A DNA stretch of 64,000 nucleotides from an uncultured Pseudodesulfovibrio sp. Lineage in GTDB: Bacteria > Desulfobacterota > Desulfovibrionia > Desulfovibrionales > Desulfovibrionaceae. Where the stretch lies: the NCBI RefSeq assembly GCF_963664965.1, contig NZ_OY761823.1, positions 1,374,001 through 1,438,000 on the forward strand. Reading direction: 5' to 3'. Below are positions 1 through 64,000 of the stretch, one piece after another. Position 1 is the first letter of the stretch, and each line of letters opens with the position of its first letter. A model generated the notes under the pieces. The model was given only the letters and a program-made list of their open reading frames with translations. It had not been told where the DNA came from and ran no database searches. A program made the translations under genes and the position numbers.

Positions 1-1154
1 TTGAGATGATTCAGGTAGCGCTTATCCTTATACACCAAGGCGGCCCGGTGGAAAAGGGGGGTGAACGGCTGCGGGTCGAATTTCCCGGTGTGGCCGAACG
101 GCCATGGCTCGTCGGGTGAAATGTACGGCGCGGCATAGTCAAAGGCCTTTTTGATGGAGCCGGAATACGGATCGTCCCAGTTCCAGAGGTCAAGGCCGAG
201 GCGTTCCCCGACGGCGGCGAGAATGAAAAAGGCCTCAAGGTTGAAAAAGGTGGCCTGCCGGGAAGCTCTTTCTTTCAGAGCGGCGGGCATGGCTCCGTTT
301 TTTTCGATCTGGAAGCCGATACGGCGGCGGTCAACTGTGCCGATGACGGATCGGGCCAGTGTCGTGTCACCCGCATATAACGCGAAGACCGCGACCTGTG
401 CGTCGTACCATGTGCCGTGGGCATTGTTTTCGTTGGATTCGAGACTCCCGAACTTACTTGTCATCAGCCATTTGACGTAGGACGTGAACCATGCCGAGAC
501 CTTGCGGGTCACGACGTCGCTCCATGACTGGGACGGTTCCAGAATGCGTGCGGCTTCGGCGACCCGTATCATGTCGCGCGTTTCAATGATACCGGAGTGA
601 TGCCCTTTGGCAATGCCGGGTCGGGCATGGGCGAATCGCATGTGCGGTTCGGTGCGGGTGACGGAATCGCAGCACCATGACCAGATCAGGGCCGTGCCTT
701 TGCCTGCGTACTGTTCGTTCCCGGTCAGGTACCATGCCAGCGACAACGTGAGGGCGTCGGTCGCCATGCGGTGCAGCCGCTGCCGGTCGTATTTTTCGGA
801 AAGGGCTTCGGGATTGTTTTCGCCGGGACGATGTACGTACGGCAGGCCGCCGGAGCGTTTCGGGTCGGGCCACCACTCGGGATCAAGCGACCAGTAAGCG
901 TGCTGTTTTTCTCCGGGCGGCGGCGAGGGCTTGAGTATCACGGATTCCGCCGGGGCCGTGACAGCGCGGTCCGCCTCCTTGATGAGGGTGTCGTATGCCG
1001 GTTTGAGCAGCGGGTCCCGTTCAAGGATGCGCTGCTTGGTCTGCGCCATGACTTCGGGTGAAAAGATGATGGTGCCCGGGAGCTTTTCCGCATGGGCTGT
1101 TCCTGCGAAAAGCAGGATGAGCAGGGTGGAGCAGAAGAGTCGGACGCCGCGCAT
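1..1154 (-). CDS. alginate-lyase-family exported protein (3' end outside window)
   Basis: This minus-strand frame is open from the ATG at 1154 to the window edge, about 384 residues without a stop, so the C-terminus is missing. The N-terminus is a typical signal peptide: a basic start, a hydrophobic stretch (LFCSTLLILLFAG) and a cleavage site near AHA-E. The mature part matches the alginate lyase family (helical toroid fold): YWSLDPEWWPDP near the N-terminus and the ENNAHGTWYD motif around residue 250, where the Asn and His residues are the ones used in catalysis in that family. It probably cleaves, or descends from enzymes that cleave, a uronic-acid polysaccharide in the periplasm. It lies 2 bp behind the GNAT gene and shares its direction, so it is likely the last known gene of the transporter operon. 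Substrate is not certain; family members with other polysaccharide substrates exist. Confidence 0.8.
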   Translation of the reverse strand, partial: MRGVRLFCSTLLILLFAGTAHAEKLPGTIIFSPEVMAQTKQRILERDPLLKPAYDTLIKEADRAVTAPAESVILKPSPPPGEKQHAYWSLDPEWWPDPKRSGGLPYVHRPGENNPEALSEKYDRQRLHRMATDALTLSLAWYLTGNEQYAGKGTALIWSWCCDSVTRTEPHMRFAHARPGIAKGHHSGIIETRDMIRVAEAARILEPSQSWSDVVTRKVSAWFTSYVKWLMTSKFGSLESNENNAHGTWYDAQVAVFALYAGDTTLARSVIGTVDRRRIGFQIEKNGAMPAALKERASRQATFFNLEAFFILAAVGERLGLDLWNWDDPYSGSIKKAFDYAAPYISPDEPWPFGHTGKFDPQPFTPLFHRAALVYKDKRYLNHL

Positions 1155-1156
1155 GG

Positions 1157-1645
1157 CTATCCGTCCGGTTTGTCGAGTTTCTTGGAGAGGGTGTATACCT
1201 TGACCGGACCGCCGGGGACTTCGGTTGAATCGGATTCCGATGTGCGGGTGAAGCCGTTTTTCTTGTAGAATTCGAGTGCCTTGCCGTTGAGGGCATAGCA
1301 GCAGAGTGAATAACTGTCGTATCCGAGGCGGCGGAATCGGTTTTCCATCCATTCCAGAAGTGTCCGGCCCGCACCTTTTCGCTGAAACATCGGAGCGACC
1401 CACAGTTCCGTCAGGACGTTTTCGTCATGCATGGCAAATCCTGCCACCATGCCGGCGATCTCCACGACCGCGGCCTTGCTCAGTCCTTCATGCACGGTTT
1501 GCCGTGCCCCGTTGGCGTCATAGAATTCCCGGACATATTGTTCGGGCATGAAGTTGGCGTAGCTCGCCTCAAAGGCGTCGCGCATGAGTTCTTCCATCTG
1601 AAAGACATCGTCCGGGGTGGCGGTTCTGGCAACGGGTACGGTCAT
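1157..1645 (-). CDS. GNAT-family N-acetyltransferase
   Basis: A 162-residue single-domain acetyltransferase. The acetyl-CoA loop is visible as VAPMFQRKGAGRTLL (Q/R-x-x-G-x-G/A pattern), followed by the C-terminal FYKKNGF motif typical of the family. The start at 1645 is chosen because its ATG overlaps the TGA of the upstream permease (ATGA), a sign of translational coupling; a longer upstream frame exists but would lie inside the permease gene. The acceptor substrate cannot be told from sequence. Confidence 0.82.
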   Translation of the reverse strand: MTVPVARTATPDDVFQMEELMRDAFEASYANFMPEQYVREFYDANGARQTVHEGLSKAAVVEIAGMVAGFAMHDENVLTELWVAPMFQRKGAGRTLLEWMENRFRRLGYDSYSLCCYALNGKALEFYKKNGFTRTSESDSTEVPGGPVKVYTLSKKLDKPDG

Positions 1646-2484
1646 TGTTTCAACCTCGGGTCCAGCAAATCGCGCAGTGATTCGCCGAGCAGATTGTATC
1701 CCAATACAGTGAACAGGATGGCGAGGCCGGGAAAGACCGACAGCCACCATGCGATGCCGAGCACTTCCTTGCCTTCAAGGAGCATGTTGCCCCATGAGGC
1801 GTCGGGGGGCTGTACGCCCAGACCGAGAAAGGAAAGGGCTGATTCGGTGAGGATGGCCCCGGCAACGCCTAAGGTGGCGGAGACGAGCACCGGTGCCACT
1901 GCGTTCGGGAGGATGTGTCTGAAAATGATGCGCCCCGGTCCGGCTCCTGCGGCGCGGGCGGCGAGGACGTAGTCGCGTTCGCGGATGGTCAGGGTTTCGG
2001 CGCGTACCAGCCGTGCCACGCCCATCCAGCCTGTCAGGCCGATAACGATCATGATGTTGGTCAGGCTCGGTTCCAGAAAGGCTATGACCGCGAGGATAAG
2101 GAAAAACGAGGGGAAACAGAGCATCACGTCCACGCCGCGCATGATGACTTCGTCCACGATCCGCCCGAAGTATCCTGCCACAAGGCCGAGGACCAGTCCG
2201 ATGGATGTGGCGATGCCCACGGCCACGAATCCGACCCACAGCGAGACGCGCCCGCCAAAAAGGATGCGCGAGAAGACGTCGCGTCCAAGGGCGTCGGTGC
2301 CCATCAGGTGCGTTGCGGACGGCGGTTGGAGCAGGACGTTGACGTTGATGAATTCCGGGTCGAACGGGGCGATCCATGGAGCGAAAATCGCGCCCAGCGA
2401 CATCAGGCCGACGATGAGTCCGCCAAGGACGAGCAGGGCGTGGCGTGCCCATGGAGAGGGGCGCTTGAGCGGCTTGCGTTTCAT
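1642..2484 (-). CDS. ABC transporter permease, DppC/OppC type
   Basis: A 280-residue inner-membrane permease of the peptide/nickel/opine ABC importer family. It has the N-terminal OppC-type segment before the first helix, the LLQPPSATHLMGTDALGRDVFSR stretch typical of DppC/OppC (split here as HLMGTDALGRDVFSR), and the cytoplasmic EAA loop (AARAAGAGPGRIIFRHILPN) that contacts the ATPase. Its ATG overlaps the stop of the DppB-like gene by 4 bp, so the two are co-translated. No binding protein or ATPase gene is present on this side of the tRNA, so the substrate is open. Confidence 0.9.
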   Translation of the reverse strand: MKRKPLKRPSPWARHALLVLGGLIVGLMSLGAIFAPWIAPFDPEFINVNVLLQPPSATHLMGTDALGRDVFSRILFGGRVSLWVGFVAVGIATSIGLVLGLVAGYFGRIVDEVIMRGVDVMLCFPSFFLILAVIAFLEPSLTNIMIVIGLTGWMGVARLVRAETLTIRERDYVLAARAAGAGPGRIIFRHILPNAVAPVLVSATLGVAGAILTESALSFLGLGVQPPDASWGNMLLEGKEVLGIAWWLSVFPGLAILFTVLGYNLLGESLRDLLDPRLKQ

Positions 2485-3479
2485 CGCTCCCTCCCCTGTC
2501 CTGTGCGGATGCGCGGATCGGCAAGGCCGTAGCCCACATCAGCAAGTAGGTTGCCCGCGAGCGTCAGCACTGCGCCGAGCACGAGGCTGCCCATGATGAG
2601 CGGATAGTCGCGCGACATGACCGCCTGATAGAAAAGCTGTCCCAGTCCCGGCAGGGCGAAGATGGATTCGATGATGACAGAGCCGCCGATAAGCGACGGT
2701 ACGGACAGGCCGAGGATGGTGATGACCGGCATGAGCGCGTTACGCAGGGCGTGTTTGAACAGCACTACGTGGCTCGGCAATCCCTTGGCGCGGGCTGTCA
2801 TGATGTAGTCCTGCCGGAGGACTTCAAGCATGGATGAGCGCATGAAACGGGACATGCCCGCCCATGAGCCGGAGGTGTAAATGAAGACCGGCAGGATGAG
2901 ATGCTTGGTGACGTCCCACGTTTTTTCCATTGGAGACATGGCGTCGTATCCGAGCGAAGTCAGCCCGGATATGGGCAGGATGGGCCAGTATATGCCGAGC
3001 CAGAGCATGAGCAGCAGCGCAAGCCAGAAACCGGGCATGGCAAAGCCGATGAACACGACGACCGTGGAGACTTTGTCGAATGTCCCGCCGCGCCACCACG
3101 CCGCGGCCACGCCTATGGGCACGGCGATAAGCAGCGTGAGAATCATTGAGGCGACGTTCATGCCGAAGGTGAGCGGCAGACGTTCCCTGATCTTGTCCCA
3201 GACGGGCCGGTGATCGCCTGACATGGACTGGCCGAAGTCCAGATGGACGAGACGGTTGAGCCATTTGCCGTACTGGATGTGCAGCGGCTGGTCGAGCCCG
3301 TAGAGTTTTTCAAGCTGTGCCCGGGCTTCCAGTCCTGCCTCGGGGTTGAGGGTCGTTTGCAGATCGGTGGGAGACCCCGGCGCAAGGTGAATGACCCAGA
3401 AACTGATGACCGTGATGCCGAAAAAGACCACGCCCACCCAGATGAGTTTGATGAATATTTTTTTGAGAACCTGCGCCAT
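2481..3479 (-). CDS. ABC transporter permease, DppB/OppB type
   Basis: A 332-residue membrane permease, partner of the DppC-like protein. It starts with a basic N-terminus and a transmembrane helix, then the APGSPTD motif and the YGLDQPLHIQYGKWL segment seen in DppB/OppB, and an EAA loop around ARAKGLPSHVVLFKHALRN. The ATG at 3479 is preceded by AAGGAT at good distance. It is the first gene of the leftward operon; its promoter must lie in the 150 bp between it and the tRNA. Peptide, nickel and glycan importers all use this family, and the alginate-lyase-like gene downstream makes an oligosaccharide substrate conceivable, which is inference only. Confidence 0.9.
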   Translation of the reverse strand: MAQVLKKIFIKLIWVGVVFFGITVISFWVIHLAPGSPTDLQTTLNPEAGLEARAQLEKLYGLDQPLHIQYGKWLNRLVHLDFGQSMSGDHRPVWDKIRERLPLTFGMNVASMILTLLIAVPIGVAAAWWRGGTFDKVSTVVVFIGFAMPGFWLALLLMLWLGIYWPILPISGLTSLGYDAMSPMEKTWDVTKHLILPVFIYTSGSWAGMSRFMRSSMLEVLRQDYIMTARAKGLPSHVVLFKHALRNALMPVITILGLSVPSLIGGSVIIESIFALPGLGQLFYQAVMSRDYPLIMGSLVLGAVLTLAGNLLADVGYGLADPRIRTGQGRER

Positions 3480-3631
3480 TGATTATCCTTGTTTCTCCAA
3501 CTGTCCGTATTTCTTACTGCAAGACGGGGGGCGAATCAATGTGCACCATAAAAAATAATTTTGCCTGCATCCTGATTTCCAGTTGACAAGCCGCCGTTTG
3601 TTGGCTTAAAAACCGCTCCACCCAACGACGT

Positions 3632-3707
<76 letters not shown>

Positions 3708-3717
3708 CTAGAAAGTT

Positions 3718-3751
3718 AAGGATTTCAAGTTAATACTTGGAATCCTTTTTT
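3718..3751 (+). terminator. Rho-independent terminator after tRNA-Ala
   Basis: A 13-bp stem, AAGGATTTCAAGT with ACTTGGAATCCTT (one G-U), a 4-nt loop and a T6 run. The same arrangement occurs after attR, so the incoming element supplied a replacement tRNA terminator. Confidence 0.85.
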
Positions 3752-3776
3752 CGTTTCTAGGGGGGCTTTTAGGAAT

Positions 3777-3799
3777 ATGTCCGCTATGTGTTCCTTTTT
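3777..3799. repeat. candidate integrase arm site (left copy)
   Basis: ATGTCCGCTATGTGTTCC and the following T run recur with three mismatches at 13388-13410, so one copy lies near each inner end of the island. Repeats flanking the core on both sides are typical of arm-type integrase binding sites. The left copy overlaps the 3' end of the integrase gene. Assignment is inference. Confidence 0.4.
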
Positions 3800-4932
3800 C
3801 TCGAAACCATAGCCTTTGGGTCTTCATAATGAGCGGCTAAATTGTCCTGAATGACGTTTTCTCTTGCCGCTTCTAGGTGGGAATAGCGATCCGCCATGCG
3901 GAGCGTCTTGTGTCCGATCATCTCCTTGGCATGCTTGAGCGTACCGCCCGCCATGATGATGTTTGAGCAGTATGTGTGCCTGTTGTCGTGGAAGTGGAAA
4001 TCCTCGATTCCGAGCGACTTGCACACACTCCTCCAGGCTGATTTGAACTCGCTCATCCTGCTGCCGTCCAGATGCCCGACAACGTAATCCCCCTTGTGGG
4101 GGATTCCTCTCAGCTTTCGCATTTTGTTGATGTGGGCTTTTCGTGCTAGCAGAGCTTTTCTGGTTCGGGGCATTATCCGGTGAACCCGTTCCACTTTGGT
4201 CTTGGTTCTATAGAACCGGATGATGCCTGTCTCGCCATAGTCCAGGGTGATGTCGGACCATTGCAAATCCAAGACTTCCTGCTTGCTCAAACCATGTTCA
4301 ACCGCCAATAGGATTGCCAAAGGCAGATAATGCTTGGCGCGACCTTTGGCAGCGGCTTTCAGCAGTTTCTCAACCTTTTTCGGCTGCATGAATTGTTTTC
4401 GCTCATGAACCTTTTCGCTCAGGTACTTGATGCCGCTGGTAGGGTCTTCTTGGATGGCTCTGCATTCTACGGCTTTCGCAAAGACCTGCTTGAGAATGAA
4501 CATCTGCCGATTGGCCAACGCCATTGAACGACTGACCGCAACGTCTGCCCGATACTCTAGCAAGTCACCCTTGCTGATCGTTCCAACGACATTCTTGTCC
4601 CATTTTTTTCGCAGGGGCTTAAGGAAACTGATGTAGCCTTTCAAGGTAGCCGTGCTTAAATCGCCTTCCTTGTGTCTGCGCTGCCATTCTTGAGTGCATT
4701 TGCTTGCAATGCTCCCAAATGTTTGCGCCAGCTCATTCTTCTTATTTCGCCGTGGCTTGGGGAGTTTTCCCTCATCCAGTAACGAGCGAAGCTTGTCGGC
4801 TTCCTGCATGGCAAGCGATTTCCGCCTAAAGGTCGCGTGATGGTGCTTTTTCCCGGATTCAGGTTCCAAGTATTGGATTATGTAGCTTTTGCCTGTCTTA
4901 CGTGGGCGTGTGGTGATGGTGACTGTTGCCAT
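3784..4932 (-). CDS. tyrosine-type site-specific integrase
   Basis: A 382-residue phage-type integrase. The N-terminal part resembles an arm-binding domain, followed by a SAM-like core-binding domain around residues 75-165 and the catalytic domain. HDNRHTYCS is the H-x-x-R box, and GHKTLRMADRYSHLE carries the nucleophilic Tyr. The position of the first catalytic Arg is unusual: where most members have G-L-R, this one reads EHGLSKQE, so Arg I appears replaced or shifted. It lies next to attL, converging on the tRNA, and starts 3 bp after the excisionase-like gene. It should integrate and, with the excisionase, excise the island. Confidence 0.93.
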   Translation of the reverse strand: MATVTITTRPRKTGKSYIIQYLEPESGKKHHHATFRRKSLAMQEADKLRSLLDEGKLPKPRRNKKNELAQTFGSIASKCTQEWQRRHKEGDLSTATLKGYISFLKPLRKKWDKNVVGTISKGDLLEYRADVAVSRSMALANRQMFILKQVFAKAVECRAIQEDPTSGIKYLSEKVHERKQFMQPKKVEKLLKAAAKGRAKHYLPLAILLAVEHGLSKQEVLDLQWSDITLDYGETGIIRFYRTKTKVERVHRIMPRTRKALLARKAHINKMRKLRGIPHKGDYVVGHLDGSRMSEFKSAWRSVCKSLGIEDFHFHDNRHTYCSNIIMAGGTLKHAKEMIGHKTLRMADRYSHLEAARENVIQDNLAAHYEDPKAMVSRKRNT

Positions 4933-4935
4933 AGC

Positions 4936-5142
4936 TTAGTCCTCCCACGAGTATCCGCCCTTGCTTCTCCCTATTTGGTTGTCAATGAACTCAAGCACAT
5001 CCGCATAGCGGATGAGCTTGCGAGACCGTACCAAAATAGCGGGCAATTCTCCACTGTCCAACATGCGGGAAACCGTAGACCTGTGTACGCGCAGTATCTC
5101 GGCTGTTTCCTGGATGTTAAGCAGTAATTTTTCAGTATTCAT
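4936..5142 (-). CDS. excisionase-like helix-turn-helix protein
   Basis: A 68-residue protein of the MerR-like excisionase fold: LNIQETAEILRVHRSTVSRMLDSGELP is the recognition helix-turn-helix (shown as NIQETAEILRVHRSTVSR) and the RKLIRYADVLEFID tail is the wing and helix common to the family. It lies directly upstream of, and nearly touches, the integrase gene, so it is likely co-transcribed and directs excision or controls the integrase promoter. Confidence 0.82.
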   Translation of the reverse strand: MNTEKLLLNIQETAEILRVHRSTVSRMLDSGELPAILVRSRKLIRYADVLEFIDNQIGRSKGGYSWED

Positions 5143-5228
5143 AGTCCTCTCCGAGCAGTTTCATTCACCCTGATACGCAGGGTGTGCATAGAAACTAGCG
5201 AGGAGAGGTAGGTGAGTCTCGGACAGTC

Positions 5229-6059
5229 CTATTTTTCTTTTTGTCCGGTCTGTCGGAGACCCCAGAACGAAAGGTTGCGCCGAACGGCTTTCTCAAACGA
5301 GTGGGGAGCCATTTCAAGATCGGGGTCCGTGAGTCCCAAGCCCCTTTCTTGAGCAGACTGGTCGAAGAGGTCTTGAATTTGCGGGTAGGTCATTGGCGAT
5401 CCAAGATGCTTGGATAAGCCATAAAGGAAGGCTGCGAGGAAGGTTTTCACTTTAGTGACACTGAGCTTGCGTGGTGCACCTTCAATTGCCTTGACTAGTC
5501 GCCTGAATTCGGGGCGTTGGGGGTTGATCCCATGAGTAGCAATATGTCGGGAAATTCTGGTGTCAGCGATCACCCGTTTGTCAATTCGGAGGAGTTTGTC
5601 CAGAGCATCCAAATCCCCAAGTCTGGCTCTTCGGAAAAGGCTGGTTGGGTGTTCGAAATACTGCAACCAGCAGGGGAGAAATATCCGAAAAGAGAAAAAG
5701 CCTTCGTCGGAAAGAGTCACATTTCCAGTTTTCGGGTAATTATCCGAAAACATTAATTCCGAAATTAAAATTCCGACCGGATGTTCGGAGGTTAAAAAAT
5801 CTTCGTTATTTAAGGTGGATACGATTTCTCCGTTTTTGATTTCGAGTTTATTGGATAAATCGGGCAAAACCGAAAAAATATTATCCAGAGAAATATCCAA
5901 AACTTTTCGATGTGAGCGGTAAAATTCCAACCATCTGGATATGTCGATTTTAATCTGAAAATCATCCTGCGCCTGTTGGGTCGCCATGAGAGCGTGGTGG
6001 AGGTTTTCCGCTACAGGGGCGATGTCCGGAGAGGCGAGGGATTTGAGGAGGGGGATCAT
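5229..6059 (-). CDS. hypothetical island protein, 276 aa
   Basis: I do not recognise this protein. It is 276 residues, soluble, with no signal peptide or membrane segment. The C-terminal half is rich in charged and helical segments (RRLVKAIEGAPRKLSVTKVK) and ends basic. The frame is intact and codon use matches other island genes. It is in the same direction as, and 87 bp upstream of, the excisionase-like gene, so it may be part of the element's control or maintenance functions. Confidence 0.7.
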   Translation of the reverse strand: MIPLLKSLASPDIAPVAENLHHALMATQQAQDDFQIKIDISRWLEFYRSHRKVLDISLDNIFSVLPDLSNKLEIKNGEIVSTLNNEDFLTSEHPVGILISELMFSDNYPKTGNVTLSDEGFFSFRIFLPCWLQYFEHPTSLFRRARLGDLDALDKLLRIDKRVIADTRISRHIATHGINPQRPEFRRLVKAIEGAPRKLSVTKVKTFLAAFLYGLSKHLGSPMTYPQIQDLFDQSAQERGLGLTDPDLEMAPHSFEKAVRRNLSFWGLRQTGQKEK

Positions 6060-6258
6060 TGAGGCTCACTCTAGTTTAGATCTTGGCATGTTTTCGTTTC
6101 AAGTATGCCCGCTGCCAATAAGTTGGGCAAGGGTCCAATGGGATCATATAAATTCTGCCATTCCAGGTGGGCAGCGTAAGGAGAACAGTTCACCCCTTTT
6201 AACATTGCTGCCGAACTGTTCGAACGGCCGGAACCACCTCTAACAACTCATCATAACA

Positions 6259-6302
6259 ACCCAAATAAAGGCTGGAGCGAAAGTTTCAGCCTTTATTTGG
6301 GT
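6259..6302. terminator. 16-bp hairpin, related to two others in the island
   Basis: ACCCAAATAAAGGCTG pairs perfectly with CAGCCTTTATTTGGGT around a 12-nt loop. There is no long T run, so it may act as a bidirectional terminator or insulator. Its GGCTGGAGCGAAAG core resembles the hairpins at 7727 and 9150. Confidence 0.5.
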
Positions 6303-6398
6303 ACACCACCACGAGAACAGCATATAACACCGCATACAACCAATTGTTTGTAATATTTGGAATAAATATTTTTTATGCAGAAAAATATGGTATACCAG

Positions 6399-6426
6399 TT
6401 GACATAAAAAAGTACACTTTGATAAG
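6399..6426 (+). promoter_or_regulatory. sigma-70 promoter of the DUF4258-like operon
   Basis: TTGACA (-35) and GATAAG (-10) with a 16-bp spacer, followed at 6438-6444 by a CGGAGG ribosome site and the ATG at 6448. The leader would be only about 15 nt. Confidence 0.6.
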
Positions 6427-6447
6427 TTCCTAATCAGCGGAGGCAAT

Positions 6448-6696
6448 ATGAAACTATCAAAACACGCTGAGATGAGGATGAATCAAAGAGGGATGTCCTT
6501 AGAAAAGGTCCGTTTCATCTACACCTATGGAGAATCGCTAGCAACTCCAGGGAAAGCCGTTTTGAAAAGGATCAGAAAACGGGACCTCCCAGCACTTGAA
6601 AAGCATGGTGCAATCTCAGGCGCACTGCTCGAAAAAGTGCTCCACCGCACCCTGATCATGGATCAAACCGAATCGACGGTAATCACCGTTTACTAA
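6448..6696 (+). CDS. DUF4258-like small protein
   Basis: An 82-residue basic protein beginning SKHAEMRMNQRGMSLEKV, the H-x3-R-x3-RG-[IM]-S signature of DUF4258 and related small proteins that often occur in toxin-antitoxin-like gene pairs. A strong GGAGG ribosome site precedes it. It ends 10 bp before the next gene, which it likely forms a unit with. Which protein of the pair would be the toxin cannot be told here. Confidence 0.7.
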   Translation: MKLSKHAEMRMNQRGMSLEKVRFIYTYGESLATPGKAVLKRIRKRDLPALEKHGAISGALLEKVLHRTLIMDQTESTVITVY

Positions 6697-6706
6697 GGAA
6701 CCAGAC

Positions 6707-7231
6707 ATGAGCAAACAAACCATCAGAATTAAACTGTCACCAACAGCGAAGAAAATCGTGGACGCTCTTTCCAAACAGGGGTTCTCGAAACAAGACATTG
6801 TCAGCACGAGCATAGATGCAGTGGAGATCACACAAATAGCCAAAGCTTTCCAAGATAAGAAATATGTCAAACATCTTTCTGAAGACTGCCGGCAAAGTCC
6901 AAAGGCCACATTGGGGATTACTCCTGAAGCTCGAAAACGGCTTGATGAACTCAAGAAGGAACTGGCGATTAGAGAAATAGAAGCGAACTTCAACGCCATC
7001 ACATCCTATGCGATCAGAACATATATCCGTGGGATCATTGTCAGCCATGAACGAGACAAAGAAATCGAAGCTGAAATCCAAGAACGCCTCAAAAAGATCG
7101 CCGCTGATGTAATGGAAATATCGTCCCTTTGGCATGAGCGCACAGCCAAACATGACAACCCGGATGAAGTCGAAGGGAATGAAGGGATGATGTATTTCGT
7201 TGATGGCTTTTACCAAATTTATGAAGGGTAA
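6707..7231 (+). CDS. hypothetical protein, possible partner of the DUF4258-like protein
   Basis: 174 residues. The N-terminus KQTIRIKLSPTAKKIVDAL followed by GFSKQDIVSTSIDAVEI could be a small beta-strand plus helices of the ribbon-helix-helix kind, and a second similar segment begins near residue 66 (ATLGITPEARKRLDELKKEL). The C-terminal third is acidic. No motif allows a firm family call. It sits between two small genes with short gaps (10 and 9 bp) and is surely co-transcribed. Confidence 0.65.
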   Translation: MSKQTIRIKLSPTAKKIVDALSKQGFSKQDIVSTSIDAVEITQIAKAFQDKKYVKHLSEDCRQSPKATLGITPEARKRLDELKKELAIREIEANFNAITSYAIRTYIRGIIVSHERDKEIEAEIQERLKKIAADVMEISSLWHERTAKHDNPDEVEGNEGMMYFVDGFYQIYEG

Positions 7232-7240
7232 GGAGGTACT

Positions 7241-7708
7241 ATGCGTATACTCAAGATAGGAATCAGGAAGTCCAATTGGGAAGTACTCGCCTTCGTCCTC
7301 TTCAACCACTTCGCGACGACCATCGGCAGAGACTTTTCTCGAAGCCAACTTATGACCTCCAGCAATCTGGAGTACATCGTCAGGAGCCTGTGCCGGTTCA
7401 AGCACAAGAAAGACATGGAGCAAGCGGAAGCATCGCTCCAAAAAGCAATCCAAGAGCTTCGAGATGATGGCTACCTTCTCTTTCATGGACATGGTGACTA
7501 CTTCCTCACGGATGAAGGAATCATAGAAAGCAAAAGGGTCATGAAAGAACTAAACGCAACTAGCCTTGCTGAGGCTGAAAAGCAGCTAGAAGCTATCGCT
7601 AACAAGAAGGAAGAAGAGTATCTCACGATGGTTGCCGACTATTTCACCAACCTCCCCCCAGACAAGCAGCTCGAAATTTTAGCGAGAATAAACTATGGGG
7701 ACAGATGA
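7241..7708 (+). CDS. hypothetical protein, 155 aa
   Basis: Begins with an AGGAGG ribosome site 5 bp before the ATG. The middle contains LRDDGYLLFHGHGDYFLTDEG, which reads like the wing end of a winged-helix domain (shown as DDGYLLFHGHGDYFLTDEG), so a DNA-binding role is possible. The C-terminal part is helical and charged. Last gene of a three-gene unit ended by the terminator at 7727. Function unknown. Confidence 0.65.
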   Translation: MRILKIGIRKSNWEVLAFVLFNHFATTIGRDFSRSQLMTSSNLEYIVRSLCRFKHKKDMEQAEASLQKAIQELRDDGYLLFHGHGDYFLTDEGIIESKRVMKELNATSLAEAEKQLEAIANKKEEEYLTMVADYFTNLPPDKQLEILARINYGDR

Positions 7709-7726
7709 CACGTAACACCCCAAACA

Positions 7727-7759
7727 GGGGCTGGAACGAAGGTTCTGGCCCTTTCTTTT
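7727..7759 (+). terminator. Rho-independent terminator
   Basis: GGGGCTGGAAC pairs with GTTCTGGCCCT (G-U pairs allowed) around a GAAG-type loop, followed by TTCTTTT. It closes the 6448-7708 operon. Confidence 0.8.
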
Positions 7760-7816
7760 GCCCCCATTGAACTCGCCTATAAAATACAGTATCACGGTGC
7801 TAAGCGAGGTCGAACA

Positions 7817-8599
7817 GTGCCAAAGAAAAAACCATTTCAGGTTAAATTTTATAGCAAAAACGTCCACCCTGACACCATCAGGATGTCAGACCTTGCCGAA
7901 GTGCTTAAATCGATTGAGGCTGGTATTGTCTCAATCGCTAAGGACCAATCTGAAACAGACATCTTTGAAGATGGCATTGGACTCAGCTTGGTAAGCATCA
8001 AAGAAGGATGTGCCGCTATAGAAATCCAAAGCACACATCCAAATTTGATTGACCCTGCCCTTATGACGTTCACGAGGTCGATCAAAAAGCGTCAAATCGA
8101 CGACCTTCCTTCCAAAGCACAAAGCTCTATTTCTGCGATTGAAGACTTTTCTTCTAAATATCACTGCAACACTCATCTTCGAAACAACTCTAGCCTCAAA
8201 AATCCAAGTGCAATAATCAAACAACCGAGAATCATTAAACTCGTAGAAGACACCCCCCTTAAAGGGGAAACCACAATCTATGGACGAGTTGAGAGCGTCG
8301 GTGGTGCGCGAAAGCCAAGAGTCTGGATACGACTGCTTGATGGAGAGAGAATTGGATTCGATGTCAACGAAGAAGGCGCAACGAGATTCGGGAAAAGGAT
8401 TTATAAGAAAATCGGTCTTCAGGGAGTTGCCAAATGGGCAGCAAACGGGACAGATATCCTCGAATTCAAACTAAACGAAGTTATCGAGTACAGCGGTACA
8501 CCAATAGATAAAGCCTTTGAAGAACTCTCTGAAAAAATAGGCGATCACCTTGAAATAGAAAATGTTTCTGAATTTATCTCCGAGATAAGAGGAGATTAG
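7817..8599 (+). CDS. hypothetical protein encoded with a PIN nuclease
   Basis: 260 residues, starting at GTG 7817 behind GCGAGGT. I do not recognise the family. Two parts are visible: residues 1-125, mixed alpha/beta with a repeated Ser/Ile pattern, and residues 145-225, a strand-rich stretch (ETTIYGRVESVGG, PRVWIRLLDGERIGFDV) that could be a small beta-barrel. It ends 2 bp before the PIN-domain gene, so the two are tightly coupled; in such pairs the upstream partner often binds and restrains the nuclease. That role is inference. Confidence 0.72.
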   Translation: MPKKKPFQVKFYSKNVHPDTIRMSDLAEVLKSIEAGIVSIAKDQSETDIFEDGIGLSLVSIKEGCAAIEIQSTHPNLIDPALMTFTRSIKKRQIDDLPSKAQSSISAIEDFSSKYHCNTHLRNNSSLKNPSAIIKQPRIIKLVEDTPLKGETTIYGRVESVGGARKPRVWIRLLDGERIGFDVNEEGATRFGKRIYKKIGLQGVAKWAANGTDILEFKLNEVIEYSGTPIDKAFEELSEKIGDHLEIENVSEFISEIRGD

Positions 8600-8601
8600 C
8601 C

Positions 8602-9144
8602 ATGGCGTTAGTTTGTCTTGATACAAATATCGTGATCTGGGGAATCCTTAAAGAATGCCGAAAGGGAGAGGAAGCCAATCTCGAAAAAGCCAAAAGTCTG
8701 ATTGAAGAATTAGCGAAGTCCCGTGACGAAGTCTTACTTCCTGCTATCGTCGTTGGGGAAACATTGGCTGGGGTAAATAAGGAGAAGCTGAACTTGGCAA
8801 ACAACCTTTTGCAGCAACATTTTATGATTGCTCCTTTCGACACTGCTGCCGCCAAGTTTTATGCAAGTATTTTCCAAACAAAAAAACCTAACTTTTTCGA
8901 TGCAAAAGAAAAACGGTGGAGCATCCCTAGAAAAGCTTACAACGCAGACTGCGCTATCGTCGCAACAGCCATATCTCGCAAAGCAAGTGTCATATATAGC
9001 GAGGACCCCCACCTTGTTAAGCTTGCCGAAAATGAGCCTGTCGAGGTCAAGATACTCCCTCCAATCCCACCAAAGTTGCTAACGCTTCCGATTGAAGAAC
9101 AACAACCGCCTCAAAAGAGCGGCAAAGTCATGCCTATCAGGTAG
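8602..9144 (+). CDS. PIN-domain ribonuclease-like protein
   Basis: 180 residues with a complete PIN acidic set: D7 in CLDTN, E53 in VGETLAG, D116 in NADCAIVATA and D135 in SEDPHL. These residues bind Mg2+ or Mn2+ in PIN ribonucleases such as VapC. The C-terminal 30 residues are Pro-rich and beyond the domain. Start at ATG 8602, with AGGAG overlapping the end of the upstream gene. Likely an RNase toxin or effector, paired with the 260-residue protein before it; the partner is much larger than a usual VapB. Confidence 0.85.
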   Translation: MALVCLDTNIVIWGILKECRKGEEANLEKAKSLIEELAKSRDEVLLPAIVVGETLAGVNKEKLNLANNLLQQHFMIAPFDTAAAKFYASIFQTKKPNFFDAKEKRWSIPRKAYNADCAIVATAISRKASVIYSEDPHLVKLAENEPVEVKILPPIPPKLLTLPIEEQQPPQKSGKVMPIR

Positions 9145-9149
9145 CTCTC

Positions 9150-9182
9150 AATGGCTGGATCAAAAGGTCCAGCCATTTTTTA
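9150..9182 (+). terminator. Rho-independent terminator
   Basis: AATGGCTGGA pairs with TCCAGCCATT around an 8-nt loop, followed by a T run. It closes the unknown/PIN pair and shares the GGCTGGA core with the hairpins at 6259 and 7727. Confidence 0.88.
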
Positions 9183-9227
9183 TTCGAGGCTTGGCTTTTT
9201 ATAGACGGAGGAGTATATCGGCACCAT

Positions 9228-10067
9228 ATGAACATACCGCAATACCACGCAATGATGATCCCCACGATCAAGGTCATCGACGAACTTGGAGGGTCTGGAA
9301 CCATCCAAGAAATTGCTGAAGGAGTTATCCAGCTTCTCAACCTCCCGGAAGAAGTCACCTCCCATCCTCATAATCCTGAGAAGTCCAGCCAGACCGAAGT
9401 TGAATATCGTCTTGCATGGGCCAGAACCTATCTCAAGAAGGCCGGATTGATTGAGAACTCCGAACGAGGAGTCTGGTCGTTCACCGACAAATACCAGCGA
9501 GGGATGAAACTCGACGCTGAGGAGATTGTCCAAACGGTCCGAGGATTGACCAAGAACTCGAAAAAGAAGGTGATCGATGATGCTCCTGAAGCCATCCCTG
9601 AAACGGGAGATTGGCGGGAGGTAATGCATCAGACAGTTCTAGCCCTTGATCCGAGTGCTTTTGAACGTCTGACAAAGCGCATCCTGCGTGAAATCGGTTT
9701 CGTCCAAGTCGAAGTCACCGGACAATCCGGTGATGGTGGTATTGATGGAAAGGGAATCGTGAAGATTCAGGATGTCCTGAGCTACCATGTTGTCTTCCAG
9801 TGCAAACGCTACAAAGGTTCCGTTGGCCCAGGGGCAATCCGCGATTTCAGAGGTGCCATGGTTGGCAGAGCCGACAAAGGATTGTTCATCACCACCGGGA
9901 CCTTTACACGCGAAGCAACCAAAGAAGCGACACGAGATGGGGCCTCACCTATCGACCTGATTGATGGTGATGATCTAGTAGAAATGCTCAAGAAGCTCCG
10001 ACTCGGAGTTAGTGTTCGGATGGTTGAGGAAGTTGAAGTCGATAGCCAGTGGTTCGAAAAAATATAA
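9228..10067 (+). CDS. Mrr-like restriction endonuclease
   Basis: 279 residues. Residues 1-95 are the Mrr N-terminal winged-helix domain (MMIPTIKVIDELGGSGTIQEIAE, written in part as IPTIKVIDELGGSGTIQE). Residues 150-265 are the PD-(D/E)xK-type Mrr catalytic domain: FERLTKRILREIGF, GDGGIDGKG with D169 and D173, then FQCKRYKG with Q191 and K193. Mrr proteins cut methylated or otherwise modified DNA. It is the first gene of a four-gene run ending with the ATPase at 13201, with gaps of 15, 22 and 4 bp. Good evidence for the family; the DNA modification recognised is unknown. Confidence 0.9.
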   Translation: MNIPQYHAMMIPTIKVIDELGGSGTIQEIAEGVIQLLNLPEEVTSHPHNPEKSSQTEVEYRLAWARTYLKKAGLIENSERGVWSFTDKYQRGMKLDAEEIVQTVRGLTKNSKKKVIDDAPEAIPETGDWREVMHQTVLALDPSAFERLTKRILREIGFVQVEVTGQSGDGGIDGKGIVKIQDVLSYHVVFQCKRYKGSVGPGAIRDFRGAMVGRADKGLFITTGTFTREATKEATRDGASPIDLIDGDDLVEMLKKLRLGVSVRMVEEVEVDSQWFEKI

Positions 10068-10082
10068 TCACAAGGAGAAACT

Positions 10083-10382
10083 ATGAGTTCAACTAACAAC
10101 ATTAAAAAGTGGCTCGCTGATTATGTAGACGAAGAAGAGTATGGCCAAGTGCTTTCTCTTTACGAAGTAGTACAAGAAGGTGAACCCATAAACGACTTCT
10201 GGGAAATCACCGTTGACGGTGACAAAATGTTCATACGCTTAGGAGATGGAGAATGGCTCACCTTGCTTTCAAATAGTGCAGTTGAAACATTCATAGATAT
10301 TATGGATCAAACGTATGGTGGCGGAATGGGTGTTGAAGCATGGGCAGCATCCGAACGAGCCATCGACAACGATAAATCATAG
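10083..10382 (+). CDS. small acidic hypothetical protein
   Basis: 99 residues, strongly acidic (many Asp/Glu, few basic residues), no recognised domain. Preceded by CAAGGAG at 10072, 15 bp after the Mrr-like gene. An acidic small protein between two nucleases could be an inhibitor, immunity protein or DNA mimic, but nothing in the sequence proves this. Confidence 0.65.
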   Translation: MSSTNNIKKWLADYVDEEEYGQVLSLYEVVQEGEPINDFWEITVDGDKMFIRLGDGEWLTLLSNSAVETFIDIMDQTYGGGMGVEAWAASERAIDNDKS

Positions 10383-10404
10383 CATCCCACATCACTAGGT
10401 GATT

Positions 10405-10995
10405 ATGTCTTCAGTTCATGGAGGAACCATTGGACGATGGTTCGAAGAGCTTTGCCGAATAAAGCACGTTCAGCTACTTGAGGTCGTTTCAAAAAACCAC
10501 GAAAGCCTGAAACCAAACTCTCTGCCCAAAGCGAGTGGCATTTATGCTTTCTGGTGGACGGGGAGTCCTGAATTACTCAGCCAAAGGAATAGACAAATAG
10601 TTCTCAAAGGTCCTGGAGAACGCCCCGTCGAACTCCTTTTTGACGATGAATGGCTGGGAACTGAAGCTGGTTATCCTATTCCGTTGTATGTTGGCAAAAC
10701 AGCCAAAGGAATCAACAAGAGAATTGGTCTTCACCTCAGGTTAAAAGAAAAACGAGCTCTTCCCTTGGGTGAGAAAGCAGAAAAGGCCAAAGCCCCAACC
10801 ACATCATGCCAACTTCGAGCTGGTGTTGAGCACTTCTTCCAAACCGAAGAAGACACTCGAACGCTGATCCTAGAGAATGTTGGATTGTCCTACGTTCTGC
10901 TTGATGGCGATGAACATGCAGCAAATAGGTTCTACCTGGAAGACTTGGCAATCGGGTTGATGCGACCTCCCTTGAACGTGGACATAGAGCGATAA
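10405..10995 (+). CDS. GIY-YIG nuclease-like protein
   Basis: 196 residues from ATG 10405 (an in-frame GTG at 10399 is less likely; ACTAGGTG lies just before the ATG). All GIY-YIG landmarks are present in order: GIY at 45-47, Y-V-G at 95-97 in LYVGKT, R106 in NKRIGLH, E179 in FYLEDLAIGL and N191 in PPLNV. There is a long insert (residues 52-92) between the GIY and YVG strands and a basic segment at 112-130. It probably cuts DNA with one metal ion. It stands 4 bp before the AAA ATPase, which suggests the two act together. Confidence 0.82.
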   Translation: MSSVHGGTIGRWFEELCRIKHVQLLEVVSKNHESLKPNSLPKASGIYAFWWTGSPELLSQRNRQIVLKGPGERPVELLFDDEWLGTEAGYPIPLYVGKTAKGINKRIGLHLRLKEKRALPLGEKAEKAKAPTTSCQLRAGVEHFFQTEEDTRTLILENVGLSYVLLDGDEHAANRFYLEDLAIGLMRPPLNVDIER

Positions 10996-10999
10996 GAAC

Positions 11000-13201
11000 G
11001 TGCTAAACAAAATCAATTTGCAACAAGTTGCTAGCTACGGCGATGAGCCTCAGCAAATCGCGGACTTGAACACTGTGAACTTCATCTTTGGAGATAACGG
11101 TAGTGGGAAAAGCACAATCGCGCGATTAATCGAAGATGACCAACTACCGGAGTTTAGTAACTCTAGTTTGGAATGGGATGCATATGGCTCGGTCCAGACG
11201 CTTGTTTACAATCGAAATTTCATTGACGAAACGCTTCGTGAAAAAGTGAAGGGGATTTTCACTTTTGGAGAAAAAGCTGGCGTAAAACAAGATGAATTAG
11301 ACGCCAAAGTTGCTGAACAAAAGAAAGAAAAAGAGAAGGTTAAAAAATTACGAGAAGCCCTTGAGGGAAAAAGCGGAGAACTAGCCAAAGAGGATGATCG
11401 TTTTAAAGACAAGTGCTGGACTCTTAAAACTAAATACGCAACGCACTTTGATGAAGCTTTCAAGGGTTTCAAGACAAGAGAACTATTCAAAAACAAATGT
11501 CTTGCTAACATTGAAGGCCAGCCTGCTGAAGAATTTGAACAACTACAAGAGCAAGCGAAGACATTTTTCAACGAACAACCAGATAAAATCCCCCTTTTAC
11601 CCACGATCACACGTGGCGATCTCGATGTCATTGAGACTCTCAGCATCTTCAAACTAAAAATCCTCGGCAAAGAGGATGTTCCAATATCGGGACTAATCCA
11701 AAGGCTTGGTAATAGCGACTGGGTTCGACAAGGCACCAGCTATATCTCTAATCAAAATCTCTGTCCGTTTTGCCAACAGGAACTTCCAGATGCTCTAAGG
11801 CAAAACTTTGAAGACTACTTTGACGAGACATTTACTCAAAACATGAGCGAATTAAACGCTTCAGTTTCACGGTATAAGTCTTCCCTGGCAGGATTATTGG
11901 CTCATTTTGATTCACTTTCACTTCATGCCAACCAATTTTTCTCTTTCGAAAATATCCGATGGAAAGTTGATTTGATCCGTGCAACCTTTGGTAAAAACGA
12001 GGAATTATTAGCCAGAAAGCTCCGAGAGCCAAGCTTGTCTGTTGAACTTGACCAATTGTCTGTCAACGTCGCAGAGCTGGATGAAATCATTATCAAAGTG
12101 AACGCAGAAATCACTGACTTCAACACAAAACTCGACAACTTTGCCCAAGAGAAGTCACAACTTATTGAAAAAATTTGGACAATCATTGGTTCTGAAGCAA
12201 AAGACTTCCACGAAGATCACTTAAAAATATCCAACCCGATTCAGTCAGCCATATCCGGCATGGAAGTTCGATTAAAAACTCTCATAGAAGGTGTGGGTAA
12301 ACTCACAACAGAGATTTCAGAACTTGAAAAAGACCTAACCAGCACCGCACCATCAAAAGATGGGATCAACAACATTCTCAACTCGTTTGGGTTTGATAAC
12401 TTCCGAATAGCTGACGCAGAGGAAGAAGGATACTATCGTATCGTCCGCTTTGATGGACGACCAGCTCAAGACACCCTAAGCGAAGGGGAACGGACATTCA
12501 TAACTTTTCTATACTTCTACCAGCTCATCCAAGGGAGCACTTCTAAAAGCGGATTGAATGAACCCAGAATCGTTGTTTTTGATGATCCTGTTTCAAGCTT
12601 AGACAGCAAGATTCTATTTATTGTAAGCACCCTGATTCGTAGCTTGTATTGCAGCGAAAGGTTGAACGCTCTCAACATTCAGCAGGTAGTCATACTCACG
12701 CACAATGTCTATTTTCATAAAGAAATTGCATTTATGGGAGGACTCAAGGGCTTAACAAAGACAAAGCTTTCAGACTCAAAGTTCAGCCACTGGGTTGTTC
12801 GTAAACAAGACGGCATATCAAGAATTACTTTTCATCAAAAAAATCCAATCAAAACAAACTATCAGCTTCTTTGGCGCGAAGTTAAAATTTGCCAGGATGA
12901 TCCTTTAGCACATCCAACCTTGTGCAACACACTGAGAAGAATTCTTGAGAACTACTTTGCGGTCTTGGGGAACTATGACTTGGCATCTCTGCCAGACCTA
13001 TTCGACGATGGAGGAGAGAAGCTAGTGTGTAAATCACTCACTTCTTGGTTCCAAGATGGATCGCATAGTATTTTTGAAGGCATAGACATTGGGATAGGAC
13101 ATGATCTTTCCGATCAATACATCCCTGTCTTTAAGAAGATATTTGAAAAGACGGAACAAACTAGCCACTACGAAATGATGATGGGGTCTTGCGACTGCTA
13201 A
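11000..13201 (+). CDS. AAA/ABC-type ATPase with coiled coils and CPxC hook (RloC/Rad50-like)
   Basis: 733 residues from a GTG start. Walker A is GDNGSGKS at 31-38, the ABC signature is LSEGE at 493-497, Walker B is VVFDDP with D528-D529, followed by SSLDS. Long charged coiled-coil stretches (90-150, 345-440) flank C255-P-F-C258, a zinc-hook-like CPxC as in Rad50 and RloC. The C-terminal region after the ATPase core holds R646-x3-E650 and H689, reminiscent of the Arg-x3-Glu...His set of PrrC/RloC anticodon nucleases. Such ATPases sense DNA ends or phage takeover and control an effector. Last gene of the Mrr/GIY-YIG operon. Family fold is secure; nuclease activity is inference. Confidence 0.85.
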   Translation: MLNKINLQQVASYGDEPQQIADLNTVNFIFGDNGSGKSTIARLIEDDQLPEFSNSSLEWDAYGSVQTLVYNRNFIDETLREKVKGIFTFGEKAGVKQDELDAKVAEQKKEKEKVKKLREALEGKSGELAKEDDRFKDKCWTLKTKYATHFDEAFKGFKTRELFKNKCLANIEGQPAEEFEQLQEQAKTFFNEQPDKIPLLPTITRGDLDVIETLSIFKLKILGKEDVPISGLIQRLGNSDWVRQGTSYISNQNLCPFCQQELPDALRQNFEDYFDETFTQNMSELNASVSRYKSSLAGLLAHFDSLSLHANQFFSFENIRWKVDLIRATFGKNEELLARKLREPSLSVELDQLSVNVAELDEIIIKVNAEITDFNTKLDNFAQEKSQLIEKIWTIIGSEAKDFHEDHLKISNPIQSAISGMEVRLKTLIEGVGKLTTEISELEKDLTSTAPSKDGINNILNSFGFDNFRIADAEEEGYYRIVRFDGRPAQDTLSEGERTFITFLYFYQLIQGSTSKSGLNEPRIVVFDDPVSSLDSKILFIVSTLIRSLYCSERLNALNIQQVVILTHNVYFHKEIAFMGGLKGLTKTKLSDSKFSHWVVRKQDGISRITFHQKNPIKTNYQLLWREVKICQDDPLAHPTLCNTLRRILENYFAVLGNYDLASLPDLFDDGGEKLVCKSLTSWFQDGSHSIFEGIDIGIGHDLSDQYIPVFKKIFEKTEQTSHYEMMMGSCDC

Positions 13202-13546
13202 AACCTGACCCACCACACTTTCCAAGCAAATCCAAAAGGATAAGTGCATTCAGCCGGAAGCCGCGACAAAACGGGCATTCCAACTCTGCGCGATTACTAC
13301 CTAAAAATAAAAATGTGTCCGATGGATGTGTCCTATGGCCTTAGGGAAGTCTAAATATCCCTATTCCATTGGTGAGAAGATTGAAAAATGTCCGTTATTT
13401 GTTCCTTTTCATTTCCACTCTCTGCATAACCATTTGAATTTATTCGCCACATGCACACTGTGCACAGCATGGTTAATTGAGAGAAGCTGGGTGAATACTC
13501 GTATTTATTATAGATAGTTAAGGTGGTTCTTGTGACTAGGATGCCA
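13202..13546. other. right end of island, no gene seen
   Basis: 345 bp between the ATPase and attR. Frames here are short and lack ribosome sites. It contains the right copy of the candidate arm site (13388-13410) and a further ATGTGTCC-type repeat near 13311. Confidence 0.5.
13388..13410. repeat. candidate integrase arm site (right copy)
   Basis: ATGTCCGTTATTTGTTCC plus the T-rich tail matches 3777-3799 except for three positions. It lies about 140 bp inside attR. Confidence 0.4.
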
Positions 13547-13595
13547 TTGAATGGCATTCAAGAGGTCGTGGGTTCAATTCCCTCCAGCTCCACCA
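13547..13595 (+). repeat. attR: 49-bp direct repeat of tRNA-Ala 3' half
   Basis: Exact copy of 3659-3707. The GAAAGTTAAGGA following it also matches the left side, so the two junctions are homologous for about 60 bp apart from two differences. Confidence 0.95.
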
Positions 13596-13605
13596 TAAGA
13601 AAGTT

Positions 13606-13636
13606 AAGGACTTCGGATGATTATCCGAGGTCCTTT
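13606..13636 (+). terminator. Rho-independent terminator, probably the original tRNA-Ala terminator
   Basis: AAGGACTTCGGA pairs with TCCGAGGTCCTT (one G-U) and is followed by T6. It now sits behind attR, separated from the tRNA by the island. Confidence 0.85.
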
Positions 13637-13777
13637 TTTCGTTGTTTGGGGCCGGAAAACGGTTTTATGTCCCCAATATGTTCTAAATGGATTTTTAGGT
13701 GTTTCGGTAGTGGGCTGCCAGTTGGTTCTGCACTGTTGGCGTGTTGTGTGATCAGTCGGCTTACCGTCATCTGGCTG

Positions 13778-14629
13778 TTAGATGGAACAGGATGGTGTTG
13801 GAGACGCCATGAATTCCGGGATGATCGGCGTTGAAAAGAAGAGAGTGTTTTTTACAGGAGTGCTGACGGGCGACATTTCTGGGGTCAACTGGATTTTCAG
13901 GTGTTCGTGCTCGAGCGAGACGCGCATGGGGATGGGTTCCTGTTCGGAGTCACTACAGTAACTTTCGCGTTGCCGGGGGCTGAAGACAGTGGTTCTGCCG
14001 TCGCTGCGAACTGCCTGGATTTGCGTGGTTACGGTTGAGAACTTGCATACGGTGCCGCTGTCGTCGAATTCGAGGGAATTGCAGTCGCCGTTGACGCCGA
14101 TCGCGTAAGGGTCGAAAACCGTGACTTCGCCAGCCGGTGTCGGAATTGTTGTGGGACGAGCTGGTTCCAGTGAGCGAAGTCGGCCACATTTCGAGAAGCT
14201 GATGCCGGTGCGTGCTTCTATGAAACCAACAGGAGTTTCTATGGAGACTGTTTCATCCGGCCACATGGTGATACTGCGTAATGCTCCGCATTCATAAAAT
14301 CCGATGCTTATCATGCGGGCGGTAATCGCGCCGACCGGAGTCTGGATGGTCAGCTCTTTTGCCATGTCCGACTCGTCCGCTTCGCTCCAATATCCCGACA
14401 GTTTGCCGTTGAGTGGAAACACGCGGTTGAGTGTGCCGTTTTTATGGAAGGTGACCAACTCGGCAGGGAGATCGCCAATCGGGGTGGTAATGATCTGTTG
14501 GTGCTCCAGTGGAACGGATTTTGGCGAGCCTGATGCGTGACATTCCACGGGCAGGATTTCCTTTTGGCGGAGTGAATTTGCGGTGTGTTGGGGAATCAGT
14601 TTGCCGTATTGGGTCAGAATTGTCTGCAT
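13778..14629 (-). CDS. hypothetical repeat protein of the mod/nifV operon
   Basis: 283 residues, no signal peptide or membrane helix. At least three copies of a unit of roughly 40-50 residues can be seen, each with a TP-[IVA]-G motif, a strand, and a [FS]-x-x-x-G-x-L-x-S/R turn: TPIGDLPAELVTFHKNGTL, TPVGAITARMISIGFYECG, TPVGFIEARTGISFSKCG, TPAGEVTVFD. This predicts a repetitive beta structure. Its start overlaps modB by 16 bp and is preceded by GAGGT, so it is in the nifV-modA-modB operon. A role in molybdate handling or in nitrogen fixation is inferred from position only. Confidence 0.78.
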   Translation of the reverse strand: MQTILTQYGKLIPQHTANSLRQKEILPVECHASGSPKSVPLEHQQIITTPIGDLPAELVTFHKNGTLNRVFPLNGKLSGYWSEADESDMAKELTIQTPVGAITARMISIGFYECGALRSITMWPDETVSIETPVGFIEARTGISFSKCGRLRSLEPARPTTIPTPAGEVTVFDPYAIGVNGDCNSLEFDDSGTVCKFSTVTTQIQAVRSDGRTTVFSPRQRESYCSDSEQEPIPMRVSLEHEHLKIQLTPEMSPVSTPVKNTLFFSTPIIPEFMASPTPSCSI

Positions 14630-15351
14630 GGGCTTACCTCTTGTGTCGTGTGATGGGTTGGGGAGGGCTGTGTCGATGGTTTTGACATAAAGCCGTTGCC
14701 GTTTTGTTTTCCGATGAATAGCAGGGCCGCGTAGCTTACGGTCATCAGGATGAGTGAGAGCAGGCTGGCAGTGCCGTAATCGAGTGTTTCCGTGTGTTCG
14801 AATATGGCGATGGACGCCACGCGGGTTTCGCCCGGAATGGAACCGCCGATCATGAGCGCCACGCCGAATTCTCCCACGGTGTGCGCGAAAATGAGGGCGG
14901 CTGAAGCGGTCACCCCTCCCAGGGCGTTGGGCAGGACGATGTGCAGAAAGGTCTGCGCCGCGGTCATGCCGGTGCTGCGGCCCGCTTCGATGATACCTTG
15001 GTCGATTTTTTCAAAGGCCGCGCGCATGGGCAGTACGCCGAACGGCAGGCTATAGATGAGCGAGCCGAGCACCAGCCCGGTGAATGAGAAGGGCAGCGGG
15101 GAGCCTGTCAGGGATTCCCATGCGCTGCCCATCGGCGAGTCCGGGCTCATGACCATGAGCAGGCCGAAGCCGAGCACGGTGGGCGGCAGGACCATGGGCA
15201 GGTTGCAGGCCGCCTCGATGAACTGCTTGCCCCGGAACCGGCTGGACGCGAGCCACCATGCAAGGGGAGTGCACAGTCCCAGCAGGATGGGCGTGACCAC
15301 CAGTGCGAGTTTGCCCGTGACCAGCAGGGTCGTGGTGTCCAGACTATTCAT
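14614..15351 (-). CDS. modB: molybdate ABC transporter permease
   Basis: 245 residues with five to six transmembrane helices and ModB landmarks: an N-terminal helix ending in LAWWLA, NLPMVLPPTVLGFGLL, and the EAA loop (EAGRSTGMTAAQTFLHIVLPN). It overlaps the modA stop by 8 bp. ModB forms the channel for molybdate import needed for FeMo-cofactor. The usual ATPase gene modC does not follow; the next gene is an unknown repeat protein. Confidence 0.93.
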   Translation of the reverse strand: MNSLDTTTLLVTGKLALVVTPILLGLCTPLAWWLASSRFRGKQFIEAACNLPMVLPPTVLGFGLLMVMSPDSPMGSAWESLTGSPLPFSFTGLVLGSLIYSLPFGVLPMRAAFEKIDQGIIEAGRSTGMTAAQTFLHIVLPNALGGVTASAALIFAHTVGEFGVALMIGGSIPGETRVASIAIFEHTETLDYGTASLLSLILMTVSYAALLFIGKQNGNGFMSKPSTQPSPTHHTTQEVSPCRQF

Positions 15352-16078
15352 AACCGTACTTCTCCACGATGGCGTGGGCTTCGGGGGTCTTCATCCATGC
15401 CAGAAAAGCGGTCGCCAGCGTGGTGTCGCCGTTCTTGAGCACGCTTGCGGCCTGATTGACCGGTCCGGCCTCGGGGACGGGCCAGTAACGGCCTTGGGCC
15501 GCCTTGCCGGACAGGGCCTGTGACAGGGCTACGAACGAGGCGTCCGTCGCGCCGGAATAGGCGTATTGGAATGCCATACCAACACTCTTGCCAAAGGCGA
15601 GCCGGGGTTCGACGTCCGTGAAGACGTGCGTCTGCTTCATGGCTTCCTCGGCCTTGAGGCCGTAGGGCGCGGTCTTGGGCGTGGCAATACCCACCTTCCT
15701 GCACTCGGAGCACAGGACCACTTCCTTCCAGTTGGACATGATCGCGAGTTTCTCCGACTTGGACCAGACAACGACCCTGCCCTTGGCATAGAGTTCCGGG
15801 GTGTTGCCCAGACCCTTGTCATGCAGCAGGGCGGGACGTTTCTCGTCTGCCGCGAAAAAGAGATCATAGGGCGCGCCCTTGGTGATCTGTCCGTAGAGCA
15901 TTCCCGTGGAGCCGAACGTGCAGTTGACCTTGTTCCCGCTTTCCTTGGTGTACTGGGCAGACAGCTCCTTCATGGCGGAGGTGAAGTTGGCTGCACAGGC
16001 CACCTTAAGGGTGGCGGCGTGGGCCGGGGAAACGAGCAGGGCGATCCAGAGGGTGATGTAAACGAATTTCTTCAGCAT
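15344..16078 (-). CDS. modA: periplasmic molybdate-binding protein
   Basis: 244 residues with a signal peptide cleaved near PAHA-A. Mature ModA motifs follow: KVACAANFTSAMKELS, FGSTGMLYGQI and GAPYDLFFAADEKRPALL, which line the oxyanion site. Starts at ATG 16078 behind AGGAG. It delivers molybdate (or tungstate) to ModB. Lies 9 bp after nifV in a sigma-54-driven operon, tying molybdenum uptake to nitrogen fixation. Confidence 0.94.
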   Translation of the reverse strand: MLKKFVYITLWIALLVSPAHAATLKVACAANFTSAMKELSAQYTKESGNKVNCTFGSTGMLYGQITKGAPYDLFFAADEKRPALLHDKGLGNTPELYAKGRVVVWSKSEKLAIMSNWKEVVLCSECRKVGIATPKTAPYGLKAEEAMKQTHVFTDVEPRLAFGKSVGMAFQYAYSGATDASFVALSQALSGKAAQGRYWPVPEAGPVNQAASVLKNGDTTLATAFLAWMKTPEAHAIVEKYGYE

Positions 16079-16087
16079 GATGTGCTC

Positions 16088-17191
16088 CTAGTGGGCTTTG
16101 GTCAGTGAGACGAGTTCCATCGTGGTCAGCGGACGTTCCAGTTTGTGGGAGAGCCTTCGTACCGCATCGACAATGGTCGGGAGGTCGGCTTCATCGTGGG
16201 CGATGTCGTGCTCTTCAAGCGCACCGGCAACGGCCCTGCGCCCGCTTTTCCCACCCACCGCGACAATGCGGTTCGCACCGATCGTATCGGGATTGTACGG
16301 TTCGAAAAGGTCGGGCGATTTGCCCATGGCATGGACATGGATGCCGGATTCGCAGGCAAAGATGTCTTTACCCGCAACGGCTTTTGTCCGCGGAATCGGC
16401 ACCCCGGCAGCGTGGGACACGAAATTGCAGAGGTCGCGAATCCCGTCGGTTTGATACGTATCATCATGGTTGTCCTCCTTCAGGGTGAGGTAGGTTGCCA
16501 GTTCTTCGGTGGCGGCTATGCCGGACCGTTCGCCGATGCCGAGTATGCTGCAATCCGCATAGTCCGCCCCAGCCTGAAGGGCGGTGAGCGCATTGGCGGT
16601 AGCCATGCCGAAGTCGTCGTGGCAGTGCACGGCGAGATCGATGTCGAGGTGCCTGCGGAAGGTTGCGGCGAGCCCCATCATCCGGGCGGGGGTGAGGACG
16701 CCCACGGAATCGGCGAGTCGGATACGGGATGCACCCATGTCCTGTGCAAGCCGAGCCGCAGCCAGGGCGAAGGCCTCGTCGGCGCGGGAGGCGTCCTCCA
16801 GGCCGACGGATATGTACCTGATACCAAGGATTCCGGCCGTGAGTACGGAACGGGCGAGGCGTTCCAGAAGGCCTTCACGGTCGGTTCCAAGGCGGTTTTC
16901 AATATGAAGGTCGGATACGGGCACGCCGATGTTCACGCGGTCCACGCCCAGTGCGGCGGCCTTGCGGATGTCCGCGCCGCGGCAGGGGCTCCAGACGCTC
17001 AATGCGGTTTCGCCCTTGATCGGGCGCGCCCATTCCACCAGTTCTTTCAGCCCTTCCTGCCCGACCCATCCCAATTCCATTTCATTGGTGCCGAGGGCCA
17101 ACAGTCCGGAGATGATCCGTTCCTTGGTCTCTCTGTTGAAGTATGTCCCGAACAACTGGGCCCCTTCTCTCAGCGTGGTGTCGATCAGCAC
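16088..17191 (-). CDS. nifV: homocitrate synthase
   Basis: 367 residues starting at GTG 17191 behind AAGGAG. DTTLREGAQ at the N-terminus is the signature of the DRE-TIM metallolyase family (homocitrate/isopropylmalate synthases), HCHDDFGMATANAL provides the metal-binding His pair, and SGIHVHAM is present near the C-terminus. It condenses acetyl-CoA with 2-oxoglutarate to homocitrate, the organic ligand of FeMo-cofactor. Short for isopropylmalate synthase and located beside nifH, so NifV is the best reading. Confidence 0.93.
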   Translation of the reverse strand: MLIDTTLREGAQLFGTYFNRETKERIISGLLALGTNEMELGWVGQEGLKELVEWARPIKGETALSVWSPCRGADIRKAAALGVDRVNIGVPVSDLHIENRLGTDREGLLERLARSVLTAGILGIRYISVGLEDASRADEAFALAAARLAQDMGASRIRLADSVGVLTPARMMGLAATFRRHLDIDLAVHCHDDFGMATANALTALQAGADYADCSILGIGERSGIAATEELATYLTLKEDNHDDTYQTDGIRDLCNFVSHAAGVPIPRTKAVAGKDIFACESGIHVHAMGKSPDLFEPYNPDTIGANRIVAVGGKSGRRAVAGALEEHDIAHDEADLPTIVDAVRRLSHKLERPLTTMELVSLTKAH

Positions 17192-17236
17192 GGTTCTGCT
17201 CCTTGGAAAACGTGTGCGATGTTGTCTTCCGTATGA

Positions 17237-17252
17237 GCATGAAGGGTGCCAA
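17237..17252 (-). promoter_or_regulatory. sigma-54 promoter for nifV-modA-modB
   Basis: On the minus strand TTGGCACCCTTCATGC gives GG and GC with a 10-bp spacer, close to the TTGGCACG-N4-TTGC consensus. Transcription would begin near 17225, about 35 nt before nifV. Confidence 0.7.
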
Positions 17253-17319
17253 AGCAGGGCTTTTCGTCAGAGCCCTGAAATCATGGATAAAATTGTTTCG
17301 CTGATTGTGAGATGGCCGC

Positions 17320-17386
17320 CTACGTTTTTGTAGGTTCCTACATTTTGCGGGTGCCTTTCAGTAAACAGCTACACTTTTCGTAGCTG
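17320..17386. promoter_or_regulatory. repeated CTAC..TTTT..GTAG elements, candidate NifA enhancer
   Basis: Between the divergent sigma-54 promoters lie CTACGTTTTTGTAG (17320-17333), TGTAGGTTCCTACA (17329-17342) and CTACACTTTTCGTAG (in 17366-17386, within CAGCTAC...GTAGCTG). The classic TGT-N10-ACA is not seen. Position 70-150 bp upstream of nifH fits an enhancer shared by both promoters. Confidence 0.5.
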
Positions 17387-17452
17387 GTCGTTTCTGTCTG
17401 TCTCTCTGCGAAAGTGCTGATATTTCAGATTGTTGACTGCATCGGTATGGTT

Positions 17453-17467
17453 TGGCACGCGGCTTGC
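17453..17467 (+). promoter_or_regulatory. sigma-54 promoter of the nifHDK operon
   Basis: TGGCACG-CGGC-TTGC is an exact match to the -24/-12 consensus. Transcription should start near 17479, giving a 36-nt leader to nifH. Confidence 0.92.
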
Positions 17468-17472
17468 CTTAA

Positions 17473-18345
<873 letters not shown>

Positions 18346-18403
18346 ATTGATCGGTGGAATCAATCAAAGTCCTGTAAATAAGAAGAGATAGGAGATAGTT
18401 GAA

Positions 18404-18757
18404 ATGATGATCATGGTACGAGCAATTGTGCGGCCCGAGAAAGCGGACGACGTGTTGGCCGCCCTCATGGACAACGGTTTTCCCGCTGTCACCAAGTACT
18501 CCGTAGCCGGTCGCGGCAAGCAGCGCGGCATAAAGATCGGCGAAGTCACCTACGATGAAATTCCCAAGACCATGCTCATGAGCGTCGTCAACGCTGCTGA
18601 CAAGGATTTCGTAATCAACACCATCATGGACGCTGCCCGCTCTGACAAGGGCGGGGCCTTTGGCGACGGCAAGATTTTCGTCTCCGATGTGGAAGACGTC
18701 TACACAATCAGCTCCGGCGTCAACGATACTGCCGCCGCCAGCGAGGAGGCCGTGTAA
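18404..18757 (+). CDS. nifI1: nitrogenase PII-like regulator NifI1
   Basis: 117 residues, PII/GlnB fold: MVRAIVRPEKADDVLAALMDNGFPAVTK at the start (seen as RAIVRPEKADDVLAAL), a T-loop region with GRGKQRGIKIG, and GKIFVSDVEDVYTI near the end. In methanogens NifI1 with NifI2 binds NifDK and blocks NifH docking when ammonium is sensed; 2-oxoglutarate reverses this. Position directly after nifH is diagnostic. Confidence 0.94.
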   Translation: MMIMVRAIVRPEKADDVLAALMDNGFPAVTKYSVAGRGKQRGIKIGEVTYDEIPKTMLMSVVNAADKDFVINTIMDAARSDKGGAFGDGKIFVSDVEDVYTISSGVNDTAAASEEAV

Positions 18758-19131
18758 TGAAGGAAGTCATCGCAGTTGTGCGTATGAACATGATGAACAA
18801 GACCAAGGCCGCCCTCACCGAGGCAGGCGTCGACGCCTTCTTCGCTCATGAGGCGCAGGGCCGCGGGAAAGGGTTTGTCAATGCTGCCGTGCTCGAAGGC
18901 GCGGAGAGTGGCTACGAAGAAGCCGCCGAAGTGCTGGGCGAGAAAGGCAAGCTGTATCCCAAGCGCATGTTGACGGCAGTCGTCGCCGACAATTTGGTTG
19001 AAGACGTGGTGGAAGCCATTGTTGAGGTGAACCAGACAGGCAAGCCCGGCGACGGCAAGGTTTTTGTTCTCCCAATAGGAGATGCAGTCCGTGTCAGGAC
19101 CGCAGAATCTGGTGAGAAGGCAATCGCTTAG
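18757..19131 (+). CDS. nifI2: nitrogenase PII-like regulator NifI2
   Basis: 124 residues, second PII-like protein. It has the long T-loop region (EAQGRGKGFVNAAVLEGAESGYEEAAEV in outline) and ends in PGDGKVFVLPIGDAVRVRT. The ATG overlaps the nifI1 stop (TAATG), so translation is coupled. NifI2 carries the uridylylation-type loop that contacts nitrogenase in the inhibitory complex. Confidence 0.93.
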   Translation: MKEVIAVVRMNMMNKTKAALTEAGVDAFFAHEAQGRGKGFVNAAVLEGAESGYEEAAEVLGEKGKLYPKRMLTAVVADNLVEDVVEAIVEVNQTGKPGDGKVFVLPIGDAVRVRTAESGEKAIA

Positions 19132-19152
19132 CTGCATAAGGAGAGAGTAGAA

Positions 19153-20790
19153 ATGGCAAAGACCAAGAAAGTAGTGCAGCTCATGCCCACCGACATCAAG
19201 GACGAGCTTCTGGCGAAGTATCCTCCCAAGGTGGCGAGAAAGCGCGCCAAGCAGATCATGCTCAACGAGGCCACGGAAAGCGGCGCACCGCCGGAGATTG
19301 TGGCGAACGTTCGTACCATCCCCGGCATCATTACCATGCGCGGCTGCACCTACGCAGGTTGCAAGGGCGTCATCATGGGACCCACCCGTGACATAGTGAA
19401 CATCACTCACGGTCCCATCGGCTGCGGATTTTATTCGTGGCTCACCCGCCGCAATCAGACCGACGCCGGTCCCGACGGCGACAACTACATGCCGTACTGT
19501 TTCAGCACGGACATGCAGGATCAGGACATCATTTTCGGCGGGGAAAAGAAGCTCGAAGCCGCTATTCAGGAGGCCTACGACCTGCTGCATCCCAAGGGAA
19601 TCTGTGTTTTCGCAACCTGTCCCGTGGGTCTCATCGGCGATGACATTCACGCCGTGTGCCGCAAAATGAAAGCCAAGTTCGGTGACTGCAATGTGTTTGC
19701 CTTCTCCTGTGAAGGCTACAAGGGCGTGTCCCAGTCCGCTGGTCACCATATCGCCAACAATCAGGTTTTCACTCACTTGGTGGGTGAAAACGATATCCCG
19801 CCCGAGGGCGAGTACAAGATCAACCTGCTCGGCGAATACAACATCGGTGGCGACGGTTTCGAGATCGACCGCATTCTCAAGAAGTGCGGCATCACCAACA
19901 TTGCCACCTTCTCGGGCAACTCGTCTTACGACCAGTTCGCTTCGGCCCAGCACGCCGATCTCAGCTGTGTCATGTGCCACCGTTCCATCAACTACGTGGC
20001 CGACATGCTGGAGACCAAGTATGGCATCCCGTGGATCAAGGTGAACTTCATTGGCGCGAATTCCACTGCCAAGTCCCTGCGAAAGATCGGTGAATACTTC
20101 GGTGACAAAAAGCTCATCGACCGTATCGAGGAAGTCATTGCCGAGGAAATGTTGGCTGTCGAGGCGACCATCGCAGACGTGCGCCCGCGCACCGAAGGCA
20201 AGACCTCCATGATGTTCGTGGGCGGTTCCCGCGCACACCACTATCAGGATCTGTTCGGTGAGATGGGCATGACCACCATTTCGGCTGGTTACGAGTTCGC
20301 CCACCGCGACGATTACGAAGGCCGTGAAGTCATTCCCAACCTGAAAGTCGACGCCGACTCCCGCAACATCGAGGAGATCGAGGTTGAGGCCGATCCGGCC
20401 CTGTACAGCCCACGCAAGTCCGAGGCTCAGCTCAAGGCTTTGAAGGACGCTGGATTCAAGTTCAAGGAATACGACGGGATGAACAAGGATATGGGCAATG
20501 ACGCCATCATCATCGACGACCTCAACCAGTACGAGGCCGAGAAGCTGGTGGAACTCCTCAAGCCCGACGTGTTCTGCGCTGGCATCAAGGAAAAGTACTC
20601 CATCCAGAAATGCGGCGTGCCCATGAAGCAGCTTCACAGCTACGACGCAGGCGGCCCCTATGCCGGGTTCAAGGGGGCAGTCAACTTCTACAATGAAATT
20701 GACCGTCTCGTGAACAGCAAGGTGTGGTCCTACATGAAGGCGCCCTGGCAGGAATCCCCCGAACTCACCGCCACCTTCGTGTGGGAATAA
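19153..20790 (+). CDS. nifD: nitrogenase MoFe protein alpha chain
   Basis: 545 residues. P-cluster Cys are in RGCTYAGCKG, HGPIGCGFYS and ATCPVGLIGDD. FeMo-cofactor ligands are the Cys of CVMCHRSINY and the His of MKQLHSYDAGGPYAGF. It is longer than proteobacterial NifD because of an extra stretch (about residues 370-430, AHRDDYEGREVIPNLK onward), as seen in anaerobe-type NifD proteins. Works as the alpha2beta2 complex with NifK. Confidence 0.98.
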   Translation: MAKTKKVVQLMPTDIKDELLAKYPPKVARKRAKQIMLNEATESGAPPEIVANVRTIPGIITMRGCTYAGCKGVIMGPTRDIVNITHGPIGCGFYSWLTRRNQTDAGPDGDNYMPYCFSTDMQDQDIIFGGEKKLEAAIQEAYDLLHPKGICVFATCPVGLIGDDIHAVCRKMKAKFGDCNVFAFSCEGYKGVSQSAGHHIANNQVFTHLVGENDIPPEGEYKINLLGEYNIGGDGFEIDRILKKCGITNIATFSGNSSYDQFASAQHADLSCVMCHRSINYVADMLETKYGIPWIKVNFIGANSTAKSLRKIGEYFGDKKLIDRIEEVIAEEMLAVEATIADVRPRTEGKTSMMFVGGSRAHHYQDLFGEMGMTTISAGYEFAHRDDYEGREVIPNLKVDADSRNIEEIEVEADPALYSPRKSEAQLKALKDAGFKFKEYDGMNKDMGNDAIIIDDLNQYEAEKLVELLKPDVFCAGIKEKYSIQKCGVPMKQLHSYDAGGPYAGFKGAVNFYNEIDRLVNSKVWSYMKAPWQESPELTATFVWE

Positions 20791-20805
20791 CCGAGGGAGA
20801 ATACA

Positions 20806-22182
20806 ATGGTATTACTCAGACATACACCCAAGGAAGTCACGGAGCGCAAGGCGCTCATGATCAACCCGGCCAAGACGTGCCAGCCCATCGGCGCCATGTA
20901 CGCGGCCCTTGGCATCAAGGGATGCCTGCCGCACAGTCATGGTTCGCAGGGGTGCTGCGCCTATCACCGCTCCACCCTGACACGGCACTACAAGGAGCCC
21001 ATCTCCGCCGCCACCTCTTCCTTCACTGAAGGTGCATCCGTGTTCGGCGGGCAGGCCAACCTCATCCAGGCCATCGACAACATCTTCACGGTCTATGAAC
21101 CCGAGGTCATCGCAGTGCATACCACCTGCCTGTCCGAGACCATCGGCGACGACCTGAACCAGATCCGCGACAAAGCGCAGAAGACCGGGAAAATTCCCGA
21201 AGGCAAAACCGTCATCGGCGCTTCGACCCCGAGCTACGTCGGTTCCCATGTCACCGGCTTCTCCAACATGGTCAAGGCCATGGCGCAACTGGCCGAACCT
21301 TCCGGCAAAAAGTCCGGCAAGGTGAACATCATTCCCGGCTGGGTCGAACCCTCGGACATGGAAGAGATCAAGCGCCTGTCCGCAATGGTCGGCGTGGACA
21401 TCACCATGTTCCCCGACACCTCCGGCGTGCTGAACGGTCCCCTGACCGGCGAATACAGGATGTTCCCGGACGGAGGCGTGACCATCGACGAGCTCAAGGG
21501 GGCAGGCGACGCCACCGGCACCCTTGCCCTCGGCGAATGGTGCTCCGCGGACGCGGCCCGCTGGCTGGACTCCAAGTGCAAGGTTCCCTGCACCGTGTTG
21601 GACATGCCGTTCGGCCTCGCCGCAACCGACCGCTTCATCGACGTGCTGCACACCGTGGCAGGCGTCCCGGTCCCGGACTCCGTGGCCTTTGAGCGCGGCC
21701 AGCTCGTGGACATGATCTCGGACATGCACCAGTACCTTTACGGCAAGCGCGTTGCCATCTGGGGCGACCCGGACCAGCTCATCTCCATGTGCGAGTTCCT
21801 CGTATCCCTCGACATGCAGCCCGTTTATGTCGTCACCGGCACCCCGGGCAAGAAGTTCGAGAAGCGCATCAAGGAAATCTGTGCCGACCAGCCCTTTGAA
21901 GTGAAGGTCAAGGCCAAGGGCGACATGTTCCTGATGCATCAGTGGATCAAGAACGAGCCGGTCGACCTGCTCATCGGCAACTCCTACGGCAAACACATAG
22001 CCCGTGATGAGGATATCCCGCTGGTACGCTGGGGCTTCCCCATTCTGGACCGTCAGGGCCACCAGTACTTCCCGACAGTCGGCTACAAGGGCGGACTCAG
22101 GTTGCTTGAGCTCATGCTTGGCAGGCTCCTGGACCGCAAGGACCGGGATGATTCCGAGCAGACCTTCGAGTTGGTTCTGTAG
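20806..22182 (+). CDS. nifK: nitrogenase MoFe protein beta chain
   Basis: 458 residues. P-cluster Cys appear in NPAKTCQPIGAMYA, GSQGCCAYHRS and HTTCLSETIGDD. It lacks the N-terminal extension of aerobic proteobacterial NifK, which fits an anaerobe-type enzyme. It starts 15 bp after nifD behind GAGGGAG. Confidence 0.98.
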   Translation: MVLLRHTPKEVTERKALMINPAKTCQPIGAMYAALGIKGCLPHSHGSQGCCAYHRSTLTRHYKEPISAATSSFTEGASVFGGQANLIQAIDNIFTVYEPEVIAVHTTCLSETIGDDLNQIRDKAQKTGKIPEGKTVIGASTPSYVGSHVTGFSNMVKAMAQLAEPSGKKSGKVNIIPGWVEPSDMEEIKRLSAMVGVDITMFPDTSGVLNGPLTGEYRMFPDGGVTIDELKGAGDATGTLALGEWCSADAARWLDSKCKVPCTVLDMPFGLAATDRFIDVLHTVAGVPVPDSVAFERGQLVDMISDMHQYLYGKRVAIWGDPDQLISMCEFLVSLDMQPVYVVTGTPGKKFEKRIKEICADQPFEVKVKAKGDMFLMHQWIKNEPVDLLIGNSYGKHIARDEDIPLVRWGFPILDRQGHQYFPTVGYKGGLRLLELMLGRLLDRKDRDDSEQTFELVL

Positions 22183-22198
22183 CACACCCAACCCCATG

Positions 22199-22231
22199 CC
22201 CGGAGCGGGACTCTTCCCCTCCCGCTCCGGG
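22199..22231 (+). promoter_or_regulatory. intercistronic hairpin after nifK
   Basis: CCCGGAGCGGGA pairs with TCCCGCTCCGGG around a 9-nt loop; no T run follows. It could stabilise the nifHDK part of the message or partly end transcription, giving more structural than accessory protein. Confidence 0.6.
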
Positions 22232-22259
22232 TGCACCCTCAACCGGAAAAGGTGCGACA

Positions 22260-23432
22260 ATGACCACCCAGACTTCATATGAAAACCACCCCTGTTTCGG
22301 TTCGGCGGCACGCCGTTCTGCCGGACGCATTCATCTGCCGGTGGCCCCCCGCGCCAATACGCGTATCAGGTTTGTTGCCAGCGGTAGGCCTGCAAGGTCC
22401 GCCATGACGCCCGAAGAGGGGGTGACATGGCTCGAACAGGTCATGGGCGAAGGTATCCACATCGATATGGTCGCCATTACCGGTCCCGGCGATCCGTTGG
22501 CCGTGCCTGCTCCGACCCTGCACACCTTGCGCCTCGTGCGCGAAAAATACCCAGATGTTTCCCTGTGTCTGACCACTACGGGCCTTGGCGGCGACGAACT
22601 GGCAGAGGAACTCGCCGAAATCGGGCTGTCCCACATCACGGTGCTGGTGGATGCTGTGGCCCCGGAAGTGGCGGAGAAGCTCTACGCATGGATCCGTCCC
22701 TCCACAAGAACCGTCCCCCTGTCCGAAGGCGCCGTCTTGCTCATGAACGAGCAGGCCCGCGCGGTCACCGCATTCAGGAAGGCGGGCATCCCCGTCAAGG
22801 TCAATACCACTGTGTATCCCGGTTACAACGCAGGGCACGTGGAAGAGATCGCCAAGGCCATGGCCCTGCTCGGCGCGGACATCATGGCCGTGGTTCCGTT
22901 CTGTCCCGAAGGGGAGAGCGAAGAATTTCCGGGCGAACCCAGTGTCGAACTGCTCGCGACCGTGCGTAATCGGGCGGCCCGCCATATCGACCTTATGCCC
23001 GCATGGGAAAAGTGCGGCGAGTCTATCGTCGGAACCGCGCTCCTGGATGGTGAAAAGCTCATCCCGTCAACCCTGCCCAAGCCGACCAAGGAACGGCCTA
23101 ATGTGGCCGTGGTCAGCAGCAACGGCATGGATATCGACCTGCATCTCGGTCACGCTTCCAAGCTGCTCATTTACGGTCCGCGTGAAGATGGTCTCGCCTG
23201 TCTGCTCGAAACCCGTAACGCGCCTGCTCCGGGGAGTGGGCCTTCAAGGTGGGAACAGCTTGCCAGTACGCTCGACGATTGCTTCGTGCTGCTGGCGGCC
23301 AATGCGGGCGAGCGTCCCAGAACGAATTTAAGCCGCCTCGGCATCTCCGTGATCGTCACGGACGAAGAGATCGAAGGCACCGTCGACGTGCTTTACGGCG
23401 GCGGCAAGAAGAAGGGCAAGTGCCGCAAGTAG
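22260..23432 (+). CDS. NifB-like protein lacking radical-SAM cysteines, with NifX/NafY-type domain
   Basis: 390 residues, colinear with the true NifB at 27029. Shared landmarks: NHPCFG at the N-terminus, GRIHLPVAP, GPGDP, SHITVLVDAV, LYAWIR, VKVNTTVYPG. But the radical-SAM triad C30/C34/C37 of NifB corresponds here to A32, I36 and V39, so it cannot hold the SAM-cleaving cluster that way. NifB's C19 and the HCxxC pair near residue 257 are also gone; the N-terminal His-Pro-Cys is kept. Residues 282-380 form the FeMo-co-binding NifX/NafY/NifB-C domain (VAVVSSNGMDIDLHLGHA). The frame is intact and begins behind AAGGTG, so it is a maintained gene. It may be a cofactor-carrier or scaffold protein; no separate nifX or nafY lies in the cluster. 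Confidence 0.85.
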   Translation: MTTQTSYENHPCFGSAARRSAGRIHLPVAPRANTRIRFVASGRPARSAMTPEEGVTWLEQVMGEGIHIDMVAITGPGDPLAVPAPTLHTLRLVREKYPDVSLCLTTTGLGGDELAEELAEIGLSHITVLVDAVAPEVAEKLYAWIRPSTRTVPLSEGAVLLMNEQARAVTAFRKAGIPVKVNTTVYPGYNAGHVEEIAKAMALLGADIMAVVPFCPEGESEEFPGEPSVELLATVRNRAARHIDLMPAWEKCGESIVGTALLDGEKLIPSTLPKPTKERPNVAVVSSNGMDIDLHLGHASKLLIYGPREDGLACLLETRNAPAPGSGPSRWEQLASTLDDCFVLLAANAGERPRTNLSRLGISVIVTDEEIEGTVDVLYGGGKKKGKCRK

Positions 23433-23461
23433 CGGATTGGAAAAGTATAAAGGAGAGAGAA

Positions 23462-23764
23462 ATGGCTATCCCAGAAAGAATGATCATCTGTTGTCAGAGT
23501 TTCCGCGCAGGCGGCGAACCAAAAGGCATCTGCCACAAGCAGACTGACGGTTTCCTTCAGTACATCGAAGAGGAAATCATTGATCGCGGTCTCGACGCGC
23601 TGGTGGTGGCAAGCTCCTGCCTCAAGCAGTGTGAGTCCGGTCCCATCATCGTTGTTCAGCCTGAGAACTGGTGGTTCAAGGGCGTGGATTCCGAAGAGGC
23701 CATCGACGAGATCCTGGACGCTCTCGAAGAGGGCGAACCCTGCGCCGAATATTTGGCCGCCTAG
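23462..23764 (+). CDS. thioredoxin-like [2Fe-2S] ferredoxin
   Basis: 100 residues. MIICCQSFR near the N-terminus, a Cys in GICHKQ, and SSCLKQCESGPIIVVQPENWW match the Shethna-type thioredoxin-fold [2Fe-2S] ferredoxins that often accompany nif genes. ATG 23462 is chosen: AAAGGAGAGAG precedes it, and earlier in-frame starts lie inside the previous gene. It may carry electrons to nitrogenase or to cofactor synthesis, or protect the enzyme; the sequence does not decide. Confidence 0.88.
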   Translation: MAIPERMIICCQSFRAGGEPKGICHKQTDGFLQYIEEEIIDRGLDALVVASSCLKQCESGPIIVVQPENWWFKGVDSEEAIDEILDALEEGEPCAEYLAA

Positions 23765-23776
23765 AGAGGGTATGCC

Positions 23777-24232
23777 ATGCCGAAAGCCGTGACCATCCGC
23801 CCTGCACGCCATTCAGACATCGACAGTCTCGTTTTGCTCCTTGGGGAACTGTTTTCCATTGAGGAGGATTTCGTTGTCGAGGGAGAGAGACAGCGACGCG
23901 GTCTGGAAATGTTGCTGAATCAAGGTCGGGGACGCATCCTGACCGCTGTGTCCGCTGATGGAACTGTCGTTGGCATGTGCACGGGGCAGTTGACGGTTTC
24001 CACGGCTGAAGGCGGTCCCGCCGTCCTTATCGAGGACGTCATCGTCCGTGAGGATTGGCGGGGCCATGGCGTGGGGGCGCAGCTCATGGATTCCATTACC
24101 GCATGGGCGCGCGACAACGAGGCGACCCGCATCCAACTGCTGGCCGACAGGAACAATCAGCCTGCACTGCAATTTTACAAATACCTTGGTTGGGAACCGA
24201 CACAACTGATTTGTCAGAGAAAACGACTGTAA
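23777..24232 (+). CDS. GNAT-family acetyltransferase in the nif operon
   Basis: 151 residues. The acetyl-CoA loop is VREDWRGHGVGAQLM, and NQPALQFYKYLGW is the C-terminal family motif. It stands 12 bp after the ferredoxin and 18 bp before nifE, so it is co-transcribed with nif genes. Its acceptor is unknown; acetylation of a nitrogenase component or a small molecule are both open. Confidence 0.85.
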   Translation: MPKAVTIRPARHSDIDSLVLLLGELFSIEEDFVVEGERQRRGLEMLLNQGRGRILTAVSADGTVVGMCTGQLTVSTAEGGPAVLIEDVIVREDWRGHGVGAQLMDSITAWARDNEATRIQLLADRNNQPALQFYKYLGWEPTQLICQRKRL

Positions 24233-24250
24233 CTCATTGAGGGAAGAACA

Positions 24251-25636
24251 ATGAGCACCACGATATTAGAAGAAAGAAAGAGTCAGATTCACCGGACCGG
24301 TTCCGGCGACATCGACATAGCCTGCAACCGGGAATCCTTGGCCGGAGCCGTCAGCCAGCGCGCCTGCGTGTTCTGTGGTTCCCGCGTGGTCCTGTACCCC
24401 ATCGCCGACGCGCTGCACCTCGTGCACGGCCCCATCGGCTGCGCGGTTTACACATGGGATATCCGCGGCGCGCTTTCCAGCGGCCCGGAACTGCATCGCC
24501 TCTCGTTCTCCACGGATTTGCAGGAGACCGATGTCATCTTCGGCGGTGAAAAGAAGCTTGAGGCCGCGCTTGATGAACTCATCGACAGGCATTCGCCCAA
24601 AGCCGCGTTTGTCTATTCCACCTGCATCGTCGGGTTGATCGGCGACGACCTTGAAGCCGTCTGCCGCAAGATGTCCGAGAAGAAGGGTATCCCGGTCCTG
24701 CCGGTCCAATCCGAAGGCTTCAAGGGCAGCAAGCGTGAAGGGTATCTCGCCGCGTGCAAGGCTATGTTCAAGCTCATCGGCAAGGGAGATACGTCCGACG
24801 TCTCGCCGCTATCCGTCAATATCTTCGGCGATTTCAACCTTGCCGGTGAAATCTGGATCGTGCGCGAATATTTTGAAAAAATGGGCGTGCAGGTCGTTGC
24901 CAATGTTACCGGCGACGGGCGCGTTGCCGACATTGAAAAGTGTCACGGCGCAGCTCTGAATCTTGTTCAGTGTTCCGGCGCGACCCTCGACCTGGCCAAG
25001 ATGATGGAAGAGGAATACGGCATCCCATACGAGCGCGTCTCCTACCTCGGCATTGAGGACATGGCCGACTCCCTTTACAAGGTGGCCGACTTTTTCAAGG
25101 ACAAGGACCCCGGTATTGTTGAGCGCACCCAGAATCTCGTCCGTGGTGAACTGGAAAAGCTGATGCCTGAACTGGCACGGTTCCGCCGCGATCTCGAAGG
25201 CAAGAAGGTCGCCATGTACGTGGGCGGCTCGTTCAAGGCGTTTTCGCTTATCAAGGCTTTCCGCCACCTCGGTATGAAGTGTGTCATGGTCGGTTCCCAG
25301 ACCGGCACCAAGGAAGATTACGCCGAACTGGCCCAGATTTCCGATCCCGATACCGTTATCATCGACGACGCCAACCCGCTCGAACTGTCCCATTTCATCA
25401 AAGAAAAGGACGTGGACGTTTTCGTGGGCGGGGTCAAGGAACGCCCCATCGCATTCAAGCTCGGTGTCGGTTTCTGCGACCACAATCATGAACGCAAGGA
25501 AGCACTGGAAGGATTTGTCGGCATGTACAACTTTGCCAGGGAAATCCATTCCTCGGTCATGTCGCCCGTCTGGCAGTTCGCCCCACGCCGCGCCAACCGC
25601 TTGGCAGAAGAGACGAAGGAGGCCGTCAATGAGTAA
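24251..25636 (+). CDS. nifE: FeMo-cofactor scaffold protein NifE
   Basis: 461 residues, NifD-like. CVFCGSRVVLYPIADALHLVHGPIGC carries the first two cluster Cys (in outline), and STCIVGLIGDDLEAVC the third. The FeMo-co site region has NLVQCSGATLDLAKMMEEEYGIPY, without the HRS of NifD. The NifD-type cofactor-ligating His at the end is replaced by the ERPIAFKLGVGFCDHNHER stretch typical of NifE. With NifN it turns the NifB cluster into FeMo-cofactor. Confidence 0.95.
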   Translation: MSTTILEERKSQIHRTGSGDIDIACNRESLAGAVSQRACVFCGSRVVLYPIADALHLVHGPIGCAVYTWDIRGALSSGPELHRLSFSTDLQETDVIFGGEKKLEAALDELIDRHSPKAAFVYSTCIVGLIGDDLEAVCRKMSEKKGIPVLPVQSEGFKGSKREGYLAACKAMFKLIGKGDTSDVSPLSVNIFGDFNLAGEIWIVREYFEKMGVQVVANVTGDGRVADIEKCHGAALNLVQCSGATLDLAKMMEEEYGIPYERVSYLGIEDMADSLYKVADFFKDKDPGIVERTQNLVRGELEKLMPELARFRRDLEGKKVAMYVGGSFKAFSLIKAFRHLGMKCVMVGSQTGTKEDYAELAQISDPDTVIIDDANPLELSHFIKEKDVDVFVGGVKERPIAFKLGVGFCDHNHERKEALEGFVGMYNFAREIHSSVMSPVWQFAPRRANRLAEETKEAVNE

Positions 25637-27002
25637 TGCAGTGAAGAAGGCATCCAATCCCAATTATGTTTCCACTACCAACGCCTGCAAGCTGTGCACT
25701 CCGCTCGGCGCATCCCTCGCCTTCCGGGGCGTGGAAGGCGGCATCCCGTTCCTGCACGGTTCGCAGGGCTGCGCCACCTACATGCGGCGTTACGTCATCT
25801 CTCATTATCGTGAACCCGTGGACATTGCTTCTTCCGCGCTGGGCGAAAAACACGCCATTTACGGCGGTGCGCCCAACCTCAAGAAGGGCATCCTCAACGT
25901 CATGAAGAAGTACGAGCCGTCCTGTATCGGCATCGCCACCACCTGCCTCACCGAGACCATCGGCGACGATGTGCCCATGATTCTCAAGGAGTTCAGGAGC
26001 GAATTCGGTGATCTCGACCTGCCCGAACTGGTGCAGGTCTCCACCCCCAGCTACAACGGTACGCACACCGACGGCTGGCACGGTGCGGTCCGTTCCCTCG
26101 TTGAACAGCTGTGCACTTCCAAGGCCGCTGATACCGGACGCGTAAACATCCTGCCGAACATGGTCTCGTGCGAGGACGTCCGCCACTTGCGCGATATCTG
26201 CCGTGATTTCAGCATAAATGCCACTATCCTGCCCGATATCTCGGAAACCCTCGATGGCCCCGCGCTGGAAGATTACGTGAAAATCCCGTCCGGGGGCACG
26301 CCCCTCAGCGAGATCAGGGAAATGTCTGGCGCGCTCGGCACAATCGAGTTCGGACGCTGCCTTCCCAAGCAGACGGGAGGCTCCTCCCTGGAGCGCGATT
26401 TCGGTGTGGCAAACCACCGTATCGGCCTGCCCATGGGGCTGCGCGAATCCGACCGTTTCCTTGAAACGCTGGAAGAGATTTCCGGCACGATCATGCCTCG
26501 CCGATACGAACTGGAGCGGGGCCGCCTCATCGACGCTTATGTAGACGGGCACAGGTATGTGTTCGGCAAGCGGGCCGTGGTCTACGGCGAGGAAGACCTC
26601 GTTGTCGGCCTGTGCGCCTTCCTTGCCGAAATCGGCGTAGACGTGGTGCTGGCAGGTTCCGGTTCCCGCAGGAAAGGCATGGAGGACGCCATCGCCAAGG
26701 TCACGGACGGCGTGGCCCGCAAGACCCCTGAAGTCTGCGAGGGCGTGGATTTCCACGATATCGCAGAAAAGGCCGAGGCCCTTAGGCCTGACCTGCTCAT
26801 TGGTCATTCCAAGGGCTACAGATATGCCAAGGCGTGGAATATCCCGCTTATTCGCGTGGGCTTTCCGGTTCATGACCGTTTTGGCGGCCAGCGCACCCTG
26901 CACCTCGGCTATCGCGGCGCGCTCAATCTGTTCGATCGTGTGGTCAACGCCGTCATTGAAAAGAAGCAGTCCGATTCACCCGTCGGCTACGGATATATCT
27001 AG
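25629..27002 (+). CDS. nifN: FeMo-cofactor scaffold protein NifN
   Basis: 457 residues from ATG 25629, which overlaps the nifE stop by 8 bp (an earlier in-frame start would lie inside nifE). NifK-like: TTNACKLCTPLGASLAFRGVEG, HGSQGCATYMRR, and ATTCLTETIGDDVP. As in NifN, one P-cluster Cys environment differs from NifK. Forms the NifEN scaffold. Confidence 0.95.
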   Translation: MSNAVKKASNPNYVSTTNACKLCTPLGASLAFRGVEGGIPFLHGSQGCATYMRRYVISHYREPVDIASSALGEKHAIYGGAPNLKKGILNVMKKYEPSCIGIATTCLTETIGDDVPMILKEFRSEFGDLDLPELVQVSTPSYNGTHTDGWHGAVRSLVEQLCTSKAADTGRVNILPNMVSCEDVRHLRDICRDFSINATILPDISETLDGPALEDYVKIPSGGTPLSEIREMSGALGTIEFGRCLPKQTGGSSLERDFGVANHRIGLPMGLRESDRFLETLEEISGTIMPRRYELERGRLIDAYVDGHRYVFGKRAVVYGEEDLVVGLCAFLAEIGVDVVLAGSGSRRKGMEDAIAKVTDGVARKTPEVCEGVDFHDIAEKAEALRPDLLIGHSKGYRYAKAWNIPLIRVGFPVHDRFGGQRTLHLGYRGALNLFDRVVNAVIEKKQSDSPVGYGYI

Positions 27003-27028
27003 GAAGATCAGGCTTACAGGAGATTATT

Positions 27029-28297
27029 ATGCATAAGGACATCACCAAGCACCCCTGTTTCAACAAGGAAACCGCAGGAAGCTGCGGCCGTGTACACCTG
27101 CCCGTGGCACCTAAGTGCAACATCCAGTGCAACTACTGCAACCGCAAGTACGACTGTGTGAACGAGTCCCGCCCCGGCGTGACGAGCAGTGTGCTCAAGC
27201 CGTTTCAGGCTGTTGAGTACATGGATAAAGTGCTGGCAAAAGAACCGAGGATAACGGTTGCAGGTATTGCCGGACCGGGTGACCCGTTTGCCAATCCAGC
27301 CGAAACCATCGAGACCATGCGCCTGCTTAACCAGAATCATCCCCACCTCCTGTTCTGCCTGTCGAGCAACGGTATGGGCATCCTGCCGTATCTTGACGAC
27401 ATCGCCGAACTCGGTGTGTCCCATGTGACCATCACCATTTCCGCCGTGGACCCGAAGGTCGGCGCGCAGATTTACGCTTGGGTCAAAGACGGCAATGTCG
27501 TCTACCACGGTGAGAAGGGGGCTGAAGTGCTCCTTGACCGTCAGCTCCGGGCTATCAAGGGCCTCAAGGAGCGTGGCATTATTGTCAAGGTCAATTCCAT
27601 CGTCATTCCCGGCATCAACGATGAACATATCATCGAAGTCGCCAAAGTCTGTGCCACTCTTGGTGCGGACATACAGAACATGATTCCGCTCAAGCCCACG
27701 GCTGACACTCCGTTCTCGCACTTGTCCGAACCGGGGCGGGAAACCGTGTTGCCGCTGCGTAGGGAAGGCGGAGAGTTCATTGAACAGATGACGCATTGCA
27801 AACGGTGTCGAGCCGATGCGGTCGGACTGCTCGGCAAGGATCAGTCCGCGTCCCTGTGCGGCACTTTGCAGGCCTGCTCCAAACTCAAGCCGCTGGAAGC
27901 CAAGTTGGCGCGTCCGCACGTCGCCGTCGCCACCCGTGAGGGCATGCTCGTGAATCAGCATCTCGGCGAGGCCACGTCCTTCCAGATTTGGTCCGAGGCT
28001 GATACCGGTGGTTACCGTTTCATTGAGGAAAGACAGGCTCCGGAGGTGGGCTGCGGTCCTCAGCGATGGGCCGATTTGTCCGACGTGCTCAAGGACTGCC
28101 GTGCCGTTCTGTCCGCTGCCATCGGTGAAACTCCACGCATGACTCTGGAGAAGAACGGGGTGAAGCCGTACGTTGTGGATGGGGTTATTGAAGATGCCTT
28201 GCGATTTGTTTACGAGGGCGGTGATATGAATGCTCTGAAGGTTCGTCGGACCGGTATTGGCGGCGGGTGCGCTGGAGGTGGAGGCGGCTGCGGCTAG
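27029..28297 (+). CDS. nifB: FeMo-cofactor biosynthesis radical SAM protein NifB
   Basis: 422 residues. C30-x3-C34-x2-C37 (PKCNIQCNYCNRKYDC) is the radical-SAM triad, with HPC at 8-10 and C19; HCKRCRADAVGLLG carries C257 and C260, which with the N-terminal residues hold the two precursor [4Fe-4S] clusters. The C-terminal third is the NifX-like cofactor-binding domain and ends in a Gly/Cys-rich tail (IGGGCAGGGGGCG). It fuses two clusters and inserts the central carbon from SAM. Last gene of the operon. Confidence 0.97.
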   Translation: MHKDITKHPCFNKETAGSCGRVHLPVAPKCNIQCNYCNRKYDCVNESRPGVTSSVLKPFQAVEYMDKVLAKEPRITVAGIAGPGDPFANPAETIETMRLLNQNHPHLLFCLSSNGMGILPYLDDIAELGVSHVTITISAVDPKVGAQIYAWVKDGNVVYHGEKGAEVLLDRQLRAIKGLKERGIIVKVNSIVIPGINDEHIIEVAKVCATLGADIQNMIPLKPTADTPFSHLSEPGRETVLPLRREGGEFIEQMTHCKRCRADAVGLLGKDQSASLCGTLQACSKLKPLEAKLARPHVAVATREGMLVNQHLGEATSFQIWSEADTGGYRFIEERQAPEVGCGPQRWADLSDVLKDCRAVLSAAIGETPRMTLEKNGVKPYVVDGVIEDALRFVYEGGDMNALKVRRTGIGGGCAGGGGGCG

Positions 28298-28320
28298 CTT
28301 CAAGCTCGAACAATTAAAAT

Positions 28321-28360
28321 CAGACAGCCCCGTCCTTGTCGATCAGGACGGGGCTGTCTG
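28321..28360. terminator. bidirectional terminator between nifB and nifA
   Basis: A perfect 16-bp stem, CAGACAGCCCCGTCCT with AGGACGGGGCTGTCTG, 8-nt loop. Located between convergent genes. T runs are weak on both sides. Confidence 0.8.
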
Positions 28361-28393
28361 GTTGGAAGGTGTGTATGGAGAAAACCGTTGTGC

Positions 28394-29971
28394 CTATGCT
28401 TGCTTTTGTCTTCGTAACTGTGCACGGCCTTCCGCAATCATGGCTTCAAGGCCATACTTCTTGACCCGGTATCCCATTTGGCGCGGCGTAATGCCGAGGG
28501 ATTCGGCGGCCTTGTATTGAAGCCATTCATTGCGCTTCAGGGACGCCACCACTTTGTTTTTCTCGAATTCTTTGAGCGACATGGTGCGTGTGGTGGGCTC
28601 ACTGATTTGCATGACTTCCTGTGCGGCGGCTGTCTGGCCCGGTGTCAGGTAGGGCCGGAGAAAATCCAGCCCGATGCGTTCGGTGTCGGACATGATGACC
28701 AAACGTTCGATGAGGTTTTGCATCTCGCGAACGTTGCCCGGCCAGTCATAACGGATGAGTGCCTCAAGTGCAGAGGGCGTGAAATGCACGGACCTCCCGT
28801 AGTCGTCAGCCATTTGCGACATGAAGTGGTTGAGCAGCTCCGTGATGTCCTCCTTCCGCTCGCGCAGGGCGGGCACTCGTATCGGAAAGACGTTCAGGCG
28901 ATAGTAGAGGTCGAGGCGAAATTTTCCCCGCTCCATGAGGTCGGTGAGGTCTCGGTTGGTTGCTGTGAGGATGCGGACATCAATGGTCTTGGTCTTGTTG
29001 CTTCCCAGCCGTTCCAATTCCTTTTCCTGCAACACGCGCAATAGTTTGGACTGGAGCGCAATGGGCAACTCGCCGATTTCATCAAGGAATATGGTGCCGT
29101 TGTGCGCTTCCTCGAACCTTCCTGGGCGGGTGGAAGTGGCTCCTGTGAACGCGCCTTTCTCATGTCCGAAGAGTTCCGATTCCAAGAGATTTTCCGGGAT
29201 GGAGGCGCAGTTGACTTTGATGAAGGGGTGCCCGTTGCGTTCGGAAAGCTCATGAATGATGCGCGCGATGAGCGTCTTGCCTACCCCGGATTCGCCGAGC
29301 AGAAGCACCGTGGCCTTGGTGGGGGAGACCTTTTCCATCTGGCGCTGCACTTCCTCCATGGCCGAGCTCTGGCCAACGATGTAAGGCCCTTTGTTGTTTT
29401 TGGCGATCTGGTACTTGAGCGAGGTGTTTTCACTGCGGAGGACAGCTTCGCGTTCCAGAATCTTTTCGTTAAGACTGATGAATTGACCGATGAGCGTGGC
29501 CACAATCTTGAGGAAATCAATGTCCTCATCGAATTCAATCTCGTCTTCGAAGACCCTGTCCACGTTGAGCACACCGATGGGATCGCCATGCAGAATGATG
29601 GGGACGCCCACGAATGAAATCATGCCGCGTTTGACCCGTCGAGACCCGGTTTTGTCAAGGAATAGCGGTTCGTTGTCGATGTCGGGTACGTAATATGGTT
29701 TTCCAGTCTGGAAAATACGCCCTGTGACGCCTTCGTTCAGGCGGTATACACCGCGCTGCTTTTCCTCGGTGGTCAGTCCATATGAGGCGCTGATGGACAG
29801 GTGGCCGGTTTGCGGATCGTACAAGGTGACTGTTGCCCGTTGCATGGCAAGTTCTTCGGACATGATGCGTAGCACGGATTCAAGGGCCGATTCCAAGTCA
29901 ATGGCCTGCTCAATGTCTTGGCAAATGGCAAGGAGTGCCGAAAGTTTCAGTCCGTGTACCGTGGGTCGCAT
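28394..29971 (-). CDS. nifA: nitrogen-fixation sigma-54 activator NifA
   Basis: 525 residues from ATG 29971. Domains: N-terminal GAF (about 10-160, [18 protein letters not shown]), AAA+ domain with Walker [13 protein letters not shown], the sigma-54 contact GAFTGA and Walker [11 protein letters not shown], and a C-terminal Fis-type helix-turn-helix ([20 protein letters not shown]). The linker before the HTH has no Cys cluster, so it is not the oxygen-sensing type of rhizobia. The frame is open upstream to 30100; I prefer 29971 since residues before it look unlike NifA, but no good ribosome site is visible at either. It activates the promoters at 17237-17467. Confidence 0.92.
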
Positions 29972-29980
29972 GCATAAATT

Positions 29981-29999
29981 AAAGCAAGCATGGTGCCAT
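29981..29999 (-). promoter_or_regulatory. sigma-54 promoter-like site at the nifA start
   Basis: Minus strand ATGGCACCATGCTTGCTTT matches TGGCAC-N5-TTGC with GG and GC 10 bp apart. The predicted transcript would start at about 29972, directly at the chosen nifA ATG, so a leaderless message or a chance match must be considered. Confidence 0.45.
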
Positions 30000-30273
30000 G
30001 TGGTTTGAGCGTAAAAATGTGTTTGATATTGGCTTGTTGTTCGCTGAGAGGTACGGAGGGATTGTGCAAAAATGTAAATACCGGCGAAACAGTTGTACAA
30101 TGATGCAACATGGAACTGTGTTATTCAGGCCATCTGGGCAAGCAGACTGTGGAGCTGTCATGAGCGGGCGTATTCAGAACCGGTCGCTCGAAGTGATGGA
30201 TCCCATCTATGGTGAATCGGTCAACCTAACTATACAACGTTCTGTTTTTGAGGGTGAAGGGAGCGCGTCGAAT

Positions 30274-30879
30274 TTATGTCAGATGGGTTGCAGGTTCTAT
30301 CAAGCCCGCTTTGAGCGCTTCGATGAAATCGGCCCGTCCGGCTATGGGAGCGAGAATTCTACTGGGAGTGCGCCCCAGTTCCTCTAGAGAGTGTGCGTCG
30401 CTTCCTCCGCTGGCTGCCAGGTCGTAGCGGTCAAACCATTCCAGAGTTTGTTCATTGGCTTCGGGCTTGTTGCGACCGTTCACCCGCTCCACCACAGAGC
30501 AGAGCCCTTCACGTACTGCAAATTCGCTGACGCTTCGGCCCGGTCGAAATGGGTGCGCTGCAATGGCGACCCCGCCCTTGTTGTCCACCATCTGTAAAAG
30601 TTGTCGGGCGTCCAGTCCCGGCTCCAGATATTCAAATGGCCCGAACAGGAGGAAATCTCCGTCCGGGGTGGCGTATTCCATGCCGAAGATCACGCAGAGA
30701 CCGTTTGCCTGTATCCCTTCATCAATTCGGTGGCGAACATCCATGGTGTCATGGTCTGTGATGCATACACCGTCCAACCCCTGTATAGCGGCGTTGTCCA
30801 GGATTTCTTCCAAGGTAAGCTTGCTGCACTTGGATATGGTCGTATGCACGTGGAGGTCCATGATCATGGAATTTTTCAT
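30274..30879 (-). CDS. PHP-domain metal-dependent phosphoesterase
   Basis: About 201 residues from ATG 30879 (the frame extends to 30933; neither start has a clear ribosome site). PHP motifs are all present: MDLHVHTTIS, ITDHDTM, GMEYATPDG, IAAHPFRPG and GGSDAHSLEELG; the His and Asp residues bind three metals. Related proteins hydrolyse phosphoesters such as nucleoside 3',5'-bisphosphates. Divergent from the mutase gene with about 140 bp between them. Confidence 0.85.
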   Translation of the reverse strand: MKNSMIMDLHVHTTISKCSKLTLEEILDNAAIQGLDGVCITDHDTMDVRHRIDEGIQANGLCVIFGMEYATPDGDFLLFGPFEYLEPGLDARQLLQMVDNKGGVAIAAHPFRPGRSVSEFAVREGLCSVVERVNGRNKPEANEQTLEWFDRYDLAASGGSDAHSLEELGRTPSRILAPIAGRADFIEALKAGLIEPATHLT

Positions 30880-31019
30880 GGCACAGATTCTATTCGAACA
30901 GTGATGCATTGCAAAATTGAAAATATTACTCATGTGAATATAATGTATTTATAAAATCTATCAATTTCACTTGGCTTTGATTTTGTGTAGTTTGGACTCT
31001 TATTTGATGGGAGATATTG

Positions 31020-32339
31020 ATGCCGAATACATGCATATTATTGTTGCTCGACGGCCTCGGAGATCGATCCTACGAACGGTTGGGCGGGAAGACGCCGCTT
31101 CAGGCTGCCAGCACGCCACATCTTGACGCTCTGGCTTCCAGAGGGGGGCTCGGGCTGTACCACGCAGGTTGTGTCGGTCAGGCTTTGCCTAGTGAGAATG
31201 CCCATTTCGCCATGTTCGGTAGGAGACCGGAGGAATTTCCCGGCCGAGGGGCGCTTGAAGCGCTTGGTTGTGGGCTTGATCTGAAGCAGGGTGAGGTTGC
31301 AGTATTGGCACACATTGCCGCAGTTGAGGATGACGGCAGTGTCTTTCGGTTGAAAAAAGATGTCCCCAAAGTAGACACCGAGACAGCGGCAGAATTGGTT
31401 CAGGCCGTGGATTTCTTCGAAGCCGATGGGGTTTCCATCCGTTATCACGCCTTTAAGGGGACCTTTGGTGTACTTGTGCTGTCAGGTAACTCCTCACCCT
31501 TTTTTACGGATACCGGGGTTATGCTTCAAGGAGCGGTCATTCCTCAAATTCAGCCGTTTGCTACTCATGTAGATGACCCTGCAACCTTGGCTACATGTCG
31601 CGCCCTGACAAAATACGTCTTACACGCCCGCTCCATACTGAAGCGGCATCCGGTCAATCAAGAACGAATCCAGCAGGGGGTATCCCCTTTAGATTTCATT
31701 GTGACCCAACGTCCCGGACGGGCTACTGCGGTTCCGTCTTTCCGCCAGAGTCACGGCCTCAACGCCTTGTCCATTTCAAATGGGGCCATGTACCGTGGCT
31801 TGTGTCGCCATTTGGGCATGGCGCACGAGTCAGCGCCGGACAGTGGGGATGTCGAGGCTGATTATCGGGCCGCTCTTGCCATTGCCGAGTGTAACCGGGC
31901 GGCGTTCGATTTCATTCACGTTCATACCAAGGCCCCGGATCAGGCAGCCCATTCCAAAGATCCCCGCGCAAAGCTCGAAGCCATAGAGGCGCTGGATCGA
32001 GCCATTGGGGTGGAGGGCATGGTTTTCGCTGCCGATCCGGATGTTTTACTGGTTGTAGCGGCTGATCACTCCACGCCGAGTTCCGGCCCGCTCATTCACT
32101 CTGGCGAGCCGGTGCCTCTGCTCTTTCATGGAAAAGGGGTACGCAGGGACGAGGAAGTCCGGTTTGACGAAATTGCGGCGGCGCGTGGAGCGCTTGGAAC
32201 TGTGCGAGGGAGTGAACTCATGCTCTGTATCCTGAATGCGTTGGACAGAGTCAAGTTGACGGGAATTATGGACACTCCTCAGGATCAGCCATACTATCCT
32301 GGCGATTGTGAACCTTTCCCGATTTCGGACGAGGGCTAG
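31020..32339 (+). CDS. apgM: archaeal-type 2,3-bisphosphoglycerate-independent phosphoglycerate mutase
   Basis: 439 residues from ATG 31020 behind GGGAG (a TTG three bases earlier is in frame). Alkaline-phosphatase superfamily: LLLLDGLGDRSYERLGGKTPL at the N-terminus (in part LLLDGLGDR), catalytic Ser in PSENAHFAMFG, FPGRGALEALG, then HTKAPDQAAHSKDPRAKLEA and VVAADHSTPSSGPLIHSGEP with the metal ligands. It resembles ApgM proteins, which interconvert 3- and 2-phosphoglycerate; a phosphonate-type mutase role is less likely but not excluded. Confidence 0.83.
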   Translation: MPNTCILLLLDGLGDRSYERLGGKTPLQAASTPHLDALASRGGLGLYHAGCVGQALPSENAHFAMFGRRPEEFPGRGALEALGCGLDLKQGEVAVLAHIAAVEDDGSVFRLKKDVPKVDTETAAELVQAVDFFEADGVSIRYHAFKGTFGVLVLSGNSSPFFTDTGVMLQGAVIPQIQPFATHVDDPATLATCRALTKYVLHARSILKRHPVNQERIQQGVSPLDFIVTQRPGRATAVPSFRQSHGLNALSISNGAMYRGLCRHLGMAHESAPDSGDVEADYRAALAIAECNRAAFDFIHVHTKAPDQAAHSKDPRAKLEAIEALDRAIGVEGMVFAADPDVLLVVAADHSTPSSGPLIHSGEPVPLLFHGKGVRRDEEVRFDEIAAARGALGTVRGSELMLCILNALDRVKLTGIMDTPQDQPYYPGDCEPFPISDEG

Positions 32340-32354
32340 CGAAGGAGATAGGGC

Positions 32355-32924
32355 ATGACCTTATTGCATGAGACAGGCGTCATACATGGCCGTTTTCAGG
32401 TTCTTCACAACGATCATTTGACCTACCTCCTGGCTGGGAAGGAGTTGTGTCGTCATCTTGTCGTGGGCATTACCAATCCGTGTCCGGCACTGACTCGCGA
32501 TGAAGTCGAGGACTCCATGCGTTCGGCTGCGATTTCCAACCCGCTGAGCTATTATGAGCGTAGTCGTATGGTGGCTGACGCCTTGGCTGAGGTTGGAGTC
32601 GACAGGGCAGATTTTTCAGTGGTGCCGTTACCCATCAACATGCCGGAACAATACCACTACTTCGTCCCTATGGACGCGACATTCTATCTGACCGTTTACG
32701 ATGACTGGGGACGCAAGAAGCTCAATTACTTCCAAGGCCTCGGGATACAGATCCATGTCCTTTGGGAACGTGCCCTCAAGGATAAGGGCATCAGTTCAAC
32801 GGACGTACGTACACGTATGGCGGAAGGGCGCGAATGGCGTTCCATGGTCCCCGGAGCGACTGCCCGACTCATGGATCGTTGGCATATTGATTCTCGGCTT
32901 GCAAAATTGCACGTCGCCAGTTGA
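32355..32924 (+). CDS. nicotinamide-nucleotide adenylyltransferase-like protein
   Basis: 189 residues behind GAAGGAG. GRFQVLHNDHLTYLL is the H-x-x-H nucleotidyltransferase motif, and ISSTDVRTRMAEG the second ATP-binding motif (ISxTxxR) of NadM/NMN adenylyltransferases. It would join NMN or NaMN with ATP to make (deamido-)NAD. Operon partner of the mutase gene, 15 bp apart. Confidence 0.82.
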   Translation: MTLLHETGVIHGRFQVLHNDHLTYLLAGKELCRHLVVGITNPCPALTRDEVEDSMRSAAISNPLSYYERSRMVADALAEVGVDRADFSVVPLPINMPEQYHYFVPMDATFYLTVYDDWGRKKLNYFQGLGIQIHVLWERALKDKGISSTDVRTRMAEGREWRSMVPGATARLMDRWHIDSRLAKLHVAS

Positions 32925-33499
32925 GGCGTAGCCTCATGGAAGTTAGGGCGGTTTATTTTGCTTTTATGTCCGTTTTTTCCTCGACACGAAAAATTGGACA
33001 CAGATTGAAGTCGAGTTGATGAGCGGGGCTTGTTAAAAGCATTCAAAATCATCTTTCGGCAATTGAGCCTGTGGCCGTTTCGTAACAGAGGAGGCAGGCC
33101 GCGCTTTTCGTGTCGGGAGTTCTTCGCTTTTAAATTTGAAAAAAAATGGCCTCCTGCATGTCAAAAGCAGGGGGGGAATAAGCTATTGTGTCCCAATCCA
33201 GAGCAACAACATGCGTATATATTGAAATCAAGCACCCCATGCACGCAATGCACGAATAGGAATAAACGGGCGGCTCTTTCTTCTTAGTTGGTTCGTTTAA
33301 ATATGATCGCACAAGTTGGCTGTGTGCTGATGTTTATCGGAGCAGAAGGTGTTTTCCGGGAAATCCGATGCTCCTTTCGTATGAACAAAAAGACATGTCG
33401 GCCTCCTGTTTGTTTGGGACCTGTTGGTATTGTTACCAACAAAAACAAGGAGTGCCGACATGGTCTTTGGGGTCAAATGGGTGTCGCGGGGCTGAATGA
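32925..33499. other. intergenic region with two inverted repeats
   Basis: 575 bp without a supported gene. It holds CGACACGAAAA (32982-32992) inverted at 33105-33115, and the long hairpin at 33386-33470. Both ends are 3' ends of flanking genes, so it needs no promoter, which makes the structures stand out. Confidence 0.5.
33386..33470. repeat. long imperfect hairpin
   Basis: About 35 bases on each side pair: AAAGACATGTCGGC with GCCGACATGGTCTTT at the base, CTCCTGTTTGTTT with AAAAACAAGGAG in the middle, and GTTGGTA with TTACCAAC at the tip. It lies 30 bp behind the dehydrogenase operon. It could be a terminator, a small RNA or a REP-like element. Confidence 0.6.
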
Positions 33500-34807
33500 T
33501 TAAGCGTCCATAGCCTCCGCCAGAATCTGGATGACATGTTTGACCGGCATGGTCGTATTGGGGTTTCTTCTTACTCCGTCACGCAGTTGCAGAATGCAAC
33601 CGGGGCACGCAGTCGCCATGACCTCGGCATCGGTGCCAGCGGCATCGGCGATTTTTTTCTTCTGGATAGCCTTGGAACGCTCCATATTGGCGAGACAGTA
33701 CGTGCCGCCAAGACCGCAACAGGCTTCGGGGTGCTGCATTTCCTTGATCTCGTTTCGCGTGGCCTCTGCCAGTATCTGGCGCGGTTCAACGGTGAGCTTC
33801 TGGGCTTTTCGCAGATGGCACGGGTCATGGTAGGTGGCACGAATCCTGTCTGCGTTTTTGAGCAGCGAGCCGAGTCGTTCCTGATCGACGTGGGCCGTCA
33901 GGTATTCAGTGATGTCCATGGTGCGTTCTGCAATGTTTTTTAGGGCTGAAGCGAGGTTGGGGTCGTCACCGAATCGATCCAGATAACCATGCTTGAGCAT
34001 GTGGCCACACGAAGCACAGGCATTGACAATTGGGACTTCCGTGTCATCGCTTGCAAGGGCCTCGATATTTCGTTTGGCTTGCTTGCGAACTATGTCGGCC
34101 TCGCCGGTGGCAAGCATGGGCATGCCGCAGCATGCCTGATTGGGAGGTACGTCTACGGAGACGCCGAGGGCGTTGAGAACCTTGACCAGGCTGTGGCCGA
34201 TTTCGGTCATGAAGTAGTTCGTCATACATCCTGTGAAGAAGATAACCTTGGGTTGTCCCGGCTTACCTGAGAATTGCACTTCATTTCGAAAGGATTTTTC
34301 CGCCAATTTCGGGACGTACTGGTTCGCATCCACCATGGGCATGGCGAAGCGGCGATAGAGCCCACTCGTCTTGGGGACGGATTTGAAGGCGAGTCTCTGT
34401 GCCATGGAGCCGATTTTCGTTCCGGCATCCAACACCCCCTGAGGCAGGGAAAGGGCCTGAGCCACAGCCTTTTTGATAGGCGGGGTGCCCATCTTGTCAT
34501 TGAATGCTTCCCGTACGGCAATAACCACCTTGTCCGCTCGCGCACCACTGGAGCATTGGCTTGCACAGCCTGTGCATAGCAGACAGTTGTCAAAAAGTTC
34601 ACGCGTGCTTTCGTTGAATTCAAGATCGCCGCGCGCGAGACTTTCGGCAATCGCGATTTTGCCTCGGGCTGTGTATCTTTCCGAAGGTGTTTCGCCGAAC
34701 ACCGGGCAGACGGTTCGGCATTCCCCGCAGCGGATGCAGTTGTCTGCCTCTTTTTTGACCAGCTTCAGCAATGCGGCCATTTTTTCATCGTGTGTCTGTT
34801 TTGTCAT
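33500..34807 (-). CDS. Fe-S subunit of a D-lactate/glycolate-type dehydrogenase
   Basis: 435 residues, GlcF-like. Two [4Fe-4S] motifs lie at the N-terminus (NCIRCGECRTVCPVFG and NCLLCTGCASQCSSG), followed by two CCG domains (PNQACCGMP and PEACCGLGGTYC). It takes electrons from the FAD subunit encoded just upstream (3-bp gap) and passes them to the membrane or a soluble carrier. Last gene of the long leftward operon. Confidence 0.92.
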   Translation of the reverse strand: MTKQTHDEKMAALLKLVKKEADNCIRCGECRTVCPVFGETPSERYTARGKIAIAESLARGDLEFNESTRELFDNCLLCTGCASQCSSGARADKVVIAVREAFNDKMGTPPIKKAVAQALSLPQGVLDAGTKIGSMAQRLAFKSVPKTSGLYRRFAMPMVDANQYVPKLAEKSFRNEVQFSGKPGQPKVIFFTGCMTNYFMTEIGHSLVKVLNALGVSVDVPPNQACCGMPMLATGEADIVRKQAKRNIEALASDDTEVPIVNACASCGHMLKHGYLDRFGDDPNLASALKNIAERTMDITEYLTAHVDQERLGSLLKNADRIRATYHDPCHLRKAQKLTVEPRQILAEATRNEIKEMQHPEACCGLGGTYCLANMERSKAIQKKKIADAAGTDAEVMATACPGCILQLRDGVRRNPNTTMPVKHVIQILAEAMDA

Positions 34808-34810
34808 GGC

Positions 34811-36187
34811 TTATCCCTTGAGCATGACCTTGCCCGGATTGAGCAGGCCCTTGGGGTCGAGCAACGACTTGAAGCTACGCATGAGATTCATGGTAGGTTC
34901 GTCGATGTTCCAGTGCAGGTTTTCGACTTTGACGCAGCCGATGCCGTGTTCGGCGGCGATGCGGCCTTCCAGTTCGACAACTGCTTTGACCACGTCTTTT
35001 TTGGCCTCCATGGGGAATGGGCCGCCGTTTTTGCCGGTTGTCATGCCGATATGGATGTTGCCGTCGCCGTAGTGGCCGAAATTGGCGATGATGATGTTGT
35101 ACCGTTCCGCTATTTCATCCAGCCTGCGGATCATTTTCGGGATGCGGGCGATGGGGACCGAGATGTCGTCGTCTTCCCATTCCGTGGCGATTTCACACAG
35201 GGCGAAGGAAAGGGAACGGCGGGCCTTCCACAGGTCTTCGCGGTCTTCGTCGGATTCGGCTTTTTTGAAGGTGATGACGTCGCACTTTTCGCAGGCGGCC
35301 TGAATCTTGTCGACATCGGCGTCCAACGCGTGGTCCGAGCCGTCGACCTCCATGAGCAGGAGTGCACCTTCCTCGGGGCTGGCGTCAAAGCCGATGGATT
35401 TGACCACAGCTTCAACCGAGATACGGTCCAGGAATTCGAGAGTCGCAGGACGTACGCCCGTGGCATAGATGGAGCTGACGGCTTCGGCGGCCTTTTCGAG
35501 AGTCGAGAATGTGGCCGTCATGGTGCGGCGGGCTTCCGGTTTGGGCACGACCTTGACGACGGCTTTTGTGATGACGCCGAGAGTCCCTTCGGAGCCGACG
35601 AACAGTTCAGTCAGATTGTAGCCCGCAACGTCTTTAACACATTTTGAGCCGGTCTTGACGATCTCTCCAGTGGTCAGAACGACTTCCAGACCCATGACAT
35701 AATGTTTGGTGACGCCGTATTTGACGGCACGAATACCACCTGCGTTTTCTGCGATATTCCCGCCGATGGTGGCGAAGCTCGTGGAAGCCGGGTCCGGCGG
35801 GTACATCAGGCCGATCTTGTCCACCTCATCCTGAAGATCTTTTACGACGACTCCGGGTTCGAGGATGACGAGAAAGTTCTCCTTGTCCACTTCCAGAATT
35901 CGGTTGAAACGGTCCATGGCCATGACGATCCCGCCTTCAACGGGGATGCAGCCACCTGTGTAGCCGCTGCCTCCGCCCCGAGGTGTTACCGGCACGTTGT
36001 ATTCATAGGCCAGCTTCATGATCTCGGCGACTTCTTCTTTGTTTTTCGGCGAGACGACGCCTTCGGGCTGGGCGCGCATTTCCGGGTTGGCGTCGTATGA
36101 ATAAGCGACCATGTCCTCCGGTGAAAATGTACAGCGGTCCTTGCCGACAAGGTTTTCCAATTTTTGAGTGAATTCGTGGTTCAGCAT
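34811..36187 (-). CDS. FAD-binding 2-hydroxyacid (D-lactate/glycolate) dehydrogenase
   Basis: 458 residues from ATG 36187, which has GGAG at correct distance; an ATG 12 bp earlier is in frame. VAO/PCMH-type FAD domain: PRGGGSGYTGG, EPGV, GGNIAENAGGIRAVKYG and GYNLTELFVGSEGTLG; C-terminal GlcD region with NFGHYGDGNIHIGM. It oxidises D-lactate or a related 2-hydroxyacid to the 2-oxoacid, feeding the oxidoreductase encoded upstream in the operon. Substrate is inferred. Confidence 0.92.
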   Translation of the reverse strand: MLNHEFTQKLENLVGKDRCTFSPEDMVAYSYDANPEMRAQPEGVVSPKNKEEVAEIMKLAYEYNVPVTPRGGGSGYTGGCIPVEGGIVMAMDRFNRILEVDKENFLVILEPGVVVKDLQDEVDKIGLMYPPDPASTSFATIGGNIAENAGGIRAVKYGVTKHYVMGLEVVLTTGEIVKTGSKCVKDVAGYNLTELFVGSEGTLGVITKAVVKVVPKPEARRTMTATFSTLEKAAEAVSSIYATGVRPATLEFLDRISVEAVVKSIGFDASPEEGALLLMEVDGSDHALDADVDKIQAACEKCDVITFKKAESDEDREDLWKARRSLSFALCEIATEWEDDDISVPIARIPKMIRRLDEIAERYNIIIANFGHYGDGNIHIGMTTGKNGGPFPMEAKKDVVKAVVELEGRIAAEHGIGCVKVENLHWNIDEPTMNLMRSFKSLLDPKGLLNPGKVMLKG

Positions 36188-36229
36188 ATATTTCTCCATG
36201 GTAGATTTTTTATTTCAACGGGTTATTGG

Positions 36230-36574
36230 TTAATCGTTTGCCGCCAGGTTGAGGGCTATGACTCCGATCATGATAATCGTGATGCTGACGATTTTTTTTA
36301 GATTGATGTCTTCGTGAAACAGAATGACGCCAAGGGCGGAAGTGAGGACAATGCCGACTCCGGACCAGATGGCGTAGGCTACGCCAAGCTCGATTTTTCT
36401 TACGGCCAGACTCATGGCGTAAAAGGATGTGCAGTAGAGTCCTATGACGCAGGCTGAGGGAAAGAGTTTTGAAAAACCTTCGGAATACTTGATGGCCATG
36501 GTCCCGCCGATTTCAAGCACAATGGCCGAATAAAGCAGTACCCAACTGTTTTTCAGCAGAGAGATGTCAGGCAT
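36230..36574 (-). CDS. SMR-family small multidrug-type transporter
   Basis: 114 residues from ATG 36574 (overlapping the symporter stop by 8 bp). Four hydrophobic helices; the conserved Glu in helix 1 is in IVLEIGGTMAIKYSEGF, and helix 3 has AYAIWSGVGIVLTS. Works as a dimer that exports small cations or metabolites by proton exchange. Being inside an acid-catabolism operon, it may export a metabolite rather than a drug. Confidence 0.9.
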   Translation of the reverse strand: MPDISLLKNSWVLLYSAIVLEIGGTMAIKYSEGFSKLFPSACVIGLYCTSFYAMSLAVRKIELGVAYAIWSGVGIVLTSALGVILFHEDINLKKIVSITIIMIGVIALNLAAND

Positions 36575-37988
36575 TTTGTTTCGTCTCCGCAAAATAGGGA
36601 GCTGAGAGGCTCAGGGGGAAGAAGAGCATTGCCGATGCCATCAGTCCCGGCCAGACCGGGTCGATGCTGAAGATCGTCGAGTCAGGGAATGCTCCTTTTG
36701 CAAAGTACCAGCCTATGACTGTGACAAGAGAAACGCTCATGCTCCACAGTGCCGCCATAGGCGTGGCTCGTTTCCAGAAAAAGACGCCGAGTGTGGGGAG
36801 AAAAAGTCCTGCCGAGTTGATGGTGAACGTCATGATAAGAAGGTCCATGATACTTTTTGAATACCACCCGACAAGTGCTCCAACGACACCCACCAGGACG
36901 GAGCTGGCTATGCTGAGACGCATGACTTTTTTCTGCGGTGCTTTGGGATTGATGAACCGCTGGTAGACGTCACGTGTCAGATTGGCAGAAGCGCACAGGA
37001 TGCAGGTGTCAGCCGTGGACATAATGGCCGACAGGATCGCGACGAGCATCAATCCTTTCACTCCCGCCGGGAAAACATGCATGATGAGCCTGATAAGTGT
37101 GGACGCACCGTCAGTGCCAGACGGGATGATGAGTTTGGCGCTCATGCCGAGGAAACAGATGGAACCGGAAATGCAAAGGACAATCAGCGCGGCGAGCAGC
37201 GTGCCGTTGCGGGCGCTGCGGACGGATTTTGCCGCGTAGCAGCGTGTGTAGCTGTCCATGGAAGTGAAAAAGGTCAGTACCATGCTGATGAACATGGCGA
37301 ATATTGCACCCCATCCCCATGAGCCGAATTGGAAGAAATCGGCGGGTAGCTCGGTGGAAAGTCGGGAAATATCTCCGAGAGAATGCCATGTGAGGGGGAC
37401 TGCCACGGCCGAGACGCCGATGACGACGAGGAGCGTTTGAAAACGATCGGTTTTTTCTACAGCGAAAAAGCCCCCGAAAGAGGTGTAGGTTACGGTGACG
37501 GTTGTGGCTACGAGAAAAGAATAGCCAAGGTTGATTCCGGTGATTGACGTGATGATATGGGCCGCGCTGAGAAGTTGGCTTGCCGTGTAGCCGACGTAGG
37601 CAAGAATGGTCGTCACCGTGCTGACAAGGCGGGCTTTGGTGTCATATCGTTGCTCTATGAGATCCGGATATGTGATATGCTGATGCTGGTCCCCCAGACG
37701 TTTGATGCGTCCTGCAAAAATGAGTGCAAAAAAGATGAAACCGCTGAACATGCTGAGCGGATACCAGAGAGAGGAAAGACCTATCTGGTAGGATTTCTCC
37801 GCCGTGCCCATGATAGCCGCCCCGCCTACCCATGAGGACATCCAGAGCGCCGCAAGGGGCAACGTGCCTACGCCCCGCCCCCCTACGTAGTAGTCTTCCG
37901 TGGTTTCCTGCTTTTGGTTTGCGTAAACAGCGATTCCGAGCAGCGTACAGAAGTAAAGTACGAGAACAATATAATCGATGATTTCCAT
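36567..37988 (-). CDS. sodium/solute symporter (SSS family)
   Basis: 473 residues, about 13 helices. N-terminal YYVGGRGVGTLPLAALWMSS and GYTASQLLSAAHI are SSS features; members bring in acetate, pyruvate, proline or pantothenate with Na+. In this operon it is likely to carry the hydroxy- or oxoacid substrate. Followed at once by the SMR gene. Confidence 0.9.
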   Translation of the reverse strand: MEIIDYIVLVLYFCTLLGIAVYANQKQETTEDYYVGGRGVGTLPLAALWMSSWVGGAAIMGTAEKSYQIGLSSLWYPLSMFSGFIFFALIFAGRIKRLGDQHQHITYPDLIEQRYDTKARLVSTVTTILAYVGYTASQLLSAAHIITSITGINLGYSFLVATTVTVTYTSFGGFFAVEKTDRFQTLLVVIGVSAVAVPLTWHSLGDISRLSTELPADFFQFGSWGWGAIFAMFISMVLTFFTSMDSYTRCYAAKSVRSARNGTLLAALIVLCISGSICFLGMSAKLIIPSGTDGASTLIRLIMHVFPAGVKGLMLVAILSAIMSTADTCILCASANLTRDVYQRFINPKAPQKKVMRLSIASSVLVGVVGALVGWYSKSIMDLLIMTFTINSAGLFLPTLGVFFWKRATPMAALWSMSVSLVTVIGWYFAKGAFPDSTIFSIDPVWPGLMASAMLFFPLSLSAPYFAETKQNA

Positions 37989-38018
37989 GGCAGCCTCTCT
38001 TGGTCCTTCGTGTAGGAA

Positions 38019-38047
38019 AGGCCGGACAGGAAAGGCCTGTCCGGCCT
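38019..38047 (-). promoter_or_regulatory. intercistronic hairpin
   Basis: AGGCCGGACAGG pairs perfectly with CCTGTCCGGCCT around 5 nt, in the 66-bp gap between the MFS and symporter genes. No good T run, so partial termination or message processing is likely. Confidence 0.6.
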
Positions 38048-38054
38048 GAGTTGT

Positions 38055-39302
38055 TTACGCGGTTTGAGGTGCCGTTTTGACTTTTGTCACGCTGTGTCTG
38101 CGAATCATGAATGCCGAACACAGTCCGACAACGCCGGAAGCAGCCAGGAAGCTGAAGATGTAGAGATATCCTGTGTTGCCGTAGCTATCGAGCCAGCCGC
38201 CGAAGAGTGGGTTATAAATCATGTCGGGCAGATATCCGATCATGGATGCTACCGCAACGGTGGTGCCTGTAAACTTGCGCGGGATGCCCACTTCTTCGAT
38301 GCAGGAGTAAAGGATCGAGTAGCAGGTGAAGGTTACGGCGGCGAGCAGGAGTTGGAGGCCGATGACCACGGTTGCGCTGGTGCCGACGGGCAGGAGCATG
38401 AAGATAATCAGAATGGTGGTCATGGCTGCGAAACAGCTGATGATGACCAGTGCCGGGGACTTCAGTTTGTCTGCGAATATACCACCCAGCGGGCCGCAGG
38501 TCAGGCGCAGGATATGGGTGCGTACAATCGCAAGTACGCCGGAGAAGGCCATGGTCACGCCGATGACATTGGTCATGTAGGGGTTGAAGTAGGAAGTGCT
38601 GGTATAGATGCCGTGACCACAGAAGATCAGGATGGAAATGGCCCACGTCATGGGGTTTCTCAGCACTGTGAGGATGTCACTTGTTTTGAATTTATCGTCT
38701 TCGGATTCTTCTGCGGCATCGTGGGATTCCTCAAAGAAGAAGAAAACGATGATGGAAGAGAGGATACACGTAGCACCCTGAACATAGATGACGCCCTTCA
38801 GGCCGCCGATGGCGTCTGCCGTGAACAGGCCATAGACAAAAAGAGCTACGGAGGAAGTAATGGCGGAAAAGGCTCCAACGCCGGAACTGAAGAAGCCGTA
38901 CAGCTTGCCTTGTTCTGCTGCGCTGCCGAGCAGGCGGATCGCCTTGATGATGCCGGACCAGAATGCAAAGGCGGTGCTGAATGCCAGAAGAACCCAGATC
39001 ACGAGTGCGAATGAGTAGTTCATGTTTATGGCAAATGCGAAATTGAGTACGCCCGTGCCGAATAAAGATGCCACGAGGACATATTTTGCCTTGAATTTGT
39101 CGGCTACCCATCCTCCGGGGATGTAGAGAGCCAGAGCCGTCATGGTGTAGACTGTCAGCAGGAAACCAGCTTGTTCGTTGTTGCAGCCGACGCCTGCCAA
39201 AAGCTGATCATAAAAGACGTACTTGATGTACGGCAGCATGTAACTGGCGGCGTAGCCGAGTGAGAGGGCGAAGAGCACGAAATACTTTTTGAACAGATTC
39301 AT
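38055..39302 (-). CDS. MFS transporter
   Basis: 415 residues from ATG 39302 behind GGAGGT (upstream frame to 39347 lacks one). About 12 helices, with a cytoplasmic charged loop between the halves (FFEESHDAAEESEDDKFK). IPGGWVADKFKAKYVL is the MFS loop 2-3 motif. Possibly an organic-acid or anion transporter; second carrier of the operon. Confidence 0.88.
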   Translation of the reverse strand: MNLFKKYFVLFALSLGYAASYMLPYIKYVFYDQLLAGVGCNNEQAGFLLTVYTMTALALYIPGGWVADKFKAKYVLVASLFGTGVLNFAFAINMNYSFALVIWVLLAFSTAFAFWSGIIKAIRLLGSAAEQGKLYGFFSSGVGAFSAITSSVALFVYGLFTADAIGGLKGVIYVQGATCILSSIIVFFFFEESHDAAEESEDDKFKTSDILTVLRNPMTWAISILIFCGHGIYTSTSYFNPYMTNVIGVTMAFSGVLAIVRTHILRLTCGPLGGIFADKLKSPALVIISCFAAMTTILIIFMLLPVGTSATVVIGLQLLLAAVTFTCYSILYSCIEEVGIPRKFTGTTVAVASMIGYLPDMIYNPLFGGWLDSYGNTGYLYIFSFLAASGVVGLCSAFMIRRHSVTKVKTAPQTA

Positions 39303-39330
39303 ACCAACCTCCAAATGAACCTCTTTGTGT

Positions 39331-39358
39331 CGGCGTCCCCGAGGCACCGGGGACGCCG
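39331..39358 (-). promoter_or_regulatory. intercistronic hairpin
   Basis: CGGCGTCCCC pairs with GGGGACGCCG around 8 nt in the gap between the acyl-CoA synthetase and MFS genes. No T run on the coding side. Like the hairpin at 38019 it may set the ratio of enzyme to transporter. Confidence 0.6.
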
Positions 39359-39364
39359 ACGTTG

Positions 39365-41461
39365 TTATTTCTTCATCACGACAAGGGCGTCCGCAGCGCA
39401 GATTCCATTGCCTTTTTCGTAAACAAACACAGGGTTTACATCGAGTTCGACAATGTCATCCCGACGCTCGGAAGCAAGGCGGGCCACGTTGGCAATTGCT
39501 TCGGCCAGCGCTTCCACATCAAGTTCAGCCTGTCCGCGATAACCGTTGAAGAGCGGGAACGCCTTCAATTCTTCCAGCATGCGTTGTGCTTCGTCTTTTC
39601 CGAACGGAGCGGGGCGCAGTGATGTGTCGCGGAATATTTCGACGAAAATGCCGCCGAGGCCCACCAGAACGGCGGGGCCGAACTGCGGATCGCTGTTTAC
39701 GCCGATAATGACTTCCATGCCTGGGGACAGCATTTTTTGGACAAAGACACCGTCCACATCGGCATCAGGTGCGTGGGATTGTGCGTTTGCCATGATACGG
39801 TCAAACGCCTCGCGGGCCGCGTCGGCATCCTGAATGTTCAGGGCAACCCCGCCGATGTCGGATTTATGGGCGATATCGGCAGAGGCGATTTTCATGACCA
39901 CCGGATAGCCGAGAGACTCGGCTGTTTCGGCAGCGGCTTCCGCATTGTCCACGACACTTCCTTCCGGGGTTCGTACTCCGTATTCGCGCAGGATGGATGC
40001 ACTTTCGTATTCCGAAAGGGTACGGTGTGTCGTGGATCCAGTGTCGGCCGCGGGGATCGACAACTCAAGTGTGTTTTCATCAGGCGAGTAGTTGATGAAA
40101 TCCATGAGATGACGCAGGGCCGCGAAACCGTATGTCGGGGGCGGAAGGACCGGGACGCCGAGTTCGTTCAGTTTGTCGAGGTATTCCGGGTTCCGGGAGT
40201 TCTCGAAGAACGGGAGCATGACCATGGGCTTGGGGTTGCCGTGTTTCACGACATTTTCAATGCCTTTTGCCATGTAGTGAATACACGGGTCTGCGATTTC
40301 GTGGAGCAGAGTGTAGCCCACGACCACGAGGCCGATATTCGGGTCGTCCATCACGGTTTGCAACACGGAGGCATATACGTCCGCGTCGTAGGAGATGGTC
40401 GCCGTGGTATCCAGCGGATTGGCCGGACTGGCGTACTCAGGGAGCAGGGCGCGCAGTCGGTTGAGCGTTTCCTCCCCAAAGTCCGGGTAGTCAATGCCTG
40501 CCATCTCGCCCATGTCGGCGCAGATACCGGTTTCGCCTCCTGACAAATTGATGGAGGCGAAACCGGTCTGCTGAGGCAGGGTTGGTAAGGTTGCAAAGAG
40601 TTGGGTTGTGGCGAGAAGTTCTTCGGCGTCGTTTACGCGAATGACACCGAATTTTTTGAAAATGGCATCGTATATGACATCCGCACCCGACAGGGAACCG
40701 GTATGGGATGCCGCGACCTGACTGCCTTTTTCACTGCGTCCGGCTTTGAGCACCACAATGGGTTTTCTCATTGTCGCGGCTTTGCGAAGTGCCTTTTCAA
40801 ACTTCTCCGGCTGGGTGACACCTTCGAGATACAGTCCAACGACTTTGGTGTTGTCGTCCTCGATGAGGTAATCCAGATAATCTTCCATGGTTACCACCGA
40901 GCTGTTGCCCGAGGAGATGGAATAGGAGAACCGCATGGATGGGTTGTCCATGAAGGACAGGCAGAGCTGACCGCTCTGGGACACGAAGCCCACCGATCCG
41001 GTTCGGTCTCGTTCATCGGAGATGAAGGCAAATCCGACCACGCGGTCGATGTAGTTGATGAATCCGGCGCAGTTGGGTCCCATCAGGGAGATGTCCAGTT
41101 CCGCGCAAAGAGCCTTGAGGCTTTCTTCGGCTGCGACGCCTTCAGGCGTTCCCACTTCGGAATATCCGCTGGCATACACCACCGCGCCACCCGCGCCTTT
41201 GGACGCGGCTTCGCGCAACAGGGGCTCGATGGTTTTCTGCGGCGTGCAGAGGACCGCCAGGTCGATGTTTACCGGGATATCCGTCATGCTGTGATAGCAC
41301 TTCTTGCCGAATACTTCGTCACGCTTGGGATTGACGAAGTAGACATTGTCGGTGTCTGCGTAGGAGAGCACGTTACGGCAGGTGTCGCCGCCGAAGCCTT
41401 CCTTATCGCTTGCGCCGACAATGGCGACGGTCTTGGGTGCAAGGAGTTTTTCCATACTCAT
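39365..41461 (-). CDS. ADP-forming acyl-CoA (acetate-CoA) ligase, fused alpha-beta form
   Basis: 698 residues from ATG 41461. N-terminal CoA-binding Rossmann domain (VAIVGASDKEGFGG), succinyl-CoA-synthetase-like domain with GPNCAGFIN and the phospho-His region (VAASHTGSLSGAD), and a C-terminal ATP-grasp domain (SEYESASILREYGVRTPE, GYPVVMKIASADIAHKSDIGGV in outline). Converts acyl-CoA + ADP + Pi to acid + ATP. Acts after the 2-oxoacid oxidoreductase, saving energy by substrate-level phosphorylation. 11 bp behind the gamma subunit gene. Confidence 0.92.
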   Translation of the reverse strand: MSMEKLLAPKTVAIVGASDKEGFGGDTCRNVLSYADTDNVYFVNPKRDEVFGKKCYHSMTDIPVNIDLAVLCTPQKTIEPLLREAASKGAGGAVVYASGYSEVGTPEGVAAEESLKALCAELDISLMGPNCAGFINYIDRVVGFAFISDERDRTGSVGFVSQSGQLCLSFMDNPSMRFSYSISSGNSSVVTMEDYLDYLIEDDNTKVVGLYLEGVTQPEKFEKALRKAATMRKPIVVLKAGRSEKGSQVAASHTGSLSGADVIYDAIFKKFGVIRVNDAEELLATTQLFATLPTLPQQTGFASINLSGGETGICADMGEMAGIDYPDFGEETLNRLRALLPEYASPANPLDTTATISYDADVYASVLQTVMDDPNIGLVVVGYTLLHEIADPCIHYMAKGIENVVKHGNPKPMVMLPFFENSRNPEYLDKLNELGVPVLPPPTYGFAALRHLMDFINYSPDENTLELSIPAADTGSTTHRTLSEYESASILREYGVRTPEGSVVDNAEAAAETAESLGYPVVMKIASADIAHKSDIGGVALNIQDADAAREAFDRIMANAQSHAPDADVDGVFVQKMLSPGMEVIIGVNSDPQFGPAVLVGLGGIFVEIFRDTSLRPAPFGKDEAQRMLEELKAFPLFNGYRGQAELDVEALAEAIANVARLASERRDDIVELDVNPVFVYEKGNGICAADALVVMKK

Positions 41462-41472
41462 TGGGCAGACTC

Positions 41473-42009
41473 CTAGGCGGCAGTGGCGGCCTGTGCGCCA
41501 CGCAAGAAGCATTCGCGGTTGAGCGGGTTGTTGCGGCCTTTCTTGGCGAAGTATGCGTCGATGCCGTCCGCGAATTCTTCAGTATCCACCAGTCCGGTGG
41601 CAGCGATGGCTGCGCCGAGCATGACGATGTTCGCGCCACGGGGATTTTTGAGTTCCCCGGCGATTTCAGTGGCCGGGACCTCGATGACGCGGATGTCTTC
41701 GCGGAATTCCGTGTCCTTGACCATGCTGGAGTTGGAAATCAGGACTCCACCGGGGGTTATGGCATCCTGAAAGGTGTCCACGGAATCCTGATTCATGCCG
41801 ATGAGGGTGTCCATGGAACTGAAGAACGGGTTCAGAATGGTTTCATCGCCGATTCGCAAACGGCAGCTTGCTGTGCCGCCGCGCATTTCGGAACCGTAGG
41901 ACGGGACCCATGTTATTTCCTTGCCGGAAACCATGGAGACATGGGCCAGCAGCAGACCGGCTGTGAGCACACCTTGGCCGCCGAAGCCCGCACATGTAAT
42001 ACTAAGCAT
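41473..42009 (-). CDS. 2-oxoacid:ferredoxin oxidoreductase gamma subunit
   Basis: 178 residues from ATG 42009, overlapping the beta-subunit stop by 8 bp. SITCAGFGGQGVLTAGLLLAH is the gamma-subunit N-terminus (in part GFGGQGVLTAG), and YGSEMRGGTASC is the CoA-site motif. Needed for the CoA-dependent oxidative decarboxylation. Confidence 0.93.
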   Translation of the reverse strand: MLSITCAGFGGQGVLTAGLLLAHVSMVSGKEITWVPSYGSEMRGGTASCRLRIGDETILNPFFSSMDTLIGMNQDSVDTFQDAITPGGVLISNSSMVKDTEFREDIRVIEVPATEIAGELKNPRGANIVMLGAAIAATGLVDTEEFADGIDAYFAKKGRNNPLNRECFLRGAQAATAA

Positions 42010-42745
42010 CGATTCTCTCTCCATTTTTGACGAATTCACCCACGGGGAAGATGTCTTTCACCGTGTTTTCGATGTGCGAAATGCTCGTTTCCATGTTCAT
42101 TTTCCAGTTTGTCGGACAGGGAGAGAGCACTTCCACCATGGAATACCCGCCGCCGTTCATCTGCGTTTCGATGGCGGACTTGATGTATTTTTTCAGCTTG
42201 TTGATGTCCTTGGCAGATGAGACGGCACCGCGTGCAAGGTAGCCGATGGGAAGCTGCTTCATCTGGTTGACCATGTTCAGCGGCTGTCCGGTAAGTTCGG
42301 CGTCGCGCCCCTTGGGGGATGTGGTGGTGCGCTGACCGGGAAGGGATGTCGGGGCCATCTGGCCGCCGGTCATGCCGAAGATGCCGTTGTTCACCAGGAT
42401 CGCGGTGATGTTTTCGTTGCGGATGGCGGCGTACATGGTCTCGGAAAAACCGATGGCCATGGAATCGCCGTCGCCCTGATAGGTGAAGACACAACATTCG
42501 GGACGGACACGCTTGACGCCGACGGCTACGGCGGCCGCACGACCATGCGGGGCCTGAATCCAGTCGGTGCCGAAGGTGTCCATCATCAGACAGGCGCAGC
42601 CTACAGCCAGGGAACCGACGGTTTGGTCGGCCAATCCCATTTCTTCCAACACTTCAGCCACAACGCGGTTGATGATACCGTGTCCGCAGCCGGGACAGAA
42701 TTTGTTCGGTTCAACGAGCAGTTTGGGAATACGTTTTTCAGACAT
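42002..42745 (-). CDS. 2-oxoacid:ferredoxin oxidoreductase beta (TPP-binding) subunit
   Basis: 247 residues from ATG 42745 (the frame continues to 42787 but overlaps the upstream gene). FCPGCGHGIINRVVAEVL carries the Cys pair near the cluster and GDGDSMAIGFSETMYAAIRNENI is the TPP/Mg motif (GDGD...N). Pairs with the alpha subunit at 42750. Confidence 0.93.
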   Translation of the reverse strand: MSEKRIPKLLVEPNKFCPGCGHGIINRVVAEVLEEMGLADQTVGSLAVGCACLMMDTFGTDWIQAPHGRAAAVAVGVKRVRPECCVFTYQGDGDSMAIGFSETMYAAIRNENITAILVNNGIFGMTGGQMAPTSLPGQRTTTSPKGRDAELTGQPLNMVNQMKQLPIGYLARGAVSSAKDINKLKKYIKSAIETQMNGGGYSMVEVLSPCPTNWKMNMETSISHIENTVKDIFPVGEFVKNGERIDA

Positions 42746-42749
42746 TGGA

Positions 42750-43796
42750 CTACCTCTGTTCCTTGAGGATGGAGACCGCTCGTTCAACGATGGCGGAGGA
42801 CTCCGGAATATTTGCGCCGCCGAGGAAGGTTTCCACGGGGGCCTTCATGTTGCAGGCGAGCTTCACGTCTTCCTCCATTTTGGGAAGAGAACTCAGCTCA
42901 ACGGAGAGGAAGGCTTTGACCTCGGGGTTGATATCGGCAAATCCTTTGACCGGGAACGGCCATAAAGTAATGGGGCGCAGCAGGCCAAGCTTGATGCCCT
43001 GACTGCGTGCATTTTCCACGGCTTCCTTGCATATGCGGGAGCTGATGCCGTAGGCCACGAGAACGAGTTCAGCGTCTTCCACCTGAACGGATTCCCAGCG
43101 CTGCTCGTTTTCGGCCATGGTGTCGTATTTGTTCTTGATGTAGGCGTCGAAGTCCTCAATGTAGTACATGGTCGAGGTGACACGTTTGAACTCGCCGCCT
43201 TGCTTGCCGCGCACAGCCCAATCTGCATTGGGATCGTGTTCGTGCATTTCTGGCAGGGTGACCGGCTCCATCATCTGGGCGATGGACGCATCGGAAAGAA
43301 TCATGGTCGGATTGCGGTATTCGTCCGCCTTGTCAAAGGCGAGGGCGATCAAGTCCACACTTTCCTGAGCTGAGGCCGGGGCAAAGACGAGCATGCGGTA
43401 GTCGCCATGACCGCCCCCACGGGTTGCTTGCCAGTAGTCGCTCTGGGCCTGAAAAATATCGCCGAGGCCGGAACCGTATCGCTGGACATTGACGAAAACT
43501 GCCGGAAGTTCGGCAGAAGCGATGTATGAGATTCCTTCCTGAAGGAGGCTGTAGCCGGGGCCAGAGGAACTGGTCATGGCGCGGTATCCTGCTGCGGCTG
43601 CACCGTAGACCATGTTGACGCCGGAGAGTTCGGACTCGGCCTGAACGAAAGTTCCACCCACTTCAGGCAGGCGCCAGGAAAGGTATTCCAGAATTTCGCT
43701 TTGAGGGGTGATCGGGTAGCCTCCGAAGAATCGGCATCCTGCGCGGACTGCCGCTTCGGAAAGGGCGTCGTTGCCTTTCATGAGTTTTCTGGACAT
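42750..43796 (-). CDS. 2-oxoacid:ferredoxin oxidoreductase alpha subunit, VorB-like
   Basis: 348 residues from ATG 43796. MKGNDALSEAAVRAGCRFFGGYPITPQSEI is typical of VorB-type 2-oxoacid oxidoreductases (seen as RAGCRFFGGYPITPQSE), as are TSSSGPGYSLLQEGISY and GGGHGDYRMLVFAP. Residue pattern is nearer to the 2-oxoisovalerate/2-oxoglutarate group than to pyruvate oxidoreductase, but the substrate cannot be fixed from sequence. Confidence 0.9.
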   Translation of the reverse strand: MSRKLMKGNDALSEAAVRAGCRFFGGYPITPQSEILEYLSWRLPEVGGTFVQAESELSGVNMVYGAAAAGYRAMTSSSGPGYSLLQEGISYIASAELPAVFVNVQRYGSGLGDIFQAQSDYWQATRGGGHGDYRMLVFAPASAQESVDLIALAFDKADEYRNPTMILSDASIAQMMEPVTLPEMHEHDPNADWAVRGKQGGEFKRVTSTMYYIEDFDAYIKNKYDTMAENEQRWESVQVEDAELVLVAYGISSRICKEAVENARSQGIKLGLLRPITLWPFPVKGFADINPEVKAFLSVELSSLPKMEEDVKLACNMKAPVETFLGGANIPESSAIVERAVSILKEQR

Positions 43797-43797
43797 G

Positions 43798-44025
43798 TTA
43801 GCTGACCTCCACTCGTTCAAATACGTAGTCTGGGCAGACGGTGTAGCAGATTCCACACTGAATGCATTTGTCCTGATCAAGTTCGACGATGTTGTACCCC
43901 TTGAGGTTGACCTTTTCGGAGAAAGACAGGGCGTCCTTGGGGCATTGCAGGATGCAGTAGCCGCATCCCTTGCATACGTCGTGGTTCTGCGTCATGCAGA
44001 CGTTCTTTTTTTCAGATTGGGCCAT
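43798..44025 (-). CDS. 2-oxoacid:ferredoxin oxidoreductase delta subunit (2[4Fe-4S] ferredoxin)
   Basis: 75 residues with two ferredoxin motifs, CKGCGYCILQCP and CIQCGICYTVCP. First gene of the operon, 1 bp before the alpha gene. Passes electrons from the TPP subunit to ferredoxin. The order delta-alpha-beta-gamma is the usual one. Confidence 0.94.
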   Translation of the reverse strand: MAQSEKKNVCMTQNHDVCKGCGYCILQCPKDALSFSEKVNLKGYNIVELDQDKCIQCGICYTVCPDYVFERVEVS

Positions 44026-44172
44026 GCGAGCCCTCCACTCGGTTTAATGTGTCGACCAAATGAAATATTGTTTTCGTTGGTCAGAAGTTGTTTGCTTGTT
44101 TTTTTCAGATCGCAGTCAAATTTCACCAGACGTTACCGGTAGTGTCGGTGACGTTTTCGTGCGTCCAAATTT

Positions 44173-44201
44173 GTTTAATGCGGTTCAAAAAAAAGTGTCA
44201 A
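44173..44201 (-). promoter_or_regulatory. sigma-70 promoter of the oxoacid operon
   Basis: Minus strand TTGACA (44196-44201), 17-bp spacer, TTAAAC (44173-44178). It lies about 150 bp before the delta subunit gene. Confidence 0.55.
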
Positions 44202-44226
44202 AATTATTTTTAAATACGAATAAAAG

Positions 44227-44240
44227 TTCGCATATGCGAA
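44227..44240. promoter_or_regulatory. 14-bp palindrome, candidate IclR operator
   Basis: TTCGCATATGCGAA is a perfect palindrome 26 bp upstream of the -35 box and between the operon and the divergent IclR gene, the size and place expected of an IclR site. Confidence 0.5.
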
Positions 44241-44332
44241 ATATTGCCAAAGGTGGCAGTATAGCGTAGTCAGAGACGTCGTGGTGGTGCAGAGGTGTGG
44301 CAGATCGTTATGAAAAAGAAGGTGGATGAAAA

Positions 44333-45076
44333 ATGAAAATGAACAGAACTGTTCATCGGGCGACGGAAATATTGAAATTACTTGCTCAAAGCCCGGAAGG
44401 AATGACGCTTACGGAAATCGGTTCCGAATTGGGGTTGCCCAAGGCAAGTACGTTCGACATTGTGCAAACATTGCGTAAGACGCATTTTTTGCGGGAGATG
44501 AATAAGCGATATGCCATCGGTTTCATGGCGTATGAAGTGGGCGGTGCCTATTCCAAGGGGAAAGACCTGCATGCAGCCGCCCAACCGTTTCTTGCAAAGC
44601 TGGCAGATGAATTGAATATGGCCGGATCGCTTGTCACTTATGAAAAGGGTACATTGAATTATGTCATAGAGCATCGTGCCATCGGTTCGATTGTTTCGCC
44701 TGTAGCTTCAAGCGGCATGGATTTCGTTCACGCCTCGGCGTCCGGCAAATCGTTGATCGCGTTCATGCCGGAAGATCGTCAACGAAAGGCCCTTTCATTG
44801 CTTACCTTTAAACGGTTTACGGACAGGACTATACTCAATGCGCTCGATTTTATGGAAGAATTGGAATCGATCAGAAGACAGGGGTACGCGGTCGATGACA
44901 GGGAATTCAATGATTTGATGACCTGTGTATCCACGCCGATTTTCAGACAAGATCATGCGGTGGCGACGTTGACATTGTCCGGTCTCCAGTTGGATTCACT
45001 GGCTGTGGTCGGTGTGGCGGAGAGGATGATGGATGTTTCGAAAATAATCTCTGAGGAGTTGGGACGGGATTCGTAG
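44333..45076 (+). CDS. IclR-family transcriptional regulator
   Basis: 247 residues. N-terminal winged helix (RATEILKLLAQSPEGMTLTEIGSELGLPKAS in outline), then the IclR effector domain with GSLVTYEKGTLNYVIEHRAIG, HASASGKSLIAFMPE and RRQGYAVDDREFNDLMTCVSTPIF. Divergent from the oxoacid operon and probably controls it in response to an organic acid. Confidence 0.92.
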   Translation: MKMNRTVHRATEILKLLAQSPEGMTLTEIGSELGLPKASTFDIVQTLRKTHFLREMNKRYAIGFMAYEVGGAYSKGKDLHAAAQPFLAKLADELNMAGSLVTYEKGTLNYVIEHRAIGSIVSPVASSGMDFVHASASGKSLIAFMPEDRQRKALSLLTFKRFTDRTILNALDFMEELESIRRQGYAVDDREFNDLMTCVSTPIFRQDHAVATLTLSGLQLDSLAVVGVAERMMDVSKIISEELGRDS

Positions 45077-45389
45077 CATTGGTTTGTCTCTTCAGACTGT
45101 TCTTGAATTTTGTATCCTGTCATGAGGGAGCGATGTAAAAAACTCAGTTTGAAAATCTAATCTAATGTGGAAGATGAAATTGCCGCAGCCGGATAAGGGG
45201 CTAGGCGGCATCTTTCAAGCGGGATTTTCAAGAAGGTGGTTCATATTTTCTGTCCGCATTTCTCCCGACTTCATGCAGAATTAACGACATTCCGCGTCCT
45301 CTGCATAGTGTGCTACATAGTGTTTCGAATCACTTACAGACAAGTAAGTCCCGTTTAATTAGGTTGTTATCAAGTTGGTCTTGGTCGAC

Positions 45390-45420
45390 GCCATTCAAGA
45401 ATGGCCTTCAAGATCATGGG
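45390..45420 (+). repeat. possible decayed tRNA-Ala att remnant
   Basis: GCCATTCAAGAATGGCCTTC followed by AAGATCATGGG resembles the attR side of the island (GCCATTGAATGGCATTCAAGAGGTCGTGGG) and the copy at 52337-52366, with small gaps. The T-arm half is not preserved. Confidence 0.35.
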
Positions 45421-45645
45421 CTTAACAAACATGCAGCCCTGCGCCAGAGAACGTTCCACATAACTTACCCTGATTGGCTAAAGATGGTTATTAATACTCG
45501 TCCTCTGGCAGCCCTTCTTCCCAGAGTCGAAGAGTGCTGAGAGTCTCATCTCGCATCAGAATGTGTCTATGGGTATGGGGTAAAGTGCGGTTTCCATGAA
45601 GGAAGCCCGTTGAAGCGGGGCGGCAGGGGCGGAACAATCGAATAG

Positions 45646-45685
45646 CGGGCGGAGACGGGAGTGACCCGTCTCCGCCCGGTTGTTT
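45646..45685 (+). terminator. strong hairpin terminator
   Basis: A perfect 14-bp stem, CGGGCGGAGACGGG with CCCGTCTCCGCCCG, 5-nt loop; a T-rich run follows on the plus strand. Lies between two gene ends and may serve both. Confidence 0.75.
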
Positions 45686-45690
45686 TTGGG

Positions 45691-47655
45691 TTACAGGGCC
45701 TTTTGCATTTTTGAAGCGACGAAACCGAGTCCGAGCTTGTTCAGGTGCTGAGGTTTCGGGACGCCATCCTCGTCCCAGCCGCGTTGCTTGTAATAAGCAG
45801 TCAGGATTTTGTTGTATTTTTTACTGTCGATTGGCGGCAGCGGAATAGGACCGACGGGGTGTTCGCCGGGGCAGGATTCATGGAGGCATTTCCAGTTGGG
45901 CTGATCGTCCTTGCGTCGGATGCCGCGCATGACGATTGTCGCCCGTTCGATTTGGTTGGACCGTTCAAATATCCGGAACAGGTCGTCCACGGTGTATTTG
46001 ATGCCGGATGCATAGTATATGGACTTGCAAATGAGATCGTACATGTGGTCGAGGTCTTCGGCCCTGTCGTGCCAGTAGCCGAGGTGTCCGAAATTGAATT
46101 TGCATATGCCGAGGCTGTCGGAGAGGAAGAACATGTTCTCATAGTATTGCACCAGTCGGGCTTTGGCTTGCGGGTGGTATGATCGGACATCCCCCGCCTC
46201 TTTGTATCCGGCCACTTTGACAGCCACGGGAGGGATGTTGACCCATTCCGCCGTGGGCAGGCCGTTGAGGTGGTGCGAGCCGCGCGGGGATACCGCGAAT
46301 TGAAGCATGGAACCGATGGTGGACCGGGTCTCGACGCCGGTCGCACACATGCCTTTTTGGTGATACACGGACTGCAAGGCCTTTTCTCCGAGCGCCTTGG
46401 CGACGCGCCATGGTCCGTCGGCCATCTTGTCGCCGCACCCTTGGCGAAATACGATCAGGGGCATCAATTCGACACAGGCGTCGCCGTTGCCGAATTGGAT
46501 GTCTATTCCGTCCACGAATTCCTTGTCGATGATTTTGCGCTCCATCAGCTCCATCAGGGTGGAGAACATGGCACCGGTTTCCACCGTGTCCAGCCCGTAG
46601 TCGTTGCACATGGCGTTGAGCTTCAGTACCGCTTTGTCATCGGTAATGTCGCATTTGTGTCCCAATGCCGTAGTGGTTTCATATTCCGGTCCGCCGCCCC
46701 GGGTCGGATATTTGCCGTCTTTGACCGCATAAGCGGCGTGGCAGTGAACCGGGCAGGCAAAACACGCTTCGCGGCGGGTGCCGTGGTCCGTGTTCCACAA
46801 GCGGACAAGCCGGTCGAATTTGGGATCAATGCCGCATCGTTGCCAATTGCGAATGGGAACCATGCCCGTAGTGCCAATCAGGTTGGTGATGCCGGGGGTT
46901 CCCCATTTGGACATGAGTTCGTAGGTGACGCCATGCACCTTGCCGAATTTGGGGTCCATCAGTTCATCGCGCAATTGCTTGGTGACTTTGTAGAATTCTT
47001 TGGGTTTGAACAGTTTGACTGGTTTGGACCCCTTGGCGACGACGGCCTTGAGGTTTTTGGAGCCGAAAACGGCACCCATTCCACAGCGGCCCATTGAGTT
47101 TGTGGTTTCGGTGCGTACGTTGGCGTAGCGGACCAGGTTTTCACCGGCTTGTCCGATGCACAGCAACTTGGCGGGTTCGCCGTGTTTGTGAATCAGTTCG
47201 GCCTGGGTGTCGATGGTTCCCTTGCCCCATGTATCCTCTGCCGATTCGATACGGACTTCATCGTCTTCTATGTAGATATAGCAGGGCTTCTTGGCTTTTC
47301 CGCCGATGACCAGCATATCGTAGCCGCACCGTTTCAAGGCCGGACCGAAATGTCCGCCGCAGTTGGAATCGCCCCAGCCCGAGTAGTTCATGGGAGAGAG
47401 GTAGGTGGCGTGGGTTCGCCCGGAGCTGGGAAAGGTCGTTGCGCCCAGTGCGCCAGTGCCGATGTATACTTTGTTGTCGGGGGACAAGGGGGCTGTCTTG
47501 GCCACATCCACTTCGTTGAAGAGAAGGTAGTGGGCCAAGCAGCGTCCGCCGAGCCATTCCTTGTTGTATTTCGAGGCATCCTCGCGTGTGATGGACCCTG
47601 TGGTCAGATCCACCCGCAGGATCACACCCATGTTTCCGTATACTTCTTTGGTCAT
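45691..47655 (-). CDS. tungsten-type aldehyde:ferredoxin oxidoreductase
   Basis: 654 residues from ATG 47655, eight bases after AGGAG (an ATG six bases upstream is too near). AOR features: VYGNMGVILRVDLTTG at the start, the pterin-binding region NSMGRCGMGAVFGSKNLKAV, a cluster motif CFACPVHC, DTVETGAMFS and a late Cys in LGICKFNFG. It oxidises aldehydes to acids with ferredoxin, or the reverse. There is no signal peptide, unlike its gene partner. Transcribed after the Tat ferredoxin-like gene, 24 bp apart. Confidence 0.94.
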   Translation of the reverse strand: MTKEVYGNMGVILRVDLTTGSITREDASKYNKEWLGGRCLAHYLLFNEVDVAKTAPLSPDNKVYIGTGALGATTFPSSGRTHATYLSPMNYSGWGDSNCGGHFGPALKRCGYDMLVIGGKAKKPCYIYIEDDEVRIESAEDTWGKGTIDTQAELIHKHGEPAKLLCIGQAGENLVRYANVRTETTNSMGRCGMGAVFGSKNLKAVVAKGSKPVKLFKPKEFYKVTKQLRDELMDPKFGKVHGVTYELMSKWGTPGITNLIGTTGMVPIRNWQRCGIDPKFDRLVRLWNTDHGTRREACFACPVHCHAAYAVKDGKYPTRGGGPEYETTTALGHKCDITDDKAVLKLNAMCNDYGLDTVETGAMFSTLMELMERKIIDKEFVDGIDIQFGNGDACVELMPLIVFRQGCGDKMADGPWRVAKALGEKALQSVYHQKGMCATGVETRSTIGSMLQFAVSPRGSHHLNGLPTAEWVNIPPVAVKVAGYKEAGDVRSYHPQAKARLVQYYENMFFLSDSLGICKFNFGHLGYWHDRAEDLDHMYDLICKSIYYASGIKYTVDDLFRIFERSNQIERATIVMRGIRRKDDQPNWKCLHESCPGEHPVGPIPLPPIDSKKYNKILTAYYKQRGWDEDGVPKPQHLNKLGLGFVASKMQKAL

Positions 47656-47679
47656 TTTCATTTCTCCTGATAGGGGCTT

Positions 47680-48336
47680 TTAGAGCTTGTGGAAGGTGAT
47701 GGCTTTGGTGGGACACCATGCGACGCATTGCGGGGTGCCGCCGCACAGGTCGCACTTGGCGGCAGTTCCTGTGTGCGGATTCACTTTGATCATGCCGAAC
47801 TGGCATGCTTCTTCGCATGTGCCGCAACCGACACATTTATTTGTATCCACCGTCCTAGCACCTGTTTTTTTGTCGACATGAATGGCGTTTTCAGGGCAAA
47901 CATCCATACATTCAGGTGAAATGCATTGCTTGCAGAGTTCGTTTTCCGAAAATTCGGCAAAGGTGGCCGTGGCCAATCCCTGGGGCCAGCCTGGAGCGTT
48001 GGCGGACAAGGCGCTGAGCCCCGTGAAGCCGAGGACCGGCTTGAGAGTGAACCTGTTGCGGCTTGCCAGCGGGTCGGCGTGGCCGCCATGCGCCTGGGCA
48101 CAGGCTATTTCACAATAGGCACAACCGGCGCAGAGCTTGGGGTCGAAGCGGAGTTCATATTTCGGCTCGGCTATTTCACACCCTTTTGTGCGCTCTGCAA
48201 ACGCCATGGAGCCGGTGGAGTGGAGAAAGGCTACTCCCGTGGCCAGTCCTCCGGCAGCAGGCAGCGCGGTTTTAAGAAAACCACGACGGGATAATGCTGC
48301 GCTTTCCGAAGTGGTTTGTTTTTTTGTTTTGCTCAT
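47680..48336 (-). CDS. Tat-signal ferredoxin-like protein (four [4Fe-4S] motifs)
   Basis: 218 residues. A twin-arginine signal, LSRRGFLKTALPAAGGLATG, precedes a hydrophobic stretch. The mature part has Cys groups CAGCAYCEIACAQ, CKQCISPECMDVCP, CVGCGTCEEACQFG and CDLCGGTPQCVAWCP, the HycB/DmsB-like pattern. It is the likely electron partner of the AOR. A signal on the partner but not on the enzyme is odd: either the AOR is carried out with it or the signal is not cleaved. Confidence 0.92.
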   Translation of the reverse strand: MSKTKKQTTSESAALSRRGFLKTALPAAGGLATGVAFLHSTGSMAFAERTKGCEIAEPKYELRFDPKLCAGCAYCEIACAQAHGGHADPLASRNRFTLKPVLGFTGLSALSANAPGWPQGLATATFAEFSENELCKQCISPECMDVCPENAIHVDKKTGARTVDTNKCVGCGTCEEACQFGMIKVNPHTGTAAKCDLCGGTPQCVAWCPTKAITFHKL

Positions 48337-48378
48337 GGAAATCTCCTTGCTTCGTTTGGTGTTCTGTCCACTCCATAA

Positions 48379-48394
48379 GGAAATTTCGTGCCAA
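48379..48394 (-). promoter_or_regulatory. sigma-54 promoter-like site for the AOR operon
   Basis: Minus strand TTGGCACGAAATTTCC fits the -24 element exactly; the -12 element is TTCC in place of TTGC. Start of transcription near 48367, 30 nt before the gene. A sigma-54 activator is encoded next door. Confidence 0.6.
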
Positions 48395-48455
48395 AAAAAG
48401 GCTGTTAGCTTAACATAACGATATAATGAGATTTTTTTGGAAAATAGCGGATGAG

Positions 48456-48503
48456 AAAGCGAGCATGAAACTATTCCATATGGAATAGTTTCATGCTCGC
48501 TTT
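48456..48503. repeat. perfect 48-bp palindrome
   Basis: The 24 bases from 48456 (AAAGCGAGCATGAAACTATT then CCAT) are the exact reverse complement of the next 24, with no spacer. It sits between the response-regulator gene end and the AOR operon promoter, 60-125 bp upstream of the latter: fit for an enhancer, and also for a cruciform terminator. Confidence 0.9.
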
Positions 48504-48568
48504 ATTTGTAATTGTCTGAAATTATTTTGAAAAATGGAACTATAACAATAGTTATGGTATTCCTATGG

Positions 48569-49987
48569 TTATGTCTGGGCACCGGGAAGTTCGGATTCAA
48601 GGGCCATGCGTTTGAGTCGTTTGGACAACGCGGGTTGGGATATGCCCAACATTCGGGCGGCGACGGTTTGCGTGCCGTTGGAACGGCGCATGGCTTCCTC
48701 CACCAGCAGGTCGGACATTTGCGCCAACGTCGGGAGTTGATCGGGAAACGGCATGGTCTCGTTGGAGAATCCGTTTGTCCGCGTCAGGGCATCGCCCACG
48801 TTCAACCGTTCCCGGAATGCGTTGACCGTCAAGGTGGTCCCGCTGCATTTGCTGACGGCGTCGAATATCATGGATTCCAACTCGCGCACATTTCCCGGAA
48901 ATGGATATCCTGCCAGTCGGGCCTGAAGGCGTGGTGATACCGAGAGCGGTTCCCGCTTGAGCGCTTTGGCCGCTTTGTGGACGAAGTGCCGGATAAGCAG
49001 GGGGATATCGTCCGTGCGTTCCTGTAGGGGAGGAATCCGGATGTGGTGTATGCACAGCCGGTAAAAAAGGTCAGCACGGAACAGGCCGTTTTTGCTTGCG
49101 GCTTCCAGATCGCAGTGGGTGGCAGCGATGACTCTGGCCTCAGCCGGTTTGGGCATGTCGGCCCCAAGGGGCAGATATTCTCGTTCCTGAATAAGCCGGA
49201 GCAGCTTGACCTGCGAGGCCGGGGACAGATCGCCGATTTCGTCGAGGAAGAGACATCCGTGGGCCGCTTGTTCCACCAGTCCGGCCCGCGCTCCCTGCGC
49301 TCCGGTGAAAGCCCCTTTGAGGTGGCCGAACAGTGTGTCGCTGAAGACCGTGTCATCCAGTCCGGCCACGTTGACCGGTACAAAGGGCTTGTCTTTCGCG
49401 GACAGCGCATGCAGGGCGCGCGCGATTAATTCCTTGCCGGTGCCGGATTCTCCCGTGATCAGGACGGGTTGGCCGGATGTGGCCACGGCCTCGGCGTATT
49501 TGAACACCCGCAGCATGCGCGGGTCTTGCGCCACCATATGGGAAAACGCTTCGGGATGATCCAGCGCATCGGAAAGGAAGCTGTTGTGCAGGCTGGTGTT
49601 TTCCCGTTTGAGGCGCCGCATTTCCAAGGCGCGCGAGACTGCGGACGTCAGCCTGTTTTCATCCACAGGTTTTACCAGATAGTCGAACGCTCCCAGCCGC
49701 ATGCAGTTCACGGCGGAGTCCACGGTGTCAATGCCGGTGATGATCAGTGCTTCCACGTCGGAATGGGAAGCCTTGATCTGTTCCAGTAGTTCTTCCCCGG
49801 TAATATGCGGCATGACCAGATCGAGCAGAACGACGTCCACCGGTTCCCGTGCCAGAATATTCATGGCTTTGCGGCTGTCGTGGCAGCGGATGATGTTTGA
49901 TATTCCGCCGGACGTCAGGGTCAGTTCAAAACTGTCCGCGGTGGCGGGTTCATCGTCAACAATAAGTACGAGGTGTGGGACGGGCAT
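48569..49987 (-). CDS. NtrC-family sigma-54 response regulator
   Basis: 472 residues. Receiver domain with D11, D12 and phospho-acceptor D56 (VVLLDLVMPH), AAA+ domain with Walker A GESGTGKELIARAL and GAFTGA, Walker B LFLDEIGDLSP, and a C-terminal Fis helix-turn-helix (TQTVAARMLGISQPALSKRLKR). Nine bases downstream of the kinase gene. Likely activates the AOR operon through the palindrome; that link is inferred from position. Confidence 0.94.
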   Translation of the reverse strand: MPVPHLVLIVDDEPATADSFELTLTSGGISNIIRCHDSRKAMNILAREPVDVVLLDLVMPHITGEELLEQIKASHSDVEALIITGIDTVDSAVNCMRLGAFDYLVKPVDENRLTSAVSRALEMRRLKRENTSLHNSFLSDALDHPEAFSHMVAQDPRMLRVFKYAEAVATSGQPVLITGESGTGKELIARALHALSAKDKPFVPVNVAGLDDTVFSDTLFGHLKGAFTGAQGARAGLVEQAAHGCLFLDEIGDLSPASQVKLLRLIQEREYLPLGADMPKPAEARVIAATHCDLEAASKNGLFRADLFYRLCIHHIRIPPLQERTDDIPLLIRHFVHKAAKALKREPLSVSPRLQARLAGYPFPGNVRELESMIFDAVSKCSGTTLTVNAFRERLNVGDALTRTNGFSNETMPFPDQLPTLAQMSDLLVEEAMRRSNGTQTVAARMLGISQPALSKRLKRMALESELPGAQT

Positions 49988-49996
49988 AGTTAGTTC

Positions 49997-52093
49997 TCAG
50001 CTAGAGTGGGCCATGGCTGGCAGGGAGAGTATTGCACGGGTTCCTTTGCCGGGGTGTGACTGAAAGTCCAGTGAACCGTCGTGTTCGCGCACGATCTTGT
50101 GGGAGACGGACAGGCCGAGTCCGGTGCCGCCGATATCCCGTTTTGTCGTAAAAAAAGGATCGGTCAGGTGGGGAAGATCGGCCTTGGAGATGCCGACGCC
50201 TTCATCGTCCACGATGAATTCGGCGGTATCTGTCTCTTTGTTGGACCGGGTGGTCAGGATTATGGAGCATGTTTTGTCGGGCAGGGCTTCGCAGGAGTTC
50301 TGAACAAGGTTGATGATGACTTGTTCTATCCTTTGGAAATTGCCCCGAACAACGGGCCGGTCGTGGTCGTAGCGGACTTCGAAATGATCCGTTGATTTCC
50401 TGATCTGGTTGGTGAGCAGGTTCAGGGAATGTTTGAGTACCGAATTGAGATAGACGGGCTGGTCCATGTCCGTGGAATCGCTTCGGGCGTAATCCTTGAG
50501 GTCTTTGACGATGTGTTTGATCCGTTCGGAACCGTCCAGAACGTTTTTGAAGAGTTGCGGCACCCTTTCCCGGGCGTGGCTGTATTTCAGTCCCGCGAGG
50601 TTGAAATCCCCGTTTTCACCGTAGTAGCGCTCCAGAATCGGTGACACGCCGCTCCACATGCGCGAGAGCAATTGGCTGTTGAGCATTATATAGTTGTTGG
50701 GGTTGTTGACTTCGTGGGCCACCCCGGAGACGAGAATCCCCAGACTGACCATCTTTCCGGCCTGCACCAGTTGTTCGTGCTTGAGCTGGGCCTCGTGCTC
50801 GGCTTCGCGTTTTTCCGTGATGTCGCGGCAGGTTATAAGCAGGGTGCCGTTTTGGATGCTCACTTTCTTGACGTTGACCATCAATTCGTGTTGACGGCCC
50901 CGCTTGTCCCGCACCGAGAGTTCGAGGTTGCGGATCTCCCTTTGGGCGTCCAGAGCTTTTTGGTCGAAGAAGTCGTCGCCGAGCAGGGCGGAAATGTTGT
51001 CGAACCATTGCACTTCCATTTCAGTATATCCGAAGACGGTTTCCACACTGGGGCTGATATAGACGAAATGGCCGTTGTCGTCGGTGATGAACACGGCATC
51101 GGAGATGCTGGTGAGCGTGATGCGGTGCAGGGCTTCGGAGTATCGGAGAGCTTCCACCCACTGCCGGTAGTCGGTGATGTTGCGGTAGCCGACAACCATG
51201 CCGATGGGGGTGCCTTCGGAATCCTTGAGCTTTGTCGCGGTGAGCGAACAGGCCACACGTTGGCCCGAGGCGTCGAGGCAGTCCGTTTCATAATCGGCGC
51301 TGTCGCTTCCCATCATTTTTGAAACGGCCATGCAACCTGGCTGTTTGCACCCCCGGCAAGGAAACACTTCGAAACATTTCTTGTTTTTGATGTCTTTGAA
51401 TTCGTGCCCGGAGAGTTCGGAAAATGCGCGGTTGATCTTGAGAATGTTTTTCTTGTTGTCGGTAACGATAAGCCCTTCGGTAGAAGTCTCAAACACCTGA
51501 TTCAATTCGTTGTCCGCCCGTTCGAGGTCTTCCTCGACCTTTGTCCGGTAGGATCGTTCATCCTGAAGGGCGTTTTCAGAGGATTTCAGTTCTTCCGTCC
51601 GCGCCTCTATGATTTTTTCCATACGATCAAAAAGCAATTGGCTTTTTTGTTCGCGGACCAGATTGTCGGTTATGTCGCGTATGGTGGCGACCACATACTT
51701 CTCGTCGTTGATGGTCACGGCTTTCAAAAAGACTTCCGTGTCGATGAGGGTGCCGTCGCCCCGCCTGTCCTTCCAGAAAAAGTGTTGAGGAGTGCCTTTG
51801 GACGCGGCCTTGATTTTTTCCTGGGCCATAATTCTCGAATTCCGTCCGTTGGGCTGTGTGGGCGGAGCGAATTCCGCTGGAGAGTGTCCCAGTATCTGGC
51901 CTTTGTCCGCTTTCCAGATGCGGCATGCGCTGTTGTTGCAGTCGAAGAACGTGTCTTGCAGTATCAACACCCCGTCGGACATGGCGTTGAGCACGCCTTT
52001 GTAAGTGTCCAACTCGGACTCCAGCTCCGCAATTCTTGTCTGCTGGGATTTGACGACTTCTTCGTGTGATGCTGTTTCGACTGCCGTACCCAT
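49997..52093 (-). CDS. soluble multi-PAS sensor histidine kinase
   Basis: 698 residues from ATG 52093 behind GGAGAG. No membrane helix. An N-terminal coiled coil is followed by three PAS domains (about 35-160, 210-330, 335-460), a dimerisation domain with the phospho-His in GVAHEVNNPNN and an ATPase domain with VQNSCEALPD, DDEGVGISKADL and GGTGLGLSVSHKIV. The second PAS holds a Cys-rich stretch, CFEVFPCRGCKQPGC, that could bind a metal or sense redox. Cytoplasmic input is expected. Pairs with the response regulator. Confidence 0.93.
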   Translation of the reverse strand: MGTAVETASHEEVVKSQQTRIAELESELDTYKGVLNAMSDGVLILQDTFFDCNNSACRIWKADKGQILGHSPAEFAPPTQPNGRNSRIMAQEKIKAASKGTPQHFFWKDRRGDGTLIDTEVFLKAVTINDEKYVVATIRDITDNLVREQKSQLLFDRMEKIIEARTEELKSSENALQDERSYRTKVEEDLERADNELNQVFETSTEGLIVTDNKKNILKINRAFSELSGHEFKDIKNKKCFEVFPCRGCKQPGCMAVSKMMGSDSADYETDCLDASGQRVACSLTATKLKDSEGTPIGMVVGYRNITDYRQWVEALRYSEALHRITLTSISDAVFITDDNGHFVYISPSVETVFGYTEMEVQWFDNISALLGDDFFDQKALDAQREIRNLELSVRDKRGRQHELMVNVKKVSIQNGTLLITCRDITEKREAEHEAQLKHEQLVQAGKMVSLGILVSGVAHEVNNPNNYIMLNSQLLSRMWSGVSPILERYYGENGDFNLAGLKYSHARERVPQLFKNVLDGSERIKHIVKDLKDYARSDSTDMDQPVYLNSVLKHSLNLLTNQIRKSTDHFEVRYDHDRPVVRGNFQRIEQVIINLVQNSCEALPDKTCSIILTTRSNKETDTAEFIVDDEGVGISKADLPHLTDPFFTTKRDIGGTGLGLSVSHKIVREHDGSLDFQSHPGKGTRAILSLPAMAHSS

Positions 52094-52343
52094 TGAGCTC
52101 TCCAAGGCGTTGTTGAAAAGTAATGTTTCCACATATCTCCGATCCTTGCCTGAAGCAAGGCGGCCCGGAAAAAAACCGATACGCATGCGTCGTTCCGCCC
52201 CGCTTTTTCCTAGGCATCATGCACAAGTGGCTACATCCCGCGCTTTCTGTACATTATGCACCTTTTGTATTGAAGACGCTTGGCAGCGAACATGTCCAGT
52301 TTGATTCGTTAGTTGTTCGGGGCATATTGTTGTGTGCCATCAA

Positions 52344-52393
52344 GAATGGCATTCAAGAGGTCGTGGGGTGGGCAATTTCCTCCAGCTCCACCA
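52344..52393 (+). repeat. decayed copy of the tRNA-Ala 3' half (att remnant)
   Basis: GAATGGCATTCAAGAGGTCG then TGGG is identical to attL/attR; the T-loop part is altered (TGGGCAATTTCC in place of TTCAATTCCC), and CTCCAGCTCCACCA is again exact. A terminator hairpin follows, as at both island ends. Confidence 0.85.
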
Positions 52394-52400
52394 AGAATTT

Positions 52401-52434
52401 AAAAGGCTTACAAGTTTTGACTTGTAAGCCTTTT
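52401..52434 (+). terminator. terminator behind the att remnant
   Basis: AAAAGGCTTACAAGT pairs perfectly with ACTTGTAAGCCTTTT around TTTG. Confidence 0.8.
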
Positions 52435-52450
52435 GGGGTGTGGATATACG

Positions 52451-52489
52451 AACAAAAAAGAAGGGAGCACCGTCAAAGACGATGCTCCC
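52451..52489 (-). terminator. terminator of the small membrane protein gene
   Basis: GGGAGCA...TGCTCCC stem of about 12 bp with one mismatch (52463-52489), followed on the minus strand by TTCTTTTTTG. Confidence 0.85.
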
Positions 52490-52499
52490 TTGGTTCAAG

Positions 52500-52637
52500 T
52501 TATTCTGATTGCTTAGGCTGCGTTTCACCTTTTAAGAGTCGGTACTCTTTGAGTATGAGTGATACGCTTCCCAAGAGGCCTGAGACTGCGGTGATCAAAG
52601 CTGAAATAGCATAGATCAAGTCAATTGGGATTTGCAT
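52500..52637 (-). CDS. small membrane protein, 45 aa
   Basis: Too short for usual gene calls but well supported: an AAGGA ribosome site before ATG 52637, one hydrophobic helix (IDLIYAISALITAVSGLLGS and on to SLIL), a charged tail KEYRLLKGETQPKQSE, and an immediate terminator. I do not recognise a family. It lies beside the att remnant, so it may be left from an integrated element (holin-like or toxin-like peptide), or be an independent small protein. Confidence 0.6.
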   Translation of the reverse strand: MQIPIDLIYAISALITAVSGLLGSVSLILKEYRLLKGETQPKQSE

Positions 52638-52849
52638 TTCTGCATTTCCTTCTTGAGATCTTGCTACCATCTTCTAGTCAGGCCTTCTCTGCTGAGCTCT
52701 CATAGCCTTGGCTCCGCTTCTTCTCGTTGTCCAGTCTGTCTTACTGGAGGCTCAGTGCGGGTAATAGAATCCGTGTAGATTTTCTCGATAGATGTAAAAG
52801 AACAGAGTATTAGCCGCTTGTTCACTTCTGGTGTAGAAGTGAAGATTCA

Positions 52850-53839
52850 TTACGTCGCTTGATTTCGTAGCTTAACCAGCAGGCGGAGAAGTTGGTTAGT
52901 GAAGCTCGCTTCGTTGTCGTACCATGCCAGTAGGCGCAGCATTGTGCCATCTGTAACGACCGTCATTTCTTCGTCCACAACGGAACCGTACCTGGAGCCT
53001 GTGAAGTCCGACGATACGAGGGGCTCCGTGCAGTAGGCCATGTGTTCGTCGGCTGCCTTGCGGAGTATGGACCGGACTTCTTGCGTCGTTGTCGGTGTTT
53101 TCAATTCACAGACGAGGTCGATGAGCGCCACGCTGGCCGTGGGAACGCGAAGGGCCGTTCCAAACAGCTTGTTTTTCAGTTCAGGGAGAACTTTTTCGAC
53201 CGTTTTGTGGGCTCCGACGGGCGTTGGGACGATGTTCATCGCACATGCCCGTGCCCGACGGAGGTCGGGATGACTCCCGTCCAGAATGCGTTGGCGCAAC
53301 GTGTAGGGGTGAACCGTGGTCATGTTCCCGTGGACGATGCCGAACTCCCTCTCAACGTGTTGGATCGGAAGAGCGAGGCAGTTGGTTGTGCAGGACGCAT
53401 TGGAGATAATCGTGTGGTCTGTTCTGATGTTGGCGTCGTTGACTCCCATGACCACCGTAATATCCGCGTCGTCGGCAGGAGCGGCAATGACGACGCGTTT
53501 GGCTCCGCACTGAAGGTGGCGTTCGGCAAAATGTCTTTCCGTGAACACGCCGGTGGACTCGACCACGATGTCGATGTCGAGCGAATCCCAGTCCCACTCT
53601 TCCGGGGAATGCTGCGAGTAGCGGACAACGGAATCTCCCACTGAAAAGTTGTTTGAATCGTGGGATGTTACCCCTGCGAACTGCCCGTGGACCGAATCGT
53701 ATTTCAGCAGATGGACCGCCTCGTCCATGGGCATGATGTCGTTGACCGCTACCAACTCAAGGGAGTTGTCGTGAGCGAGGAGGCGGGTCAGATAGCGGCC
53801 GATTCTTCCAAAACCATTGATTGCAATGCGTGTAGCCAT
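52850..53839 (-). CDS. glyceraldehyde-3-phosphate dehydrogenase, divergent
   Basis: 329 residues. NAD domain INGFGRIGRYLTR, catalytic ISNASCTTNCLA and the C-terminal AWYDNEASFTNQLL are standard. Phosphate-site motifs differ from glycolytic enzymes: TVHPYTLRQRILDG in place of VHSYT-x-DQ, and IVPTPVGAHKTVEKVLPEL in place of PTSTGAAKAV. It may be a second GAPDH or an enzyme for a related phosphorylated aldehyde. A 9-bp hairpin at 52821-52843 follows the gene. Confidence 0.85.
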   Translation of the reverse strand: MATRIAINGFGRIGRYLTRLLAHDNSLELVAVNDIMPMDEAVHLLKYDSVHGQFAGVTSHDSNNFSVGDSVVRYSQHSPEEWDWDSLDIDIVVESTGVFTERHFAERHLQCGAKRVVIAAPADDADITVVMGVNDANIRTDHTIISNASCTTNCLALPIQHVEREFGIVHGNMTTVHPYTLRQRILDGSHPDLRRARACAMNIVPTPVGAHKTVEKVLPELKNKLFGTALRVPTASVALIDLVCELKTPTTTQEVRSILRKAADEHMAYCTEPLVSSDFTGSRYGSVVDEEMTVVTDGTMLRLLAWYDNEASFTNQLLRLLVKLRNQAT

Positions 53840-53949
53840 TGATGGAGTCCAATGCTCCCGAAAGCAGAGGGCCTGATGAGGCGGCGATGGATGCCGTCTG
53901 GTGCAGGTCGCTTGAGTGATTTGTATCGGGGGACGGGTTTATGTCTTGC

Positions 53950-54621
53950 TTATTTTTCTGTGTGTACGTCCACACCATATTTGGACATACGTTTCCCGGA
54001 GTCCGTGTAGTGCTTGCGAATGGTTTTTTCAAGTTTCGACGGCCTGCCGGACTTCAGTGCTTCAAGAATGCCGAGGTGGCGTTCGTAGACTTGCTGTGGG
54101 GTATACAGGTTGATCCAGTGTTTGTAGAGCAGAAATTTCGAGATGCCCTGACAGGAACGGCGGCACAGTTCAATGAGGAGATCGTTGTCAATGCGGGAAA
54201 ACAGAATGTTATGGAATGTGCTGTCCAGTTTGGCCAACGAGTCTGTCTTTTCCTCGGACTCGGCGACTTGGCGCATTTGTTCGATGATTTGCTCAAGCTG
54301 GTCGATGTCGCTTTCTGTATAGAGCGGCAATGCCTGGGTTACGGCTGCGGCTTCAAGTACCCCGCCCGTAAAGTAGCTGTCCATGATCTGCTTGGATGTC
54401 AGCGCTGAAACGTGCTTGCCTTTTTGCGGTTCGGATTGAATCAACCCTTCGCGCGACAGCAGTTGCAGAGCCTCCCGGATAGGGGCGCGGCTGATGCCGA
54501 GCTTTTCCGACAGCAGCACTTCCTTTATCTGGTCGCCGGGAGAGAGTTCACCCTCCAGTATGGATTGCTTGATGTATTCTGCGACCTGTTCGCTGTATGT
54601 GAGTTTCTTGATGCCGTTCAT
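53950..54621 (-). CDS. GntR/FadR-family transcriptional regulator
   Basis: 223 residues from ATG 54621 behind AGGAG (the longer frame has no ribosome site). N-terminal winged helix (EYIKQSILEGELSPGDQIKEV, KLGISRAPIREALQLLSREG as family landmarks) and an all-helical FCD-type effector domain. Lies directly after the racemase gene but has its own promoter, and probably controls the neighbouring catabolic genes. Confidence 0.9.
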   Translation of the reverse strand: MNGIKKLTYSEQVAEYIKQSILEGELSPGDQIKEVLLSEKLGISRAPIREALQLLSREGLIQSEPQKGKHVSALTSKQIMDSYFTGGVLEAAAVTQALPLYTESDIDQLEQIIEQMRQVAESEEKTDSLAKLDSTFHNILFSRIDNDLLIELCRRSCQGISKFLLYKHWINLYTPQQVYERHLGILEALKSGRPSKLEKTIRKHYTDSGKRMSKYGVDVHTEK

Positions 54622-54666
54622 GGATTCTCCTGTACTGAAAGGGTCGTAAGTGACGGCAAGAATATT

Positions 54667-54698
54667 ATTAACTATCGGTGTCATGAAAATGTTGTCAA
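54667..54698 (-). promoter_or_regulatory. sigma-70 promoter of the GntR gene
   Basis: Minus strand TTGACA (54693-54698) with an AT-rich -10 region (ATAGTTAATAAT) about 17 bp away; overlaps the racemase gene end. Confidence 0.5.
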
Positions 54699-54700
54699 GT

Positions 54701-55597
54701 TTATTGGTTGTCGAGTGTAATTTGTTTAAGCGATTCCCGCGGGATGGGGGTTTCCAGAAAGAGTTCCCCAACGCGGGCGAACCGGAGCGGGGCATCGGTG
54801 GCGTGAAAGGAAGCGGTCCCTGTTCTGTGGGATTTTTCTTCCGCAGGCAACCGGAAATTGGGGGCCAGTTCTTTTGCCAGACAGTCCGCCGGGTCAATGA
54901 GTGCGACTTCTGGGCCTACAATGTCTTGTATGACGTTGGCGAACTTGGAGAAGTGGGTGCAGCCGAGGACGAGGCAGTCAGCTTTGTGCGGGGCGAATTT
55001 CGCAAAGAGTGGTTCCAGATATTTTCGTGCCGCCAAGGTCGCGATGTCGCAGTCAGTCCAGCCTTCCTCTGCCAGTGAAACCAGAAAGGGGCATGCATAA
55101 GAGCGTACCTTCGTACCCGGTGCAAGGCGGGTAATGGCCTTGTCATAGGCCTGGGACGCCACGGTGCACTCCGTGCCGATCACGGCGATTTTGCCGGAGC
55201 GGGTTGCGTTTGTCGCTGCCCGGGCACCCGCTTCGACCACGCCGCGGACCATGGTCTCGGGAAAGGCCTGTTGTACGGCGTTCAGGGCCACGGAGGATGC
55301 GGTATTGCAGGCGATCACGATACTTTCTGCTCCTGACTCGATCAGGAAACGCGAGGCCTGCATGGAATATTCGACGATGGTTTCCGGTTTCCTTTTTCCG
55401 TAAGGAAGCCGCGCCGTGTCGCCGCAATATATGTAGTCCGCCCACGGTATTTCGTGCTGGAGGGCGCGGAGAACCGAGAGTCCGCCGACGCCGGAGTCGA
55501 ACAGACCGATACACGGAGAGTCGTTCTTCGGCGTGAGCTCGGAGTTGCAGGCGTGCCCTTGCATATCCGTGAGCGAGATGGTGTGTACGTCAAGCAT
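54701..55597 (-). CDS. murI: glutamate racemase
   Basis: 298 residues. CIGLFDSGVGGLSVLRAL at the start, IVIACNTASSVAL and LVLGCTHFSKF carry the two catalytic Cys, and GTECTV is present. It makes D-glutamate for peptidoglycan. Its start overlaps the stop of the unknown gene upstream by 1 bp, tying it to the TRAP operon; a catabolic amino-acid racemase role is possible. Confidence 0.92.
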   Translation of the reverse strand: MLDVHTISLTDMQGHACNSELTPKNDSPCIGLFDSGVGGLSVLRALQHEIPWADYIYCGDTARLPYGKRKPETIVEYSMQASRFLIESGAESIVIACNTASSVALNAVQQAFPETMVRGVVEAGARAATNATRSGKIAVIGTECTVASQAYDKAITRLAPGTKVRSYACPFLVSLAEEGWTDCDIATLAARKYLEPLFAKFAPHKADCLVLGCTHFSKFANVIQDIVGPEVALIDPADCLAKELAPNFRLPAEEKSHRTGTASFHATDAPLRFARVGELFLETPIPRESLKQITLDNQ

Positions 55598-56838
55598 TAT
55601 GCTTTGGTGTCGAAGAGAGCGGCGTAGTCATCTTCGTTGAAGTCGAACCGTTCTTCGAGTTGCGTCTGGGCCATGTCTACGTTGTCGGCCAAGGTGGGAA
55701 TGGTGTTGCCGATGACATCCATGAACTTGGCCGCGTCTTCGAGGGTGAAAGACGGGATTTTCCATTCGCGGATATACTTCTCGGAAACGGCCATGGACAG
55801 CACCGCGCTGGTACCGGGCATGATGCCGCCCCCGCCGACCTGATCGTTCATGTGCGAGCTCATGAAGGTGACGCCTCCGGCATCCTGACTGACGATGAGC
55901 GCCAGTTCACCGATGAGATGTACCTTCTCCGCTGATGTCCGGGCATTGGAGAATTGTGTCCCGATTTCGACGATGCGTTTGCCGAGGTCCTGCGCGGCCT
56001 TTTCGAGTTCGCCGGTATGGCGCGGGTAGGCCGCATCCGAATGCAGGCAGGGCAGGCCAGCAGCTTTTACCCCGGCGAGCAGGGCTTCGTAAACGTGCTG
56101 GTTGTCGACTTCGGCATTGATGCGGACCCACATGCGGTCATGGTCGACACCTTCACACAGGGCGGGGACGTAGGCCTTGCTTTCGAGAATGACGGTCGGC
56201 AGACGGTCGAGGCCAAGGTCCTTCATGGCGCGGCCTTTGTCTCCGAGGGCGATATTGCCTTCCAGATCTTCGTCCGGGCCGAGCCCGCCTTCGTTGGCAT
56301 TGACCAGTGCCATGACCGAGACGGGAATGCCGTCGATGGCAAGACGTGCGCCGATGCAGCCGCCGATCTTTCCGGGCATGTCCTCGTTGCCGCGAATCAT
56401 GGCGTCGGGATATTTTTTCCAAAGAGTGTTCATGACGGCGAGGCAGCAGGCAGCCTGCAAAGCCACAGGTGCTTCCAGCACACCCTGTCCGTAGACCCGG
56501 CCGAACACGCGAAAGGCCGTGGATTGGCTGTATGTGGCGTCGAGTCCGATGGCGGACGCCATGAATGCCGCTTCGTGTGGGGTGAAGCCCCGGCGGGCGG
56601 TTGCGGACCCTGTGCCGCCGTCCCGTGTTGTCACGGAGATTTCTCCGGTGTGAGTATCGACGGAAGCGGACGTGATGGTCGTATCGACAGGGTAGGCCTT
56701 CTTGAGAAGCTCGACTGCCACGGCGAATCCGGCAGAGTCATCCTGCACGAAACCGCAGTGGCTGTGAACGTGGCCTACACCGGCATGTCCGGAGATGCCG
56801 ATGATGCTTTTCCCTTCGGGATTTGGGGTGATTTTCAT
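55597..56838 (-). CDS. hypothetical protein of the TRAP operon, 413 aa
   Basis: From ATG 56838 behind GGAG (an earlier frame to 57003 overlaps the transporter). Soluble, no signal. I do not recognise the family. Conserved-looking Gly/His-rich stretches: GISGHAGVGHVHSHCGFVQD near residue 12, MVGR-free core with GGTGSATARRGFTPHEAAFM, NANEGGLGPDEDLEGN, and HSDAAYPRHTGELEKAA. The His cluster suggests metal or cofactor binding. Placed between dctM and murI, so it may act on the imported compound. Confidence 0.75.
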   Translation of the reverse strand: MKITPNPEGKSIIGISGHAGVGHVHSHCGFVQDDSAGFAVAVELLKKAYPVDTTITSASVDTHTGEISVTTRDGGTGSATARRGFTPHEAAFMASAIGLDATYSQSTAFRVFGRVYGQGVLEAPVALQAACCLAVMNTLWKKYPDAMIRGNEDMPGKIGGCIGARLAIDGIPVSVMALVNANEGGLGPDEDLEGNIALGDKGRAMKDLGLDRLPTVILESKAYVPALCEGVDHDRMWVRINAEVDNQHVYEALLAGVKAAGLPCLHSDAAYPRHTGELEKAAQDLGKRIVEIGTQFSNARTSAEKVHLIGELALIVSQDAGGVTFMSSHMNDQVGGGGIMPGTSAVLSMAVSEKYIREWKIPSFTLEDAAKFMDVIGNTIPTLADNVDMAQTQLEERFDFNEDDYAALFDTKA

Positions 56839-56896
56839 GAAGGCTCCAAAAGGGCTGCCCGCCGCAGGAGGAGGGGCGACGGGCAGCGATGGTTGA

Positions 56897-58177
56897 TTAC
56901 AGACCGGGCAACCAGAGTGCCATGGGGGGGAAGAACACGATGGCAAGGAGTGCGAGGACCATGGTGAACAGGAATGGAAGCACGGCTGCACTGAGTTTTT
57001 CAATGCTGATGTTTCCGATACTGCATCCGACGAACAGGTTGACGCCGACGGGCGGGGTCAGGAAGCCCATGGATGCACACACGATCATGACGATACCGAA
57101 GTGAATCGGGTTCATGCCCAATACCTTGACGACCGGCAGAAGGAGCGGGGTCAGGATCAGGATGTTGGCCAGTGCGTCCATGAAGGTACCCATGATCAGC
57201 AGGAAGAGCAGGATGATGGGAATCAGGACGTACTTGTTGTCGGAGATGCCCACGAGCAGGTTCACGAGCATGTCGGGCACATTGTAGAAGAGCAGAATCT
57301 GACCGAGGGCGGTAGCCGTTGCGACCACGAGGAAGATGGAGGCTGTGGTCAGGGCAGTTCCCTTGAAGATGTCAGCGACCTTTTTCCATGAGAGCGTGCG
57401 AAGCACGATGCCTTCGGCCACGAAAGCGTACAGTACCGCGATGACACCAGCTTCTGTGGGAGTGGTCAGGCCGCCGTAGATGCCGCCCAGAACGATGAGC
57501 GGAACCATCAGGGCTACCAGGGAGCTTTTGAGGGCGACCATGATCTCCTTGAAAGTCGCACGCTTGCCGGAGCCGGTGTAGCCGTACTTCTTGGAGAGTA
57601 TGTAGCTGCATGCCATCAGGCAGAGGCCGACAAAGATGCCGGGGATGACGCCTGCGATAAACAGGTCACCGACAGACACACCGGCGGTGGTGCCGTAAAT
57701 GATCAGCGGGACACTGGGAGGAATCATGACGCCGAGACAACCGGCAGCCGTGTTGACTGCTGTGGAGAACGACGTGCTGTATCCCTCTTTTTTCATGGAC
57801 GGGACCATGATGCCGCCGACTGCGGCGACCGTTGCCGGTGCGGAGCCGGACAGGGCGCCGTAGAACATGCTGGTCAGGATGGAGATGTGGGCCATGCCGC
57901 CGGTGATGTGGCCGACAAGGCTCTTGGACACGGTGAGCAGGCGTTGAGCCATGCTTCCCTTTTGCATGATTTCGCCCGCCATGATGAAGAACGGGACCGC
58001 CATGAGGGGGAAGACGTCCAGAGACGTGACCATTTTCTGAATGAGAAATTCAAACGGTAATATATCTCCGACCCAGACGCCCACGATGACACTCAGTCCG
58101 ATGGCGATGCCGATGGGCACGCTCAGGAAGAGGAACGAGGCGAGGGCCAGGAATGTGAGTACAATTGCTGTATCCAT
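56897..58177 (-). CDS. dctM: TRAP transporter large permease
   Basis: 426 residues, about 12 helices. FFIMAGEIMQKGSMAQRLL, SGSAPATVAAVGGIMVPSM and PPSVPLIIYGTTAGVS are DctM motifs, as is GFLTPPVGVNLFVG near the end. Drives import of the substrate held by the binding protein with a Na+ gradient. Confidence 0.95.
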   Translation of the reverse strand: MDTAIVLTFLALASFLFLSVPIGIAIGLSVIVGVWVGDILPFEFLIQKMVTSLDVFPLMAVPFFIMAGEIMQKGSMAQRLLTVSKSLVGHITGGMAHISILTSMFYGALSGSAPATVAAVGGIMVPSMKKEGYSTSFSTAVNTAAGCLGVMIPPSVPLIIYGTTAGVSVGDLFIAGVIPGIFVGLCLMACSYILSKKYGYTGSGKRATFKEIMVALKSSLVALMVPLIVLGGIYGGLTTPTEAGVIAVLYAFVAEGIVLRTLSWKKVADIFKGTALTTASIFLVVATATALGQILLFYNVPDMLVNLLVGISDNKYVLIPIILLFLLIMGTFMDALANILILTPLLLPVVKVLGMNPIHFGIVMIVCASMGFLTPPVGVNLFVGCSIGNISIEKLSAAVLPFLFTMVLALLAIVFFPPMALWLPGL

Positions 58178-58189
58178 TATTCAAACCTT

Positions 58190-58681
58190 CTATTTGCAAG
58201 ACGGGGAAGTGAAATCGACTTCTCCCCGGAGAATGGACAGGACGCGCTGGGCGGTCCTGATAGCCATGAGGCCCATGCCAACCGGTACGCTGAGGAAGAC
58301 CCAGTACATCTGGATTTCGAGGGCGGGAGTTTTCTGCCCGGTACCTGCCAGAAAATCGACCATCTGGAAGCCCCATACGGTGACGCAGACGCAGAATCCG
58401 ATGGTACAGACATAGGCGGCCAAGGTGACGTACTTGGCGATCGTCGGGCCGAAGACATTGCGGAGGATGGTGACCTCCAGATGCCTGTCTTTTTGCGTGG
58501 CGTAACTGCAACCCACGTAGACGGACCAGATGAAGAGATAGCGAGCCAGCTCTTCGGACCAGTCCAGTGAGCTTTGCAGGACATACCGCTGGAAGACCTG
58601 AACTGCGATGATCAATGCCATCCCGCCCAGGCAGACAGAAGAGACAGTCCCTTCGACTTTATCGAGAAAATTTTTACTCAT
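58190..58681 (-). CDS. dctQ: TRAP transporter small permease
   Basis: 163 residues from ATG 58681. Four helices, with the DctQ motif WSEELARYLFIWSVYVGCSYA. Lies 12 bp before dctM. The longer frame upstream has no ribosome site. Confidence 0.92.
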   Translation of the reverse strand: MSKNFLDKVEGTVSSVCLGGMALIIAVQVFQRYVLQSSLDWSEELARYLFIWSVYVGCSYATQKDRHLEVTILRNVFGPTIAKYVTLAAYVCTIGFCVCVTVWGFQMVDFLAGTGQKTPALEIQMYWVFLSVPVGMGLMAIRTAQRVLSILRGEVDFTSPSCK

Positions 58682-58756
58682 GACACTCTCGTGGTTGTTC
58701 CTTGGATGTTGGCCGCCGGACTGGATGAGAGGGCGTCCGGCGGCCAACAAGGGATG

Positions 58757-59752
58757 TTACTTGCCAGCGACAGTTGCCTTGGCACGTTCAATCAGATCTT
58801 TGCCGATGCGCTTTTCGAACTGGTCGTAGACGCCTTTGGTGGCTTCGGCCCAGCGTGCGCGCTCTTCAGGGGTCAGGGTGTAGACGGTCACGCCCTTGTC
58901 GGCGAGCTTTGTCATGATTTCCTTTTCGCCTTCACGGATGAGCTTGCGCTCATAGAGCTTGGACTCTTCAAAGGCTTCAAGGATGATGGCCTTGTTGGTG
59001 TCGGACAGGGAGTCCATGAATTTCTTGGACATCATGACCAAGTGCGGGCTGTAGAGGCTGTTGACCATGGTCAGGTTGTTGGTGACTTCGGGGAAGTTGT
59101 TGTGCCATGCGAGGTTCAGGTCGATGTCGATGCCGTCAACCGTCTTCTGTTGCAGGGCGGTGTAGACTTCACCCCAGGAAATGGGAGTGGGGTTGATGCC
59201 GAGAGCCTTGAGGGTGGCGATGTGTGCCTTGGAGGGGGTGGAGCGGATTTTGAGGCCCTTGGCGTCAGCCATGGTCTTGACCGTACGCTTGTTGTTCCAG
59301 AGGTTGCGGAAGCCGATTTCGATGTAACCGAGGCCGATGATGCCGCTTCTTTCCAGAGCCTTGGCTGCGTTCATGCCGATGGGACCATCGGTGATCAGGT
59401 CGGTGGATTCGTAGTCGGGGAACAGGAAGGGCAGGTCGAAGATCAGGAAGTCATCGGAAAAGGGGGCCAGGTTGGGAGTGGAAGCGGAGCCCATTTGCAG
59501 CATGTTGAACTGCAATCCCTGAACAACGGAGTCGAAGTTGCCGAATTTGGAGCTGTCGTAGATGTCGACGCGGAATTCGCCATTGGTGCGAGTCTCCACC
59601 AGTTCCTTGAATTTTTCAAAGCCCTGACCCATGGGGTGCTGGGGAACGTTGGGGTGAGCCAATTTGATGACTGTGGGGCCAGCGAAAGCAGTCGAGACGC
59701 TTATGGCAAGGATCGCAACCAGAGCGATCAGGATAGATTTGATCCGGGACAT
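58757..59752 (-). CDS. dctP: TRAP transporter substrate-binding protein
   Basis: 331 residues from ATG 59752 behind GAGGAG. Signal peptide ending STAFA-G. DctP features: VIKLAHPNVPQHPMGQGFEKF, TNGEFRVDIYDSSKFG, and IEIGFRNLWNNKRTVKTMADAKGLKIRS (short of it, GFRNLWNNKR) with the Arg that binds a carboxylate. Substrate likely a carboxylate or amino acid. Confidence 0.95.
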   Translation of the reverse strand: MSRIKSILIALVAILAISVSTAFAGPTVIKLAHPNVPQHPMGQGFEKFKELVETRTNGEFRVDIYDSSKFGNFDSVVQGLQFNMLQMGSASTPNLAPFSDDFLIFDLPFLFPDYESTDLITDGPIGMNAAKALERSGIIGLGYIEIGFRNLWNNKRTVKTMADAKGLKIRSTPSKAHIATLKALGINPTPISWGEVYTALQQKTVDGIDIDLNLAWHNNFPEVTNNLTMVNSLYSPHLVMMSKKFMDSLSDTNKAIILEAFEESKLYERKLIREGEKEIMTKLADKGVTVYTLTPEERARWAEATKGVYDQFEKRIGKDLIERAKATVAGK

Positions 59753-59833
59753 TTTTGTACTCCTCATTATGAATAGTGTCCGTTTGGGACAGCGTTAGTT
59801 TATGCCAATTCAACGCCGTCGGGCAATTATTGA

Positions 59834-59862
59834 AAGGCCCGCGCCTGAAAAGCACGGGCCTT
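59834..59862 (-). terminator. hairpin between dcyD-like and dctP genes
   Basis: AAGGCCCG pairs with CGGGCCTT (stem extends with one mismatch). On the minus strand CCTTTC follows, so termination may be partial. Confidence 0.6.
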
Positions 59863-59872
59863 GTGAATGTGT

Positions 59873-60874
59873 TTAGTCGCGGAAGGTGTCCAGGTAGGCA
59901 TACAGCGCAGGGGAGCCGCCGGTATGCAGGAACAGGACGTTGGAACCTTCGGGGAAGTGGCCCTTGCGGACGAGGTCTACAAGACCGGCCATTGCCTTGC
60001 CGGAGTAGACGGGGTCGAGCAGGATGCCTTCGGTGGAAGCGAGCAGCTTGACTGCTTCGACCATGGAGTCGGTGGGCAGGGAGTAGCCGGGGCCGACATA
60101 GGAGTCGAAGCACTCGACGGCTTCAGCAGGGATTTCGCCCTTGACGCCGACGCGTTCGGCAGTAGCCACGGCCAGCTTGTGAACGATTTCTTCCTGAACA
60201 TCCTTGGTGCGGCTGACGTTGATGCCGCTGACAGGGATGTTTGCATTGCAGCCGACCATGCCGACGACGACACCGGCGTGGGTGCCTGCGCTGCCGCTCG
60301 GAACGACCATGTGGTCGATCTTCAGGCCGGTCTCGAAAAGCTGCTGAAGGGTTTCTTCCGCACAGGAAACATAGCCGGTTGCGCCAATGGTGTTGGAAGC
60401 GCCGCCGGGAACGATGTACGGCTTCTTGCCTTCGGCTTTCAGCTTTTCGGCCAGCTTTTCCATCTCACCCATCATGTCGGAACCGCCGGGAACCACGTCG
60501 ATGGACTTTACGCCCATGAGCTGGAACAGGAAGTTGTTGCCGGAACCTTCGGGCTTGTAGCTGCCCTTGACGCGCTCTTCGAGGACCAGATGGCAGTCCA
60601 TGCCTTCCTTGACGGCCCAGGAGAGGGTCAGGCGGCAGTGGTTGGACTGGACTGCGCCGCAGGTGATGATGGTGTCAGCGCCCTGCTCCAGAGCGTCGGC
60701 GATGCAGAAGTCAAGCTTGCGGGTCTTGTTGCCGCCGGCGCAGCCGGGGAGCAGGTCGTCGCGCTTGATGAAGATGTTTACCTTGCCGCCGAGGGCTTCG
60801 GAAAAAGCCGGAGCCGCTTCGATGGGGGTGGGGGTCTTTACATAGCCGCGACGGGGAAATTTAGCGAGGTTCAT
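59873..60874 (-). CDS. D-cysteine desulfhydrase/ACC deaminase-like PLP enzyme
   Basis: 333 residues, fold-type II PLP enzyme. The PLP Lys is in GGNKTRKLDFCIADAL, followed by TCGAVQSNHCRLT and PGGASNTIGATGYV; FLHTGGSPALYAY is the C-terminal landmark. Family members release pyruvate, ammonia and sulfide from D-cysteine, or act on other D-amino acids. RidA precedes it, which fits release of reactive enamines. Confidence 0.9.
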   Translation of the reverse strand: MNLAKFPRRGYVKTPTPIEAAPAFSEALGGKVNIFIKRDDLLPGCAGGNKTRKLDFCIADALEQGADTIITCGAVQSNHCRLTLSWAVKEGMDCHLVLEERVKGSYKPEGSGNNFLFQLMGVKSIDVVPGGSDMMGEMEKLAEKLKAEGKKPYIVPGGASNTIGATGYVSCAEETLQQLFETGLKIDHMVVPSGSAGTHAGVVVGMVGCNANIPVSGINVSRTKDVQEEIVHKLAVATAERVGVKGEIPAEAVECFDSYVGPGYSLPTDSMVEAVKLLASTEGILLDPVYSGKAMAGLVDLVRKGHFPEGSNVLFLHTGGSPALYAYLDTFRD

Positions 60875-60898
60875 GGAACTCTCCTCAGTTTGTTGAGA

Positions 60899-61282
60899 TT
60901 ATTTAAGGTTGATGACGGCTTCCACTTCAATGTCCGAGCCAAGGGGCAGGGCTGCCACCTGAAAGGCGCTGCGGGCAGGGAAGGGAGTTTTGAAATATTC
61001 ACCATAGACGGTGTTGACGGCCTGAAAGTCGGCGATGTCGGCAAGGTAGACTGTGGTCTTGACGGCATTGTCGAGGGATGTGCCCGCCTCTTCAGCGATG
61101 GCGCTCAGGTTCTTGAAGACCTGATGGGCGCGGTCTTCAATGCTGCCTTCCACCATCTTGCCAGTTGCCGGATCAATGGGCAGCGCTCCGGAAGTGAAAA
61201 GGAGGTCGCCTGCGATCACGGCCTGCGAGTAGGGGCCGATAGCGGCGGGGGCGTTGGGAGTGTCGATGATTTGCTTGGTCAT
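60899..61282 (-). CDS. ridA: RidA-family enamine/imine deaminase
   Basis: 127 residues. APAAIGPYSQAVIAGDLLFTSG, PARSAFQVAALPLGSDIEVE carry the conserved Arg and Glu of active RidA. It speeds up hydrolysis of 2-aminoacrylate-type products of PLP enzymes. 24 bp before the desulfhydrase-like gene. Confidence 0.95.
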   Translation of the reverse strand: MTKQIIDTPNAPAAIGPYSQAVIAGDLLFTSGALPIDPATGKMVEGSIEDRAHQVFKNLSAIAEEAGTSLDNAVKTTVYLADIADFQAVNTVYGEYFKTPFPARSAFQVAALPLGSDIEVEAVINLK

Positions 61283-61611
61283 CTGTCACTTTCTCCAGTT
61301 AAAAAAATTAAGACGTATTGTCCAAATGGCGAATGTCTAATGTCGACATTTTCAAAAAACGTGTTTCCTCTCTATCGACGCAGAAGGCTTGTGTCAACTG
61401 AATTGTGCGAGATTTCACAATGGAACGCGTGTTTGATTCGCTAACTTTTTGAAATCATGAAGGTTGTTTTTTGATAAAAACAGGCTGGCTGTGCCCAAGG
61501 TGGTCCCCCTTGATTTCGTTGGGGAAATGTCAGCTAGATGCGCGCCCTTTTTCGGGGTTGCTTCAAGCGGCATGGATGAATCGTCGTGTCGTCCACGCAA
61601 TAGGCAGGGGG
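61283..61611. promoter_or_regulatory. upstream region of ridA with AATGTCGACATT palindrome
   Basis: The 329 bp between ridA and the LysR gene end. AATGTCGACATT at 61339-61350, about 60 bp before ridA, is a 12-bp palindrome with a second AATGTC just beside it, a candidate LysR or GntR site. No gene seen. Confidence 0.45.
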
Positions 61612-62472
61612 TTATGTCGCGTGATATTTCAATTCATCAATCAGGCCTTGCATGGCTTGGGTCATGACGGAATCCTTGCGGCGAATGAACATTGTTTGGG
61701 CCTGACTGTATTTGGGGGGGATCGAGTGCATGCGTACCTTGTCTTCCCAACGGAGTTTCTGAACGAATGACACCGCGGCCAGAGTGATGCCCAGACCTGC
61801 CGATACAAAGCCGAGTATCCCTTCCATGGTTCCCATTCCCATTACGGACTTGGGTGCGATGCCATTTTCCTTGGCCCATTTTTCAAGCCTCTGTCTGTAG
61901 AAGGATCCTTTGGGAAAAGTAATGAATTGAGGAGCTGTCAGGTCTTCAAGAGAGTGAATGTCCGGCGCGGTGATGATGGCCAGCTCTTCATCAAAGGCCG
62001 GGTAGCTTTCTATCATGTCGTAGTTGTGTTGTTGCGCTACGAATGCCCCTTCTATCTGGTAATCGAGAACCATTGTGACAAGAGCTTCTGACGGTCCTGT
62101 GGTGAGTTCCAATTCAACCTTGGGGCACTTTTTCTGATAGCGGGATAGCAGGGTGGGCAGGCGGATGGCTGCTGCTGATGCCATCGTCCCAATTGAGAGT
62201 GTTCCCTTGGGTTCTCCGATGTCTTTCACGGAGCGCGTAGCTTCCTTCATCAGTCTTTCAATTTCGTTCGCGTACGGGAGGAGCGTCTTTCCGCTTGCCG
62301 TTAATTCCATTCCCCGGCTTTTTCTGTAGAAGAGCTGTACTTCGAGTTCACTCTCAAGTTGCTTGATTCGTGCGGTTACATTGGATTGTACGCAATTTAA
62401 AATTAGTGCCGATTTTGAAATGCTTCCTTGCTCTGCCACGGTCTTGAAGATGGTTAAGCCCCATACATCCAT
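61612..62472 (-). CDS. LysR-family transcriptional regulator
   Basis: 286 residues behind AGGAGAAAC. N-terminal winged helix (FKTVAEQGSISKSALILNCVQSNVTARIKQLE in outline; SISKSALILNCVQSNVTAR) and a LysR effector domain (GTLSIGTMASAAAIRLP). Same direction as ridA, downstream of nothing recognised. Probable regulator of ridA and the desulfhydrase-like gene. Confidence 0.93.
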   Translation of the reverse strand: MDVWGLTIFKTVAEQGSISKSALILNCVQSNVTARIKQLESELEVQLFYRKSRGMELTASGKTLLPYANEIERLMKEATRSVKDIGEPKGTLSIGTMASAAAIRLPTLLSRYQKKCPKVELELTTGPSEALVTMVLDYQIEGAFVAQQHNYDMIESYPAFDEELAIITAPDIHSLEDLTAPQFITFPKGSFYRQRLEKWAKENGIAPKSVMGMGTMEGILGFVSAGLGITLAAVSFVQKLRWEDKVRMHSIPPKYSQAQTMFIRRKDSVMTQAMQGLIDELKYHAT

Positions 62473-62606
62473 TTGTTTCTCCTGAAATCATAAATAGTGA
62501 TATCGCAATTCATTTTTATTCATTTTTAATGAAGTTAAAATCTGTGTATCAAGATGTCAAAGGTTGAAAGAAAACGGTCTAACTATTTAAATAAAAAGAG
62601 GAAAAA

Positions 62607-62705
62607 ATGAAGACGTTGGCATTTTGGTTTTTGTTTTGTTACGGTTTTTTGGGGTTGCTGATGGGGTTCGTCGGGGTTGGAAATATGATGCAGCATGTTC
62701 TCTGA
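62607..62705 (+). CDS. small hydrophobic protein, 32 aa
   Basis: A very short frame with a strong AAGAGG ribosome site 6-7 bp before ATG 62607. It encodes KTLAFWFLFCYGFLGLLMG and FVGVGNMMQHVL, one membrane helix. I do not recognise it. Could be a small subunit of a membrane complex or a toxin-like peptide; could also be chance. Confidence 0.45.
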   Translation: MKTLAFWFLFCYGFLGLLMGFVGVGNMMQHVL

Positions 62706-64000
62706 GTCTCATCGCACAAAGTGTCGTCCGCCAAGTGTTGGCAAAACGGAAAAAGATGCTTGGGGCGTGGTCACCGTATGAATTGGCGCAATGGCCGCCA
62801 ATACGGATTTAATGAGACTGGAATGCTTGGGTTTTACCCTCCCCCCTTTTTTTTGAGGTTGAATGGCGGTGGCGGGGGGGCGAGAGCGTTGTCAGCCGTG
62901 GTCTGTCTGCAATAGTCTCAACTGTTCCCGTGCCGGCACCCTTGATGCGCTTCTCGCCCATATGGATACGTCATTGCTCACATCAACGGCCCTACTGCTG
63001 GTGAATGATGTACTCAAATCGAGGACCTCGGAGTCGTTTTCGACCATCCTTATGATCCACTGTCCTACTGGATTTGAGGAACATCCCATGAGTGGGCATG
63101 AGTCGGTGTCGGCAGTTCTCCGCACGTCTAAACTGCGGATTTTTGAAAAATATCGAATAATCCTTCGTCAAAAGCCTTGGAGGAGAAAGGATTCTTCGGG
63201 AGATTCCCCTATTAACACTTCACCGTTTATAGTGTAATGGTTGCTGCTATAATGGTGCAAAGGGCGAAAAGAGGGGTTTTTTTTCCTTTTTTCATCCAGA
63301 TTTCTGTAGTTTATCTACTTCAGTCAAAAAGAATCGATTTTCTGGTGATAGACCATGTGGATCGATTTTATGGTGGGAGTGGAGTCTATCCGGACACCGG
63401 GGAGGGTTGTTGCCGGGTGGATTTTAACTCAGGTAAAGACAATGGGAAGCCGGAGCATGGGGTGTGCGTTGATGGCTTCTGATGGGGAAATCTGAGGGAG
63501 TAAGCCGGAATATTTGTTTTGTTGCAGATAATGCCGTGTTGACGGCGTTGTGTGTTGGCCAAACAATGCTATTTTTCAATCTTTCTCGTATGTAACCCTA
63601 TCTGCAAGCAAACGCCTGACCGCATTCTGTGCGTCGGCATTTCGCTCATCACCTCGAAAGCGGGTTCGGCCAGTCGGCAAGGCTGGAGCAAGGCGCACGA
63701 TGCGCGTCTCCATGTCGGCTTGTGTCGCAACCTGTAAGGAATGATTATCTTTGTCTTTATTCTTGAGAAGTTTCTCAGCCTAATCTCCATGGTTTTAGAA
63801 AAATCGTTGATTTTCCCCCCTCCCCAAGGTCTGCTGTATTGAACGTCAGGGCTATGAAAAGGCGACTGTTCACAGAGTCTACGGTTCTGCGTTGGTGGAC
63901 ATTGTATGTGATAGATTGTATGTTTTTAAGCTTTCGTTTTTCAGTGTGATAAGCGCCTGTTTTTATTGAATTTCAATAAATCAGGCTTCCTGAGGGAACA
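62706..64000. other. 1.3-kb stretch without a convincing gene
   Basis: Frames are short (under 125 codons), lack ribosome sites and resemble nothing known to me. On the minus strand about 63581-63781, a 67-codon open stretch without start (ending RRLLADRVTYEKD) could be a gene remnant. Homopolymer runs (T and G) are frequent near 62845-62880 and 63280. Confidence 0.4.

Follow-up and report, generated by a model that had tools for sequence, protein, structure and literature searches.

The locus described here raises the question of why a single nif gene run would contain two genes for NifB-like proteins, one of which has lost its radical-SAM cysteines. The window, a 64,000-nucleotide stretch of DNA from an uncultured Pseudodesulfovibrio sp., contains on its forward strand the gene order nifH-nifI1-nifI2-nifD-nifK-paralog-fdx-GNAT-nifE-nifN-nifB. 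The paralog (22260-23432) is a clean open reading frame encoding 390 amino acids, in the frame originally assigned to it, with AGGTG located five bases upstream of its ATG. The second NifB-like gene reported in the preliminary description is indeed present in the same run and is a canonical nifB (27029-28297), encoding the motif CNIQCNYC and scoring 398.1 bits against TIGR01290 (cut-off 343.65). The immediate, conserved neighbors of the paralog are nifK upstream (20806-22182) and a gene for a 2Fe-2S ferredoxin downstream (23462-23764, with the start inferred from the open reading frame), whose matches to NF041612 and NF041613 are both below cut-off. Our NCBIfam scan covered both P-II proteins, the ferredoxin, the GNAT protein and the products of nifE, nifN and nifB; nifE and nifB exceeded their cut-offs, nifN scored 311.2 against a cut-off of 326.8, and nifH, nifD and nifK were named from sequence and place. 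The paralog itself scored 176.5 bits against TIGR01290, below the cut-off, and 42.9 and 39.4 bits against PF04055 and PF02579 (cut-offs 29.5 and 26.3), such that a domain scan labels it a radical SAM protein despite the absent cysteines. Within the genome that contains the window, a protein-level search (E up to 0.001) matched only the paralog and the canonical nifB.

Alignment to Methanothermobacter NifB (MthNifB), with ligand numbering taken from PMC9692996, indicates which parts of the active site are gone. At the positions of the three radical-SAM cysteines the paralog has A32, I36 and V39, as first noted, and the former cluster loop (residues 32-39, ANTRIRFV; 22353-22376) now contains two basic residues, R35 and R37, which across the 103-row family alignment are Arg in 87 rows each and Lys in a further 6 and 8, respectively. 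The remaining landmarks that had been listed were all found: GPGDP (residues 75-79), SHITVLVDAV, LYAWIR, the N-terminal HPC (residues 10-12; 22287-22295) and the PF02579 C-domain. MthNifB C18, H31 and C115 are retained as C12, H25 (22332-22334) and C103 (22566-22568), the latter two corresponding to ligands of the K1 cluster. The statement that the HCxxC pair is missing was half right: the equivalent of C260 is lost, but that of C263, the second Cys of Cx2CRxDAxG, is present by alignment as C252 in WEKCG (23013-23015). The flexible loop is shorter than in MthNifB, and its Cys and E53 are gone. Compared with the NifB motif list of PMC5715403, the paralog contains HPC and lacks CxxxCxxC; it has SGRP in the shortened loop in place of ExRP (the Glu is gone, RP is present), TGPG in place of AGPG, TVLVD in place of TxTxN, and WEKCGESIVG, with one Cys of two and neither R nor D, in place of Cx2CRxDAxG. 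The TxTxN mismatch carries little weight because the window's canonical NifB itself has TITIS.

Orthologs of this gene are widespread, and the loss of the triad is conserved among them. We searched 149 genomes of the taxonomic family, 87 of which contained a NifB-like match at E <=1e-20 (true NifB included); among these, at least 45 carry the Cys-less gene, a lower bound since the pieces in one genome (G082) and unlisted matches fall outside the count, and four carry a Cys-bearing variant in the same slot. Within the genus, 29 of 36 genomes gave a match at E 1e-80, and a search of 395 genomes of the phylum yielded 111 with a NifB-like match, again counting true NifB. Beyond the phylum, the search consisted of a genome-contig scan, using patterns derived from the window protein alone, and a plasmid collection. 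The former returned 45 loci, from Pseudodesulfovibrio, Desulfovibrio, Desulfobulbaceae and their kin or from entries with broad group titles only, and the best three matches in the latter were the NifB proteins of N. vulgaris plasmids (32-35% identity). The resulting ortholog set comprises 122 open reading frames at 121 loci, representing 117 distinct sequences, with five genomes present twice via two collections (L032/L098, L033/L099, L013/L034, L038/L140 and L043/L116). CxxxCxxC occurs in none of the 122 reading frames and in none of the 103 alignment rows (the alignment leaves out four over-long rows, sequences at >90% identity, fragments and the four Cys-bearing slot proteins), so the loss seen in the window is not a sequencing error, and the conserved loss that the preliminary description proposed to look for is seen. 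At the three triad positions themselves, Cys is present in 0, 4 and 14 of 91 rows; residues 30-42 contain at least two Cys in 4 of 103 rows and one in 25. One metagenome-assembled ortholog (L072:4763-6050) is split between two overlapping frames, reflecting either a natural or an assembly frameshift.

Orthologs that keep the three cysteines had been named as evidence that would count against a genuine loss. Four proteins encoded between nifK and fdx do keep the motif, as CNIQCKYC or CNVQCRFC (L077:9026-10426, L085:5183-6508, L078:5500-6861 and L086:6756-8120), yet they form a branch of their own and were rejected as orthologs. Neither the HPC Cys nor an equivalent of C115 is present in them, which makes their pattern of loss opposite to that of the window protein. 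In a tree of 102 rows, built by a quick method after the N-terminal motif columns had been dropped, with no outgroup, NifB from this phylum only and some long branches, the three Cys-bearing slot proteins that passed our filters grouped together (support 99) near the NifB side, canonical NifB made up one side of a branch (98), and the Cys-less proteins, which require one change, formed a weakly supported (66) sister clade of NifB that is retained in deep lineages. The simplest reading of these data would be a single duplication, after which the two halves of the active site were lost separately.

Relaxed selection had likewise been proposed as grounds for rejecting a function, and dN/dS is not near 1. 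Of 325 genus pairs of alignment rows, the 20 with unsaturated dS (0.05-0.6) all gave values between 0.23 and 0.58 (median 0.39), with medians of 0.43 for the barrel (up to 0.67) and 0.28 for the C-domain (up to 0.62). In three of the nearest pairs in a fuller set, dN/dS was 0.13-0.23 for the paralog, 0.06-0.08 for nifK and 0.05-0.08 for nifE; across the 23 non-identical nearest pairs listed, the ranges were 0.13-0.57, 0.06-0.23 and 0.04-0.20, respectively. The paralog is therefore under purifying selection, though less constrained than nifK and nifE, and its amino acid sequence evolves about three times faster than theirs (median pN 0.258 versus 0.079 and 0.078).

The most conserved part of the protein is its NifX-like C-terminal domain (residues 278-384; 23091-23411), in which PF02579 covers residues 289-372 and which the family profile matches to the structures of core-NafY (1p90, E 2.5e-6) and NifX (9ian, E 0.0041). 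Mean consensus is 0.72 there, compared with 0.59 in the barrel and 0.37 in the linker. Sixteen residues are invariant in all 103 rows (P76, G77, G108, W144, R146, P147, A283, H295, G297, A299, R319, R330, W331, D340, C341 and G350). One of them, C341 (23280-23282), is also conserved in NifB. Another, H295 (23142-23144), is the His of an HLG motif that aligns with HFG of 1p90, that is, with NafY H121 and, through family membership, with NifX H35. HLG is also found in the four Cys-bearing slot proteins. H121 is the key FeMo-co ligand of NafY (PMC8496260). According to PMC13128457, NifX H35 binds NifB-co, an analogous His is present in other NifX-like proteins, including the C-domain of NifB, and NifY itself lacks it. 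H295 thus places the paralog on the cofactor-binding side of this divide within the NifX family. The preliminary description had proposed a check on the conservation of both the C-domain and HPC; the former is conserved, whereas H10 and C12 are present in only 41 and 79 of 103 rows, and the family-wide feature is the C-domain His, which it did not name. An AlphaFold2 model made from the 103-row alignment (mean pLDDT 91.2, pTM 0.84) matches the NifB fold over the barrel: the best Foldseek matches are the NifB structures 7jmb and 7bi7 (7jmb_A, E 3.6e-23, TM by target 0.86), with NifX 9ian_F at rank 50 (E 1.1e-6, TM by target 0.59).

The retained K1 ligands have a narrower distribution. In the 33 rows at >=55% identity to the window protein, C12 is present in 33, H25 and C103 in 31 each and C252 in 32, and 60 of 390 columns are invariant. 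Family-wide, H25 and C103 are each found in 46 of 103 rows and C252 in 51, and outside Desulfovibrionaceae H25 and C103 are absent from 41 and 40 of 42 rows, two of which are fragments; a K1 site as a trait of the whole family was accordingly rejected. H25 and C103 are retained chiefly in proteins close to that of the window and usually occur as a pair (42 rows with both, 53 with neither and 4 + 4 discordant; Fisher 1.5e-19, uncorrected for kinship). Counted on the tree, the co-occurrence is backed by 3.8 of 5 independent pairs and contradicted by none (p 0.125), a number of pairs with which significance cannot be reached. C12 does not follow this pattern, nor does C252 track C103 on the tree. 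A MaNifB variant in which only the K1 cysteines remain binds a single [4Fe-4S] cluster, to which His43 provides a nitrogen ligand (PMC7145814). Together with the residues retained in the window's clade, this makes a lineage-specific cluster site plausible, as opposed to a common feature of the family.

The position of the gene is also conserved. After removal of three duplicate loci, and placing only homologs of eleven window nif genes (an unrelated intervening open reading frame would not show), we found nifK upstream and the ferredoxin gene downstream at 114 of 121 Cys-less loci; of the other seven, five are truncated where a contig ends, one is the two-frame copy L072, and L113 falls outside the count solely because the ferredoxin open frame starts early. 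In the window and at most Desulfovibrionaceae loci, nifE lies close behind the paralog. Among the 49 Cys-less loci with >=5 kb of downstream sequence, however, nifE is found within it in 21 and is absent from it in 28 (28 of 53 with the four Cys-bearing loci counted in, all of which have nifE downstream). Both nifE and nifN were found in the six genomes tested (five of these 28, plus L061), and on one chromosome (L063) nifE-nifN lies ~473 kb from the paralog. In Klebsiella (nifJHDKTYENX) and Azotobacter (nifHDKTYENX), the genes between nifK and nifE are nifTY (PMC6429469), and NifY and NafY bind the MoFe protein while it still lacks its cofactor, ahead of insertion (PMC6016461).

Members of the family can do without the gene: on the N. 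vulgaris DP4 nif plasmid and at loci L096 and L156, nifK is followed by the ferredoxin gene and the paralog is absent. That the cluster contains no nifX or nafY is true of the window, but as an argument for a carrier it is weak, since in ten relatives without the paralog the only NifX-family match near nifB (PF02579, E up to 0.01) is NifB itself. For three of the loci (L152, L154 and L155), that search covered only the nifENB region, so a NifX gene beside a distant nifHDK would be missed, and one of the genomes without the paralog (G120) has a second, weaker NifB-like match. We therefore dropped the idea that the paralog and a separate nifX complement each other, which was not seen near nifB in the ten genomes; with no obvious substitute in these relatives, the paralog is accessory. 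In D. vulgaris Hildenborough, genes DVUA0007-DVUA0016, one of them without data, are important for growth on N2 (PMC10102598). Judging from DP4, the paralog is absent from Hildenborough too, in which case that fitness dataset is no test of it.

Our data narrowly favor the idea that the paralog is a NifB-derived carrier of a nitrogenase cofactor, one that would act in delivery to, or insertion into, apo-NifDK rather than in shuttling NifB-co to NifEN. An old duplication would have given rise to a copy behind nifK that lost the radical-SAM cluster and, having lost it, should neither cleave SAM nor make carbide. The NifX-like domain would use H295 to bind an apical metal of NifB-co or FeMo-co, in the way of NifX H35 and NafY H121. 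The dead barrel would serve as a docking or shielding domain, which in the window's clade may still contain a K1-type [4Fe-4S] site formed by C12, H25, C103 and perhaps C252. The job at NifDK, similar to that of NifY and NafY, is favored because the gene stays behind nifHDK and before the ferredoxin gene even without nifE close by. NafY binds NifDK through an N-domain; for the paralog, docking at NifDK is predicted from gene order alone, and nifE does follow in 21 of the 49 loci. The dispensability of the gene and its threefold faster evolution count against a carrier, and NifB could fill this role itself through its own NifX domain; in A. vinelandii, deletion of NifX leaves diazotrophic growth unaffected (PMC13128457). 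Of the roles originally proposed (carrier, scaffold or NifB partner), a catalytically dead NifB paralog acting as carrier or scaffold fits the loss of the triad, the selection, the slot and the C-domain His, and a NifB partner is less favored, as the 28 loci without nifE downstream point to a role on the NifDK side.

The same His would serve a protein that, like NifX, takes NifB-co from active NifB to NifEN, with the barrel mimicking NifB at the NifEN docking site. The proximity of nifE in the window and in most Desulfovibrionaceae loci is what such a shuttle would predict, but retention of the slot behind nifK at the 28 loci with no nifE in the >=5 kb downstream is not, and we consider this reading unlikely, though it is the strongest of the alternatives. 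Somewhat less likely still is that the protein is a cluster scaffold or NifB partner, in which the barrel, binding a K1-type [4Fe-4S] cluster through C12, H25 and C103, feeds or steadies the active NifB, perhaps in a heterodimer. Near-complete retention of the ligands in close relatives, the tendency of H25 and C103 to co-occur and the single cluster of the MaNifB variant are all consistent with this role, which must nonetheless accommodate the absence of each of H25 and C103 from 57 of 103 rows and from nearly every row outside Desulfovibrionaceae, a co-loss that cannot reach significance and that C12 does not share, and the loss of the loop Cys and Glu.

That the gene is a relic, a duplicate drifting to loss and retained by linkage within the nif operon, would account for the relatives without it, the copy in two frames and the fast evolution, but is improbable given dN/dS below 1 in 20 of 20 unsaturated pairs, 16 invariant residues and retention in deep lineages. 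We give least credence to a small-molecule role, in which the basic pair R35 and R37 would let the pocket bind an anion such as homocitrate, or the barrel would store cofactor, although a basic residue is present at position 35 in 93 and at position 37 in 95 of 103 rows and W144, R146 and P147 do not vary. Returning to the carrier, a more elaborate and tentative version of it is a two-site metallocofactor chaperone, in which the K1 half-site docks or stores in the window's clade and NifB-co or FeMo-co travels to NifDK on the His of the C-domain. We would be equally tentative in describing such a protein as a retired radical-SAM enzyme that has taken the place of NifY and NafY in anaerobic diazotrophs. 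If so, the Cys-bearing slot copies of four genomes, in which K1 ligands were lost instead, would show that the halves of the NifB site were shed separately after a single duplication.

The paralog resembles NifB (TIGR01290; radical SAM plus NifX-like) in its barrel fold, HPC, GPGDP, second K2-type Cys and C-domain. Unlike NifB, it lacks CxxxCxxC, the Glu of ExRP and the first Cys of Cx2CRxDAxG and scores below the nifB cut-off, and it is therefore not expected to make NifB-co. It shares with NifX, the NifB-co carrier, a PF02579-type domain with the cofactor-ligand His, but it has a barrel of ~270 residues, its NCBIfam matches do not include the NifX equivalog TIGR02663, and its gene lies behind nifK instead of behind nifEN. 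The slot after nifK is that of nifY in Klebsiella and Azotobacter (PMC6429469) and the H-[F/L]-G His is that of NafY, whereas the N-terminal part is a NifB barrel and NifY has no such His (PMC13128457). Paenibacillus NifB3 and NifB4 are likewise extra NifB proteins thought to be non-functional, but in the account given in PMC8287671 the two-domain forms keep all listed NifB motifs; two NifB3 proteins there lack the C-terminal Cys motif, and loss of the triad is not among the features reported in that account.

Orthologs of the paralog have already been annotated. The gene list for the cluster of Pseudodesulfovibrio methanolicus in PMC11505543 includes nifB_1 and nifB_2, with no mention of lost cysteines in that description. 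The authors of PMC5715403 discarded 28% of 390 putative NifBs; most of these lacked CxxxCxxC and, given their NifX domain, were thought to be NifX. As the Cys-less family has the NifB barrel too, the label "misannotated NifX" would not fit it. Our searches of the open-licence literature turned up no description of a Cys-less NifB paralog in the titles and abstract openings listed. The handover of NifB-co from NifX to NifEN at high resolution was reported only in 2026 (PMC13128457).

The paralog is a real, widespread and conserved NifB-derived protein for which no radical-SAM activity is expected, and additional genes called "nifB" in such genomes should not be taken for active NifB. In many sulfate reducers that fix nitrogen, such a copy follows right behind the nitrogenase genes, and its role there may be to carry or hand over the cofactor rather than to make it. 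A gene conserved in a large group of anaerobic diazotrophs looks like a dedicated carrier built from a maturase. If functional, it would illustrate clearly how an enzyme can turn into a carrier, and a naturally inactive NifB of this kind could help to trap cofactor complexes and would be a possible part for nitrogenase engineering.

Three further features of the genome were observed. The window's genome contains ten NifX-family matches at E up to 1, two of which are nif genes; of four of the other eight that were scanned, three are weakly similar to MrpORP iron-sulfur carriers, and one had no match. The three MrpORP-like domains lie outside the nif cluster, at 3074299-3076746 and 3270721-3270996 (G000:C1). 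The GNAT acetyltransferase gene (23777-24232), frequent after the ferredoxin gene in such nif runs, evolves fast (median pN 0.307). Between nifK and the paralog, a 13-bp GC-rich hairpin is predicted on the forward strand (22198-22232; -35.8 kcal/mol for a 77-nt stretch, z -4.98). An uninterrupted stem of >=9 bp occurs in the 90 nt after nifK at 87 of 121 loci (53 of 68 in Desulfovibrionaceae and 34 of 53 elsewhere) and after the ferredoxin gene at 18 of 71 Desulfovibrionaceae loci, all of these being counts of predicted stems that include duplicate genomes and are without shuffled controls. The hairpin may stabilize the nifHDK mRNA or damp read-through.
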